From the IMG/VR virus record IMGVR_UViG_3300030109_000599, positions 1 to 41,956 of that record: a stretch of 41,956 bases of DNA; one strand, 5' to 3'. Shown in pieces: positions 1-41,956 of this stretch. This DNA comes from a virus. The position numbers and the translations under genes are program-made. The first letter of the stretch is position 1; each line of letters begins with the position of its first letter. The notes under the pieces are model-generated. The model was not told the origin of the DNA. It saw nothing but the letters and a program-made list of their open reading frames with translations, and made no database searches.

Positions 1-101
1 GTCGGGTATGTAGGGTTTAATAAAATCATTAAAACTTTGTGCTTCTTTTGTAATGTTGCCGTCTTCATCAGTAACAGTAAATCTATTATATGAATCAAGA
101 T
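1..101. repeat. Terminal direct repeat (circular assembly overlap), left copy
   Basis: Bases 1-101 match 41856-41956 at every position except 99 (G here, A at 41954). A gene reads in frame through the join, so this is best read as assembly overlap of a circular or circularly permuted map. The physical DNA ends of a T7-like phage would be expected between the late genes and the early promoter, near 25.2-25.7 kb, not inside this virion gene. Confidence 0.93.
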
Positions 102-441
102 TTTGAATAATTTTATTAACAGTTTCTTGGGCTGCAAATTTACCTTGCTGTACTTCAATGGCAGATTGGGCGTATATTGAAGATAACTCTGGGTGTTTGT
201 TATCTAAGATTTCTTGTTGAATTTCTTTTTCATTTTTTCCAGAAGCAAATAACTCATTCATTTTAACAGTAGCTGTGTTTTTTACATCTTCCATGTAAGT
301 GTCGCCAATATTTTTAAATATAGGAGCTGTGTCTTTTAAAGCTACCACTAAATCACTTAGTTCATTTGTTCTAGGCGTTGATGGGCTACCATAAAATTTA
401 GAGCCCGGATATTTATTAGTAATTCTTGATTTATATGCCAT
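1..441 (-). CDS. Internal virion protein, gp15-like, N-terminal 147 codons (continues at 41855)
   Basis: This is the N-terminal part of a 676-residue protein split by the linear ends of the window. The ATG at 441-439 overlaps the stop of the upstream gene as TAATG. The reading frame stays open for exactly 147 codons to base 1 and continues in the same frame from 41855 down to 40266. I identify it by position only: it lies between the gp14-like gene and the very large gp16-like gene, where T7 carries gp15 (747 aa), the middle internal core protein ejected into the cell to help DNA entry. It is mostly hydrophilic and helical. The one mismatch between the end copies would change a Leu codon to Phe. 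Confidence 0.8.
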   Translation of the reverse strand, partial: MAYKSRITNKYPGSKFYGSPSTPRTNELSDLVVALKDTAPIFKNIGDTYMEDVKNTATVKMNELFASGKNEKEIQQEILDNKHPELSSIYAQSAIEVQQGKFAAQETVNKIIQNLDSYNRFTVTDEDGNITKEAQSFNDFIKPYIPD

Positions 442-1052
442 TAATAATTACCTTTTAATGTTCGTTGTGCTTCTATATCCCATTTAAATTTATCTTGATT
501 ATATGATTCAGCCGCTGTTGGATTAATAGCACCAGTGCCGAACCCTTTCATAAATCTACGGTCTGATGCTGGCACAGATAAATACGAACCAACAGAAGCT
601 CCAGCTTGTAATAGAGAAGCGGTAGGGTCTGGGTACACTACTGGTGTTAGTCTGTTATAACCACGTTGTAAAGTTGCATAAGAATTAAATTGTTGATTTA
701 TTAACGTATTCATATCAGACATAAAATCATTTTCTAAATCTAGCCATTCAAGTCCAGCGGTCCCCCCAATGTCTCTTACCAGTTGAATAGGATTACCGTA
801 TCCCAAATTAAGGGCTTTAGCTTTTAACGCTTTTTCTTCTAATGCTTGTTTAATAGTTTCTAAAGCGTATTCTCTGGCTGCTGTAGATTTTTCTGATTCT
901 AATTGAGAAAGTTCAGCATGATAAGCCATGTTTAAATTCTTAGATGTTTGTTTATTAGCGTCTTCATGTGCTCTAGCTTGTTTCTTTTTGCTGTTGTAAT
1001 CTAACACTGTTGATGCAATGTTAAGTACCATCATGGCTTCTGGTGGGCACAT
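441..1052 (-). CDS. Internal virion protein, gp14-like
   Basis: A 203-residue protein, close in length to T7 gp14 (196 aa), in the gp14 slot between gp13-like and gp15-like genes. In T7, gp14 is an internal core protein ejected to form a channel in the outer membrane. The N-terminus (MMVLNIASTVLDYNSKKK) has a short hydrophobic stretch. An Ala/Glu/Lys-rich helix follows at about residues 25-80, resembling the helical N-terminus of gp14. The start overlaps the upstream stop as TAATG at 1052. The assignment rests on synteny, size and this hydrophobic-then-helical pattern rather than a recognised catalytic motif. Confidence 0.72.
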   Translation of the reverse strand: MCPPEAMMVLNIASTVLDYNSKKKQARAHEDANKQTSKNLNMAYHAELSQLESEKSTAAREYALETIKQALEEKALKAKALNLGYGNPIQLVRDIGGTAGLEWLDLENDFMSDMNTLINQQFNSYATLQRGYNRLTPVVYPDPTASLLQAGASVGSYLSVPASDRRFMKGFGTGAINPTAAESYNQDKFKWDIEAQRTLKGNY

Positions 1053-1519
1053 TATTGTATCTCCTTTACTATTAACACAAACGGTCTTTTTGCATGACCG
1101 TAATTTTTTACTGTTTCCATTTGTTTAAAACCTAAATATTTTAACCATTTTAAAGTTTTTGTATTTCTAACGTCTACAAAATTAAATACAGCTTTATAAG
1201 GTGTACCTAATTCTTTTACCCATTTAGGGCATTGTTTTATAAATTCTTTTTTATAATTAAAAAGTTCATTACTTGATAATAACCACGCTACTCCATACCC
1301 TTTTTCAGGGGAAGGAACAGAACCAAACATTGCAATAACATGCTCTTCTTCTGTACCAATAACAGAAAAAGTTATTGCGTGTTTATATTTAAAAGGGGCC
1401 AACAATGCTTCTCCTATTGAAATATTGTCGGATGCTTTTACTTCTTCTCTGTCAGCTTCACGTACTTTAGGTGCTAGATGAGCGACGTCTGCTCTTATTG
1501 CTTGTCTAACGTATGCCAT
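1052..1519 (-). CDS. gp13-like GNAT-fold virion protein
   Basis: A 155-residue protein in the T7 gp13 position, right after tail tube B. T7 gp13 is an acetyltransferase-fold protein needed for virion morphogenesis and internal-core assembly. The GNAT-like C-terminal half is recognisable: residues 111-135 contain FNFVDVRNTKTLKWLKYLGF, the strand-helix element in which neighbouring residues pack on an acceptor. The N-terminus (MAYVRQAIRADVAHLAPKVREAD) is the usual first strand and helix of the fold. Whether it acetylates anything is unknown. The ATG overlaps the upstream stop as TAATG at 1519, so it is probably translationally coupled to the tail-tube gene. Confidence 0.75.
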   Translation of the reverse strand: MAYVRQAIRADVAHLAPKVREADREEVKASDNISIGEALLAPFKYKHAITFSVIGTEEEHVIAMFGSVPSPEKGYGVAWLLSSNELFNYKKEFIKQCPKWVKELGTPYKAVFNFVDVRNTKTLKWLKYLGFKQMETVKNYGHAKRPFVLIVKEIQ

Positions 1520-4005
1520 TATATTCTCTTAGAACGTCTGTGATAATAACCTTCTACTTCCGCACTTGGAATATACAAAGGTAGGTGTGAGCTACTTTTA
1601 ACATCTAAAGTAAACTGTGTGTTTCTACTTTGAACAGGCACAACAAGTGTACCTGAAGACGTCGCCGGGTTATCTACTGAACCTGAGAATCCAATTACAT
1701 ACCCATTCATTTCTTTAGTATAAGTGTCTCTATTTTCTGGGGTAACTTCTACAGTAAAAAATCCTGTGTTTTCGTAATCAAAAGATATTGTTCTTATTTG
1801 ATATCTTCCTGAAGTTATAGCCATAAGTCCTCTACCTGTATTTTCTCTTACGTACTGAGGTGACAGTGTATATTTAGATTCATACGGAACACCTATAATT
1901 AAGCTAGTGTAATTACCTTCTATTGTATAAGTTGAACCTGTTGTGTTTGTCGCTGTGTAATTAGCACCTGTAGCAGCGTTTATAGCCATCAATCCAGCTT
2001 TAGCTCCATACGGGCTAGTAAATGTAGTTTTACCTGTAGCGGCATCGTAAGTACCAGTAACTGTCTTTTTTAAATCTACATACACATTAAATGCAACAGG
2101 GGAATCCGCTAAGTTTTGTAAATCTATTTTAAATAATTTAGTAGTTTGTCCTTCAGCTGCAAATAAATATATATTACTTTTGTCAGACATTGCTCCTAAT
2201 ATTTTAACACCTTCAAAAACCCATTTAGACCATGAAGTTTGTACTTTTTCTCCTTTATCAAAAAAGTATTTATAAAGATATAAAGTATCAGCGTTAGTAG
2301 CTGTAACATTTGAACCAGTAGCATACGGTGCTGTTTGTGCATCGGCTGTATCAGAACATAAAAGAGCTAAAACATCTTCTGTAGTATTGCTTATAATTTC
2401 ATAAGCATTTGTTGGTAATAAAGTTTGCACAGCAACAGTAATGTCTAATCCATCATTGGTTAATGTATCATTGTCCGAATAATATTCCCGTATAGCGGTG
2501 TTGTCATTTCTGTTTTGTGCAAAGTAAGCATATTGACCTGAGCTTACAGGCGACACATTTGCATCGTGTGAAAACGTAGACACTTCATTAAGTACAGCCG
2601 TAGTAGGTGATATTGTTTCACCAGACGACGCTAATTTATATTGAGCTGTATCTGAAAATAACAATAAAGTTTCATTAAATGATATTGAGTTTTTTAAAGT
2701 ATTAACTCTGTTTCCTGATGCTGCTATATCTATAGGGTCAGTGTCTAACACCTGTACGACTGTGGTAGAAAACCAGTTAAAATAATCTGCATTTCCAGAT
2801 AGTATTAAATTTTCACCCGATAATATACCTAGTCTATTTTTATAAAAAGTTAAATTCTGTATAGCGGTACCAATAAAAGTTGGATTTGGGTTTGTATCAG
2901 TGTCCCCCGCATCTCTATTAACATAAGATTGTTTTCTAAATGAAAATGTACCGTCGTTATTGTTTATTAAAGCGTGTGGCATTTTAGTGTCATCTACACC
3001 TAGATTTGTTGCGGGTGCAATACATTCTGACCAAACACCGTTTCCAGTGTAGGATACCCAGTAATCTGAGGAAGTGTCGTCTGCTTTTCCAGTTACTTTT
3101 ATTTTAGTTCCTGTTTTTCCAAAATAAGGTAACTTAGTAAAATCTGCAATTTCATCACGGATAACATACATTTCATTATTTCCACCACCATCAAAAGTGG
3201 TTACAGTATATGCTGCATTACCATCTACAACAGCACAATATAAAGCTGAGTTGTATTGAGTAAAAGTAAACTCGGCTGTAACTGCTGAGTATGTAGCCAA
3301 TCCTTGTGATGACGTTAAAGTAGCTCCTGTGTCTGCCCTTTCTAATGCAAAGGCCATGCTTGAAGACGCATTCCAATATGGGCTTGAAGTTCCTTTAAGA
3401 AATATGTCTATTAATTTCCCAGTATCTCTAAAATCTGTATCATTGTCAGCGTCGCTACCGTCAGGCATTTGTAGTACAGCATTAATTCCATAAGCTAAAT
3501 CCGGATGTGTTAATTTAATTTGATACTCTCTACCAAAATTCGTGACTAAAAAGTTAATATAAAACTCTTCTACTTTAGCTGCTGATGAGCTGGCGTTAGC
3601 TGCCGGTACTATTGATTTGTTTGCAACAAAAGTAAAGTCGGCAATGTTTACCATTTTAAAATCTTCTTTAGGGTTTGTAGAAGTTAAATAACTAGCTCCG
3701 TCAGGAAATGTTACTGTTTTTTCAACACCGGCTAAATCAAATACTTTTACTCCGCCATTGTAAAACACACAAATATATTTATTGTTTTCATCTCGTTGTA
3801 TAGTCCACGTTTTAACTGTGTTAGGGTACACGTTAGTGCCATCTAAAGTAGCGATAAATTCTAAAGGCGGTCTTTTGCTTAACCCTTTTACTATATCGCT
3901 TTGTAAATTAATCTGTTCTGTGCCTTGATTAATACCGCGTTGAGTAGGGGTTTGCTGACTTATACCATTCAGAAAATTTGGGATTGACTGAGATACAACA
4001 GGCAT
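1519..4005 (-). CDS. Tail tubular protein B (gp12-like)
   Basis: An 828-residue protein (T7 gp12 is 794) that forms the nozzle of the short tail. It starts MPVVSQSIPNFLNGISQQTP, and the motif IPNFLNGISQQTPTQR is a hallmark of the gp12 family N-terminus. The rest is beta-rich, Thr/Ser/Asn-rich and without membrane segments, as expected for stacked beta-domains. It ends in the basic sequence HRRSKRI. It follows tail tube A directly, with a TAATG stop-start overlap at 4005, and is followed the same way by the gp13-like gene. Confidence 0.93.
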   Translation of the reverse strand: MPVVSQSIPNFLNGISQQTPTQRGINQGTEQINLQSDIVKGLSKRPPLEFIATLDGTNVYPNTVKTWTIQRDENNKYICVFYNGGVKVFDLAGVEKTVTFPDGASYLTSTNPKEDFKMVNIADFTFVANKSIVPAANASSSAAKVEEFYINFLVTNFGREYQIKLTHPDLAYGINAVLQMPDGSDADNDTDFRDTGKLIDIFLKGTSSPYWNASSSMAFALERADTGATLTSSQGLATYSAVTAEFTFTQYNSALYCAVVDGNAAYTVTTFDGGGNNEMYVIRDEIADFTKLPYFGKTGTKIKVTGKADDTSSDYWVSYTGNGVWSECIAPATNLGVDDTKMPHALINNNDGTFSFRKQSYVNRDAGDTDTNPNPTFIGTAIQNLTFYKNRLGILSGENLILSGNADYFNWFSTTVVQVLDTDPIDIAASGNRVNTLKNSISFNETLLLFSDTAQYKLASSGETISPTTAVLNEVSTFSHDANVSPVSSGQYAYFAQNRNDNTAIREYYSDNDTLTNDGLDITVAVQTLLPTNAYEIISNTTEDVLALLCSDTADAQTAPYATGSNVTATNADTLYLYKYFFDKGEKVQTSWSKWVFEGVKILGAMSDKSNIYLFAAEGQTTKLFKIDLQNLADSPVAFNVYVDLKKTVTGTYDAATGKTTFTSPYGAKAGLMAINAATGANYTATNTTGSTYTIEGNYTSLIIGVPYESKYTLSPQYVRENTGRGLMAITSGRYQIRTISFDYENTGFFTVEVTPENRDTYTKEMNGYVIGFSGSVDNPATSSGTLVVPVQSRNTQFTLDVKSSSHLPLYIPSAEVEGYYHRRSKRI

Positions 4006-4616
4006 TAGTAAGTCCTTCTACGTGGTCTATTTATTATAGAATAAGTATCAGAATCACCATCTAAGATATTGTTATCTTCACTGCGGCTATCTGATTGTTG
4101 AAAATTGTTATAAGCTTCTTGCTCATCTACTTGCATTAATTCTGCTAAACCTGAATCACCGATAAATCTAGATGCAAAACGTCTCGCTGCTTTTGCTGTA
4201 ATATAGCGTCTTGCATATTCTGGGATTTGTTCAAATTGTTGTATCAACACTACGTCTAAAGTAGGGGTAACAACGCTTGATGAGAATACATCGGTGTGAT
4301 TGTCTAGGTCATATAAATATCCATTACGGATAACTACGTTTCTGTCTCTGTATTGAGAGTTTGAATCTGCTTGAACACAGTTAGATGGTAAGGGTATTTT
4401 ATTATCTGTATCTTTTGTATAAGTCACATTATATTCTGTATTAAAATTCCAGCCCTGACTTTGAACAGATAAGCTTGTTTCATCAAGAATATTTTTAGCG
4501 ACTGATACATCCACATTAGTGGTCCCACTAATAGTATTAACAGGTGCTTCTCCAATAGCAGAAAGCATTATATTAACTGCTTGTAACTCAGTGGTAGGTG
4601 TAATTTGAGTCGTCAT
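4005..4616 (-). CDS. Tail tubular protein A (gp11-like)
   Basis: A 203-residue protein (T7 gp11 is 196) that forms the ring linking portal and nozzle. The N-terminal ELQAVNIMLSAIGEAPVNTI is the conserved helix-and-loop motif of the family (AVNxMLxAIGExPV). The segment YARRYITAKAARRFASRFIGD at about residues 135-155 matches the second conserved helix. It is the first gene after the capsid gene and the hairpin at 4634-4659, so its dose may depend on readthrough of that hairpin, as for T7 gene 11 downstream of T-phi. Confidence 0.95.
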   Translation of the reverse strand: MTTQITPTTELQAVNIMLSAIGEAPVNTISGTTNVDVSVAKNILDETSLSVQSQGWNFNTEYNVTYTKDTDNKIPLPSNCVQADSNSQYRDRNVVIRNGYLYDLDNHTDVFSSSVVTPTLDVVLIQQFEQIPEYARRYITAKAARRFASRFIGDSGLAELMQVDEQEAYNNFQQSDSRSEDNNILDGDSDTYSIINRPRRRTY

Positions 4617-4625
4617 AAATGTCCT

Positions 4626-4659
4626 CTAAAGAAGAGGGGCCAGCCAAAACCAGCCCCTC
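4626..4659 (-). terminator. Hairpin terminator after the capsid gene (T-phi-like)
   Basis: On the minus strand GAGGGGC at 4659-4653 pairs with GCCCCTC at 4640-4634. The stem continues through wobble pairs to give about 10 bp around a TTTTGG loop. A short pyrimidine stretch (TTCTTT) follows, which is a weak U-tract. It sits between the capsid stop and the tail tube A start, the position of the T7 T-phi terminator. The stem nearly matches the hairpin before the RNA polymerase gene at 21931-21954. Confidence 0.8.
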
Positions 4660-4680
4660 AAATTTAAGTATAAGAAACGA

Positions 4681-5661
4681 TTAAGCTTCTTTAATACCTA
4701 CAGCCGCTTCCGGACGAAGCACGCCGTGCCCCATCGCGTATTTAGCAACCATTAATGTTCCTTGACGTCTGATGTCATATTCTGACTCAACCGCTAGGTC
4801 CATAAGTTTTACTGTACCTACAGCACTTGCGTGACATACAAGTCCTTCATAGTTAGTCAAGTTCACAGACTGAGGTGTTGAACCACCTTGTGTCGCTGAA
4901 CCAGCATCTACGTCTGAAGTTCCTACATCGTCTTTTACAAAATGTGGCATTGGTCTTAATTCAATACCAGCAATTTTACGTACTGTACCTTCTGCAATAG
5001 AACCTTGACCGCTAAAGTCTACGTTAATTGCATTAGTTGCATTAGCTAGTTTGTAATACATTTCAGGGTCTAAGAAACAAACACGTCCTTCTGAAGGGAC
5101 ATAGTTGTTATCTAAAGATTTAGCTGCATCAAATAGTGCATCTATAAATCCATTAGCTGAAGTTGCATCTGTAGCGTTTGCAATGTCAGTGTTAGTTATT
5201 GTTGTTCCAGCTGCATATCCAGAGTCACCAACGTTAGCTGCTGCTTGGGAAGCTAGACCAATAGTTTGTAAAACGTGCTTATCTTTGACGAAAGCTAAAG
5301 CTCTCCCCAATTCTAATGAATAAGCACCTCTAACGTCGTAGTGGTTTTTCGCTTCTTCTATGTTGCTTAGGAACACGCTTGATACTAAGAGGTCATTAAT
5401 AGTAATGACTTTCTCATTGTGGTTCACATCAGTTCCAGTGATTTCAGCACCCGGTGTATGATAAGCTGCACTTATTCTACCCATTACTGGGAATGTTGCA
5501 CTCTTACCAGATGAGATGCTTCTAACTAGCTCTTGACCAGTTGTTACTGAAGCTCTTTCAAAAGAAGTTAAAACTTCTCCCGCAAAAACTTTCAGAAACA
5601 GAGCGTCTTCTGAGCCAGCCGCATTCACTCTACCGATGGAAGCCGGGCTTGCATTTGCCAT
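4681..5661 (-). CDS. Major capsid protein (gp10-like)
   Basis: A 326-residue HK97-fold capsid protein (T7 gp10A is 344). The N-terminus and the segment VFAGEVLTSFERASVTTGQ at about residues 25-45 followed by ATFPVMGRISAAYHTPG match the N-arm and early E-loop strands of T7-like capsid proteins. It comes after scaffold and portal, and a hairpin terminator follows it. A clean ribosome site (AGGAGACCGAGA then ATG) supports the start at 5661. No slippery site or downstream extension that would give a T7-style gp10B was seen: the stop at 4681 is followed by the terminator. Confidence 0.96.
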   Translation of the reverse strand: MANASPASIGRVNAAGSEDALFLKVFAGEVLTSFERASVTTGQELVRSISSGKSATFPVMGRISAAYHTPGAEITGTDVNHNEKVITINDLLVSSVFLSNIEEAKNHYDVRGAYSLELGRALAFVKDKHVLQTIGLASQAAANVGDSGYAAGTTITNTDIANATDATSANGFIDALFDAAKSLDNNYVPSEGRVCFLDPEMYYKLANATNAINVDFSGQGSIAEGTVRKIAGIELRPMPHFVKDDVGTSDVDAGSATQGGSTPQSVNLTNYEGLVCHASAVGTVKLMDLAVESEYDIRRQGTLMVAKYAMGHGVLRPEAAVGIKEA

Positions 5662-5757
5662 TCTCGGTCTCCTATGTTGTTTAGAGTTAATTGATAAAAG
5701 CTTTCACAATTCCAGCAAGATTGTCTCCCGCAAGAGGTCTAGTTTTACTGTGTTAGC

Positions 5758-5785
5758 GGCTGCCACCTATAAAGGTAGCACAGCC
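5758..5785 (-). promoter_or_regulatory. Hairpin in the capsid mRNA leader
   Basis: On the minus strand GGCT/AGCC and GCTACC/GGTGGC form a two-part stem with a TTTATA loop, about 95 nt upstream of the capsid start. No phage-promoter match was found in 5662-5830, so this is more likely an mRNA-processing or stability element than a promoter. The role is inferred. Confidence 0.45.
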
Positions 5786-5786
5786 A

Positions 5787-5834
5787 TTACATTATCGGCG
5801 GATACTTCTTTTTATTTTTTGATTTCTTTTTCAT
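5787..5834 (-). CDS. Possible 15-residue Lys-rich peptide coupled to scaffold stop
   Basis: An ATG at 5834 overlaps the scaffold TGA as ATGA and opens a 15-codon frame (MKKKSKNKKKYPPIM) ending in TAA. Seven of the 15 residues are Lys. There is no separate ribosome site, so translation would depend on coupling. It could equally be chance in an A-rich spacer, or an A-rich slip zone. Recorded as a candidate only. Confidence 0.2.
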   Translation of the reverse strand: MKKKSKNKKKYPPIM

Positions 5835-6559
5835 AAATTACTATTTGCTATTTTTTGTTTAACTTCAGCTTGGAATGCTGGGTCTTTTGAATACCTGTCA
5901 TCAGCCATGTCTTTAGTAACTTGGGCCCATGAAGTATAACCACCTTCACCAGTTCCACTTGCTGTTCCTTTAACTAAGCTAGGGTCTTTACCTTCAGACG
6001 TTTGGTAACGCGATTGTAAACCACTAACTGCTAATTTAACAGTTTCAATATCAGGATTATTAACAGCTGTATTATACGCTGCTATTTCAGATTCAGATAA
6101 ATTATCTTTAGCCCATGTAATCATCATTCCGTATTGTTCATCACCGCCTACAATACCACGTACTTCGCCGGCTGTTTTTTCAGCAATAGCTTGTTGGCCA
6201 GCAATAAACTGGTCTACTACTTCTTTAGATATACCAGCTTTTTCTAGTTTATTATAAGATTCTTCTCCTAGTTTACCCTCGTCAGAAAATTCTTTATTTA
6301 AAGATTCCATATCTAATCCAGCTGATTCTACAGCTTTTTCAGCTATTTCTAAATCATTTGATTCAGTTTTTGCTTCTTCTTTAGGGGCTTCTTCTTTAGG
6401 TTGTCCTAATTTAGATTCTAATTCAGCATAAGATTTAGCTAAATCTTCAACAGAGTTAAATTTTTCTGGAAGACCTTCTGGTCTATTTTGTTTTACTTCT
6501 GATTCAGCGGGTGCTTCAGCTGTTGTTTCTTCTGGTTTTACTTCTACTTGGTCTACCAT
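5831..6559 (-). CDS. Capsid assembly scaffolding protein (gp9-like)
   Basis: A 242-residue, very acidic protein rich in Glu, Ala and Lys (for example VKPEETTAEAPAESEVKQN at the start). It lies between the portal and capsid genes, exactly where T7 gp9 (307 aa) is. Residues 25-60 contain RPEGLPEKFNSVEDLAKSY, a segment widely seen in T7-like scaffolds (xPEGLPEKF...EDLAKSYAELE). Scaffolds of this type are helical, guide capsid assembly and leave the prohead. The C-terminus is basic (KDPAFQAEVKQKIANSNL), which fits a capsid-binding tail. Confidence 0.92.
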   Translation of the reverse strand: MVDQVEVKPEETTAEAPAESEVKQNRPEGLPEKFNSVEDLAKSYAELESKLGQPKEEAPKEEAKTESNDLEIAEKAVESAGLDMESLNKEFSDEGKLGEESYNKLEKAGISKEVVDQFIAGQQAIAEKTAGEVRGIVGGDEQYGMMITWAKDNLSESEIAAYNTAVNNPDIETVKLAVSGLQSRYQTSEGKDPSLVKGTASGTGEGGYTSWAQVTKDMADDRYSKDPAFQAEVKQKIANSNL

Positions 6560-6571
6560 TTATTTTCCTTC

Positions 6572-8128
6572 CTATTTAGTTATATTACTTGCGATAGGTC
6601 CAGCGGCTTTTTCCGCCATAGCCATCATCTGTTCTTGTTGTGCTGCTTCTTGTTGCTCTTCTGCTTCTTGTTGTAATTGCTCTTGGCTCTTAACTAATCC
6701 TTCTGTATCAATACCAATGCTAGTAGCAATACGTGTAATTAAATCACTAGGGTTTAACATCCCCGCAATTTGTGGATTAATCTGAGCAAGTTGAGTTATT
6801 TCAACAATAAACTCTCTTAATTTTTGTAAATCATTACCACGCCCTAACGCTTCAATTCCTGTAACAATTACTGGTGTAACTGATTTTTTAGGAAGAGATG
6901 GGATTTCTTTATTTTGTCCCATACGTTTCATTAAAACTTGTACTAATGGTAATTGAAATTCTTGTGATAGTAATGAATACACACCACCCATGCTAGTTTC
7001 TAATTGTTCCGCCATGTATCTTATTTCTTGTGCTGTTACTCTTTCAGCATCTCTTTGTATTGCTGTGTGTAATAAGAAAGCATAAGACATACGTTCTTCT
7101 AACCGCCCAATACTACGTTCTACAATTTGTAAATCATATTGTTTCTCGGATTGTAATACAGTTACGTCGTCTCTTTGGCCAGTTATAATGTCCCCGTTTC
7201 TAGTTAAAGCTAAATCTTTTTTGCGTGTTACAGCATTAGGCCTAACCATAAACACTAATTTACTAGCGGCTGCCGCTGATTCTACTAATGATTTTGACAG
7301 CCCTTCTAATGATTTTAAGTCACCTAAAAATTCTTCTACATACCCACGCCCATAATTTTCACCGTCTACACGGACCATGCGTAAAGCTTGGTATGGCATG
7401 TTATCAGCTGGGAAAGTACCTACTGAATGTGGTAATTTAATACCGTGTATTTCTTGACACACATAATATTTATCTTTGTTTAATCTATAAATATGTGTAT
7501 ATACATCGCAATCTTGGTCTGATTTATAATCTGGTGCTTTACCTATTAATTCTAAATCTTCTTCTGGTAAATTTGCGGGGCTAATTGATTCTTTAATAAT
7601 AACTTCTAGTAAGTTACCTTCTTCATCACGTCTACAAGTGTATTGGCCAATACCATAAACACGCATAGTCCCCTTTTTAGGTAGGTAAGTTAAAACATTA
7701 CCAGCTACTATTAAATGTTTTAATGCTTCAAATACAGAGACTCTTAGTGCTAATTGTTCAATCTTGTTCTGTACTGAACGCTCAATTTTAGCTAATGATT
7801 TTTCTACTTCAGATTTTAATTCAGGGTTTTGTTCTAGTTCTTCTTTAGAATCACCAGTTATGGTCAATCTAAAAAAGGGTGAATTAGGGGGAAGTAATAA
7901 TAAGAGTAATTTAGATGCTAAATTGTTTACACCTCTAGCACCTACTGATTGGAAGGGGGTATATAAATCCGTACTGGTGTTAAAACCAGAGCTTGGGATT
8001 AAAGAAGGGATAGTAAGTTCAGAGCATTCTTTGGCCCTATCTAAATAATGTTGTCTATTTTCTTTTAATTTTTCATAGCGGTCTTTTGCTGTCTTAGTAG
8101 TAAATTGAATGTCGTTATATTCTGCCAT
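6572..8128 (-). CDS. Portal / head-tail connector (gp8-like)
   Basis: A 518-residue protein (T7 gp8 is 536) that forms the dodecameric DNA channel at the capsid vertex. Family signatures include RYEKLKENRQHYLDRAKECSELTIPSL near residues 17-43, the segment GARGVNNLASKLLLLLLPPNSPFFRL near 63-88, and the late segment RDAERVTAQEIRYMAEQLE near 360. The C-terminus is Gln/Glu-rich (a run such as EQLQQEAEEQQEAAQQEQ), typical of the crown region. The ATG overlaps the preceding stop as TAATG at 8128. Confidence 0.95.
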   Translation of the reverse strand: MAEYNDIQFTTKTAKDRYEKLKENRQHYLDRAKECSELTIPSLIPSSGFNTSTDLYTPFQSVGARGVNNLASKLLLLLLPPNSPFFRLTITGDSKEELEQNPELKSEVEKSLAKIERSVQNKIEQLALRVSVFEALKHLIVAGNVLTYLPKKGTMRVYGIGQYTCRRDEEGNLLEVIIKESISPANLPEEDLELIGKAPDYKSDQDCDVYTHIYRLNKDKYYVCQEIHGIKLPHSVGTFPADNMPYQALRMVRVDGENYGRGYVEEFLGDLKSLEGLSKSLVESAAAASKLVFMVRPNAVTRKKDLALTRNGDIITGQRDDVTVLQSEKQYDLQIVERSIGRLEERMSYAFLLHTAIQRDAERVTAQEIRYMAEQLETSMGGVYSLLSQEFQLPLVQVLMKRMGQNKEIPSLPKKSVTPVIVTGIEALGRGNDLQKLREFIVEITQLAQINPQIAGMLNPSDLITRIATSIGIDTEGLVKSQEQLQQEAEEQQEAAQQEQMMAMAEKAAGPIASNITK

Positions 8129-8355
8129 TACGTAATATTAAGTCCTGAGCCGCTTGTTGGTATGTTTAATCCTGAAGTTGTTTGAAGACTTTTAGTTCCA
8201 CGTCTTCTAACTTTAGCTAATCTTTTTTCTTCAGATAATTTATCATCACCAGTTTTTAATCTTGGTGCAATTTCATCTCCTACTGGCGATGAGACTGGGG
8301 CCGGAACCGGCGGCGGTGTAGGCACAGGGGCCACTTTAGGGCTACCAAAGCACAT
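8128..8355 (-). CDS. Small virion protein, gp6.7/gp7.3-like, with SGLNI repeats
   Basis: A 75-residue protein beginning MCFGSPKVAPVPTPPPVPAP and ending with two copies of a short motif, SGLNIPT and SGLNIT. T7 gp6.7 begins MCFSPK and T7 gp7.3 ends in GGGINI. Both are small virion proteins of the head-tail region that are ejected early. This gene seems to carry both features: a Pro-rich start, a basic middle (KRLAKVRRRGTK) and the repeated C-terminal tag. It lies between the other SGLNI gene and the portal gene. Assignment rests on these end motifs and on position. Confidence 0.65.
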   Translation of the reverse strand: MCFGSPKVAPVPTPPPVPAPVSSPVGDEIAPRLKTGDDKLSEEKRLAKVRRRGTKSLQTTSGLNIPTSGSGLNIT

Positions 8356-8366
8356 ATATATTTCTC

Positions 8367-8582
8367 CTATGTTGGTATGTTAAGTCCAGAGTTTTGAGCT
8401 TCATACGCTTTAATTCTTGCTTTTCTCGAATCTCGTTGTGAAATCATTAGTTCAGTGCGTTCACGGTTTTGGTCTTTTACTTTATTTCTTCTGTCAGCAT
8501 TACGTATAGTTTGTCCTACAGGTGTAGAATCTTTATACATTCTTTTAGCGTTGTTACCACCGGCAAACATTAAACCGCACAT
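8367..8582 (-). CDS. Small basic virion-type protein with C-terminal SGLNIPT tag
   Basis: A 71-residue protein, highly basic (about a quarter Arg plus Lys; for example NADRRNKVKDQNRERTELM), starting MCGLMFAGGNNAK and ending in SGLNIPT. The same tag closes the next gene, so the two products probably dock on the same virion partner, perhaps the portal or tail ring. It is likely the counterpart of one of the T7 gp6.7/gp7.3 pair. Its start overlaps the upstream stop as TAATG at 8582. Confidence 0.6.
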   Translation of the reverse strand: MCGLMFAGGNNAKRMYKDSTPVGQTIRNADRRNKVKDQNRERTELMISQRDSRKARIKAYEAQNSGLNIPT

Positions 8583-8782
8583 TATAAATCACGCTCCTTT
8601 AATAAGTTGATAAAACGGACAACATCGCGTTGTCCAGCTTTGAAGCTCATTGTCTTCAAGTCATCATTTATATCAGGGGATTTCTCAGGGTAAACGTCAT
8701 TTAATAATGTAATTAATTGGTTTACCGTCTTTGGTAAAGTTATTTCATCGGGTTCTTCACCCTTAATATCTTTTAATTTCAT
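8582..8782 (-). CDS. Small protein of unknown function, first gene after phage promoter
   Basis: A 66-residue acidic N-terminal / mixed C-terminal protein (MKLKDIKGEEPDEITLPKTV ... FINLLKERDL) with no motif that I recognise. It is the first gene behind the promoter at 8794-8810, with the ribosome site AGAAGG within the first bases of that transcript and ATG 12 nt after the predicted start. It leads the virion gene block and is coupled by TAATG to the following SGLNI protein. Confidence 0.65.
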   Translation of the reverse strand: MKLKDIKGEEPDEITLPKTVNQLITLLNDVYPEKSPDINDDLKTMSFKAGQRDVVRFINLLKERDL

Positions 8783-8793
8783 GTTAATCCTTC

Positions 8794-8810
8794 TAAAACG
8801 GGTACTTTAA
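8794..8810 (-). promoter_or_regulatory. Phage RNA polymerase promoter P2 (virion block)
   Basis: The minus strand reads TTAAAGTACCCGTTTTA followed by GAAGG, with predicted +1 at 8793. Together with P3 it matches best the consensus wTAAAGTnCCCrTnTTA|GA built from six sites. It overlaps the last bases of nrdB and lies just ahead of the small gene at 8782 and the virion cluster. Confidence 0.85.
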
Positions 8811-9757
8811 GTCCACAATTTTCCCGTTACAGTTCCTTTGTTATATTCTGTTGCTCTATTTTCAAAGAAGTTGGCGTGTTCTACACCATTTAATATCCAA
8901 TCTAACCAGTCTAATGGATTATCTTTTACTTTATAATTAGTCTTTAATGACAGTTGCAACAGTCGTCTATCGGCTATGTACCTAATGTATTTCTTAACTT
9001 CTTTAGGTTCTAGCCCCCTAATACCACCTTGTTCAAAAGCTAAATCAATAAATTTATCTTCTAATTCAACCATCTCTCTACAGCTTTGATACAAAGTAGC
9101 TTTAAATTTATCATTCCACACTTTAGGATTTTCTTTTATAAGTTCTTTAAACAGTTTAATCATGCTTTCTACATGGTGTGACTCATCACGGATAGACCAT
9201 GTAACTATCTGACACATGCCTTTCATACGCCCAAAGCGTTGGAAGTTAAGTAACATAACAAATGAAGCGAACAGCTGTAGGCCTTCTCCAAATGCTGAAA
9301 AGCACGCGATGTCTCTAATTAAACCTTCTACTCCTGTTCCTTTGTTTTTAAATAAATAAGAATGCTTGTCTGCCATTTCTTTATATTCTTGAAATGCTTG
9401 ATATTCTTTTTCCGGCATGCCTATAGTATCATTTAATAAAGAATAACTATGTACATGATTCGCTTCTGCTGCGGCAAAAGATGTTAGCATCATGCGTACT
9501 TCATGCGGTTTAAATTTAGGTATGTATTTATCTAAGTATCCTTTAGCAATGTCTACATCACCTTGTGTAAAAAACTTTAGTATCTGATTAATTAAATTCT
9601 TTTCTGCAACAGTTAGTTTATCATTCCAGTCTCTTACGTCTTCATGTAAAGAAACTTCAGAAGGTAGCCAGTGCATTTTTTGTTGTAAGTCATAAGCTTG
9701 AAAAGCCCATTCATAATCAAACGGTTTATAATGCGGACGCTCTACAAATAAACTCAT
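8807..9757 (-). CDS. nrdB: Class I ribonucleotide reductase, small (beta) subunit
   Basis: A 316-residue ferritin-fold subunit that holds the metal-radical cofactor for reduction of ribonucleotides to deoxyribonucleotides. Residues corresponding to all E. coli NrdB ligands can be placed by spacing: D67, E98 and H101 in AEANHVHSY, the radical tyrosine Y105, then E158 (GEGLQLFASF), E192 and H195 in RDESHHVE. The intervals D67-E98 (31) and E158-E192 (34) equal those of the E. coli enzyme. A radical-type Tyr is present, so this is not a Tyr-less variant. The metal used (iron or manganese) cannot be told from sequence alone. The 4-nt ATGA overlap with nrdA suggests balanced synthesis of both subunits. 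Confidence 0.96.
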   Translation of the reverse strand: MSLFVERPHYKPFDYEWAFQAYDLQQKMHWLPSEVSLHEDVRDWNDKLTVAEKNLINQILKFFTQGDVDIAKGYLDKYIPKFKPHEVRMMLTSFAAAEANHVHSYSLLNDTIGMPEKEYQAFQEYKEMADKHSYLFKNKGTGVEGLIRDIACFSAFGEGLQLFASFVMLLNFQRFGRMKGMCQIVTWSIRDESHHVESMIKLFKELIKENPKVWNDKFKATLYQSCREMVELEDKFIDLAFEQGGIRGLEPKEVKKYIRYIADRRLLQLSLKTNYKVKDNPLDWLDWILNGVEHANFFENRATEYNKGTVTGKLWT

Positions 9758-11508
9758 CCTTCACATCCTGTGCATTCCGCATCTGGTATTATAGTTCTTT
9801 CTATTTTTTGTGACACTAACTCTGCTCTTTTAATTGCTTCTGAACGACAGTAATACAATGTTTTTAATTTACGTTTCCACGCTAACATGTGTATATCGTG
9901 TAGTTCTTTAATGTCTACATCAGCTGGAACAAATACATTAACTGATTGTCCCTGACATATAAACTCTTGACGGTCAGCGGCATGGCCAATGACCCATTGC
10001 TGGTTTATTTCTATAGCTGTTTTAAATGTATCCTTTTCATAATCTGTTAAACCTTTAATGTCTAACACTGAACCTCTATTAGCCAGTATTTTTTTCCATG
10101 TCTTATCGTCATTCATTCCTTTGCTTTCTAATAATTTTTCTAAGTATTTATTTTTAACTAAAAAAGAACCTGACATAGTTTTTTGAACATACGCATTGGC
10201 TCTAAACGGTTCAATAGATGGTGACGTAGTACCACATATTATTGAGCTAGATGCGTTAGGGGCGACAGCTAATAGATGAGCATTACGTAATCCAGTTCCT
10301 TCCATATCTACAGCTTCCCCTTTTTTCTTTGCTAATCTTTTAGATTCTTTGACAGCTTCTTCTTTTATGTGTCTAAACATTTGCATGTTTAAAGTTTTGG
10401 CTGTTACAGATTCAAAAGGAATACCTTTAGATTGTAAATAAGAATGAAAACCCATAGCTCCTAAACCTAAACTACGTTCACATATTGCGGAATACTTTGC
10501 ACGGTTTAAAGTTTCAGGGGCATGGTCAATAAAATGTTGTAAGACGTTATCTAAAAAATGTATTAAATCTGGAATAAACATTGGTTCTTTTTTCCATTCA
10601 TCATACTTTTCTAAATTAACAGAAGATAAACAGCACACAGCGGTGCGTGATTCATCGGTAGGTAAAGTAATCTCAGTACATAAATTTGAATGATGCACTT
10701 TAAGACCTAATTCTTTTTGTGGTTCAGGTAAACCATTATTAATAGTGTCACTAAAAACAATATAAGGTTCACCAGTAGCGACGCGGTTTTCTAAAATGCG
10801 TTGCCATAATTCTCTTGCGGATACTGTGCGTACTGTGTTTCCAGTGTGCGGGTCTATTAATGGCCAGCTATCATCATACGTTGGTTCGTTAATACAGTTT
10901 TCTATAAGAGACATAAACGTATCAGAAATATTAATACCGTGATGTAAGTTTAAACATTTACGGTGCACATCACCGCCACTTGGTTTACGCATGTCTAAAA
11001 ACTCAATGATTTCAGGATGGCTTACGTCCATGTAAGCGGCATAACTGCCCCTTCTAGTCTTTCCTTGTGAGAAGGCCAACATCTCTGAATCTACTACGTG
11101 TAAAAATGGGATTGACCCTGAGCTTTGAGAGCCATGACTTGTCGCTGTTCCATCAGAACGGATATGACCCCAATAACCACCTACTCCACCACCAACAGAC
11201 GCTAGCCACGCGTTCTCTGTATAGTGGTCAGTCAATCCCTCGCGGCTGTCTGGGACATAATTTAAAAAACATGAAATAGGTAAGCCCTTGTTAGTGCCAC
11301 CGTTAGTTAATATTGGTGTTGCAAACATGAACCACAGCTTAGATGCGTAAGAATAAATACGTTCGGCCATATCGTCGTTAGTTGAAAAAGCTTTGGCGGC
11401 CCTATAAAAAGCATCTTGTGGTGAAGTCTCATCTGATAATAAATACCTATCATGCAAAGTTGTCTTACCAAACGAGGTTAATAATTCATCACGGCTGTAG
11501 TCTATCAT
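9754..11508 (-). CDS. nrdA: Class I ribonucleotide reductase, large (alpha) subunit, short form
   Basis: A 584-residue catalytic subunit, much shorter than E. coli NrdA (761 aa). It starts directly in the catalytic barrel and appears to lack the N-terminal ATP-cone that gives overall-activity feedback. Active-site residues are visible: C80 in LPISCFLN (E. coli C225), N275, C277 and E279 in SNLCTEI (N437, C439, E441), C292 (C462), the radical-path pair Y552-Y553 in LKTLYYC, and a C-terminal CTGC thiol pair (C579, C582) for re-reduction. Loss of the cone would allow dNTP synthesis to continue when dATP is high. It is paired with nrdB, so it is class I, not the B12-dependent class II that short phage alphas are sometimes labelled. 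Confidence 0.96.
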   Translation of the reverse strand: MIDYSRDELLTSFGKTTLHDRYLLSDETSPQDAFYRAAKAFSTNDDMAERIYSYASKLWFMFATPILTNGGTNKGLPISCFLNYVPDSREGLTDHYTENAWLASVGGGVGGYWGHIRSDGTATSHGSQSSGSIPFLHVVDSEMLAFSQGKTRRGSYAAYMDVSHPEIIEFLDMRKPSGGDVHRKCLNLHHGINISDTFMSLIENCINEPTYDDSWPLIDPHTGNTVRTVSARELWQRILENRVATGEPYIVFSDTINNGLPEPQKELGLKVHHSNLCTEITLPTDESRTAVCCLSSVNLEKYDEWKKEPMFIPDLIHFLDNVLQHFIDHAPETLNRAKYSAICERSLGLGAMGFHSYLQSKGIPFESVTAKTLNMQMFRHIKEEAVKESKRLAKKKGEAVDMEGTGLRNAHLLAVAPNASSSIICGTTSPSIEPFRANAYVQKTMSGSFLVKNKYLEKLLESKGMNDDKTWKKILANRGSVLDIKGLTDYEKDTFKTAIEINQQWVIGHAADRQEFICQGQSVNVFVPADVDIKELHDIHMLAWKRKLKTLYYCRSEAIKRAELVSQKIERTIIPDAECTGCEG

Positions 11509-11517
11509 TGTCTCTCC

Positions 11518-11781
11518 TTAAACTATTTGTAGTGGGTCAATATCATCAACCCTTTTAATTTCTTCTACTTGTTTAATACGCCTGTCAATATATTCTCTGG
11601 CTTTTAACAAGTCTTCCAGTTTACCTTCCCATGTAGGATGCTTATGTTCCCAACGACACAAATACTTTATTGCGTTAGCTTCACAGTACGGGATGTTGTT
11701 AGCCATTATAAAATCTAACGGCTGTATTTTATACCTATTATAATGTTTAGGTTTTTTTACATTATCTTTTTTTATTGCCAT
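11518..11781 (-). CDS. DUF3310-family protein (gp1.7-type nucleotide-kinase domain)
   Basis: An 87-residue protein carrying the DUF3310 pattern: KPKHYNRYKIQPLDFI at residues 10-25, then CEANAIKYLCRWEHK, then KLEDLLKAREYIDRRIK. The same domain occurs in T7 gp1.7, a nucleotide kinase, and in many small phage proteins of unclear function. It lies between the exonuclease and nrdA, inside the DNA-precursor block, which fits a role in nucleotide metabolism. It overlaps the end of the exonuclease gene by 10 nt. The exact reaction is not established here. Confidence 0.8.
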   Translation of the reverse strand: MAIKKDNVKKPKHYNRYKIQPLDFIMANNIPYCEANAIKYLCRWEHKHPTWEGKLEDLLKAREYIDRRIKQVEEIKRVDDIDPLQIV

Positions 11782-12551
11782 AGTTTCACCTTCTTTGTTT
11801 TTTTATTGTATTCACCTTTACGTAAAATACGGGCTACCCTAGCTTGTTGAATAGCTTCATCTTTTGTAAACCCTTTGTCTTCATAAGCTTTTAATACTAA
11901 TTTCCACAGTTCTTTTATTGGTTTATCTGGGCCACCTAATATTTTTTCAGCTGACTTAGGGCCAACACTAGGCAACCCAGTATATCCATCTACCGAATCA
12001 CCTGTTAATGTTTGAACCATAAAGAAATAATCAGCATCTTTTTTACTTATGCTTTTAAAAGTCACACCATCTTCAGACACGTTAGTTGGTATCTGATTCA
12101 TGTCTTTATCTATTGATACTATTATCTTTTCAAAATCATAATAAGGGTCAGGGGTAGTAGCTAAGATTCCTAATACATCATCAGCTTCTAATCCTTCCCA
12201 GCAATATGCTTTATATTTTTCAATTAAATACTGTCTTAACACCGGTAAGATTAACGGCTTTCTTTTTTGTTTTCTATTGTTTTTATAAGATGGCATCACA
12301 TCTTTCCTAAAATTAATATGAGATGTTAATGCAATGCGTACATTTTTAGCTTCAAGATTTTCTTTTAACGTGGCAATTTGAGAGTCCACTTCAGCTTTAC
12401 ATTTATCTTCATAACAATGTAAAGTCCAAAGTCCTTCTCCCCAGTTTATTGCTTCTTCATTTTGCAACGCTACCTTATATAATAAGATATCGCCATCTAT
12501 TAATAAAACTCGTTTTGTTTTATAATTAGTTCCATTTGTTTTTCCTTTCAT
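11772..12551 (-). CDS. 5'-3' exonuclease (gp6-like, FEN family)
   Basis: Homologue of T7 gp6, which removes RNA primers and degrades host DNA. FEN-family motifs are in order: KRVLLIDGDILLYK near the N-terminus, KDVMPSYKNNRKQKRK (the helical arch), GLEADDVLGILA, VSIDKDMNQIP, then GDSVDGYTGLPSVGPKSAEKIL, a helix-three-turn-helix DNA-binding segment. I prefer the ATG at 12551 (259 aa), one base after the polymerase stop, because it leaves a leader of about 17 residues before the first motif as in T7. A TTG at 12581 (269 aa) has a GGGGAG seven bases upstream and cannot be excluded. Confidence 0.93.
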   Translation of the reverse strand: MKGKTNGTNYKTKRVLLIDGDILLYKVALQNEEAINWGEGLWTLHCYEDKCKAEVDSQIATLKENLEAKNVRIALTSHINFRKDVMPSYKNNRKQKRKPLILPVLRQYLIEKYKAYCWEGLEADDVLGILATTPDPYYDFEKIIVSIDKDMNQIPTNVSEDGVTFKSISKKDADYFFMVQTLTGDSVDGYTGLPSVGPKSAEKILGGPDKPIKELWKLVLKAYEDKGFTKDEAIQQARVARILRKGEYNKKTKKVKLWQ

Positions 12552-12552
12552 T

Positions 12553-14292
12553 TTAGTGTGTTTCACTCCAATTATGTCCAATTTTATACTCCCCTGTAAG
12601 AGGAATCCTTAATTCAAAATGTTTACCAGCTCGTTCAATAGCTTCAACCGCAAGTTTACCAACCTTTTCAGCACACAATGTAGGTGCTTCTATTTGTATT
12701 TCATCGTGCACCCATATTACTTGTTTATAATTAGGGCAACGATTTGATTGTTTATCAAATTCAACTAACCATTGCTTGCAAACTAATGCACCACTAGATT
12801 GTAACAACGTATTTAAAGCGGCATGTTCTGAACGTACTTTAATGTTCCTTCCATCTAAACCTTTTATGTATCCTTTAGCTGCTGCTGATTGAACATCAGT
12901 AATTAATTTGTTTAACGCTGGTAGATTGTTTAAGAATCTGCGTTTAATATTACTGGCTTCTCTAATACTTTTACCAGTAACTTCAGCTATCTTTTTAACA
13001 CCCCCACCGTATAGAAAACAATAATAAAAACGTTTAGCAACATCTCGACTATCTAATCCAGCCATTTTTTTAGTTTCAGTGTGGATATCACCATCGGTAA
13101 CCACTTTACTGTAAGCCCCACCGTCATACTTGGCCATGTAGTGTGCTAACATTCTTACTTCTAATCCAGATATATCAACACCAATAAGCATTTTACCATC
13201 TGGCACTTTAAATAATTCTCTACACTCTTTACCATACGGAACCGACACGCTGGGAACCTGAGCTAAATTAGGGTAAGCATGGGAAGCTCTTGCGGTTACG
13301 GTAGAATTTGTATTACATGTCCCATGAATTTTATCACCGACCACGCACTTTAACCATGCTTGTGCTCCGGTAGCTAACTGAGCCACGCGTTTATCTAATA
13401 AAAAATGTTCCGCCAATAGCTTCGCTTCCGGATACTCTAATGTCGATAGTATAGCATCATCCATCTTAGGTTTACCATCAGCTGTAAAAACTTTTGGCTT
13501 ATAATTGTACTTACGTTGTAACCTATCGACCACATGATGGCGACTAGATGGATTAAATACAGTTTTATTTTCTTTATAAAACACTTCACCCTTAACATAC
13601 CCTTTAGTCTTGTTGTTTACTTTAGGAATGAACGGTATTTTTTCTATTATTGGGGGAAATAATTCTTGCAATTCTTCTGATATTTCTAAGCGTCTAGCAT
13701 TTAATCTCCCATATAATTTTTCTCCTTTAGTTTTATCAAACATGAAACCTTGTTGTTCTTGTTTAAATATTAACTTAGCAACATCGTGCTCTAATTCCAT
13801 AGCCGGCTTTGAATAACCTTTCTTTTGTATTGATTTATATAAACCAGCATTAACTACAACGTCTTGTTTACAATATTCAATTAACTCTGGGGTGCACTCT
13901 TTCCAATCTGTTTTTATCTCTTGTTTATATGTACCTATCCTACATCCCCACGCTTCTAAGCTGTGTCTACCAATTAATTTGTTAGGAAAATTTTCTCCTC
14001 TTTTAAAATCAGAATCTTTTATGTCTGGAAATAATAATCTTGTTGCAACAATAGTATCGAACACTTTACCTTGTGGTTTAAAATCATAAATCTTTTTTAA
14101 CACTGGTATATCAAACTTAATTATATTATGACCAACAATAAGCTTGGCGGTAGTTAATCTTTTAATAGCATTCTTATTTGTATCATGTATTAATTTACCC
14201 TTATCTAAATCATATAAAATAATACAATGCACTTTAGTGACGTCAGCTAACAAACCGTTAGTTTCTATGTCAAATATATATCGTCCCTTCAT
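12553..14292 (-). CDS. Family A DNA polymerase with 3'-5' exonuclease (gp5-like)
   Basis: A 579-residue replicative polymerase, shorter than T7 gp5 (704 aa). Exonuclease motifs: D8 and E10 in FDIETNG, D61 in GHNIIKFD, D144 in YCKQD, so proofreading looks intact. Polymerase motif A is D373 in GVDISGLEVR, motif B is RDVAKRFYYCFLYGGG with K420, motif C is HDE at 529-531. The residue equivalent to E. coli Pol I F762 is Tyr (Y424), the form usual in lytic T7-like phages. The region between exonuclease and palm is compact, so the T7 thioredoxin-binding loop is probably reduced or missing. The start overlaps the nuclease stop as ATGA. Confidence 0.96.
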   Translation of the reverse strand: MKGRYIFDIETNGLLADVTKVHCIILYDLDKGKLIHDTNKNAIKRLTTAKLIVGHNIIKFDIPVLKKIYDFKPQGKVFDTIVATRLLFPDIKDSDFKRGENFPNKLIGRHSLEAWGCRIGTYKQEIKTDWKECTPELIEYCKQDVVVNAGLYKSIQKKGYSKPAMELEHDVAKLIFKQEQQGFMFDKTKGEKLYGRLNARRLEISEELQELFPPIIEKIPFIPKVNNKTKGYVKGEVFYKENKTVFNPSSRHHVVDRLQRKYNYKPKVFTADGKPKMDDAILSTLEYPEAKLLAEHFLLDKRVAQLATGAQAWLKCVVGDKIHGTCNTNSTVTARASHAYPNLAQVPSVSVPYGKECRELFKVPDGKMLIGVDISGLEVRMLAHYMAKYDGGAYSKVVTDGDIHTETKKMAGLDSRDVAKRFYYCFLYGGGVKKIAEVTGKSIREASNIKRRFLNNLPALNKLITDVQSAAAKGYIKGLDGRNIKVRSEHAALNTLLQSSGALVCKQWLVEFDKQSNRCPNYKQVIWVHDEIQIEAPTLCAEKVGKLAVEAIERAGKHFELRIPLTGEYKIGHNWSETH

Positions 14293-14621
14293 TTATTGTA
14301 ATGTTCTCCTTTGCTCATTTCTTTTCTATATTGTTTTAAGTCACGCTTGAACCATACCTTCTTAGTCTCAGGACAGACGTAAACTATTTTTACACCAAGC
14401 TTATTGCCTAGCTCGTTTGTAATACGGGATGTTACCCAACCTTTTGGATTGTAATAGGCACATTTAAAATCAATGTAGATACATTCATGTGTCTTTTGAT
14501 GCACAGCAACACAGTCAATCACACCTGATGGTGCAACGTTGTCAAAAACCCAGTAACCATTTTCAATTAACCACGCCTTACCAAACATCTCAGCCCAGTG
14601 TCCCTTATCTCTTTTATTCAT
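14289..14621 (-). CDS. PD-(D/E)XK nuclease, Holliday-junction-resolvase-like
   Basis: A 110-residue protein with a minimal restriction-endonuclease-type core: E11 in HWAEMFGKAWLIENGY, D36 in SGVIDCVAV, then D51-x-K53 in IYIDFKCA. This order (Glu helix, Asp, then D-x-K on the next strand) is seen in archaeal Hjc-like and VRR-type nucleases. It lies directly ahead of DNA polymerase and is separate from the endonuclease I at 17894-18313, so the phage has two small PD-(D/E)XK enzymes. Its substrate is unknown: branched DNA or host DNA are both possible. Confidence 0.75.
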   Translation of the reverse strand: MNKRDKGHWAEMFGKAWLIENGYWVFDNVAPSGVIDCVAVHQKTHECIYIDFKCAYYNPKGWVTSRITNELGNKLGVKIVYVCPETKKVWFKRDLKQYRKEMSKGEHYNK

Positions 14622-14901
14622 AAGGTATTTTTATACATTTTTTTACAACGCTAGAGGGTATAATTGTGGTGTTACCCACTTCACTAATAGTCCCATCAGG
14701 GTTAAAATTAAAATCACTGGCCAACCTATACACGTTATCATCCCGTTTTATTAGCCACCCAGTTGAAACACAAACGGGTAGTGAATCTGTTAGCAAGTCA
14801 CTTATCTGACGCCAGCTAGAATCTGATTCAATATCTACCCAGTACACCGCAACAAATTGATACGGTATAGCAGATAGTTTAGGGGTGTATTTCTTTTTCA
14901 T
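14614..14901 (-). CDS. Conserved-looking hypothetical protein
   Basis: A 95-residue soluble protein with no family that I recognise. It has an alternating hydrophobic/polar pattern (KLSAIPYQFVAVYWVDIESDS; GWLIKRDDNVYRLASDFNF) that suggests a small beta-rich domain. It lies in the replication block between a DUF7220-like membrane protein and the PD-(D/E)XK nuclease, overlapping both by a few bases, so it is probably translated as part of the same unit. Confidence 0.6.
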   Translation of the reverse strand: MKKKYTPKLSAIPYQFVAVYWVDIESDSSWRQISDLLTDSLPVCVSTGWLIKRDDNVYRLASDFNFNPDGTISEVGNTTIIPSSVVKKCIKIPYE

Positions 14902-15101
14902 TTGTATTTAAAAATATATTTACTCCACAAATAGCTTCGGCCAATACTTACTACCATAAATAAAATTGATAAATGTAACATTTCCCAAATATTTATATGA
15001 ATATTATATAAAGGAAATACAAGTATTTGTATTATAATTGAAAGTATGACACCACTTCCTATATCTAGTGTCCTGTGCACTAGATGTTTTGTGTTTGTCA
15101 T
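14898..15101 (-). CDS. Small membrane protein, DUF7220-like
   Basis: A 67-residue protein with two predicted transmembrane helices (about residues 15-33 and 40-57). It ends in the pattern MVVSIGRSYLWSKYIFKYK, close to the VSxxRSYxxRRxFN ending of the DUF7220 family found in many phages. The core IIIQILVFPLYNIHINIWEML also fits that family. Function is unknown. Its start follows the previous stop after one base and its stop overlaps the next start (ATGA). Confidence 0.7.
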   Translation of the reverse strand: MTNTKHLVHRTLDIGSGVILSIIIQILVFPLYNIHINIWEMLHLSILFMVVSIGRSYLWSKYIFKYK

Positions 15102-15102
15102 T

Positions 15103-15345
15103 TTAACTTGGTAATATCCTTTCTACTATTATTTGTAATACTCTATCATCTCCGGCTGCGGCAAGAGAATCTAAAGCTTGGTTAATTAATAATTCTGCTT
15201 CGAGACTGGCCACAGTTATGACCACCTCTTTATTAGTTAAAGATGCTTCCATCAAAGCGTCTAATACTAAGTTAGAATAGTTAAGTTTTGTTGGTCTAAA
15301 TTTTGACACATCAAAAATCTTCTTGTTTATCTCCATCGGTTTCAT
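15103..15345 (-). CDS. Hypothetical 80-residue protein
   Basis: A small soluble protein, probably helical in its C-terminal half (LEAELLINQALDSLAAAGDD). I recognise no family. The start at 15345 has AGGA seven bases upstream, inside the end of the primase-helicase gene, giving an overlap of 35 nt. An ATG at 15336 is possible but less well placed. Confidence 0.55.
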   Translation of the reverse strand: MKPMEINKKIFDVSKFRPTKLNYSNLVLDALMEASLTNKEVVITVASLEAELLINQALDSLAAAGDDRVLQIIVERILPS

Positions 15346-16918
15346 TTAAACATCCTGTTTCTAAGTCATAATATAAAGTACAGGCATGTCCGGTTTCACC
15401 GCTAAATCTGTTCTTTAATATATTAACTTTGGCTAAGTTTTTATCTGATTGCAAGTCACGTGACATGCTTATTATCATATCAGAAAGTTGTCCTATTGAT
15501 GCGGACCCGCGTAAGCTGTTCATAGACACAGCCACGCCATCCTCATATCCTTTGTTTCCTTCTGGCCTACGTAAATGGCTTACTAATATTAAACCAATAC
15601 CTGTCTCTTCTACTAATGTGCGTAATTTACTAACAGTATAATCAATTAGCTTACGCTCATCACTAGTATTCTCATCTCCAATAGCTGATAAAGCCATGTG
15701 TAAATGGTCTAATATAACAAAGTCACATCCACAACCTTTAGCTAAATACCTAATCTTAGAAATAAGATTATCACTAGCTGTTGTTCCGAAATGGTTATAC
15801 AAATAAAAGTTACCATTACCAACAGTTTTATCAAACACTTCTTTTAACTTGTCTTTACAAACCGTATCTATCCCCATGTGTAATGGTTTTCCTAAAGCTA
15901 ATCCCATTATCCCCAGAGCACTACGCTTAACAGACTCTTCCAAAGCTATGTAACCCACTGAAAATTTTCTCTCCAAAATGTGAAGGGCCACGTGCCTACA
16001 AAAACTAGATTTACCTACTCCAGTACCAGCTGTAATTGTAACCAGCTCACCTTTGCGTAACCCGTGTGTCTTTGTGTTAAGACATGAGAAAGGATATTGA
16101 ATAGTTACTTTGTCATCATCCTTTACAATGTCGTCCCAAACATCACGGCCCGCAATAATTCCATCAGGCCTATATGCTTTAGCACTCCATATACAATTAA
16201 TTAATTCTTTAGCTTTTCCTTTTACTAACATTTCGTTAGCGTCTTTAAGAGGAAGTGTGCAAACTTTTGCTTTATTTGGTGAGAAGATTTTCGCACACTC
16301 CACAGCTGCTTTTTTACCGGCATCGTCTTGGTCAAACATTAAGACAACACTTTCAAATCCTTCTAACCATTCTAATTCTTTAAGTAAATCTCTTCTGGCT
16401 CCCTGAGCTCCAGTCTTTATACTTACTACTGGATATTTATTATCATTAACAGACGATACAGATAAACAATCTATTTCTCCTTCTGTAACAATAACCATCT
16501 TACCTTTATCTCTCCAAAGGTGCTGACCAAATAAAGTAGAGTCACTAGCTTGCCCTATCCATTGAAAAGTTTTATCAGGGTACCTTAATTTTTGTGCTAC
16601 TAATTCTCTTTCTTCATTGTAATAATTTGCAATATGTACCGGCTTGCCGTTGTGTGTCCCTATCTGATAATTAAACTTGCTACAAGTCTCTTCATTTAAT
16701 TTTCTTTTTTGTAGGGGAGTTGTTGTACCTTGAATAAAGGCATCTTGTAAAGTAGGTTCCGTCACTTTTTCTCCTGTTTTTTTATAATGTTTTTTTGTAT
16801 ATCCACACCCAAAACAATATACATGTCCGTCGCTATAAACAGCTAGATTATCTTTAGACCCACAAGCTGGACACGGCTGGTGACTTATAAACGTGCTGTC
16901 ATTTTTAACTGCTTCCAT
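15311..16918 (-). CDS. Primase-helicase (gp4-like)
   Basis: A 535-residue bifunctional replication enzyme (T7 gp4A is 566). The N-terminal zinc ribbon has C16, C19, C35 and C38 (CPACG ... CFGCG) for template reading. A TOPRIM primase core follows, with E147 in VTEGEID and D196/D198 in MFDQDDAG. The C-terminal RecA-type helicase carries Walker A GTGVGKS at 298-304 and a DnaB-type motif near FVILDHLHM. The ATG at 16918 overlaps the tusE stop as TAATG, so I use it rather than a GTG nine bases upstream. It supplies RNA primers and unwinds DNA ahead of the polymerase encoded downstream. Confidence 0.96.
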   Translation of the reverse strand: MEAVKNDSTFISHQPCPACGSKDNLAVYSDGHVYCFGCGYTKKHYKKTGEKVTEPTLQDAFIQGTTTPLQKRKLNEETCSKFNYQIGTHNGKPVHIANYYNEERELVAQKLRYPDKTFQWIGQASDSTLFGQHLWRDKGKMVIVTEGEIDCLSVSSVNDNKYPVVSIKTGAQGARRDLLKELEWLEGFESVVLMFDQDDAGKKAAVECAKIFSPNKAKVCTLPLKDANEMLVKGKAKELINCIWSAKAYRPDGIIAGRDVWDDIVKDDDKVTIQYPFSCLNTKTHGLRKGELVTITAGTGVGKSSFCRHVALHILERKFSVGYIALEESVKRSALGIMGLALGKPLHMGIDTVCKDKLKEVFDKTVGNGNFYLYNHFGTTASDNLISKIRYLAKGCGCDFVILDHLHMALSAIGDENTSDERKLIDYTVSKLRTLVEETGIGLILVSHLRRPEGNKGYEDGVAVSMNSLRGSASIGQLSDMIISMSRDLQSDKNLAKVNILKNRFSGETGHACTLYYDLETGCLNETDGDKQEDF

Positions 16919-17211
16919 TAAACACACCCTGTTGGCTTTGGTAACCCGCCATATTTTGCTATCTTTTTCATTGGGCCAGACTCAAACACTTCATACAATC
17001 TACTTGCCTTCCTATCCATTCCAAATTCTTTTGCAAAATTACGGACAGCGGGCACAGTACCTGTTGCATTATACATTTCACGTGCCTTATCAATATACAT
17101 TTTAATTTCATTTGTAATTTTAAAGCCATCAGCATCAGCCATCTGTTGCATAACTTCCTCTGACCAATCACCAGTGTTAAGTAAGAAGCCGTCACCATCT
17201 CTATTTAGCAT
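16918..17211 (-). CDS. tusE: TusE/DsrC-family sulfur-carrier protein
   Basis: A 97-residue protein ending in GLPKPTGCV, the diagnostic C-terminus of TusE/DsrC proteins, with the reactive Cys second from last (C96). Other family marks: GFLLNTGDWSEEVMQQMADADG near the N-terminus, TGTVPAVRNFAKEFG (the PAxR motif) and FESGPMKKIAKYGG. The second DsrC cysteine, 11 residues before C96, is Ala here. The protein therefore resembles single-Cys TusE, which passes sulfur to MnmA for 2-thiouridine in tRNA, rather than sulfite-reductase DsrC. Alternative partners are possible. It lies between a regulator-like gene and primase-helicase and is coupled to the latter by TAATG. Confidence 0.88.
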   Translation of the reverse strand: MLNRDGDGFLLNTGDWSEEVMQQMADADGFKITNEIKMYIDKAREMYNATGTVPAVRNFAKEFGMDRKASRLYEVFESGPMKKIAKYGGLPKPTGCV

Positions 17212-17368
17212 CGTGTGGTATCCTCTCTGGCTCTACATCAGAAGCTACTTCTACTAACCATTCAAGCTCGCCTAACATACTACGTTTATGTTTAGTAGCT
17301 AATAATTTTAATAGCGTGTGTGTTTTCCTAGTTACCACTACTTGTGTATATTTATTTTTACGTTCCAT
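17201..17368 (-). CDS. Small ribbon-helix-helix-like protein
   Basis: A 55-codon gene missed by length cut-offs. It has an excellent ribosome site (AAGGAGAAACA then ATG). The product begins MERKNKYTQVVVTRKTHTLL and continues with a helix-turn-helix-like stretch (KLLATKHKRSMLGELEWLV). That order, a short beta strand TQVVVT followed by two helices, is the pattern of Arc/CopG ribbon-helix-helix DNA-binding proteins. It is the first gene after promoter P5 (17385-17401), so it could regulate that promoter or a host operator. It overlaps the tusE start by 11 nt. Confidence 0.65.
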   Translation of the reverse strand: MERKNKYTQVVVTRKTHTLLKLLATKHKRSMLGELEWLVEVASDVEPERIPHDAK

Positions 17369-17384
17369 TGTTTCTCCTTTTAAT

Positions 17385-17401
17385 TAATAAGGTGACTTTA
17401 A
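17385..17401 (-). promoter_or_regulatory. Phage RNA polymerase promoter P5 (replication block), weaker match
   Basis: The minus strand reads TTAAAGTCACCTTATTA, followed by A at predicted +1 (17384) instead of the usual G. The first seven bases and the CC and TTA positions match the other copies. Positions 8-9 are CA rather than AC. It stands before the ribbon-helix-helix gene, tusE and the replication genes. GTGGAGC just upstream resembles GTGGAC upstream of P2. The A at +1 and the core differences suggest a weaker promoter. Confidence 0.65.
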
Positions 17402-17462
17402 GCTCCACTAAAAAGAGGGAAATAGCTTCACCGCTTAAAGACACCCAGCGTAACAAACAACA

Positions 17463-17897
17463 CTATCGCATAAGCTCTGATACATCAAAGCTAGGCGATG
17501 CGTAATCAGTCTCATCACTGAGACCAACCCATTTTAATTTGTTATATTTGTTGTTTAATTCTTTTTGTAATTTTTTTAATGATTTATATTGAGCAAACGT
17601 GTAATTACAATTTGATTTTCCTTTATCATTTTTACCACCAACAAGGCATACACTAATAGATAATTTATTTTTTGTATCTCCTAAAGGTGCTGCTAATAAA
17701 ACACTTGCTTGTTCTATGTCTCGACCATCTTCAATGGTCCCATCACGTTTAATAATTTTATGATAACGACAATCAAACCATCCATTAATTCTGTCTTGTT
17801 TCTCTATTTCTTTAGCTCCAATATTTTCATTGGGCTCTGTAGAAGAGTCACTGACTATTACAAATTTTGTATTTTTTCTTTCGTTTCTATATGTCAT
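17463..17897 (-). CDS. T7-lysozyme (gp3.5) homologue lacking the zinc ligands; probable pseudo-amidase
   Basis: Clear relative of T7 lysozyme (N-acetylmuramoyl-L-alanine amidase and RNA polymerase inhibitor). Shared segments are NIGAKEIEKQDRINGWFDCRYHKIIKRDGT with EDGRD, then SVCLVGGKNDKGK and ASPSFD. The zinc ligands of T7 lysozyme are not conserved. The H17 site aligns to Ser in IVSDSST, the H122 site falls in a stretch without His (KWVGLSDETDY), and C130 aligns to Ser (SPSFD). K128 and H68 are also absent, while the Tyr of YHKIIKRDG is kept. The frame is intact, so this is not decay. It may keep only the polymerase-regulating role. The ATG at 17897 has AAGGA six bases upstream; an ATG at 17903 is immediately next to that site. 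Confidence 0.88.
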   Translation of the reverse strand: MTYRNERKNTKFVIVSDSSTEPNENIGAKEIEKQDRINGWFDCRYHKIIKRDGTIEDGRDIEQASVLLAAPLGDTKNKLSISVCLVGGKNDKGKSNCNYTFAQYKSLKKLQKELNNKYNKLKWVGLSDETDYASPSFDVSELMR

Positions 17898-18313
17898 ATC
17901 CATTCCTTTGGTATATGTTTATGTGCGTATTTAAAACCGTACTTGTCACACCACATGCCATAAGTTGTTTTGCTTTTTTTATTTATCTTTGCTTTTGCAT
18001 TGCTAAAAATAAATCTAATATCTAATTTAGGATATTGCTCTTTAATTAATTTCATTTTCTGTCGGTCCGCTGTACTAAACAAACCTTTAGTTTCAATGTA
18101 AATGTTTTGGGCCGGTAGGAAGAAGTCAGGCGTGTATGTGTGTATCTTTTGTGGCTTAGTATATTTCAACTTAGTTTCCTCAAAAGTAAATACCACCTTG
18201 TTACCGCTTAATTCAGCGGCAATGGCTTCTTCCAAACCAGACCTGAAGCCGTATTTTAAACCGACTTGTTTAGAAGTCAGTTGCTTCTGTCGGTACGTCT
18301 TCTGAAATGACAT
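17894..18313 (-). CDS. Endonuclease I, Holliday junction resolvase (gp3-like)
   Basis: A 139-residue homologue of T7 endonuclease I (149 aa), which resolves branched DNA and breaks host DNA. The catalytic set can be placed by homology: E28 (FRSGLEE), D63 (TYTPDFFLP), E74 and K76 (IYIETKG), equivalent to T7 E20, D55, E65 and K67. The tail KYGFKYAHKHIPKEWI matches the T7 ending HGIKFADKLIPAEWI. It overlaps the end of the ssDNA-binding gene by 44 nt. The start is supported by AGGTGAACG just before ATG. Confidence 0.96.
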   Translation of the reverse strand: MSFQKTYRQKQLTSKQVGLKYGFRSGLEEAIAAELSGNKVVFTFEETKLKYTKPQKIHTYTPDFFLPAQNIYIETKGLFSTADRQKMKLIKEQYPKLDIRFIFSNAKAKINKKSKTTYGMWCDKYGFKYAHKHIPKEWI

Positions 18314-18887
18314 CGTTCACCTGTTCCTTGTGTTCATATCCTTCTTGTTTATCAAAGCCGTAACCCTTTGCGTTACCACCGCCACCTTCAACAAGTTTAA
18401 GTATTTGAACGGCCCTTAGTCTCATAGAAACACCGGCTCCTACCATAGCTGTATAGTATGGGATAAGCTCGGCACTTACTTTGATTTCAGAACCAGACCA
18501 CACGTTTACGTCTGTCATTGGTTTTCCTTTCGCATCAAACAGAGCCACTTTGTTTGGTATAATGGTCCCGTCTTTTGCTACAATCTTAGCTTTGCATTTA
18601 AACTTAAAGATAGTGTTGCCGGTAGGTTTACCGTCATCATCTAATTCTTCAGTATAAGGTGCATCAGCTTCCTTTATTTTTTTGCCCTTCGCTTTTTCCT
18701 TTGCTAGCTCAACCGCCTTTTGACGTGCGTTGTCAATAGCATTGGTAAGTTCAGTGGCATCGTCGGTACTTACAATTAGATTAGTTTTGTAATGACCGTT
18801 TTCATCAAAGCGTGTATCTGGCTGAGTAAGCCAAGCATATTGACTAACTCCTACCGGTGATACAACTTTTTCGTTTTGTTGTGCCAT
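18270..18887 (-). CDS. Single-stranded DNA-binding protein (gp2.5-like)
   Basis: A 205-residue protein (T7 gp2.5 is 232) of the OB-fold phage SSB group. The N-terminal half holds SPVGVSQYAWLTQPDTRFDENGHY with NLIV, a pattern shared by gp2.5-type proteins. The C-terminus is acidic and ends in Phe (SEDVPTEATDF), the tail that in T7 contacts the polymerase and primase-helicase. A Lys-rich, disordered-looking insertion lies near residues 60-75. It is the first gene behind promoter P1 and is followed by the overlapping endonuclease I gene. Confidence 0.92.
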   Translation of the reverse strand: MAQQNEKVVSPVGVSQYAWLTQPDTRFDENGHYKTNLIVSTDDATELTNAIDNARQKAVELAKEKAKGKKIKEADAPYTEELDDDGKPTGNTIFKFKCKAKIVAKDGTIIPNKVALFDAKGKPMTDVNVWSGSEIKVSAELIPYYTAMVGAGVSMRLRAVQILKLVEGGGGNAKGYGFDKQEGYEHKEQVNDVISEDVPTEATDF

Positions 18888-18916
18888 AAATTTAACTCCA
18901 TTTATGTGTTATTATC

Positions 18917-18933
18917 TTATATGGGTACTTTAA
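18917..18933 (-). promoter_or_regulatory. Phage RNA polymerase promoter P1 (before ssDNA-binding protein)
   Basis: The minus strand reads TTAAAGTACCCATATAA followed by GATAA, with predicted +1 at 18916. It shares positions 1-11 exactly with P2 and lies in the 64-base gap between the genes at 18952 and 18887. Confidence 0.83.
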
Positions 18934-18951
18934 TATTGGTTTCCATCATAT

Positions 18952-19431
18952 TTATTCTCCTAAGAATGTTGGTTTGTTAGTGTATTTGTAAGTCAGTATG
19001 TCTGCCTTACCGTGTTTGTAGTAGTTACGATATGCAACCACTGCGTCTTTATGTTTGTACTCATCAGGCATAGCTTGGGCAAACGGTGTTAAGCCAATGC
19101 CGTCTAACCTGTAAATACCGTCCGTCAGTCTAAGGTTATCTATCACGTCCCATGACTTGTGATTAACATCATTGTTAAAGCGTCTTTTATACTCAAAGTT
19201 AAGAGCCGAAGCTAGCTGTCTAGCCCATATCCAATTAGACCATGATTTACCTATCCACAGCGTGGACGGATGTTTAGGATGAGTAGATTTGTATGGCACA
19301 TCAGGTACACCGAGCTCATTAGCCACCGTGCACATCATCTGTGCCGTTTCAAGTATCATCTTAGGTACATGCTTATCACAATGATAAAAAGCACATACCA
19401 TAGGGTTTCTATCTAGTACAAAGATGTTCAT
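18952..19431 (-). CDS. Conserved phage protein with CDKHVPKM motif, function unknown
   Basis: A 159-residue protein beginning MNIFVLDRNPMVCAFYHCDK and continuing HVPKMILETAQMMCT. This start belongs to a family common in marine and enteric phages (MNIFxLDxxPxxAAxxxCDKHVxKMxxESAQMLCT). Later conserved parts are YKSTHPKHPSTLWIGKS, PFAQAMPDEYK and AVVAYRNYY. The Cys-Asp-Lys-His cluster and later His residues could form an active or metal site, but I know of no proven function. It is the first gene after RNA polymerase. The ribosome leader (AACAAGAGGTAAATTAAA then ATG) resembles those of the early genes. Confidence 0.7.
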   Translation of the reverse strand: MNIFVLDRNPMVCAFYHCDKHVPKMILETAQMMCTVANELGVPDVPYKSTHPKHPSTLWIGKSWSNWIWARQLASALNFEYKRRFNNDVNHKSWDVIDNLRLTDGIYRLDGIGLTPFAQAMPDEYKHKDAVVAYRNYYKHGKADILTYKYTNKPTFLGE

Positions 19432-19458
19432 TTTAATTTACCTCTTGTTTATAGTTAA

Positions 19459-21897
19459 TTATGAGAAAAAGAAATCACAGTCTGCTAGTTCTGTAACGTC
19501 TAACTCTCCCTTGCTCGGTACCTCTGGTAGTTTTGCATGTAGCTTATCAGGTATCTGTCTTTTAACATCACCTTTAAACTCATCCAGAACACAAGGCCCC
19601 GAAAATATCTCAGTGAAAGCTTTCTTTAAACTTGCACTAAGCATTTCAACATCCCCCGCTGTGGTGCCGAAGCTGTCGTGAACATTACAAAAGTTTTGTA
19701 TGCCATTCTCATTGGCTATGTTCACCGTTCGCATCATAGCGGACGCGTCTAAAGAATGCACAAAGTTGGGTGCTACCCCATTGGACATTCTTAATCTGTC
19801 TGTCTTATCCGTTTCAGTATTTATACGCGGCTTAATAACCTCGCCCATAAGCATGGCTTTAACACGCTTACTCTTCATCTCTGGATAAGATTGATACACT
19901 GGAAAACCTATTGGCGTTACCCAATGTATTGGTAATTGTTCTTTAGATACAACCTTTGCAATCTCTTGAAGATAATCCATACCTTGCCTAGCTGACGTTA
20001 AGTTATCACCTATGCTGCTCCAGATTACACTAGCAAGATAAATGGCCGGCTTAAATACATCGTCAAACGGGTGCATTTCTCCTTTATCTTTTCTCTTGGT
20101 CATATCTTCTACAACAAAGTCAGTACATGAGTACCTTGTCGAACCATAACATATTGTCATAATGCTACGCTTAGTTGTCGAACGTTTAACTCCGTAATCT
20201 AGCCATTGTTGTGCGTATGGTTTCCCTTCTTGTGCGTGCTCTTTTAATTTCTCAGTAACAGCATCAGCAACAAGTTGGTATATATCTTGTGGCGTATCTG
20301 AAGGTGTTACATTGACCAGAGCACCAGCTTTACTATCCTTTAACATCAATGAGTACAGCTGTAACCCATTACAAGAACCATCAAGCGATACTGGAATGTG
20401 ACTTACGTATCCATAGCCGACACGTTGAAACTCAACCCACTCCTCGCACCATGCTAGAAATTGAAATGGTGAGTCCGCGTCTTCCCATTCTCGATTGGTC
20501 ATTGGGTCTTCTACTATTCTCTGGCACATTCCCAGATTTTGCATGGCCCACTCTGCTCTTTGTTCCAAAGTAATTTTGTCATTACCCCAGACGTTGGCAC
20601 CATGAACCGCAAGCCAGAACCCACCGGAATTATCTTCAGTGATTTCCTTACCCTGACTAAAAGTTAATAAAGCTTTGGCACCAGATATCCCTTGATAATT
20701 TAAGAAAGCTGGAACGCAATAAGCCCTACCTCTAAAGTCTAATTGAAGTGGGAAATAGATGTTGCTGTAATCTTTAAACATCTCAGCTTCCCAAAGTATC
20801 TTAGCGTAGAGTAATCGTTTAGAAAACATACGTGCATTTTCTGTATGCACAATTACCGCTTGCTTCTTCCATTCTTTACGCGACTCAGGGTTAGTGTCGA
20901 TATCGTGCGGCTTGTTGGGGACTTCCAGATTTATAGTAGGCGGCATTCCACCCATTGCGGTACCACTGTCCCACGCTTCTTTCATTACCTTCAACACAAA
21001 TTTATTTATCTTAAAGCCCGTGCTTTGCATTGTGTTTACAGCGTTGTAAACATCTGGCATTTCAAAGTTCTCTAGCTCACGCTTAAATAACTTATTCTTT
21101 TGCTTAACTAAATCTAGCTCAGGCAATTCCTTAGTCCAGTACCCGCCACCACTGGCCGACTTCCATTGTTTAGGCGGCATTACTGTAGGTAGATACTCTG
21201 GATTTAGTAGCTCATTAAACTTGTTACGATTACTTATCCATTCTCTAGTTTTTGAAGTCTGTTTAATTATCTTAGTACGCTTACGATTGATAACTTCACT
21301 TCCTATTTCTACAAGTCCGGTAGCACTTATCATAGTGTCAATCAAACGTAGGCCTACGTGTAATTTAGTAGGCGTGTCCCACTCTTCCCATGATACTACC
21401 TCATCTCTCTTGGCTGACTCTTTAAGCTTACGTCTCTTGTATCCATAGTTCCATGAACGCTTATCTAAATCTTTCTTTACAGCTTCATAAAGTTCTGGAT
21501 TTAACTTAGCAAAATTCTGTAGTGATATCTCAGTCTCAATCTTACCGCCTAAAGATATTGCTGTAGCGGTTAAAGGTTTATGCTGACTGATACAGTTAAT
21601 GATATGCTTGGCTGTAATCAATGCGGATATCTCTGGCTCTACCAATTTTAATTTAGTAAAAGCTTTCTCTGGCTGGCCTTTACGCACAGCGTTGCTTTCC
21701 AAATATTCTTGTATCTTTTGAGCCATTGGTCTTATGGTATTGGACACCATAACTTTTCCATAGCTGGTCACTGACTCCTCTTCACGTTGGACATGTGACA
21801 CCCTTCGTTTATTAATTCTCTGTTTACCCAGATTTTTCATCTCACGCTCATGCTCTACCGCGTCCACGTAAGTATTAAATGATTTATATAATGACAT
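19459..21897 (-). CDS. Single-subunit phage DNA-directed RNA polymerase (gp1-like)
   Basis: An 812-residue T7-type polymerase (T7 is 883 aa) that transcribes middle and late genes. Catalytic residues align: D506 in SLDGSCNGLQ (T7 D537), K576 in RSTTKRSIMT (K631), Y584 in ICYGS (Y639), H740-D741 in NVHDSFGT (H811, D812). The protein ends DCDFFFS, resembling the T7 FAFA foot. In the specificity loop T7 R746 is kept (R678), but N748 aligns to K680 and Q758 to K689, in line with a promoter sequence unlike that of T7. The start at 21897 has AAGGAG six bases upstream. A strong hairpin terminator lies only 24 nt before the ATG and no phage promoter is seen between. Confidence 0.97.
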   Translation of the reverse strand: MSLYKSFNTYVDAVEHEREMKNLGKQRINKRRVSHVQREEESVTSYGKVMVSNTIRPMAQKIQEYLESNAVRKGQPEKAFTKLKLVEPEISALITAKHIINCISQHKPLTATAISLGGKIETEISLQNFAKLNPELYEAVKKDLDKRSWNYGYKRRKLKESAKRDEVVSWEEWDTPTKLHVGLRLIDTMISATGLVEIGSEVINRKRTKIIKQTSKTREWISNRNKFNELLNPEYLPTVMPPKQWKSASGGGYWTKELPELDLVKQKNKLFKRELENFEMPDVYNAVNTMQSTGFKINKFVLKVMKEAWDSGTAMGGMPPTINLEVPNKPHDIDTNPESRKEWKKQAVIVHTENARMFSKRLLYAKILWEAEMFKDYSNIYFPLQLDFRGRAYCVPAFLNYQGISGAKALLTFSQGKEITEDNSGGFWLAVHGANVWGNDKITLEQRAEWAMQNLGMCQRIVEDPMTNREWEDADSPFQFLAWCEEWVEFQRVGYGYVSHIPVSLDGSCNGLQLYSLMLKDSKAGALVNVTPSDTPQDIYQLVADAVTEKLKEHAQEGKPYAQQWLDYGVKRSTTKRSIMTICYGSTRYSCTDFVVEDMTKRKDKGEMHPFDDVFKPAIYLASVIWSSIGDNLTSARQGMDYLQEIAKVVSKEQLPIHWVTPIGFPVYQSYPEMKSKRVKAMLMGEVIKPRINTETDKTDRLRMSNGVAPNFVHSLDASAMMRTVNIANENGIQNFCNVHDSFGTTAGDVEMLSASLKKAFTEIFSGPCVLDEFKGDVKRQIPDKLHAKLPEVPSKGELDVTELADCDFFFS

Positions 21898-21920
21898 TTT
21901 AACTCCTTATGTTTTGTGTT

Positions 21921-21954
21921 AAAAAAATGTGGGGGCCAGCCGAAGCCAGCCCCC
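21921..21954 (-). terminator. UUCG-tetraloop terminator upstream of RNA polymerase gene
   Basis: On the minus strand GGGGGCTGGC and GCTGGCCCCC form a 10-bp stem (two wobble pairs) closed by a TTCG tetraloop on a C-G pair, an extra-stable loop. After ACA comes a run of seven T (21927-21921). This is a classic intrinsic terminator. Its stem shares GGGGCTGG...GGCTGGCCCC with the post-capsid hairpin. It separates the early small genes from the polymerase gene. Confidence 0.9.
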
Positions 21955-21961
21955 CGTTGTG

Positions 21962-22474
21962 TTATCTCCAGCTAACTACTTGTTGCTCTTCAGGAACATC
22001 AAGCACTTTAGCTTCCCCTCTGCTCATAACAGCTTTCACTGAAGCTGCTACACTTTTAGTATCAAAGATAGTGTAGTACATGTCTGGGTATTGCTCTTTA
22101 AAAGCATCCAGTGTTATATCTTGCATGGCGGCTCCTAGCCCACGCTCGATACGGTCCCATGTTTCACGAGACGGGTTCTCATGGTACTTAGGTATTCTCC
22201 CTATCTTAGGAAGGTGAGACCTAAAGAATGACATAAACTGGCCACGTCTATTGCATAGTCCGTTATTGAACAAGTCATAGCAAAGCTTGGAAGCTCTTCT
22301 AAGACGCTCTAGTTTCTTGTTAGCCCCAGTAGCGTCATGGACTTCACCAGAGTACGGTACTCTATGCCATAGCAATTTATCTATGGCCTTAAAGCCAACC
22401 GTATCACGGGACCCCCAGTCATATTGAACATTAGTATCAATGCTCGCTCTTCTTAATATTTTACTTCTCATCAT
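21962..22474 (-). CDS. Early protein of unknown function (basic, 170 aa)
   Basis: A 170-residue soluble basic protein (MMRSKILRRASIDTNVQYD ...) with no family that I recognise. The middle is Arg/Lys-rich (KKLERLRRASKLCYDLFNNG), which would suit nucleic-acid or host-protein binding. It is the last gene before the early terminator. Hammerhead D ends 24 nt before its start, and the conserved AACAACAAGAGG leader precedes the ATG. A second ATG follows at once (22471). By position it may be a host-takeover protein, but the sequence does not show a mechanism. Confidence 0.65.
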   Translation of the reverse strand: MMRSKILRRASIDTNVQYDWGSRDTVGFKAIDKLLWHRVPYSGEVHDATGANKKLERLRRASKLCYDLFNNGLCNRRGQFMSFFRSHLPKIGRIPKYHENPSRETWDRIERGLGAAMQDITLDAFKEQYPDMYYTIFDTKSVAASVKAVMSRGEAKVLDVPEEQQVVSWR

Positions 22475-22498
22475 TTTAGTTTCCTCTTGTTGTTAATT

Positions 22499-22548
22499 GC
22501 TGTTTCATGCTCTTGCAATCATCAGTACAGGCATTACCTGTATACAGC
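22499..22548 (-). ncRNA. Hammerhead ribozyme D (type III topology)
   Basis: Read 5'-3' on the minus strand from 22548. Stem III GCTGT pairs with ACAGC at the 3' end. The cleavage triplet is GTA, with the cut predicted between 22543 and 22542. Stem I is TACAGG/CCTGTA with loop TAATG. The invariant CTGATGA follows directly, then stem II TGC/GCA (flanked by a T-T) with loop AAGA, then GAAA, whose last A pairs in stem III. All conserved core bases are present. It ends 24 nt before the ATG at 22474. Confidence 0.88.
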
Positions 22549-22565
22549 TTAAAGTTCCCATATTA
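22549..22565 (+). promoter_or_regulatory. Phage RNA polymerase promoter P6 on the plus strand (antisense to early genes)
   Basis: The plus strand reads TTAAAGTTCCCATATTA followed by GATAG, with predicted +1 at 22566. It matches P1 at 15 of 17 positions, and the GATA after it is also shared. It points away from the RNA polymerase gene and into the early genes, opposite to every confident gene. It directly abuts hammerhead D. Confidence 0.72.
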
Positions 22566-22600
22566 GATAGAACCCTACCCCCCTTTGACGTACTATAGCT

Positions 22601-22635
22601 ATACTCTAAGGGATACCAAAGCATCCCTAGAGTAT
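22601..22635 (+). promoter_or_regulatory. Long hairpin just downstream of plus-strand promoter
   Basis: ATACTCTA and TAGAGTAT plus GGGAT/ATCCC make a stem of 13 bp with a one-base bulge and an eight-base loop. It begins 35 nt after the predicted start of the P6 transcript. On the plus strand it is followed, 13 nt later, by TTTTATTTT, so it might partly terminate that transcript. On the minus strand it lies in the leader upstream of hammerhead D and lacks a U-tract. It could also be an RNase III site. Confidence 0.6.
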
Positions 22636-22650
22636 AACCTAAACTCCCTT

Positions 22651-22902
22651 TTATTTTACTACCTTCCTTTCTGAATAAGCTGGAAATGAGTCAGCTATGT
22701 GCTCATACATTTCAAAGAACCTATTGCCATTTGGCGTCATTGTTGGGTTCTTAGCTTTCTCAATCATCCACCTTTCAAACGCTGGAAACTTGGTACTATC
22801 AAGCGTCTCAGTAGCATTCCAGTCTAACGTCCCTAAAAACTCATCCCACATTGGTTCAAGCTTAGAGTCCGCTAAGTATTGTTCTAATGTTAGTTCACTC
22901 AT
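22651..22902 (-). CDS. Early hypothetical protein (83 aa)
   Basis: A small acidic soluble protein (MSELTLEQYLADSKLEPMWD ...) ending in SERKVVK, with no motif that I recognise. It has the early leader AACAAGAGAGGTAAAT before its ATG. It is coupled at a distance of 29 nt to the preceding acidic protein, and no ribozyme lies between them. The plus-strand promoter P6 points into it from its 3' side. Confidence 0.6.
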   Translation of the reverse strand: MSELTLEQYLADSKLEPMWDEFLGTLDWNATETLDSTKFPAFERWMIEKAKNPTMTPNGNRFFEMYEHIADSFPAYSERKVVK

Positions 22903-22931
22903 ATTTACCTCTCTTGTTGTTGATTAAATAT

Positions 22932-23183
22932 TTAAAGACCAATACTGGCTTTATTAACTCCTCTATCTTTACAATTACGGTGGTCATCTTCTTCATGCTC
23001 CTCATCTTCTTTGTAATAGAACATGATTTCTCCCTCTACTTCTGCAACATCATCTTCTATTTCACAATGATATTCCTCGTCATACCATACCCAATTAGTA
23101 TGACCATATTTAAATTCACAATAATCATCTATCACATCTGATAGACTTGTGCATTTATCTAATTTTATTGATTTATTTTTCAT
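22932..23183 (-). CDS. Very acidic early protein (83 aa), possible DNA mimic
   Basis: The ATG at 23183 is preceded by AAAGAGGAAACTAAT, the shared early leader. Upstream in-frame ATG codons lack it. The product starts MKNKSIKLDKCTSLSDVIDD and is crowded with Asp/Glu in its middle and later part (for example EIEDDVAEVEGE and KEDEEHEEDD). Small acidic early phage proteins can act as DNA mimics that block restriction or host enzymes, as T7 Ocr does, but no homology to Ocr is visible and the role is a guess. Promoter P4 lies directly upstream, so it is expressed by both host and phage polymerases. Confidence 0.65.
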   Translation of the reverse strand: MKNKSIKLDKCTSLSDVIDDYCEFKYGHTNWVWYDEEYHCEIEDDVAEVEGEIMFYYKEDEEHEEDDHRNCKDRGVNKASIGL

Positions 23184-23218
23184 ATTAGTTTCCTCTTTGT
23201 TGTTAATTGAATAACTAA

Positions 23219-23243
23219 ACTGACCCACATAATGTAGGCCAGT
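23219..23243 (-). promoter_or_regulatory. 5'-terminal hairpin of the P4 transcript
   Basis: The transcript predicted from P4 starts with G at 23244. The next 25 bases fold as ACTGgCCTACA / TGTGGGtCAGT with a TTA loop (11 pairs including two G-U). A stem at the very 5' end commonly protects phage mRNA from decay. No hammerhead core is present here, unlike the neighbouring early leaders. Confidence 0.6.
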
Positions 23244-23244
23244 C

Positions 23245-23261
23245 TAGTATGGGCACTTTAA
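23245..23261 (-). promoter_or_regulatory. Phage RNA polymerase promoter P4 (inside early block)
   Basis: The minus strand reads TTAAAGTGCCCATACTA followed by GACTG, with predicted +1 at 23244. It overlaps the last bases of the upstream gene. It would let the phage polymerase re-transcribe the acidic protein gene and its neighbours after host promoters are shut off. Confidence 0.82.
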
Positions 23262-23788
23262 ACGTCTAAGCTAGCACTACGTCCATTTTCCTTAATAAAC
23301 CTAGCACGTCTTGCCGGACAGTCACCCATGATAATGCTAGTCAAAAGAGACTCAACGCTCATTTCACTTCTCATTTTCTGGATAGACCTACAGCGGCTGG
23401 TCCATGCTCGGCCCCTGACAACGTAATTAGTTCTTTTATGCTTTTGCATAGTGAGAACACCTTGCCTTATCAGATTATTAAGCTGCCTGAGTATCTGGCT
23501 GTCTTTTTGGTTTTTAGGGTCACCGTTCCTATGCTTAGAAAATCGTGGTAAGACGTATCTAAGATAGGACAAGAGTTTACTCTTATTGAGACACCATACC
23601 GAGTCATCTTCAGTTAGCTTCTCACCTATACAATGAGAAGTACCATATCCGTCGTGTTTAAGTACACGCAAAATAAGGTTCTGAATATCCTCTGGCGTCT
23701 CTGGCTCATCTAAAAAATAAGACAAGAGATACTGCTTGGCTTTTGCTATTTGACGTTTAGTAGGTTTATGTTCCAGTTCTGGTAGCAT
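23258..23788 (-). CDS. Early basic protein of unknown function (176 aa)
   Basis: A 176-residue soluble protein rich in Lys and Arg (KPTKRQIAKAKQYLLSYFLD near the start; RRARFIKENGRSASLDV at the end). It has several Cys but no clear zinc motif, and I recognise no family. The region ILRQLNNLIRQGVLTMQKHK could be a winged-helix-like DNA-binding segment, but this is weak. Hammerhead C ends 23 nt before its ATG, with the leader AACAACAACACGTGAGG. It is the last gene before promoter P4. Confidence 0.62.
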   Translation of the reverse strand: MLPELEHKPTKRQIAKAKQYLLSYFLDEPETPEDIQNLILRVLKHDGYGTSHCIGEKLTEDDSVWCLNKSKLLSYLRYVLPRFSKHRNGDPKNQKDSQILRQLNNLIRQGVLTMQKHKRTNYVVRGRAWTSRCRSIQKMRSEMSVESLLTSIIMGDCPARRARFIKENGRSASLDV

Positions 23789-23811
23789 AAATTACCTCAC
23801 GTGTTGTTGTT

Positions 23812-23862
23812 ACTGTTTCGACTTAATAAGTCTCATCAGAGCGGACATAATCCGCTGACAGT
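23812..23862 (-). ncRNA. Hammerhead ribozyme C (canonical, GUC cleavage site)
   Basis: Read on the minus strand from 23862. Stem III ACTGT/ACAGT is extendable by one T-A pair on each outer side. The cleavage triplet is GTC, with the cut predicted between 23857 and 23856. Stem I is AGCGGA/TCCGCT with loop TTATG. The core is CTGATGA, then a perfect 5-bp stem II GACTT/AAGTC with loop ATT, then GAAA. This is the most textbook-like of the four and alone would identify the class. Confidence 0.95.
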
Positions 23863-23876
23863 ATAGGGCCCAGCTG

Positions 23877-24161
23877 TTAAGCTGAACCCTTCATTTTTTG
23901 CATTATTGGTATGATGACCATGCCTAGTAAACATCCAATTATGGTCAATAACATCCATTCGATATTAAGGGTAGCCAGAAATCCTACAGCGTCACTGAAG
24001 GTATTTCCTAAGCCACCACAAACGCACGCGAGCACGAGCGGGTCAGCTTTGGCGTCAATATTGAATGTTTTTTCAAGCCAATTTTCTACAGATAGGAATG
24101 AATAATACATACCCAGTATTAGTATAAAGTTGTCCATAAAGCCAAAGATAATAAACTCCAT
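23877..24161 (-). CDS. Early membrane protein (94 aa)
   Basis: A hydrophobic protein with probably two to three transmembrane helices: residues 3-24 (FIIFGFMDNFILILGMYYSF), about 44-62 (VLACVCGGLGNTFSDAVGFL) and 68-88 (WMLLTIIGCLLGMVIIPIMQ). The pattern MEFIIFGFxDNFxLxLG with a Gly-rich GGLGNTFSD centre recurs in small membrane proteins of marine phages whose role is unknown. It overlaps the previous stop as TAATG. Because it is early, superinfection exclusion or membrane takeover is more likely than lysis, but a holin cannot be excluded. Confidence 0.68.
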   Translation of the reverse strand: MEFIIFGFMDNFILILGMYYSFLSVENWLEKTFNIDAKADPLVLACVCGGLGNTFSDAVGFLATLNIEWMLLTIIGCLLGMVIIPIMQKMKGSA

Positions 24162-24343
24162 TAGTCCACCATCCAGCTGTATTTTCCAGCCATTGGTAAG
24201 AGCTCATGATTATCTAAGGCCCTTAATATTAGTACACGCTGTAAACGTGTGTATGATATGTCATTTTTGACCATTTCCGCTACTTGTTCAAACTTATATT
24301 CGTCTTCCTGAGTAACGTTGTTATTAGATTGAAATAATCTCAT
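24161..24343 (-). CDS. Early hypothetical protein (60 aa)
   Basis: A small soluble, probably helical protein (MRLFQSNNNVTQEDEYKFEQ then VAEMVKNDISYTRLQRVLIL). I recognise no family. The start is backed by AAAGAGGATATT before ATG, nearly identical to the leader of the preceding early gene, and hammerhead B ends 24 nt upstream. It is coupled to the following membrane protein by TAATG. Confidence 0.62.
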   Translation of the reverse strand: MRLFQSNNNVTQEDEYKFEQVAEMVKNDISYTRLQRVLILRALDNHELLPMAGKYSWMVD

Positions 24344-24367
24344 AATATCCTCTTTGTTATGTTAAAT

Positions 24368-24418
24368 ACCGTTTCATACTTTCGTAATCATCAGTCCGGA
24401 CGCTCATCCGAATACGGC
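24368..24418 (-). ncRNA. Hammerhead ribozyme B
   Basis: Read on the minus strand from 24418. Stem III GCCGT/ACGGT has one G-U pair. The cleavage triplet is GTA, with the cut predicted between 24413 and 24412. Stem I is TTCGGA/TCCGGA (one wobble) with loop TGAGCG. Then come CTGATGA, a short stem II TAC/GTA closed by a GAAA tetraloop and flanked by a T-T, and the core GAAA. Upstream, between the previous gene and this ribozyme, the spacer 24419-24492 contains GCCAGC/GCTGGC and CTATC/GATAG pairings, so the whole intergenic RNA is structured. Confidence 0.87.
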
Positions 24419-24492
24419 GGCCAGCGGACATAGAGCCCGCCAGCCATTACCAGCACTCACCCACTATCTATGGGATAGCTGGCGTTTGATTT

Positions 24493-24825
24493 TTAGTTGT
24501 TGTGTGAATACTCAGAATGAAGACAGTTATTATCATCATACATCATATTGGCATATGCGTTGTCTATCGCATGTTGGCCTGTTTCAACACTCTCAGCACG
24601 TGACGTGTTCTCTGAGTTTAGAAAACAAGTTATCTGCTTGCTTGTTGTAGGTGAATACTTATGGCTAGTGAAAAACCATTTATTACATTTTGCAACGTCT
24701 CTATCATCCCTAAATGCTACAGGCGTAGCGTATGACATAAGAATGGTTATACCGTTATCACTCCATATACTAAGATTAGACACACTCGCCTTGCGGCCGT
24801 CGTGAGTTATATACATTTTTTTCAT
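24493..24825 (-). CDS. First early gene, DUF8033-like protein (110 aa)
   Basis: The ATG at 24825 has GAGG five bases upstream. An upstream in-frame ATG at 24861 would lie within the ribozyme and is rejected. The product (MKKMYITHDGRKASVSNLSI ...) has the pattern ILMSYATPVAFRDD followed by KWFFTSHKYSPTTSKQITCFL. This resembles a family of small phage proteins with SYxTxVA and W..S.TTxKH/Q motifs (DUF8033-like, from memory and unverified). Function is unknown. As the first protein gene behind the host promoter it occupies the slot of T7 gene 0.3, where anti-restriction proteins are found, but no such activity is shown by sequence. Confidence 0.68.
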   Translation of the reverse strand: MKKMYITHDGRKASVSNLSIWSDNGITILMSYATPVAFRDDRDVAKCNKWFFTSHKYSPTTSKQITCFLNSENTSRAESVETGQHAIDNAYANMMYDDNNCLHSEYSHNN

Positions 24826-24840
24826 AATATCCTCTTTGTT

Positions 24841-24890
24841 GTGTTTCGTTTGGCATCTCATCAGGTCTAGGTTGCCATACCTAGCGACAC
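24841..24890 (-). ncRNA. Hammerhead ribozyme A with loop-loop kissing pairing
   Basis: Read on the minus strand from 24890. Stem III is GTGT/ACAC. The cleavage triplet is GTC, with the cut predicted between 24886 and 24885. Stem I is G plus CTAGGT/ACCTAG plus C with one bulged A, and loop ATGGCA. The core is CTGATGA, then a minimal stem II (one G-C pair) with loop ATGCCAAA, then GAAA. TGGCA of loop I is perfectly complementary to TGCCA of loop II, a five-pair kissing contact that could replace the missing stem II. It ends 15 nt before the first early gene. Confidence 0.85.
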
Positions 24891-25253
24891 GCGGCCCCTT
24901 CTCTCTAACGTCCGTCAGTCCGCCAGTGTTACGTTGTCAATTACCTCGCGTGCCACTTGCCTAGCTGTGGTCATCCACACGCCGCGAGATTTCATAAAAA
25001 TGATATGACGTCTATTCACTGAGTTTCGTTCTTACCGCTTTGAGTCTCATTGAGCCGCAATAGGTGCAAGTCATTGCTACTTGCTAGGTCCTATCCCCAT
25101 TGGACGTCCGTTTGTTGTCCTTCTGGTTCACGAGCTATCGCACTCTTTCCCAGTCACCGAGTGCCCCGTCCGTACCTCTGGCGGCTTACTTTTCATTCAG
25201 CCCGTTGGTCTTCCGCTTCGTTTGTCTAATGATTTCACAAACTAGGTGACATA
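24891..25253 (-). ncRNA. Structured, GC-rich early leader RNA
   Basis: This stretch has no gene over 40 codons and lies between the host promoter and hammerhead A. It is much richer in G/C than its surroundings: 33 of 60 bases in 24901-24960. Perfect stems include GCACTC/GAGTGC (25140-25164), GCAAGT/ACTTGC (25066-25084), and CTCGCG/CGCGAG (24945-24988) enclosing TGTGG-ATGA-CCACA. Cleavage by hammerhead A would free an RNA of about 365 nt. A run of tiny frames also tiles it (25238 to 24915), so coding of micropeptides cannot be ruled out. Confidence 0.6.
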
Positions 25254-25259
25254 CCCTGT

Positions 25260-25287
25260 ATTCTACAGATATTTGACATGGTGTCAA
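25260..25287 (-). promoter_or_regulatory. Host sigma70-type early promoter with operator-like dyad
   Basis: The minus strand has TTGACA at 25287-25282, a 16-base spacer and TAGAAT at 25265-25260. The predicted start is near 25253. It is the best host-type promoter seen in the window and faces the early genes. An AT-rich stretch upstream (25288-25320) could be an UP element. The -35 box is half of a perfect dyad TTGACA-CCA-TGTCAA (25273-25287), which resembles a repressor operator. Confidence 0.82.
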
Positions 25288-25324
25288 TTCCTAAAATGAA
25301 AAATAATTAAATTAATTACAAATC

Positions 25325-25398
25325 TAAAAAAATAGGCCTAAGCACAAAGACACGCCGAAGTATTTTCTGGGACCTTTGGTCTCTCTTTGGGTGCCTAT
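25325..25398 (-). terminator. Structured terminator upstream of the early promoter
   Basis: On the minus strand ATAGGC (25398-25393) pairs with GCCTAT (25337-25332). Inside it CAAAGA pairs with TCTTTG and GACC with GGTC. A run of seven T follows the outer stem (25331-25325 plus flanking). It would stop late transcripts coming from the terminase and lysis genes before they enter the early promoter. Confidence 0.65.
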
Positions 25399-25513
25399 AG
25401 CTAACAGCCGGACAGCTTCCGGTTACCTTATGCGTCCACGCCGGCCCACACCCGACGGCTGGCTACGGGGGAATTTAAGGTCCCGACATATACGATTACC
25501 CTTTCAGATTTTT
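25399..25513. other. GC-rich non-coding stretch near the expected genome ends
   Basis: No gene was found. The minus strand contains a small hairpin CCGGA-AGCTG-TCCGG and GC-rich segments between 25400 and 25490. In T7-like phages the concatemer junction, packaging signals and terminal repeats lie between the last late gene and the early promoters. This region is the best candidate here, but no repeat within the window proves it. Confidence 0.35.
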
Positions 25514-25681
25514 CTACCAAATGTAAGCCAAAGTTGCCAAAGTACCTAACAGCACAAATAACAATATATAAAGCTCTATAATAGAGACTTGTGGGGATAG
25601 ATAAAAAGTCCTCAATATCTTGGATTGACTTAATAAATACATACCCCCAGCAACAACAAAAAGTATAATTGCATTCTCCAT
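25514..25681 (-). CDS. Small two-helix membrane protein, holin candidate (55 aa)
   Basis: An uninterrupted 55-codon frame, ATG at 25681 and TAG at 25514. It encodes two hydrophobic helices: MENAIILFVVAGGMYLLSQS at the N-terminus and a second at about residues 34-55 (IIELYILLFVLLGTLATLAY). Between them lies a short polar, basic turn (SKILRT). Size and two-helix topology match class II holins such as T7 gp17.5 (67 aa). It follows the putative endolysin and one small gene at the end of the late block. The ribosome site is weak (AAAGAATT), which lowers confidence. Confidence 0.5.
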   Translation of the reverse strand: MENAIILFVVAGGMYLLSQSKILRTFYLSPQVSIIELYILLFVLLGTLATLAYIW

Positions 25682-25741
25682 AATTCTTTAAGGGACAGAG
25701 CTCAGGGGAAAATGAAGGAAAAACCCTAAGATGCCCCCTGA

Positions 25742-25987
25742 CTATATATCCTCAAAAAAAGTTTGAGCATACACGTCATCTGTATCCATGTTTACTACAG
25801 ATATCTCAGCATCTGGTATTCTATCACCCATCATCCTTCTAGCTTGCACGTAAGCTGCATAATCATTTATACAATGTAATTCATTATTTGACCTTGCAAT
25901 GTCCTCAATTCCGGGTATATCTGAAAAGTCATACCTTCCTTTCTTGTTTTTAACTTTAAATACAAAATAAATGTTATCTGCGTTCAT
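25742..25987 (-). CDS. Hypothetical protein downstream of the endolysin (81 aa)
   Basis: A soluble protein (MNADNIYFVFKVKNKKGRYD ...) with no family that I recognise. It looks like a small alpha/beta domain. Its start overlaps the endolysin stop as ATGA, so it is probably translated with it and could modulate lysis. This is position-based only. It ends in an acidic tail (DTDDVYAQTFFEDI). Confidence 0.55.
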   Translation of the reverse strand: MNADNIYFVFKVKNKKGRYDFSDIPGIEDIARSNNELHCINDYAAYVQARRMMGDRIPDAEISVVNMDTDDVYAQTFFEDI

Positions 25988-26472
25988 TTACTAGCCACCT
26001 TTGTTGGTTTAATAATTCGTTTTAAAGCTTCTTCATAGCTGATGTTTCTTGGTAATGATATTTCAGCTAATTTTTGAGCTGTGTCCAAAGCATCTTTATC
26101 TAAATATTCACCTGTTCTAGGGGAATTGAGACCATTTTCAAATTCAATTATACCCATTACAGCAAATCTAAGGTCTTCTGCTGTTTCAATTTTTTCTTTA
26201 CCTACCCTTACTTGCACATATTCCACATAGTTATTAGTAGGATTTTCAAAATCTGGGGCAAACTTACTTATCATTTGAGCAATGTCACCATCAAATTGTT
26301 TTACTTTGCTTTTTACATCTCTAAATAAAGCACGGGTTCCCATTATTTTGTTTTCAAACTGCACAAAACGACCAGCGTATAGCTTAGGATTACCTTTTTC
26401 ATCATCTAGTTCACCGGCATATCCTTGCCCGTGTTCTATATTAGCGGGATTATTGTAATCACTCATATCCAT
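25984..26472 (-). CDS. Putative endolysin / virion-type peptidoglycan hydrolase, NNPxNI family
   Basis: A 162-residue protein. It starts with YNNPANIEHGQGYAGE and continues with FVQFENKIMGTRALFRDVKS, MISKFAPDFENPTNNYVEYVQ and AVMGIIEFENG. This is the pattern of a phage lysozyme-like family (NNPGNI ... FxxxxxGxRAL ... WAPPxENxTxxYI ... HENG) whose members degrade or bind peptidoglycan. It lies beside the terminase gene, in the lysis/packaging end of the T7 gene order. Because the gp3.5 homologue appears catalytically dead, this is the best candidate for the cell-wall hydrolase. No signal peptide is visible, so release would need a holin. Confidence 0.72.
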   Translation of the reverse strand: MDMSDYNNPANIEHGQGYAGELDDEKGNPKLYAGRFVQFENKIMGTRALFRDVKSKVKQFDGDIAQMISKFAPDFENPTNNYVEYVQVRVGKEKIETAEDLRFAVMGIIEFENGLNSPRTGEYLDKDALDTAQKLAEISLPRNISYEEALKRIIKPTKVASK

Positions 26473-28100
26473 CTATCCTTTTTAATCTTTGTTCCAACGG
26501 TATGTTCCATAAATTTATCTAATTCACCTTGTAGTACATCTTCTTTATGTTGTTTATAAGACATTTCTTGGTCTCTATCCATGCGTTCAACCCAGTAATT
26601 AGCTGCAATAGCTAAAGCGTCCAGTTGGTCATCATGCCTTAAAGCTCCTTTATCCCTTGTTATCCTAGTCATTTGCTTAAATAACTGATGGTCAGGTTCT
26701 AATCTAAAGTCATCTTTAATTATATCTTCATCTACCACAAGTTTGTGGTTATTCATAATTGGTTCTAAGGTATCTATAATACGTTTTTCTTTCTGTATGC
26801 TATGTCGTACCTCTTCCACGTTACAAGGGTGAATATCGGCTAATATGGGCTTTATAAGAGCCGTTGCCATACCATCACCAAAGTTAGATTCTATGATAAT
26901 GTCATTAACCTTGTGCTGCTTTGCGATACTCGCAAGTTTTCTTAAAGTCTGCCCTGAGTACCCACCATCTAAACCACCAACAGCGGTTAGATAGAGTACA
27001 CCGTGCAACATTTTAAGGACAGCGTAACCAGTTTTATCTTGTCCTCGACCTGATGGGTCAATGCTCATTACTGAGCCCTCAAAAGGTGTATATTCGTCTG
27101 ACATGTATAAATAAGAGGTGTAATAGTCACCTTTAAGTCCGACGTTTGGTATCTCAGGGTCTAAAGCTTTAATCTGGTCCTGACCAGAAGCCCACTGTAT
27201 TTTAGCTGGGGCATCTTGCCATGTGCTACAACCTGATACTACTATCAAGTCATTTAGTTTAAGTGGATACTTATTAGCATCTGACATGCTGGTATCTAAC
27301 ATAAACTGTAGATTAAATCCTGAGCGACCATACGAGCTTAAACGTTCCATAAGGTCTATTGCGTTAAACCTGTCTGGGTCGGTAGGGTCTCCTTCTTTAC
27401 CGTCCATATCGGCTACAACAGGGGCCAATTTGTGGCCATATCCAGTTCTTTGTGTCTTATCTGGAATAAGAGCTGTCCATATACGACTTTGAAACCCACG
27501 TTCTTCTAAATCATTGTATAATGACATCTCTGTTTGTGGTGTTCCTAAAAATATAACACGACCAACCTCTGGCTTTATAATAGCGTCAAACTCTTTAACG
27601 GTCTCACCTAAGCGGTCACGCATTAGCTGTGTCTGAGAGTTATTGGCTGATTCAACGTCGTCAGCAATTATAAGGTCCGCTCTGGAACCTGTAAGTTGTC
27701 CTGTAATACCCATAGATTTAACTGAAGGTGCATGTGACGCCCTTGCTGGGGCAACATCAAAAGAAACCTTAGAATGCCGTTGGTCATCTCTGGGTTCTAA
27801 GTGTTTTAACACCGGCATCTCAGATATAATCCTCTGTGTAAATGTACTGAAATCATCAGCCCTACTTTTGGACGCTGAGACTACTAAGATGTTACGTTGG
27901 GGGTTCATAAGTAACTGGTGACATACAAATGCGGATGTAATCCACGATTTGCCTACACCTCTAAACGCTTGTATAACTAAACGTTTATCTTTGCCCTGTA
28001 AATAATCTGCAATATCGTATTGTATGGGAGTTGGCTCAGGTAAATTGAGATGTTTCCAACACAAATACAAAAAATTCTTAAAGTTCTTTATACCTTTCAT
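26463..28100 (-). CDS. Terminase large subunit (gp19-like)
   Basis: A 545-residue packaging motor (T7 gp19 is 586). ATPase domain: Walker A FRGVGKSW near residue 45, Walker B RADLIIADDVE near 140, then IFLGTPQ as the coupling motif. Nuclease domain of RNase H fold: MSIDPSGRGQDKTGYAVLK, IIIESNFGDGM and DDQLDALAIA supply the acidic residues that bind metal. It pumps concatemeric DNA into proheads through the portal and cuts it at the ends. The start overlaps the preceding membrane-protein stop as ATGA. Confidence 0.97.
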   Translation of the reverse strand: MKGIKNFKNFLYLCWKHLNLPEPTPIQYDIADYLQGKDKRLVIQAFRGVGKSWITSAFVCHQLLMNPQRNILVVSASKSRADDFSTFTQRIISEMPVLKHLEPRDDQRHSKVSFDVAPARASHAPSVKSMGITGQLTGSRADLIIADDVESANNSQTQLMRDRLGETVKEFDAIIKPEVGRVIFLGTPQTEMSLYNDLEERGFQSRIWTALIPDKTQRTGYGHKLAPVVADMDGKEGDPTDPDRFNAIDLMERLSSYGRSGFNLQFMLDTSMSDANKYPLKLNDLIVVSGCSTWQDAPAKIQWASGQDQIKALDPEIPNVGLKGDYYTSYLYMSDEYTPFEGSVMSIDPSGRGQDKTGYAVLKMLHGVLYLTAVGGLDGGYSGQTLRKLASIAKQHKVNDIIIESNFGDGMATALIKPILADIHPCNVEEVRHSIQKEKRIIDTLEPIMNNHKLVVDEDIIKDDFRLEPDHQLFKQMTRITRDKGALRHDDQLDALAIAANYWVERMDRDQEMSYKQHKEDVLQGELDKFMEHTVGTKIKKDRWI

Positions 28101-28312
28101 AACCAGTTATAAACCGCCAAAGCTGCTAAAATAAAATACATTGTTTCCATTAAAAATCTTGGTAGGTCTTTGTCTGTATTAGCTATAAACATCCAACATA
28201 AAGCTGATGAACAACCTAAAAACCACCCAAATGCCTGTGTTTCAACCTTAGCTTGTGCTAAAACCCACATTGAAGTAAATGCTAAAAAGAATCCAAACCA
28301 TCTCATAATCAT
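28097..28312 (-). CDS. Small membrane protein between terminase subunits (71 aa)
   Basis: Three hydrophobic segments are visible: residues 3-20 (MRWFGFFLAFTSMWVLAQ), 28-45 (GWFLGCSSALCWMFIAN) and 53-70 (FLMETMYFILAALAVYNWL). I recognise no named family, though small proteins of this kind are common next to the terminase in marine T7-like phages. It is coupled by ATGA to both neighbours. It is a further candidate for a holin or antiholin, since T7 places its holin beside the terminase genes. Confidence 0.6.
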   Translation of the reverse strand: MIMRWFGFFLAFTSMWVLAQAKVETQAFGWFLGCSSALCWMFIANTDKDLPRFLMETMYFILAALAVYNWL

Positions 28313-28527
28313 TCTTCCGTATCAAAAGGTAAATCGTCTAATATATTTTGAGCTTTTTCTACTATTTGCTCAGAGCTATACGTTTTGCATATATCTAAAC
28401 AAACTTTCATTTCAGATGCGGATATCTCATCGCCTGATTTTAGCTTTCTATAAGCATGAGCTACTAATAAGATAGGTAACTCTTCAACAATTTTTTCTAC
28501 TTCTTGCTTCTTTTCATTTTCATCCAT
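28309..28527 (-). CDS. Probable terminase small subunit (gp18-like)
   Basis: A 72-residue helical acidic protein (T7 gp18 is 89 aa). The central segment GDEISASEMKVCLDICK resembles the SAxELNVARQFLK helix common in T7-like small terminases. The position, one small gene upstream of the large subunit, agrees. These proteins recognise the concatemer and load the large subunit. Similarity is limited, so the assignment relies on synteny plus this helix. Confidence 0.62.
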   Translation of the reverse strand: MDENEKKQEVEKIVEELPILLVAHAYRKLKSGDEISASEMKVCLDICKTYSSEQIVEKAQNILDDLPFDTEE

Positions 28528-28528
28528 G

Positions 28529-28744
28529 TTATTGTCCTAACGGGTTTTCCATTTTCTCCAATTTAGTTCTTAATACGGCTGTTTCTTCTTTTAAAGTGGT
28601 AATGTCTTTTTCAATAACACTTATATCGGGTCCTGATTTAGATTCTAGGGCCGATAAGCGATTTAAAACTTCACCTACTTGTACGAATAGTGCTCCGAAT
28701 GTAAACACTACGCCTACTATTCCACTAATTACCTTGATGTCCAA
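28529..28744 (-). CDS. Membrane-anchored coiled-coil protein, spanin-like candidate (71 aa)
   Basis: One N-terminal transmembrane helix (about residues 5-24, VISGIVGVVFTFGALFVQVG) is followed by a coiled coil to the end (LNRLSALESK ... IEKDITTLKEETAVLRTKLE). That is the architecture of an inner-membrane spanin (Rz-like), which T7 encodes (gp18.5) between its terminase genes. There is no lipoprotein partner in an overlapping frame that I can identify. Other roles, such as a tail or pore accessory protein, remain possible. Confidence 0.5.
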   Translation of the reverse strand: MDIKVISGIVGVVFTFGALFVQVGEVLNRLSALESKSGPDISVIEKDITTLKEETAVLRTKLEKMENPLGQ

Positions 28745-30048
28745 TCTACGCTCCTGTCTGGATACTCTACATTAGAGTATATTTGTCTAATATCTACATA
28801 ACTTTGTGCTATGTAAGAATCTATATTACCACCATCAAATGTTGGCTGATTTGCAAACAGATTTTGGTTTTTAATACTATACTGATTTAGTAAAGTATTA
28901 TTAGAAGTCATAGCTTTAGCTACAATGTAATGTACTGCTTTTAGCTGGTCTTCTATTTTAGGTAACTTGCTAGTTACAGCTGCGACTACTTCATCTAATC
29001 TAAGTACCGCAACACTTTCCTGAGAAGTTGTTTCGTCAGGTCCAGTATCTCCTCTTCCAGTGCTTCCCTCTCCGCCAGTATCTGTTGTTCTAAGCTCTTC
29101 TCCGGGCTCTTCTTCGGTTTGACTGACTGTTTCTTCTTGACTGACTGGTTCTTCTTCAACCGTAAGTTCTTCATATATTTCTTCTCCTTCAGTTTCTAAT
29201 TCTGTTATTGGCTCTTCAATTACAGTAGACTCTTCTATAGTCTCTACAGTTTCTACAACGGGCTCTTCTATTAACTCTATTACTCCAGATTGGATTTCTT
29301 CCTCTGGTGCTAAAGTTAATACTATTAATTCTTCTACAATTTCAGGTTCTATCTCTATTATTTCAAAGACAGTCTCTTCTATTATTGGGCTAAACTCAAT
29401 TAACTCAATAACTTCTTCTACTGTTGATGCTGCTTGTACTATTTCTAACACTTGTGAAGTAGTAAGAACCTCATCATCATAAGTCATAGTAACCGATATG
29501 TTGTCTAGGTTAGGGCCCCCCAAAGTGTTAGGAGCATTACCATCAGACCCACTAATAAAAATATTTCCAAGATTAGAACCAGTCCCCGTATATGTGACAG
29601 AATCTGTAAAATTTTTGCCATTAATTCCTGTAACATTTGTCCTCACTGTAGTAGTTGTTGCTAATACGCTGCTGTCCGCATCTTGTATTTGTAATCTAAT
29701 AGTAAAAGTATCAGCGGGACCTTGACCGCCCCAGCATCCTGATACAGCACATTCACCGTTTTGTACTTGGACACTAGAGTTAAGCGTTACACCATTATCA
29801 AGCATACTTTGTGTGACGGGGGTGTTGGCAAGTTCAAAGGTCTGCTCAATGCTGCCGTAATCGCCAAACTCTAGGTCGTAATTAGAACCACAACAATCAT
29901 TTAACACTTGGACATTACCGGTAGTCGTCCAACCATTAGAATTATTATTCTCAAATGTGCCATTAGTAATTAAATTACCAGTGATTTGCTCCTCAGCGTA
30001 TACATTTAATGATAATAGTAGTCCTAAAATTATTAAAATCTTATTCAT
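28729..30048 (-). CDS. Secreted protein with carbohydrate-binding-like domain and Glu-rich region
   Basis: A 439-residue protein with an evident signal peptide (MNKILIILGLLLSLNVYAEE). Residues 23-195 look like a jelly-roll carbohydrate-binding module (NLITNGTFENNNSNGWTTTG is the typical start). A long acidic low-complexity region follows at about 195-340, built from repeats of I/V/E/T (for example EEPVVETVETIEESTVIEEP), then a Gly/Thr linker and a helical tail. A phage gene with a host export signal suggests action in the periplasm or at the cell surface during infection: lysis, wall binding or receptor masking. This is inferred. Confidence 0.62.
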   Translation of the reverse strand: MNKILIILGLLLSLNVYAEEQITGNLITNGTFENNNSNGWTTTGNVQVLNDCCGSNYDLEFGDYGSIEQTFELANTPVTQSMLDNGVTLNSSVQVQNGECAVSGCWGGQGPADTFTIRLQIQDADSSVLATTTTVRTNVTGINGKNFTDSVTYTGTGSNLGNIFISGSDGNAPNTLGGPNLDNISVTMTYDDEVLTTSQVLEIVQAASTVEEVIELIEFSPIIEETVFEIIEIEPEIVEELIVLTLAPEEEIQSGVIELIEEPVVETVETIEESTVIEEPITELETEGEEIYEELTVEEEPVSQEETVSQTEEEPGEELRTTDTGGEGSTGRGDTGPDETTSQESVAVLRLDEVVAAVTSKLPKIEDQLKAVHYIVAKAMTSNNTLLNQYSIKNQNLFANQPTFDGGNIDSYIAQSYVDIRQIYSNVEYPDRSVDWTSR

Positions 30049-30634
30049 TTATTTTTCCTGATGGTACAGCTTTGTTGTTCCACGTCATGCTAGATTTAGT
30101 TCCACCAGTTAATTCTTTTTTACGTTCATTAAGCCATCCTTCGCGGGCTTGGTCTCCAATGGCCCCATTATACGGGCACCATGTACCGGCGTGGGCCATA
30201 CTTTCAAATACTAAAGGGTCAGTACAAAGTAATGCCACTGCTGCCACTTTAAGTCCTAGCTTATTAAGTAATTCTACTTTACGTCTCAATTCACACGCTT
30301 CATCTAAATAATAATTACCAGCTGAAAAGCTTAATCCAATAGTCGTCATTCCTAAACTTAACGGAATAGTGCATGATTGTTGGGAGTATATGGACATTGC
30401 GGGGGCAGTAGCTGAATTTACAGCGGTTTTTTGATTTGAATTAGTAGTATTAGTAGTAGTTGTGTTAGAAGAGGAACCGCTTTGATACGTGGTTTCTGAA
30501 GAGTATCCCCCAGTAATAGCTGTGTTAGACCCAGATTGATTACTGAGCGTATTAGTAGTTTGACCTGATGATGTTACATCAGCTAGTGTTATCTGGCTAA
30601 AAAATAACATTATCAATATACTATATATTCTCAT
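30041..30634 (-). CDS. Secreted Ser/Thr-rich protein with Cys pairs (197 aa)
   Basis: A signal peptide (MRIYSILIMLFFSQITLADV) is followed by a Ser/Thr/Asn-rich segment to about residue 75. The compact C-terminal part then has the distinctive run SCTIPLSLGMTTIGLSFSAG, NYYLDEACELRRKVELLNKL and ALLCTDPLVFESMAHAGTWC. Four Cys there could form disulfides in the periplasm. Similar DEACELRR...LLC.D..V...A segments occur in uncharacterised marine-phage proteins. It overlaps the start of the other secreted protein gene by 8 nt, so the two probably work together. Confidence 0.6.
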   Translation of the reverse strand: MRIYSILIMLFFSQITLADVTSSGQTTNTLSNQSGSNTAITGGYSSETTYQSGSSSNTTTTNTTNSNQKTAVNSATAPAMSIYSQQSCTIPLSLGMTTIGLSFSAGNYYLDEACELRRKVELLNKLGLKVAAVALLCTDPLVFESMAHAGTWCPYNGAIGDQAREGWLNERKKELTGGTKSSMTWNNKAVPSGKINE

Positions 30635-30654
30635 TTAATCTCCTTAAAAATCAA

Positions 30655-31086
30655 TTACTTACGGGTCAAACTTCCACCAAAATATAACCCAATAATTGAG
30701 AAAATTGTGTGTGATTGTAAGCTAGTTATAAAAATTCCTGTGCCTTCTTTCCAAACTGTGGTCTCATAAGATGAGCCAAATATCCACCAACCTGAATCAG
30801 CTTCAGTAACTACTTGATAAATAACAGTTACATCCGTAAATATTGGGGCCAGAATTGGCACCACAATGATACTGAATACGCACATAAGGGCAATCCAACG
30901 ACGCGTGTGTTTCGTGTGGGGGTCCGAGACTGCTCTAGCTTTGTCAGTTTGGGCTGCGGCAAACTCTGCTCTTGCCATTAACGCTTTTTCTCTTTCAGCT
31001 TGGGCTTGTGCTTTTTGTGCCATAATAGACATAACGCCGCCAAGCACAGTGGACGCTAACATTGACAGTAATTCCATTGGTATCAT
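30655..31086 (-). CDS. Membrane protein resembling 3-TM gene-transfer-agent-type holins
   Basis: The ATG at 31086 overlaps the upstream stop as ATGA, giving 143 residues; more distal in-frame ATGs lack a ribosome site. It starts MIPMELLSMLASTVLGGVMS, then an Ala/Gln/Glu-rich helix (KAQAQAEREKALMARAEFAA). Hydrophobic helices follow at RRWIALMCVFSIIVVPILAP and near the C-terminus (TIFSIIGLYFGGSLTRK). The order helix, amphipathic stretch, RRWIAL helix, YFGGSL ending resembles the 3-TM holin family (GTA_holin_3TM). Together with the coiled-coil gene before it, it may form a lysis pair. Confidence 0.58.
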   Translation of the reverse strand: MIPMELLSMLASTVLGGVMSIMAQKAQAQAEREKALMARAEFAAAQTDKARAVSDPHTKHTRRWIALMCVFSIIVVPILAPIFTDVTVIYQVVTEADSGWWIFGSSYETTVWKEGTGIFITSLQSHTIFSIIGLYFGGSLTRK

Positions 31087-31265
31087 AAGCTTTTCCATCC
31101 TATTATTGCAATAACGATAGTTCCTAACCATGCTAAAATTCGCACAGCTCCTCTACCCATATTTACAGTTTCATTTAGTCGTATAATATCTCTAGTATTA
31201 GCGTCTACTGCTCTTTTTAATTCTTGTATAGCGTTATATACAGCTTCATTAGTTACTTCTTTCAT
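31083..31265 (-). CDS. Coiled-coil / single-TM protein, XhlA-like (60 aa)
   Basis: The ATG at 31265 overlaps the upstream stop as TAATG, so the product begins MKEVTNEAVYNAIQELKRAV. A coiled-coil segment precedes a single C-terminal transmembrane helix (VRILAWLGTIVIAIIGWKSL). Small proteins of this shape (XhlA-like) often accompany holins and help membrane permeabilisation. It is followed at once by the holin-like gene. A longer frame from 31319 has no support. Confidence 0.6.
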   Translation of the reverse strand: MKEVTNEAVYNAIQELKRAVDANTRDIIRLNETVNMGRGAVRILAWLGTIVIAIIGWKSL

Positions 31266-32407
31266 TAAAATGCCGTTCCTAATACTTTGTTTGTGCCAAC
31301 CATAGGGGCACCCGCCCATGCTATGTAGTAATAATAATATCCACCACCATTGTGTTTACCATCTGTTGTATTTGGTGAAAACCCATTGCTAAAGATATCA
31401 AGTTTACATTGTTGTACTTCTGCTTTTGCTGAAGCATCCCCAGTCTTTAAATTATGCTCTATTGGATTACCATGATTAGCCCCACCACTTGATGCTGCTG
31501 CATTGGTAGCACTAGTAAATCTAGTTGTAACTGTTTTCCAATGAGGGTCTTCGGTTAACATAGGTTTAACCCATATTGCTCTTGGTCTAAAACCTGTAAA
31601 GACAAATGAGCCATGAGTTTTACCATTACCTTGATACGAACCAGCTCGTACTGAACCATTAGTATTTGCAATACAAATTGCCATTTGTGATATACCACTT
31701 TGATTTATATTGTTCTTAGCACCTACAGAAAATACTGTGCTAGTAGGTTTGGTATCATTAAAATAATCATGGTCATCATCAGGGTCAGGTGTGCCATCAT
31801 TATTAAAAAACTGAATGTGGTGGTCTTCATCTGATGCTGCATTATTTTCAGGGCTACCACCAGCATTACCTGAGTGCATATAATTTTCCCAATGGTAACC
31901 ATCTTGTCCTACATCTTTCATTATTATACAGTCAGGTGCTTTGCCTAACCCATGAGCTATAGTGCCGATTGCACCTGTGCCTGTCCAAGTAACTACTGAT
32001 ATACCTGAATCTGTGTTTGCACGATAACTTGAATCTATTGTGCCAACACCTGTAGCACTAGCGTCATTGGTAGTTGTTGAACCAGCTAGTTTAAAACAAT
32101 GTGCTATAAATCCATCATCAGCGTCATTAGTGTTAGGTTTATTCCCTACTAAAGTAAATCCATCTGAAGTAATTGCTGATACTTTTGATTCTGTATCTTG
32201 TCCATCTGTACTATTTACATAAACAATTTTATCAATACCTCTTACAGTATCAATAATATTATGATTACCATTTTCATTTCTATTTTTTATATGTAACCAA
32301 TCAGGTTGAAAACCTAAACCAGTAATAGTCTGTTCACTATCACTACCCGCATATAATACTTCATCATGGTGTGCTGATGGTTTTGCTATTTTTGTAAATG
32401 TTGCCAT
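31265..32407 (-). CDS. Tail-associated adhesin-like protein (380 aa)
   Basis: Beta-rich, Gly/Asn/Asp/Thr-rich protein without membrane segments. Three related strand motifs are visible: ITGLGFQPDWLHIKNRN near residue 30, IAHGLGKAPDCIIMKDV near 150 and FTGFRPRAIWVKPM near 270. They suggest an internally repeated domain of a type found in marine-phage tail or fibre accessory proteins (DUF7483-like, from memory). It lies after the tail fibre gene with the next adhesin-like protein, so it likely forms part of the host-recognition set. Receptor unknown. Confidence 0.6.
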   Translation of the reverse strand: MATFTKIAKPSAHHDEVLYAGSDSEQTITGLGFQPDWLHIKNRNENGNHNIIDTVRGIDKIVYVNSTDGQDTESKVSAITSDGFTLVGNKPNTNDADDGFIAHCFKLAGSTTTNDASATGVGTIDSSYRANTDSGISVVTWTGTGAIGTIAHGLGKAPDCIIMKDVGQDGYHWENYMHSGNAGGSPENNAASDEDHHIQFFNNDGTPDPDDDHDYFNDTKPTSTVFSVGAKNNINQSGISQMAICIANTNGSVRAGSYQGNGKTHGSFVFTGFRPRAIWVKPMLTEDPHWKTVTTRFTSATNAAASSGGANHGNPIEHNLKTGDASAKAEVQQCKLDIFSNGFSPNTTDGKHNGGGYYYYYIAWAGAPMVGTNKVLGTAF

Positions 32408-32419
32408 ATTATCTCCTGA

Positions 32420-33835
32420 TTATCCGCCGTCTGTTTGAATGTTTTCGCTACACAAAGCTAAGAATCCAGTAGGCGGTGCATACTCAAATGTTCCTTTATT
32501 ATTGCTATCTGAATTTGCTGATGCGACTGCTGTAGTTCCAAAGTAACCATGTCCAAAATTTATATCCATTGTTTTATTTCCTGATGCTTCACGACCACTA
32601 ACATAAAATGACATTAAATCATTATCTGTATTTGTTAATACTGTGCCACTGTCATTTGTACCAGCAGCTGGGTCTCCAACATTAGATGTTCCCGGTGCAT
32701 TGTTCCAAGTTCCATTTCTACCTGTCCACACTTTGCCTGTAGCTGAATCAAAGGCGAACATAATAATATCTCCATCACTACAGTTAGCACCATAAGTTAC
32801 TGTGCTACCGGCATTTTGAATTTTAGATGAGCTGGCATCTGCTAGAAAACTAACTGCTCGTTTACCACCATTAGAACCTGATTGTAAAGCTAAGTCAGCA
32901 TTAAATTGTTCTATTCTTTTTGGAGATGAGAAGTCAGTCATATATACACCAAGTGTTGATGATGCACTAGCACTTTCTATTTTACATTCCCAATACCATT
33001 TACCACCTTGAAAACACATATCAATAGGAGCTACTCTGTTTGTACCTGTTGTCATTAAAGCAGTATGACCAGCATTAGTATTATAGTTAGCACCATCATA
33101 ATCAGCATGCGTACCTCTTGGGTTTAAAGCTGGAAATTTATTAGTAGCGGTACTAGGGCTTTGTTTAAGATTACCTACTACTGTAAAGTCATTTGAACCT
33201 TTACTGTCAGTCCCCATTGCTGCTGAGTTTTCAAATTTGAGCATAGCTCCATTTGTGCCCGCAGTAAATGATGGGTTTAATATGGGTTTCCATATTCCAC
33301 TCGTGCTATCTGTTTCTCCAAATACTGTAGGAGCTAAACTAGCACCATCAGCTATACAAACCATACCCATTTCTCCCTCAAAATGGTTTGGAGATGAGCT
33401 TGGATGTCTTGCACCAATCAAAGTAGCACTTCCACTTTTGAATAATCCTAAATCATCATTTTGACTTGGAATAGTGTTAGTGCCAAAAGCAGTGACTTGA
33501 CTTCCATTAACATATATTCTTACTCTATCTGCTGCGGTACTTTGTGTTGTATCACATCTTAATACTAAATGGTAAAATGCAGTCGTGTCTATAAACTTAG
33601 GTGTTGAGACTATATTTGCTACTATACTAGAAGATGCTAATGCTAAAAATTTTAATGTACCATCTGACTCTATAGAAAAATGACAATAGTTTGCACCATC
33701 GTCTTCTACATCACTACCTACAATATGTCTTGCATTTGATATCACCATAGATTGTCTTACCCATGCTGATACTGTAAAAGTTTTTTGATTTCCAGCTGAT
33801 GATGTTGCTTTTGATAAATATGAATTTGCTGCCAT
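32420..33835 (-). CDS. Tail-associated protein with LamG-like and SPRY-like domains
   Basis: A 471-residue beta-rich protein. Residues 1-190 fit a concanavalin/LamG fold (GNQKTFTVSAWVRQSMVISN; FYHLVLRCDTT; RIYVNGSQVT). Residues about 265-400 fit a SPRY-type domain (GGKWYWECKIESAS with LGVYMTD, then GDIIMFAFDSATGKVWTGRN). Both folds bind sugars or proteins and are common in phage adhesins. The start overlaps the tail fibre stop as TAATG at 33835, so it is probably made in step with the fibre and may be its distal part or a chaperone-like partner. Confidence 0.68.
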   Translation of the reverse strand: MAANSYLSKATSSAGNQKTFTVSAWVRQSMVISNARHIVGSDVEDDGANYCHFSIESDGTLKFLALASSSIVANIVSTPKFIDTTAFYHLVLRCDTTQSTAADRVRIYVNGSQVTAFGTNTIPSQNDDLGLFKSGSATLIGARHPSSSPNHFEGEMGMVCIADGASLAPTVFGETDSTSGIWKPILNPSFTAGTNGAMLKFENSAAMGTDSKGSNDFTVVGNLKQSPSTATNKFPALNPRGTHADYDGANYNTNAGHTALMTTGTNRVAPIDMCFQGGKWYWECKIESASASSTLGVYMTDFSSPKRIEQFNADLALQSGSNGGKRAVSFLADASSSKIQNAGSTVTYGANCSDGDIIMFAFDSATGKVWTGRNGTWNNAPGTSNVGDPAAGTNDSGTVLTNTDNDLMSFYVSGREASGNKTMDINFGHGYFGTTAVASANSDSNNKGTFEYAPPTGFLALCSENIQTDGG

Positions 33836-35589
33836 TAGTTAAATTGTCCTGTGTTGTTCATGCCTACGGTTACTTTAATACTAAATGCTCTGTCCACTGT
33901 CTGAGATTCTGCATCAGTAGCTCTAATTGTAAAATTGTATGTGGTTTCTGTTGTTGCTGTATCTTCCGTTCCTGTTATTGCTCCCGTAGAAGTATTAAGC
34001 GAATATCCGCTAGGAAATGAACCACTTACTTTTGAATAAGTTATTGCACTATCACTGGTAGCTGCTACAGCAAAAGCCGTGCTTCCCCCAGCTGGTAACT
34101 CTCCTAATGAGCCCGTTCCTGTAGTAAATGTTGGGGCGTCACTAACAGTTAAAATGTTTGTTCCAGATAATACTGATAATCCATCTGGATTTTCTACTCT
34201 TAATTTATAAGTAGCATCTACAGCTAAAGTAAATGTAGCTACAATACTTGTTGCACTACTAAAAGACACGCTATCTGCTACATACCAAATACCAGTTGAA
34301 GGGTTTAATGCTTCTACCTGTGGACAGGTTACAAAATTAGTACCTGTTATTGTAACAGCTGTTTGTGAATTAGTAATAGTGTCTGGGCTTATAGAAGATA
34401 TAGTAGGTTTAGTTTCACCCACAGATACACTTCCGCCTAAGCTTACTGCACTACCATTAATAGTAATAGATGAGTTTGCTAAAGACGCGTTTGGTACGCT
34501 AGCTGCTGTAACATTAAATGTTTCGTTTCCACCATCAGTAGTCTCAGTAAGTGTAATACCTGTGCTTCCTGTAGCGGTTAATTTAGTAGATAGATAACCA
34601 GCGGTAGTATCATTAGCTGATACTTTAAATGTTTCGTCTGTATTAACACCTATACCAGTCCAAGATGAACCAGTCCAAAATTTAATTTGGTCCGTAGTAG
34701 TATTAAAATATAAATCTCCTTCACTTAACGCATCACCGTCATTATCTACAGACGGGTCAGATGCTTTAGCACCTAAATAAGTGTCATCAAAATTATCTGC
34801 ACTAGCTGCCGCTGCTGCTGCACTAGTTGCTGCTGCGGATTGACTACTTGCTGCGGCCGTTGCGGATGTTGCCGCTTCACCGGCTTTTGTTGTCGCCGTA
34901 GTCGCCTGAGTCGTCGCTGTGGACGCTTGGGTAGTTGCGGTAGTCGCACTTGACGCCGCACTTGTAGCCGATGTTGAAGCTTCAGAAGCTTTTGTGGTCG
35001 CTGTTGTTGCGGACGTAGAAGCTTCAGACGCTTTAGTGGTAGCGGTAGTAGCCGATGACGAAGCACTAGAAGCGGACGATGCCGCTGCTGTAGCGGAAGA
35101 TGCCGCATTAGTTGCTTGTGTTGTAGCTTGTGAAACTTGTGAAGTAGCTGCTGTGTCTACATAATTCTTTGTTGCCGCATCCTGAGCCCCTGTAGGGTCA
35201 GTTACATTTTCTATTCTTTTAGATGATGCTTGCCACTGGAAAGTGGTTTGATTTGTTTTAATAACGTCATTTGCGTCGTCAATAGCTTCTTGTCCCATAA
35301 AAAAGCTTTGGGTTGAATCTGTGTCTAAATCAGTTTCTGTAAGTACAGAACCCGACGCATAATCTACTAATCTACTATTTTGGCTAGTAGTTCTACGTAT
35401 CTCAATATTAGATTGGTCTGCTGGGGCACTATCAAATGTAATTTGAGTACCAGCACCATTCCATGTAAAATCAGTATTTGCTACCCCACTTATAGTTACA
35501 GAGACGTCTGACTGGTTTCTATAGCTAAATGGTACGGCGTATGCTGTTGTAGAGCCGTTCCCTGTGTATCTGACAAAACTGTTGGCCAT
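33835..35589 (-). CDS. Tail fibre protein (gp17-like N-terminus, modular shaft and tip)
   Basis: A 584-residue protein. Residues 1-145 match the T7 gp17 attachment domain: IEIRRTTSQNSRLVDYASGS corresponds to ELRRVTSTTDRLVDFTDGS. Residues about 146-266 are an Ala/Ser/Thr-rich shaft, including two copies of SATTATTKASEAST. Then come a mixed linker with a GDLYFNTTTDQIKFWTGSSW trimerisation-like motif (about 291-310), an IPT/TIG Ig-like domain (about 395-482) and a cadherin-like putative-Ig domain (about 486-576). T7 fibres end differently, so the tip has been exchanged. The first gene behind promoter P3; TAATG-coupled to the LamG/SPRY protein. Confidence 0.92.
   Translation of the reverse strand: MANSFVRYTGNGSTTAYAVPFSYRNQSDVSVTISGVANTDFTWNGAGTQITFDSAPADQSNIEIRRTTSQNSRLVDYASGSVLTETDLDTDSTQSFFMGQEAIDDANDVIKTNQTTFQWQASSKRIENVTDPTGAQDAATKNYVDTAATSQVSQATTQATNAASSATAAASSASSASSSATTATTKASEASTSATTATTKASEASTSATSAASSATTATTQASTATTQATTATTKAGEAATSATAAASSQSAAATSAAAAAASADNFDDTYLGAKASDPSVDNDGDALSEGDLYFNTTTDQIKFWTGSSWTGIGVNTDETFKVSANDTTAGYLSTKLTATGSTGITLTETTDGGNETFNVTAASVPNASLANSSITINGSAVSLGGSVSVGETKPTISSISPDTITNSQTAVTITGTNFVTCPQVEALNPSTGIWYVADSVSFSSATSIVATFTLAVDATYKLRVENPDGLSVLSGTNILTVSDAPTFTTGTGSLGELPAGGSTAFAVAATSDSAITYSKVSGSFPSGYSLNTSTGAITGTEDTATTETTYNFTIRATDAESQTVDRAFSIKVTVGMNNTGQFN
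34792..35154 (-). repeat. Repetitive Ala/Ser/Thr-coding segment in the tail fibre shaft
   Basis: DNA for the fibre shaft is repetitive and GC-richer than its surroundings. The clearest unit encodes SATTATTKASEAST, present twice in tandem, with degenerate relatives on both sides. Such tracts expand and contract by slippage, so shaft length may vary between relatives. Confidence 0.75.
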
Positions 35590-35612
35590 GTGTTCTCCGT
35601 GTTTAATACTTC

Positions 35613-35629
35613 TAAGACGGGTACTTTAT
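35613..35629 (-). promoter_or_regulatory. Phage RNA polymerase promoter P3 (tail fibre block)
   Basis: The minus strand reads ATAAAGTACCCGTCTTA followed by GAAGT, with predicted +1 at 35612. It overlaps the last codon of the gp16-like gene and precedes the tail fibre, secreted-protein and terminase genes. Confidence 0.84.
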
Positions 35630-38600
35630 CAATACCGTTTCTTATTTAATATTTTAATTAATTCTACAGCGTCTTTTTGAATATCTTTAATAGTAGATTG
35701 TGGGGAATTATCAAACATTTTAATAACGTATTTTTGTTTAGTTAATGTAACTTGTTCTAATTCTGGAAATTCTTTCCACATTTTTGCATAAGCTAAATCA
35801 TTAAATCCTTTAACCCATTTTGCTAAATAATTTTGTTTATAATCTGTCCCCAATATTTTTACTTTACCACCTGTAATTTGTATTTCTTTATTCATTTTGC
35901 TATTAGGATTAGTTATTTCATATACAAATATTTCTTCTAAACTTGCTTTCCCACCTATACCTGAGTGGTGTATTCTTAATTCAGATTTTATTTCCATCCA
36001 ACGGTCATACGCTGTTTGTCCTTTATCGTTTTTAAGAAGTTTCAAATCAACGCCTTTATCGTTTGCGGTAACAGCGGTTACTCTATCAATATGACTAGGA
36101 TTTTTAAGGTTATAATCTCTACCTGACTCTTCAAAGAATTTTAAAACTTCTGGATGTTTAGATTTACTAGAAGCAAACGGTGACGAAGGAATGTCAATAC
36201 CAAACATCCACCCACGTCTTCTATCTACTTTATTTCCAAATATATTACGCAAAGGCATTATAGAATTACGCCCTTCAAAAGCATTACTTTGGTCCCATAG
36301 TTTGTTTTGTAAAGTTATCATATCGCGTTCATAAGGGTCTTGTACTTTAGCTGAATATTTTAAAAGACCATTTAATGGTATAAACTTTTGACCAAACCTA
36401 GCTGTAACTGTTTCAAATTTTCTTTCAGGGTTTGACCATTGTTGTTGCCCTGTCCCTAATAAAACATCTACCATCTCATAGATACCTACAGTATAAAATT
36501 TAGATGTTAAATTACGCATAATACTTGTCAGTACACCAGAAGATGCTTCTTGTACTGCTTGTTTTACTTCAAAAGGCATTTCATCAACACCGTTATAATC
36601 ATCTATTATTTCTACAATATCAGCTGCAATTAAAAACGGAAAAGCAAACGGGTCTGCTCTATTTAAACTTGTAAATTTACCGCTACCATTATTATGTGAA
36701 TATTGCTGCCATCCTGTTGTTGCTTGTCTTTGTTTATTTATTTTGTAATCTCTTGAACCACCGCCTGTTACTTTACCGTACATTGCGGCCATAATAGCGG
36801 CTCCCCAAAGAAGTGTCCCAGCTGTTATTCTAGCATTTGCTTCAGCTGCTGCTTCGGGATTTATATAAGAACCATCTTTATTTTTTCTTAACATAAAATC
36901 TAATTGAAAATGTCTAGTATGTTTTGACAGCCCCAGAGGTGAATGTTGCATTTGCCATCTTATTAAATTTCCCGGTGTGTTTATAAAATGAAGGCCTAAT
37001 AATCTCATCCATTTGTGGCGGTTAGCCATTGATAATATAGCACCAGTTATACCGCTTCTGTCGCCAGCTCCTAAATCTCCACCAGTTAAAGTCCTGTCAT
37101 CTTTGTGTAATTTTGTCCCTTTAGGCACGGGGTCAGTAGAAGTTGCTGGATTTGTATAAGATACTTCTCTTGCATAATGAAGAGGGTCACCCACTTCTGC
37201 TTTTTCAGCCACTGTTAATTTATGTGCATGAGCAACATTTTCAGCGGAAATAGCGTGGCCATCATCTGTTAAATAATTTTTCATGTATTTTTTATGTAAT
37301 TCGTGATACGCCTTACGGTCACCCATAACTTCAGGGTGTTCTCTTTGTATTAAAGTTGTAACTTGGGAATGAGCTTTTGCTTTAAATGATGTTACTTTTA
37401 AAAATTCATCACCAGCTGATAAAACTCTTAACGGTGCTGTTACAGCTGCAACCCCACCTTTTAAAATTGCTCTTGGGATTGCTGTTATAGCGTAATTTCC
37501 CAACATTGTATCAATCCATAAATTAGCCCAATTTTGCAACATTCCTTGTCTTACAGAACCATCTACTTTGTTTTGGTATTCATCTAATATTGGGCGTCCT
37601 TTGTGAAAAGTTTTAAGAGCGGCCCTTGTTCCGCTAAACATGTAATAATAAGACATTCCTAATGTTTGAATAGCTTCTCTAGCCATTTGGCCAGCCCTAC
37701 CTTTTTCTGCTCCAGTATAAAACAATGAAGATATTAATTTAACAGCGGGTTTCCAGTGCATATTTGCTACAGAAGAAATGATGTTTAATTCATGTGTATC
37801 AGGTGAAGATAATAAGTTATTGTTTATATATTCGTTAGCTAAATCCCAAGAATTTGCTTGTTTAGCTTTTATTAAAGCTTTTTGTACTTCGTCTGCATCA
37901 TTTAATTTAGAAATTGATTTATAAAAGTCTAGTTTATTTAATCTTGCTGCATCAGAACCTTCAGGCAACACTAAGTCTTCTGCGGTTTCTCCTAATCTTT
38001 CTTTAAGTAATTTAGCAACATCCATTTTTGTTGCTTCATTAATACTTCTTTTAGTTTGAAAAGATTGTAAAGTACGACCAGCTAAATAACCTATTTGTGC
38101 TCTTATTTGTAACGCTTCATTTAACCTTTTCATCATGCCGTCCATTCTAAACATAATAGAATTTTGTTCTTTTAAAGTTAAATTTATACTGTTTAGCTTA
38201 TTAGAAACGTTTAAGATGTCATCTACTAAAGTTAAAGTATGGTTATCATGTGCCAATAACAAAGTCATTATTTGACGTTCTACTGGTGTTTTAATTTGTT
38301 TTTCTAATAATTCTTTTACACCCGGCCAATCGTCAGCCCACCTGTCTAAAGCTATAGATTTTAATTCTTCATCTGATATTTTAGCTATATCAAAATCTCC
38401 CATCTTAGATGCTACAGTTTTTAAGAAATCTACATGCTCATCTAAAGTCCTGTCTTGATATGCTTGTGTGTCAAAATTAATAGGTGAATCATCACTATTT
38501 GCTATTGAAAATTCTTTTTTTGTTTTTTTCTTTATTTTGTCAATGTGTAATTGTGGATTATAAAACTCATCATCAGGCCTGTCTTCAAAATTCTTAACAG

Positions 38601-40266
38601 CTTTTTTAAACATGTCATGCCTAGCTTTGTCATATTTACCACTAGCTTTTAATTTATCTAAACCACCATCAGGTAATAATTTACCATCTTTACCTATTTG
38701 AATGTCACCTAAATATTCACCTTTAGAAAGTTTGGCAATAGCGTCTTGAACATTTAATCCAGCCGTAGCTGCGTATATAGCATCGGCTTCATCTTTAAAA
38801 GCAAAACTTACATCTAAAGAAACAGTTTTAGTTTTATTGTTTCCCCACCCGCCTACGTTAATTTCTAAGCCGGGAAGGATTTCATCAAATAAACCTTGAT
38901 ACGCTTTCATGTCTAAAACAAAATTTAATATATCAGAATCAATATTGTCTTCACCTATTTCATATTCAGTTTTTTTACTAACAGCGGATATGTTCCCATC
39001 TTTTACTCTTCTAAATGTTTTAGCATTAAAAGTAAAACCATCTGGATTTTCTTTTAATTCTTTCTTTAATTTTTTACTTAGCTTAGATGCTAAAGCACGG
39101 TCTTCGTCTGTTGCAGTTTTTTCAGTCCTTGCTTTTAATTCTACAGTTCCATTTTCTACTCTATTTCTATAGTCTATTTGCTGTATTAAAGATTGGTTTT
39201 CCGCTTCTATTTTAGATAATTGAACATGTTTACCCCTGTCTTCAGGTGACATGTTTTTATAAAAATCATCAATATTGTGGGACCCTCTAGGTATTACTAC
39301 TTTACCTTTTTTAGTAACTTGCCCCATTAAATTATTAAACAATCTTGTACCAGTTAAATCATCCATACCATATTTATGTAAAGATGCTAAGTTTTTAATA
39401 GCGGTATTTCTTATTGTGTTTTTAGTTAATACAAAACCCCCAGCACCAAACGCGGCACCAAAAGCACCCCCAAACGCGGTACCAGCTAACGCTCCATAAC
39501 CCATTTGTTTATAATCAAATTCTTCTTGAACACCACCTTTAATTTGAGCTATTTGCACTCCACTAGAGTGGGCCATTCCAATAAGGCCAGCATACGCCCC
39601 TTCTTTTATAGCTCCATTTACAGCACCTGTTTTAACACCTTCTCTAACAGTAGTTTTAGCTACGTTATTTAGCATTGTAGAATTAATTTGTTTAGCGACT
39701 TTATTTTTTAATAATTCTTTTAAAGCTGTAGACATAACAGCAACACCAGCTGCTTTACCAGCTCCAAACCCTACTAAATTAACTGGGTCAAATAACAAAG
39801 CACCGCCGGCATCCATTAACCAATCACCAAAAGCACCCATTGTATTGTCTTGTCCTAACAATTTTCTATTTGGGTCATCCCAAAAAGATGGTAAAGCGTT
39901 CCATGTGTCTTGCAAGTATTTATAATCTTCTAATTGTTCAGGGGTAGCTGAATAAACATCTTGTAACTCATCTGCTATACCTACGCTGTTATAACTCGCA
40001 TAACTTCTATCGTGGTAAAAGTGTTCCATAATGTCCGCATGATTCATAGCGTCCCAATCTTGCTTTCCTAAAGAATAATCTAGCGTTAAGTTTTTATTAG
40101 GTTCAGCAAATTTATACCAACGTTTAGCTCGAATAGCAAACTCATCACTTTTTAAACGGTCTAAAGCATTTTGTGATGTTAAAGTTTCAATAGTAGATGT
40201 CGATGATGTAGTAGTATCTTGTCGATACACTTTACCTTTTTTTGGTACTGTCCAAAAATCTGCCAT
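35629..40266 (-). CDS. Large internal virion protein (gp16-like), 1545 aa
   Basis: The largest gene, in the gp16 slot between the gp15-like gene and the tail fibre (T7 gp16 is 1318 aa). T7 gp16 is ejected and spans the inner membrane to pull in DNA. Here the N-terminus (MADFWTVPKKGKVYRQDTTT) shows no obvious lytic-transglycosylase motif, unlike T7 gp16. Gly/Ala-rich, weakly hydrophobic stretches near 140-180 and 265-290 (GYGALAGTAFGGAFGAAFGA) could insert into membranes. The middle is Lys/Asp-rich and helical. It may also lack the wall-degrading domain because another virion protein supplies it. TAATG-coupled to the gp15-like gene. Confidence 0.82.
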   Translation of the reverse strand: MADFWTVPKKGKVYRQDTTTSSTSTIETLTSQNALDRLKSDEFAIRAKRWYKFAEPNKNLTLDYSLGKQDWDAMNHADIMEHFYHDRSYASYNSVGIADELQDVYSATPEQLEDYKYLQDTWNALPSFWDDPNRKLLGQDNTMGAFGDWLMDAGGALLFDPVNLVGFGAGKAAGVAVMSTALKELLKNKVAKQINSTMLNNVAKTTVREGVKTGAVNGAIKEGAYAGLIGMAHSSGVQIAQIKGGVQEEFDYKQMGYGALAGTAFGGAFGAAFGAGGFVLTKNTIRNTAIKNLASLHKYGMDDLTGTRLFNNLMGQVTKKGKVVIPRGSHNIDDFYKNMSPEDRGKHVQLSKIEAENQSLIQQIDYRNRVENGTVELKARTEKTATDEDRALASKLSKKLKKELKENPDGFTFNAKTFRRVKDGNISAVSKKTEYEIGEDNIDSDILNFVLDMKAYQGLFDEILPGLEINVGGWGNNKTKTVSLDVSFAFKDEADAIYAATAGLNVQDAIAKLSKGEYLGDIQIGKDGKLLPDGGLDKLKASGKYDKARHDMFKKAVKNFEDRPDDEFYNPQLHIDKIKKKTKKEFSIANSDDSPINFDTQAYQDRTLDEHVDFLKTVASKMGDFDIAKISDEELKSIALDRWADDWPGVKELLEKQIKTPVERQIMTLLLAHDNHTLTLVDDILNVSNKLNSINLTLKEQNSIMFRMDGMMKRLNEALQIRAQIGYLAGRTLQSFQTKRSINEATKMDVAKLLKERLGETAEDLVLPEGSDAARLNKLDFYKSISKLNDADEVQKALIKAKQANSWDLANEYINNNLLSSPDTHELNIISSVANMHWKPAVKLISSLFYTGAEKGRAGQMAREAIQTLGMSYYYMFSGTRAALKTFHKGRPILDEYQNKVDGSVRQGMLQNWANLWIDTMLGNYAITAIPRAILKGGVAAVTAPLRVLSAGDEFLKVTSFKAKAHSQVTTLIQREHPEVMGDRKAYHELHKKYMKNYLTDDGHAISAENVAHAHKLTVAEKAEVGDPLHYAREVSYTNPATSTDPVPKGTKLHKDDRTLTGGDLGAGDRSGITGAILSMANRHKWMRLLGLHFINTPGNLIRWQMQHSPLGLSKHTRHFQLDFMLRKNKDGSYINPEAAAEANARITAGTLLWGAAIMAAMYGKVTGGGSRDYKINKQRQATTGWQQYSHNNGSGKFTSLNRADPFAFPFLIAADIVEIIDDYNGVDEMPFEVKQAVQEASSGVLTSIMRNLTSKFYTVGIYEMVDVLLGTGQQQWSNPERKFETVTARFGQKFIPLNGLLKYSAKVQDPYERDMITLQNKLWDQSNAFEGRNSIMPLRNIFGNKVDRRRGWMFGIDIPSSPFASSKSKHPEVLKFFEESGRDYNLKNPSHIDRVTAVTANDKGVDLKLLKNDKGQTAYDRWMEIKSELRIHHSGIGGKASLEEIFVYEITNPNSKMNKEIQITGGKVKILGTDYKQNYLAKWVKGFNDLAYAKMWKEFPELEQVTLTKQKYVIKMFDNSPQSTIKDIQKDAVELIKILNKKRY

Positions 40267-41956
40267 TATATTTCCTCATTCTGGGTTATTAGACCAATAA
40301 GTATTTGAGCTATTTGGTCTCCAGTTAGTAAGTCGTTATTTCCGTCTCTAAGTTCAAGTTCCCTAGCTAGGTTATTAAATATTGGAATTACACTGTTAGG
40401 GTTTGAATTATATACATTAGCTATATTATCTATAGTTACAGTGTTATTGAACAATGTAGAAAGAACAGTGTTAAACTCATTTAATAATGTTTCTCTATTT
40501 CTAATCTGTAAATATTTAGTTGGGGAGTTTTCGTCTGTAACCGCTGGTGGTAATTCAAAATTAAGCACATTCGCGTCGTCCACAGACAACAATGGTAATA
40601 TATTGTTTAATTGTTCTTTTAATGCTTGGGTATCTACTTTATCAATAGTGGTTTCAAACTCTGCTGCATTTCTAGCGTCTAATAAATTAGGGGTAGTGTT
40701 TATTGCTTCTTCTAAATCTACACCACTCATTATTTCATCTGGTTCTGCTCTGTTTTTATATCTATCAAGAAGAACCCTATTAATTCTATCAGTTATTGCT
40801 ATAGCGTCCATAGGGGACGGGTCCCTTCCGTTAGTTTCTTTAAAATATTCAATCTCTCGATTTAACATAAGAGTATACTCTCTTTCATATCTCATTTTAA
40901 TTCTTTCAAAATTACCAGACGGGTCTATTTTTCTACCCAGCATATCTTTTGTAGTAGCGTAAGTATCTTCAACCATAGCCAAACCATTTGCATAAAGATT
41001 TTTATATTTATATGTTCTAACTAAAGTAACGTCCCCATTTTCTCTTATACTTTCAGAGTTGGCCCACGCTTTTGAAAGGGCGGCTACTCCGGTGCCGTTA
41101 ATTTCAGCTCCAGCCATCCTTTCTATTAATTCTCCGTATGTTTTAATAGTGCCGCTATAAATATCATATTCAATTTCTTCCATAGCCACTGTACTGTTTT
41201 GTGCGGCGTTCCAATTTGATTTAATGGTATTCCATGATTGTAAATATCTTCCACCGTCTATTTTAGCAATTATTGCTGTAGCTGCTTGTTCTCCTTCTAT
41301 GTCACTATTTACTAATGCTTCAATACCACTAAGACTTGCTTGTCTAAAATTCTTATCATCTTCTCTTTTTCTTTGAGCTTCGTCAAATTGTAATATAACT
41401 CTTCTTTTAGCAAATGCTTGGTTTATTAAAGTGTTTACTTCTTCTGCTTGGGTGCTAGCTAAAGAACCTATTTGATTACCACCTACGCCTGTACCTCTGT
41501 CTACAGATAAAACACTTAAAGCTAAATCTATTTCATTTTCAGTACGTGCTTGTTTTATTAAACCATCTGCTACTCTCATTAAAACAGCGTTTGATTCTGT
41601 TGTTGTTAAAAACTGTGTTACTTTTCCATCTATTTTAGGAAGTTCAATACTAAATGATTTTAAATCTGGTATTACACCATCTATACCATCCTCAGTAGTT
41701 AATAATCTATTTCTTATAAAATCAGATGCTTGGCTTATTTTATGATTAGTCCAATATTCTGCTCTTATTTCTGCGTCTTTAACTTCTGATTCTGCTTTCC
41801 ACTGACCAAAAGTAGCGGCAAAAGAATTATTGTAATATTTAGATTGTAAAGAAAGGTCGGGTATGTAGGGTTTAATAAAATCATTAAAACTTTGTGCTTC
41901 TTTTGTAATGTTGCCGTCTTCATCAGTAACAGTAAATCTATTATATGAATCAAAAT
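40266..41956 (-). CDS. Internal virion protein, gp15-like, C-terminal 529 codons (begins at 441 across the join)
   Basis: Continuation of the gene that starts at 441. The frame is open from 41855 down to 40266 with no stop in 41580-41855 (for example LSLQSKYYNNSFAATFGQWK, then KAESEVKDAEIRAEYWTNHK), adding 92 codons before the Met at 41579 that would otherwise look like the start. Full length is 676 residues. The C-terminal part is acidic and helical (TPNLLDARNAAEFETTIDKV). Annotating only from 41579 would truncate the protein by more than a third. Bases 41856-41956 repeat the first 101 of the window. Confidence 0.8.
   Translation of the reverse strand, partial: FDSYNRFTVTDEDGNITKEAQSFNDFIKPYIPDLSLQSKYYNNSFAATFGQWKAESEVKDAEIRAEYWTNHKISQASDFIRNRLLTTEDGIDGVIPDLKSFSIELPKIDGKVTQFLTTTESNAVLMRVADGLIKQARTENEIDLALSVLSVDRGTGVGGNQIGSLASTQAEEVNTLINQAFAKRRVILQFDEAQRKREDDKNFRQASLSGIEALVNSDIEGEQAATAIIAKIDGGRYLQSWNTIKSNWNAAQNSTVAMEEIEYDIYSGTIKTYGELIERMAGAEINGTGVAALSKAWANSESIRENGDVTLVRTYKYKNLYANGLAMVEDTYATTKDMLGRKIDPSGNFERIKMRYEREYTLMLNREIEYFKETNGRDPSPMDAIAITDRINRVLLDRYKNRAEPDEIMSGVDLEEAINTTPNLLDARNAAEFETTIDKVDTQALKEQLNNILPLLSVDDANVLNFELPPAVTDENSPTKYLQIRNRETLLNEFNTVLSTLFNNTVTIDNIANVYNSNPNSVIPIFNNLARELELRDGNNDLLTGDQIAQILIGLITQNEEI
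41856..41956. repeat. Terminal direct repeat (circular assembly overlap), right copy
   Basis: Matches bases 1-101 with one mismatch (A at 41954, G at 99). The mismatch is two bases from the end, so an end-of-contig read error or strain variant is the simplest cause. Confidence 0.93.

Follow-up and report, generated by a model that had tools for sequence, protein, structure and literature searches.

Type III hammerhead ribozymes before the early genes of a Pelagivirus relative suggest self-cleaving processing of the early transcript

Early Region and Its Features

The window, which is the whole 41,956-nt stretch of viral DNA analysed here (IMG/VR record IMGVR_UViG_3300030109_000599), derives from a relative of Pelagivirus, as judged from RNA polymerase (RNAP) identity and a T7-like gene order, with the genus not formally assigned. 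Pelagivirus comprises T7-like (Autographiviridae) phages of SAR11, an abundant ocean bacterium. The RNAP shows 61–74% amino acid identity to those of Pelagivirus, 74% being the value for HTVC109P, and less than 50% to those of other groups. A host genome was sought among bacterial genomes by means of the phage RNAP or integrase, and none was found. The features of the early region, all on the minus strand, are listed below in the direction of transcription.

25260..25287, (-): promoter-like TTGACA-16-TAGAAT (11/12), with the W1 cut site ~370 nt downstream
24841..24890, (-): W1, hammerhead (type III) preceding gene 1; GUC, predicted cut after 24886
24493..24825, (-): early gene 1 (110 aa); homologs in relatives preceded by hammerheads of types I, II and III
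24419..24445, (-): hairpin 1 nt from W2 on its 5′ side (z −2.5)
24369..24417, (-): W2, hammerhead (type III) preceding genes 2 and 3; GUA, predicted cut after 24413
24161..24343, (-): early gene 2 (60 aa); no family match
23877..24161, (-): early gene 3 (94 aa); homologs in L136, L085, L228 and HTVC109P
23866..23889, (-): hairpin that overlaps the end of gene 3 and lies 2 nt from W3 on its 5′ side (z −3.2)
23811..23863, (-): W3, hammerhead (type III) preceding gene 4; GUC, predicted cut after 23857
23258..23788, (-): early gene 4 (176 aa); in L136/L085, a type I hammerhead stands before the homolog
23215..23247, (-): hairpin of 16 bp (coordinates of its 15-bp core) between genes 4 and 5, where no hammerhead lies (z −4.1)
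22932..23222, (-): early gene 5 (up to 96 aa, depending on an uncertain start codon); a hairpin alone precedes it
22651..22902, (-): early gene 6 (83 aa)
22598..22639, (-): long hairpin, 49 nt from W4 on its 5′ side (z −3.8 over the 111 nt around it)
22499..22548, (-): W4, hammerhead (type III) preceding gene 7; GUA, predicted cut after 22543
21962..22474, (-): early gene 7 (170 aa)
21931..21954, (-): terminator-like hairpin with a T-run between gene 7 and the RNAP gene
19459..21897, (-): T7-like RNAP gene (812 aa; phrog_414, E 6e-254)

Nine promoter-like sites were found where 11 were expected in shuffles, and the site at 25260..25287, the best match of the region, could be regarded as a weak candidate for the early promoter. 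General hairpin scans were too noisy for calling RNase III sites. After cleavage at W2, the upstream mRNA would end in the hairpin at 24419..24445, and the one at 23215..23247 is possibly an RNase site or a 3′ end.

Structures of the Four Hammerheads

The four type III elements of an earlier, preliminary description were each found once, within 1 nt of the coordinates given there, all on the minus strand and within 2.4 kb. The core (CUGANGA, GAA and the A15.1-U16.1 pair) is exact in 4/4, and a NUH triplet is likewise present in all four, as GUC in W1 and W3 and GUA in W2 and W4. The claim of a full core with three stems is borne out at all four sites, with qualifications for stem II. Three helices with an open stem III are complete in W2–W4, with stems I, II and III of 6, 5 and 6 bp in W3, whereas W2 and W4 each have a 6-bp stem I, a stem II opened by a U-U and a stem III of 4 and 5 bp, respectively. 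Such a U-U (10.1/11.1) is a natural variant known to be active (PMC3088659). W1 has a stem I with a bulged A, only one Watson–Crick pair at the base of stem II, a 4-bp stem III, and a 5-bp kissing contact between loop I (UGGCA) and loop II (UGCCA). The minimum-energy fold is the hammerhead for W3 and W4 and a different structure for W1 and for W2.

The predicted first bases 3′ of the cuts, 24885, 24412, 23856 and 22542 for W1–W4, coincide with those proposed before, and start codons follow stem III at 15, 25, 22 and 24 nt in the same order, in close agreement with the 15–24 nt claimed. Multi-hammerhead transcripts have been recognised by at least two hammerheads on one strand flanking genes (PMC3088659), and four are present here.

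Statistical and Covariation Support

The motif CTGATGA-N4-30-GAAAC was found four times against 0.14 expected, a number reached in 0/100 shuffles, and 5000 dinucleotide-shuffled versions of the early region yielded no element equal to or better than W1. In an alignment of 14 type III elements, which includes the window's own four, both sides of a pair were changed in 73 cells compared to 26 in shuffles, bearing out the view that the core is kept while the stems differ. In the same set, 87% of cells were paired, compared to 59% in shuffles, and the covariation score was 0.654, compared to 0.180 after shuffling and at most 0.12 with partners slid.

The lack of any covariance-model hit had been named beforehand as grounds for rejecting the elements. 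A model built from relatives only, without any window sequence, significantly matches W3 (40.8 bits, E 1.6e-9), W4 (35.7 bits, 5.1e-8) and W2 (25.7 bits, 4.7e-5). W1 scores 12.3 bits with this model (E 0.4, not significant) and is too divergent for it; a self-seeded model gives 33.6 bits for W1 and 48.9 bits for W2.

Four significant Rfam hits had also been expected, and this expectation fails as worded, since the window has no Rfam match at the gathering threshold and a relaxed threshold makes only W3 a significant RF00008 match, which aligns to Hammerhead_3 (RF00008) over its full length with 43.8 bits (E 1.8e-7; gathering score 48.5). The window elements share with RF00008 the core, the stems and the open stem III; they differ in scoring below its curated cut-off, in the U-U of W2 and W4, and in the one-pair stem II with kissing loops of W1. 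An assignment of W1 to type II (RF02276, 17.6 bits) was rejected, as the 5′ arm has no match. In 108 kb of pelagiphage early regions, Rfam at the gathering threshold gave one tRNA and nothing else, so that nearly all elements escape its thresholds.

Recurrence in Related Phages

The search of related phages showed that the array before early genes recurs across a genus. Of 13 annotated Pelagivirus genomes, 12 have between one and three clear hammerheads, among which types I, II and III all occur; every one lies on the coding strand in the early region. HTVC031P and HTVC168P each have all three types. The 23 clear hammerheads of 11 near-complete genomes share the strand of the RNAP gene and lie 0.6–4.5 kb upstream of it. 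The first set of relatives gave 87 matches of score ≥12, a count that includes near-identical contigs and two long-loop, probably false matches, against 0 in reversed and complemented controls. An ORF starts within 110 nt of 76/82 distinct elements, and for type III elements the distance to the start codon is fairly constant, at 15–35 nt with few exceptions. In the distant T7-like contig L177, nine hammerheads precede nine consecutive early genes. No hammerhead was found in G009 and G010, and HTVC121P has a decayed copy only. Long-loop, low-score (9–13) matches inside coding genes (HTVC168P 16325, G007 39004, HTVC142P 11402) were set aside as chance.

Direct scans for relatives of genes 4 and 7 gave none of use; local tblastn placed homologs of both in L085/L136, and a scan with gene 1 led to L227/L228. 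As compared by hand, the W1 ortholog in L227/L228 keeps the one-pair stem II with a covarying stem III, and both sides of the 5-bp kissing contact are replaced (UGGCA/UGCCA to UUGGU/ACCAA). It also carries an insertion after A6, which is known to reduce hammerhead activity (PMC3088659).

These observations bear on the idea that the elements are hammerhead look-alikes, either non-catalytic remnants or structural RNA related to mobile elements or circular RNA. Eukaryotic hammerheads are often linked to selfish elements (PMC3088659), and decayed copies occur, as in HTVC121P. The core is nevertheless intact in all four window elements while the stems covary, topologies interconvert with the cleavage architecture retained, no copy has an individually attached repeat element or integrase, and every clear copy lies on the sense strand of the early region, which together make this reading very unlikely.

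Topology Switching before Homologous Genes

The type of hammerhead changes before homologous early genes. Type II precedes a gene of L040 whose homolog in L061 follows type I (87% protein identity), type II in L010 corresponds to type III in L061 (60%, E 2e-49), and gene 4 follows type III in the window and type I in L136/L085. Because different topologies stand before homologous genes, cleavage itself appears to be under selection. The early positions kept in relatives despite rearranged shapes suggest that these phages cut their own messages apart.

Processing of the Early Transcript

Collectively, we consider it probable (roughly 80%), on the basis of sequence and comparative evidence, that W1–W4 are self-cleaving hammerheads that cut the early transcript cotranscriptionally into short mRNAs; against this, 4 of 18 hammerheads that fit the consensus showed no activity in vitro (Perreault et al. 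2011, PMC3088659). We infer cleavage in cells, its timing, the protection of ends and its benefit as follows. The transcript would be cut during synthesis between the leader and gene 1 and then before genes 2 and 3, gene 4 and gene 7. Each upstream product would carry a 2′,3′-cyclic phosphate and would tend to finish in a hairpin, either stem III (types I and II) or the extra hairpin that precedes internal type III elements, a rule based on about five such elements. Each downstream mRNA would begin with a 5′-hydroxyl at the stem I hairpin and have its own ribosome-binding site within the 15–25 nt between ribozyme and start codon. The likely benefit would be independent, RNase-resistant mRNAs for small host-takeover genes, at the places where T7 has RNase III sites.

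It is quite possible, if below even odds, that active ribozymes serve mainly for trimming 5′ leaders or for per-gene expression control rather than for transcript division as such, with the 5′-OH end and 5′ hairpin tuning mRNA stability and translation, possibly regulated by Mg2+ or folding. The near-constant 15–35 nt spacing of type III elements fits this, W1 parts a leader from gene 1 and divides no genes, and regulated cleavage of phage hammerheads has been discussed (Perreault et al., PMC3088659). Type I, on the other hand, replaces types II and III before homologous genes although it leaves the downstream product without the stem I hairpin, the upstream product seems to matter as well, given the hairpins that precede internal type III elements, and most elements have no extended sensor domain.

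Hammerheads are capable of ligation, and RtcB-type ligases exist in hosts. With pairs of hammerheads flanking single genes, neighbouring ribozymes could thus excise RNA segments that are then ligated into circles or otherwise rejoined. This seems extremely improbable, as each ribozyme here is tied to a downstream start codon rather than to a symmetrical pair, and spliced or circular products were sought in similar arrays and none was found (PMC3088659).

Comparison with T7 and Known Hammerhead Arrays

In T7, host RNase III cuts the early mRNA between the leader and the first gene and between early genes, giving stable short mRNAs with 3′ hairpins. The predicted cuts in the window resemble this in position, at the leader/first gene junction and at early intergenic sites. 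The parallel proposed in the preliminary description holds by position. Some early gaps, such as those between genes 4 and 5 and between gene 7 and the RNAP gene, have no hammerhead. The means also differ: T7 relies on a host protein acting on long imperfect hairpins, whereas here the RNA would cut itself, leaving 5′-OH and 2′,3′-cyclic phosphate ends.

Replacement of host RNase III in early-mRNA processing, making the phage independent of that enzyme, could be read from sites that follow the T7 logic upstream of the RNAP gene and from the lack of hammerheads in the T7 early region and the sister genera examined. A phage-encoded RNase III is absent. We regard such independence as rather unlikely. 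T7 can grow in the absence of RNase III. Hammerheads are absent from sister pelagiphages that infect the same hosts (HTVC134P, HTVC120P and HTVC119P, on HTCC7211), so no property of the host requires them as compensation. Moreover, hammerhead-free hairpins persist in the window, and those at 23247–23215 and 22639–22598 may still be targets of host RNases.

The belief that no multi-copy array had been described proved mistaken. In prophages of A. tumefaciens, A. caulinodans and C. scindens, clustered hammerheads flank single genes; processing into gene-length mRNAs was proposed, and cleavage was demonstrated in vitro with three arrays and in E. coli with one (Perreault et al. 2011, PMC3088659). 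Shared with the Pelagivirus arrays is a phage transcript on which several hammerheads of mixed type border single genes or short blocks of genes. Those clusters lie at prophage loci without constant genes, whereas the Pelagivirus array lies in a T7-like early region, recurs across the genus and stands directly before start codons, with topology changing before homologous genes. In haloviruses HF1/HF2, a hammerhead variant precedes the start codon of an early gene by 13 nt, and a mapped transcript 5′ end falls within 3 nt of its cut site (PMC3088659); the placement just before an early start codon is shared with the window, while the single copy, variant core and archaeal virus are not. No report of hammerheads in pelagiphages or Autographiviridae was found in the literature searched. 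Multi-hammerhead phage transcripts were thus known before (PMC3088659); new here is an early array that runs through a lineage, stands at T7-like positions and switches topology, and the interpretation first given for the window is partly supported.

Significance

The role of bacterial and phage hammerheads has been a question since their discovery. We tentatively propose, at a little short of even odds, that in Pelagivirus and at least one other T7-like lineage (L177, with one ribozyme for each of nine early genes), topology-interchangeable arrays would constitute dedicated early-mRNA processing in which RNA alone does the job of host RNase III in T7, and that selection keeps a cut before each gene rather than a particular ribozyme. 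Pelagivirus phages are cultured and very abundant, with one to three clear ribozymes per genome at predictable sites and four in the window. Infection RNA-seq exists for HTVC022P on HTCC1062 (PMC12753301), a phage whose type I hammerhead would cut at about 2354, and this transcriptome, the ribozyme-free sister phages and the natural replacement of topologies make the function directly testable. Such ribozymes are overlooked by standard Rfam annotation, and self-cleaving processing may therefore be common in marine phages.

Hammerhead elements in the window

All four hammerhead elements claimed for the window in the preliminary description are present (types I, II and III are circular permutations differing in which stem is open), and cleavage at each is predicted from the sequence.

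W1, 24890-24841, minus strand, type III, before gene 1: GUGU-C / GCUAGGUAUGGCAACCUAGAC-CUGAUGA-GAUGCCAAAC-GAA-ACAC, cut after GUGU-C
W2, 24417-24369, minus strand, type III, before genes 2-3: stem I 6 bp, stem III 4 bp, GUA cut site
W3, 23863-23811, minus strand, type III, before gene 4: stem I 6 bp, stem III 6 bp, GUC cut site
W4, 22548-22499, minus strand, type III, before gene 7: stem I 6 bp, stem III 5 bp, GUA cut site

Stem II of W2 and W4 is opened by a U-U mismatch, listed by Perreault et al. (PMC3088659) as a natural variant with more activity than other mismatches. The CTGATGA/GAAAC core pair at short spacing occurs four times, compared to 0.14 expected. A covariance model whose seed combined sequences from the window and from relatives, a partly circular test, gave 54.9 (W3), 52.2 (W4), 48.9 (W2) and 33.6 bits (W1). 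For this reason another model was made with 15 relatives alone; its E values were 1.6e-9 for W3, 5.1e-8 for W4 and 4.7e-5 for W2, and only 0.4 for W1. Independent support for W1 is of another kind, namely shuffling and an ortholog: an element as good as W1 appeared in none of 5000 shuffles of the region.

A homolog of window gene 1 (60% protein identity) in the viral contigs L227/L228 is preceded by the hammerhead GUUGU-C / GUACGGCAUUGGUAGCCGUGC-CUGAAUGA-GUAACCAAC-GAA-ACAAC, with the predicted cut after GUUGU-C. Compared to W1, both sides of stem III are altered, the stem I sequence is new, stem II has one pair in both, and the loop I/loop II complement changes from UGGCA/UGCCA to UUGGU/ACCAA. 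The ortholog also carries an insertion after A6, which is reported to lower hammerhead activity (PMC3088659), so W1-type elements may be slow at cleavage.

The window phage

The window is 41,956 bases long with 36.8% G+C; positions 1-101 and 41856-41956 overlap near-identically (100/101 bases same), and the assembled record is either circularly closed or terminally redundant. Its T7-like RNA polymerase (RNAP) shares 74% identity with the RNAP of Pelagibacter phage HTVC109P, 61-74% with other Pelagivirus polymerases and <50% with all else. The minus strand carries the early genes, upstream of the RNAP gene, immediately before which stands a terminator-like hairpin with a T-run (21954-21931, minus strand); RNAP expression may thus need read-through.

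Distribution among relatives

A simple three-topology scanner was applied to relatives found through RNAP and to named phages. Matches with a score of at least 12 numbered 87 on real sequence, including near-identical contigs and two probably false long-loop ones, and 0 on reversed or complemented sequence. Clear hammerheads, one to three per genome, are found in 12 of 13 annotated Pelagivirus genomes.

Topologies of clear hammerheads in annotated Pelagivirus genomes
HTVC109P: II, I, II
Eistla: I, II, I
HTVC031P: III, II, I
HTVC168P: III, I, II
HTVC142P: III, I
HTVC019P: III, I
S35-C6: III, I, I
HTVC131P, HTVC022P, HTVC304P, HTVC201P: single type I in each
HTVC021P: single type III

HTVC121P has only a decayed type III copy, within the annotated small gene gp03 (L211:514-741). 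End-to-end scanning of 11 near-complete genomes gave 23 clear hammerheads, all 23 on the RNAP strand and 0.6-4.5 kb upstream of RNAP, and none in two of these genomes (G009 and G010). Scans of early regions found no hammerheads in HTVC134P, HTVC120P, HTVC200P and HTVC119P, nor in Roseobacter phages CRP-125 and CRP-227, a Limnohabitans phage, LUZ100 and T7. An ORF begins within 110 nt downstream of 76 of the 82 distinct elements, a count biased upward by a start picker preferring Shine-Dalgarno-like starts; such a sequence is present at most of these ORFs.

In L177 (9179-13515), a distant T7-like contig with a 37% identical RNAP, a hammerhead stands immediately ahead of each of nine consecutive early genes; one of the nine ribozymes is type III and the other eight are type II. 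A type III pattern search of viral contigs gave at least 119 loci, within L085-L203; among the matches listed, two or more hammerheads occur at 50 of the 119 loci, and at all 50 they share one strand. Many of these contigs are ~60 kb, without a T7-like homolog in the stretch examined.

Ends of predicted cleavage products

The upstream product of types I and II would end with the ribozyme's own stem III hairpin, whereas that of type III would not. At the internal type III elements W2, W3, HTVC031P 297 and L061 5907, an additional hairpin either adjoins the ribozyme or is no more than 4 nt away (z -2.5 to -4.2); that of W4 lies 49 nt upstream. Over the 50 nt before the element, mean folding energy is -12.6 kcal/mol for type III, -5.5 for type I and -5.3 for type II. 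Such upstream structure would fit 3′-end protection like that in T7 processing, although internal type III elements are few in this sample. Upstream of many first-gene type III elements stands another, conserved hairpin, which has an internal loop. This hairpin (..AAGGCGG-stem-GTAGGT..) precedes the first hammerhead in many pelagiviruses; in L005, L010, L014, L020, L026 and L212 it lies ~50 nt ahead of that type III element.

Relation to known arrays and topology switching

Clustered hammerheads in prophages were described by Perreault et al. 2011 (PMC3088659), who proposed processing into gene-length mRNAs; three arrays cleaved, and an early-gene hammerhead was noted in haloviruses HF1/HF2. 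The general idea of a hammerhead array processing phage transcripts is therefore already known. Searches of open-access papers found no report linking hammerheads to pelagiphages or marine phages, to Pelagibacter or SAR11, or to Autographiviridae. Independence from RNase III, as suggested in the preliminary description, goes beyond the evidence.

Homologous early proteins have different circular permutations ahead of their genes. The downstream proteins of L040 (type II) and L061 (type I) are 87% identical, and those of L010 (type II) and L061 (type III) 60% over 131 residues. The family of window gene 1 has members preceded by type I, II or III, and window gene 4, preceded by type III W3, has homologs in L136 and L085 (38-40% identity) with type I ahead. 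L040 and L043 have a stem III hairpin in common and differ in the open stem. Since different topologies precede homologous genes, selection appears to act on whether a gene has a cut ahead of it rather than on a single inherited RNA.

Follow-up and report, generated by a model that had tools for sequence, protein, structure and literature searches.

Results of our analysis indicate that a 368 nt region on the minus strand of the studied virus genome encodes a structured non-coding RNA, the predicted first product of the early operon, the structure of which is evident from covariation among its relatives. The region extends from position 25253 to 24886 of the window, i.e., of the whole 41,956 nt stretch analysed (IMG/VR record IMGVR_UViG_3300030109_000599). 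Most probably, it is a functional RNA that is separated from the mRNA behind it by a hammerhead ribozyme.

The genome map is circularly closed (~42 kb, with ends that overlap by at least ~85 bases), its minus strand holds the large predicted genes, and its RNA polymerase (RNAP; 21897-19459, minus strand) shares 74% identity with the enzyme of Pelagibacter phage HTVC109P. The source of this DNA is a T7-like pelagiphage. Pelagiphages rank among the Earth's most abundant viruses, and SAR11 bacteria are among the commonest marine bacteria. Along the minus strand, which defines "downstream" here, the early operon comprises, from ~25254 on, the leader RNA, gene 1 (24825-24493), the genes at 24343, 24161, 23788 and so forth, and then the RNAP gene. 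The 110 aa product of gene 1 is phrog_5643-like, has no function assigned, and no counterpart of the gene was found in our phage collection; gene 1 is preceded by the ribosome-binding site (RBS) AAAGAGG located directly behind the first hammerhead (hammerhead A). The open reading frame 24861-24493 begins within this hammerhead, and its true start is probably 24825.

The start of host transcription proposed in the earlier note (about 25253) agrees with a near-consensus match to a host sigma-70-type early promoter, TTGACA-16-TAGAAT (25287-25260, minus strand), which would place the start near 25254. Within the window, the only minus-strand match to TTGACA/TATAAT of at least 11/12 begins at 25287, and TTGACA is kept at the same place in the related loci L168, L094, L097, L102, L103, L173, L101, and L203. 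The -35 box of this promoter is overlapped by a perfect palindrome, TTGACACCATGTCAA (25273-25287), which is partly kept in relatives as TTGACATGATGT and is a possible operator. Just upstream of the promoter, at ~25320-25350 (minus strand), there is a T-run, GGCCTATTTTTTTAG (GGTCTATTTTTATT in relatives), possibly a late terminator.

Two properties ascribed previously to the region between promoter and hammerhead, the lack of a normal gene over ~365 nt and a G/C content higher than elsewhere, are confirmed by our data. The longest open reading frame in the leader has 34 codons, and its GC content is 0.505 vs. 0.368 for the window, a value reached by only 0.7% of 368 nt windows. These G/C content and perfect stems, which had been taken as evidence of structure, do not prove it, because the 368 nt RNA folds no better than its dinucleotide-shuffled copies (z = -0.48). 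Additionally, the minimum-energy fold of the leader is partly contradicted by its closest relative, L168 (GCCGCCAG/CUGGCGG). The notion of a structured RNA is strongly supported by compensatory changes and conserved modules in relatives, among which covarying helices, the suggested check of this notion, are present.

The first ~83 nt of the leader differ strongly between the window and L168, with the first hairpin still paired, and the next 289 nt contain eight substitutions, six of which combine into three exact compensatory pairs (142/156, 167/199, and 242/333 in the alignment). When eight transitions are placed at random, at least three such pairs arise in 0.6% of trials. The window's leader family, designated here as family Z, comprises only eight distinct sequences. 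In the five-sequence alignment of its 5' domain, ten pairs exhibit double changes vs. 4.2 +/- 1.3 in shuffled alignments (0/500), the covariation score is 0.373 vs. 0.151 in shuffles, and 88% of cells are paired, while every slid version of the alignment stays below 46%.

The leader consists of two domains with different distribution among phages. Domain D1 (5' module; 25258-25051, minus strand) is common to L168, L103, L173, and L102, and matches covariance model R2 with 210 bits, the window being one of the model's own sequences. Domain D2 (3' module; 25051-24906, minus strand) is common to L168, L094, L097, L179, and L204, as indicated by nhmmer and alignment. According to nhmmer results, L103, L173, and L102 have the first ~200 nt (D1) in common with the window and differ from it in the 3' part, L094, L097, L179, and L204 have the last ~150 nt (D2) in common with it and differ in the 5' part, and the 5' part of L097 matches L089. 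The sharing of D1 and D2 with different sets of phages indicates that the leader RNA is a mosaic, and that its modules are exchanged between phages.

All helices described below lie on the minus strand. The first stem of D1, Pa (25241-25237/25225-25221; UUUGU/ACAAA), has all cells paired and three pairs with double changes, being replaced by CUAGA/UCUAG in L168, CUGGA/UCCAG in L103, and CUAGC/GCUAG in L173 and L102. It is followed by Pb (25202-25199/25186-25183; GGCU/AGCC), in the case of which GCCU/AGGC and GUCU/AGAU were read by eye in relatives, and the count returned by the tool is low because the MAFFT alignment is shifted there by one column. The loop of Pc (25164-25159/25145-25140; GCACUC/GAGUGC) can pair with CCAG downstream, forming a candidate pseudoknot. 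Helix Pe (25120-25117/25105-25102) changes from GGAC/GUCC to GGGC/GCCC in L168, and the helices Pf (25094-25090/25064-25060) and Pf2 (25084-25079/25071-25066) were assigned based on covariation. Domain D2 is closed by a long-range helix, Pg (25021-25017/24928-24924; CAGUG/CACUG), which reads CAGCG/CGCUG in L168, as well as CUGA/UCAG in L094 and UCGG/CCGA in L204 (the latter two by eye), and contains Ph (25003-25000/24995-24992; assigned by alignment) and Pi (24988-24983/24950-24945; CUCGCG/CGCGAG). The counterparts of Pi are CCAGU/ACUGG in L094, CAGUA/UACUG in L097, and CAGCA/UGCUG in L204, with the inner pairs of L097 and L204 read by eye. Thus, Pg and Pi alter their sequence yet remain paired in four lineages. 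Strong conservation concerns also single-stranded motifs of the leader, such as AAGCGGUAAGAA and GGUACGGAYGGGGCACU.

Searches of Rfam 15 with the window and 15 other loci revealed hammerheads only, with no leader match at the gathering score and none significant in the E-value searches; no tRNA or tmRNA was found. Certain motifs of D2 are reminiscent of a group I intron, an assignment that we dropped, as it has no Rfam support. An antisense action on the phage's own mRNA was rejected as well: the longest complement is 15 nt, which is near chance, and lies inside a variable hairpin.

The conservation of the leader is not of the coding type, since substitutions hit all three codon phases and the lengths of indels are not multiples of three; the pattern that had been named as an argument against an RNA is therefore absent. 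Could the inverted repeats act in DNA, as a genome-end element such as a terminal repeat or a packaging or replication site? In T7-like genomes, the ends lie near the lysozyme/terminase end of the map, and the region studied here adjoins this end, near a conserved block of 30 nt at 25487-25521. However, it follows a conserved promoter and has its end precisely at the ribozyme, and the helices are kept with G-U and rarely with A-C pairs, which is a strand-specific signature of RNA. We consider the action in DNA very improbable. The block itself, GAAAAATCTGAAAGGGTAATCGTATATG (~30 nt, minus strand), lies behind the genes of the lysozyme end and is kept across pelagiphages, being followed by ...TTCCCCCRTAG; perhaps it is a promoter of the phage RNAP or a genome-end signal.

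The leader is followed by hammerhead A (24890-24841, minus strand), which lies immediately ahead of the gene 1 RBS and is a type III ribozyme with a pseudoknot and a predicted cleavage site after 24886. Its core is intact (GUGUC^ / CUGAUGA / GAAAC) and comprises CUGANGA ... GAAA, A15.1-U16.1, and a cleavable H17. Stem III has 4 bp, stem I has 6-7 bp with one bulge, and stem II, of which only one G-C pair is left, is replaced by a 5-bp pseudoknot between the stem I loop UGGCA (24877-24873) and UGCCA (24855-24851). The pseudoknot partners change together (UGGUA/UACCA in L114 and UUGGU/ACCAA in L103); the RF02276 score is weak (17.6 bits vs. gathering score of 37). Pseudoknots of the stem I loop are common in hammerheads and strongly raise their activity, as stated in a study of these ribozymes (PMC3088659), and crystals of a pseudoknot hammerhead have been obtained (PMC11300833).

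Three further hammerheads are located on the same strand downstream: hammerhead B (24418-24368) before the gene 24343-24161, hammerhead C (about 23864-23810; RF00008, 43.8 bits, E = 1e-7) before the gene 23788-23258, and hammerhead D (22548-22499) before the gene 22474-21962. In total, four hammerheads on the window's coding strand match a strict descriptor, compared with 0.03 expected from shuffles. The majority of the leaders in the compared phages are followed at once by a hammerhead with the RBS of the next gene right behind it, and hammerheads of types I, II, and III occur also before later early genes. The isolates HTVC031P and HTVC019P are among those that bear hammerheads.

The release of the leader by the ribozyme, as proposed previously, finds support at the level of sequence, in the intact core and by L168, in which the leader and the ribozyme are kept while gene 1 is replaced. 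In that contig, the leader and hammerhead A are highly similar to those of the window (94% identity over 906 nt, with upstream sequence counted in) and directly followed by a different gene, with a second hammerhead and the gene 1 homolog coming later. Hence, the leader and hammerhead A form a unit independent of the gene behind them.

The assignment of structured RNAs to this place in the early operon is not limited to family Z. In other PELAGIPHAGES (pelagiphages, cultured isolates included), we identified two other leader RNAs at the corresponding place, assigned here as families X and Y. Family X (HTVC019P/Eistla type; ~120 nt) comprises stem P1, an inner hairpin, and P2/P3 with conserved AAGGCGG and AGUAGG. 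It is represented by 33 loci (covariance model R1), including one locus in each of the isolates HTVC019P, HTVC109P, HTVC168P, HTVC201P, HTVC304P, HTVC131P, HTVC022P, Ran, and Eistla; the promoter assignment of X leaders is uncertain. In HTVC022P (MH598798), the X RNA occupies positions 387-509. In a sequence-only alignment of 13 members, all ten pairs of P2/P3 show compensatory changes, with 100% of cells paired and a covariation score of 1.06 vs. 0.32 +/- 0.05. When all members are included, compensatory changes concern 19 of 21 helical pairs, and 93% of cells are paired, although this alignment was fitted with the model and leans to its structure. G-U cells in X helices outnumber A-C cells (39 vs. 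8), as expected for an RNA of this strand. An extra pseudoknot of X (GGGC/GCCC, GAGU/ACUC) is not claimed, as only 54-66% of it is paired. Neither do we claim covariation for family Y (~215 nt; HTVC031P and HTVC142P), as its sequences are too alike and the RNAalifold covariance term is not supportive.

Families X, Y, and Z have no detectable homology to each other. The window leader has no match to covariance model R1 at E<=0.1, which places it outside family X in spite of the same location, and the D1 covariance model, used against 83 sources, recovers only the five sequences of its own training set, so we did not join the three into one family. No isolate in the phage collection carries family Z, as judged with the leader region of the window and the leaders of L103 and L097 as queries. 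The element is not universal, since in L014 a promoter-like site lies near gene 1, and neither a leader nor a hammerhead was found there.

In the case of HTVC022P, HTVC201P, HTVC131P, and Ran, the X leader is followed by a conserved hairpin of ~26 bp and no hammerhead; the hairpin of Eistla is longer still. Such hairpins in place of the first hammerhead lie in L249 (511-580), L243, L246, and L245 (~26 bp), and in L003 (~2155-2300). They may be RNase III-like sites. The occurrence of a hairpin where other phages have a ribozyme suggests a benefit of detaching the leader from the mRNA as such, and a maintenance of the leader that does not depend on the ribozyme. In T7, the early polycistronic mRNA is cut between genes by RNase III, and pelagiphages with the ~26-bp hairpin where others have a hammerhead resemble it in this respect. 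They differ from T7 in that the cutting would be mostly by ribozymes and the leader is long and structured.

It should be considered whether the leader is only a by-product of such processing. Hammerheads or RNase III-like hairpins would provide each gene of the polycistronic early mRNA with a defined 5' end by cutting ahead of it, the 5'-OH ends would be shielded from 5'-sensing decay, and the leader would only aid the folding of the ribozyme or guard the primary 5' end. Several early genes are indeed preceded by hammerheads, in the window as well as in isolates, and the presence of non-homologous leaders at one site suggests a loose requirement. Multiple hammerheads (types I, II, and III) are already known to flank phage and prophage genes, a pseudoknot of the stem I loop being present in many of them, and those flanking single genes were proposed to be devices processing long phage transcripts (PMC3088659). 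However, the hammerheads before later genes lie in short gaps with no such long structured RNA ahead, single-stranded motifs of the leader are conserved beyond the needs of a stabilising hairpin, and X leaders remain where the hammerhead is lost. We regard the by-product explanation as unlikely. As the trimming of mRNA needs no long structured RNA, and the later hammerheads lack one, the leader itself probably acts and is not just a 5' untranslated region.

The course of events that we propose for an acting leader would begin with host RNA polymerase starting near 25254 and making ~368 nt, which would fold into D1 and then D2. Hammerhead A, judging by its intactness, would cut the nascent transcript after 24886 and part the leader from the gene 1 mRNA. 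Most likely, the leader would then act at once, before any phage protein is made, by binding either the transcription machinery of the host or, in trans, some other host factor. The best-fitting precedent is the put RNA of phage HK022, which is encoded immediately after an early promoter, attaches to the host polymerase during elongation, and needs no tethering (PMC9378689). This last property makes a release by ribozyme compatible with a put-like action. The window leader is likewise located directly downstream of an early sigma-70 promoter, but it has 368 nt and about ten helices, while put has ~70 nt and two stem-loops; more generally, the leaders described here are of ~120-370 nt, have other structures, and end at a ribozyme or hairpin. 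Therefore, the leader is not a member of the put family, and is only possibly similar to it in action, which in the case of put is the suppression of termination through the zinc-binding domain of RNAP beta'. By analogy, a put-like modification of the elongating host polymerase is one tentative function of the leader, about as likely as an action in trans on some other factor of the host. The presence of three non-homologous structures at one site argues against a single specific target and would fit also a generic role in cis. More speculatively, infection by pelagiphages may begin with a non-coding RNA that is matured by a ribozyme, precedes any phage protein, and gains control of a host machine, be it the RNA polymerase or another factor, with several unrelated folds serving in this role and modules being exchanged.

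The least probable of the functions considered is that of a packaging RNA used by the terminase, which, like pRNA of phi29, would have its gene at the genome end and be transcribed early by the host polymerase. The position of the leader near the genome end, as well as the lack of a recognised small terminase subunit among ten scanned proteins of the window, including three small open reading frames beside the large subunit gene, would fit this function. However, the leader matches no Rfam family, either in sequence or in structure, and a failed search for a small subunit does not count, given how short and divergent these proteins are. To our knowledge, T7-like terminases do not use RNA. As phage-encoded structured non-coding RNAs, the leaders are comparable to phi29 pRNA and to the ornate RNAs GOLLD and ROOL (PMC12286853), from which they differ in that we found no similarity at the level of sequence or covariance models.

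The families of leader RNAs described here appear to be new. In the accessible text of Perreault et al. 2011 (PMC3088659), no conserved structured RNA is described between a promoter and the first hammerhead, whereas one is present here. A search of open-licence papers revealed nothing on hammerheads or leader RNAs in pelagiphages, and the first paper on a pelagiphage transcriptome uses neither "ribozyme" nor "noncoding" in its main text (PMC12753301). The take-over of SAR11 cells by pelagiphages is poorly understood; if our proposal is true, the first act of infection would be RNA-based, and phage hammerheads would gain a concrete job. The idea is directly testable, since leader RNAs occur at this place in the cultured isolates HTVC019P, HTVC109P, HTVC168P, HTVC031P, HTVC142P, Eistla, and HTVC022P, and strand-specific RNA-seq data for HTVC022P, spanning 1-15 h, are public (PRJNA1253180).

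A similar layout was found in Vibrio phage Phriendly (L197; MN062185.1, ~1010-1554), where a TTGACA-type promoter is followed by ~455 nt with no annotated gene, a pseudoknot hammerhead, and the first gene of the operon; thus, the strategy may extend beyond SAR11 phages. The pseudoknot hammerheads of L103, L098, L204, and L197 have the core CUGAAUGAG, with one extra nucleotide in CUGANGA, a variant common to pelagiphages and the Vibrio phage. The hammerhead of HTVC121P (L247, ~665-775) contains a very large stem II insertion (~85 nt). In HTVC109P, the annotated first coding sequence (gp01) begins inside the hammerhead core. Annotated coding sequences overlap a leader RNA or hammerhead also in the case of HTVC131P gp2, Ran gp42, and HTVC019P 743-934, and at least some of them are probably spurious or have wrong starts.
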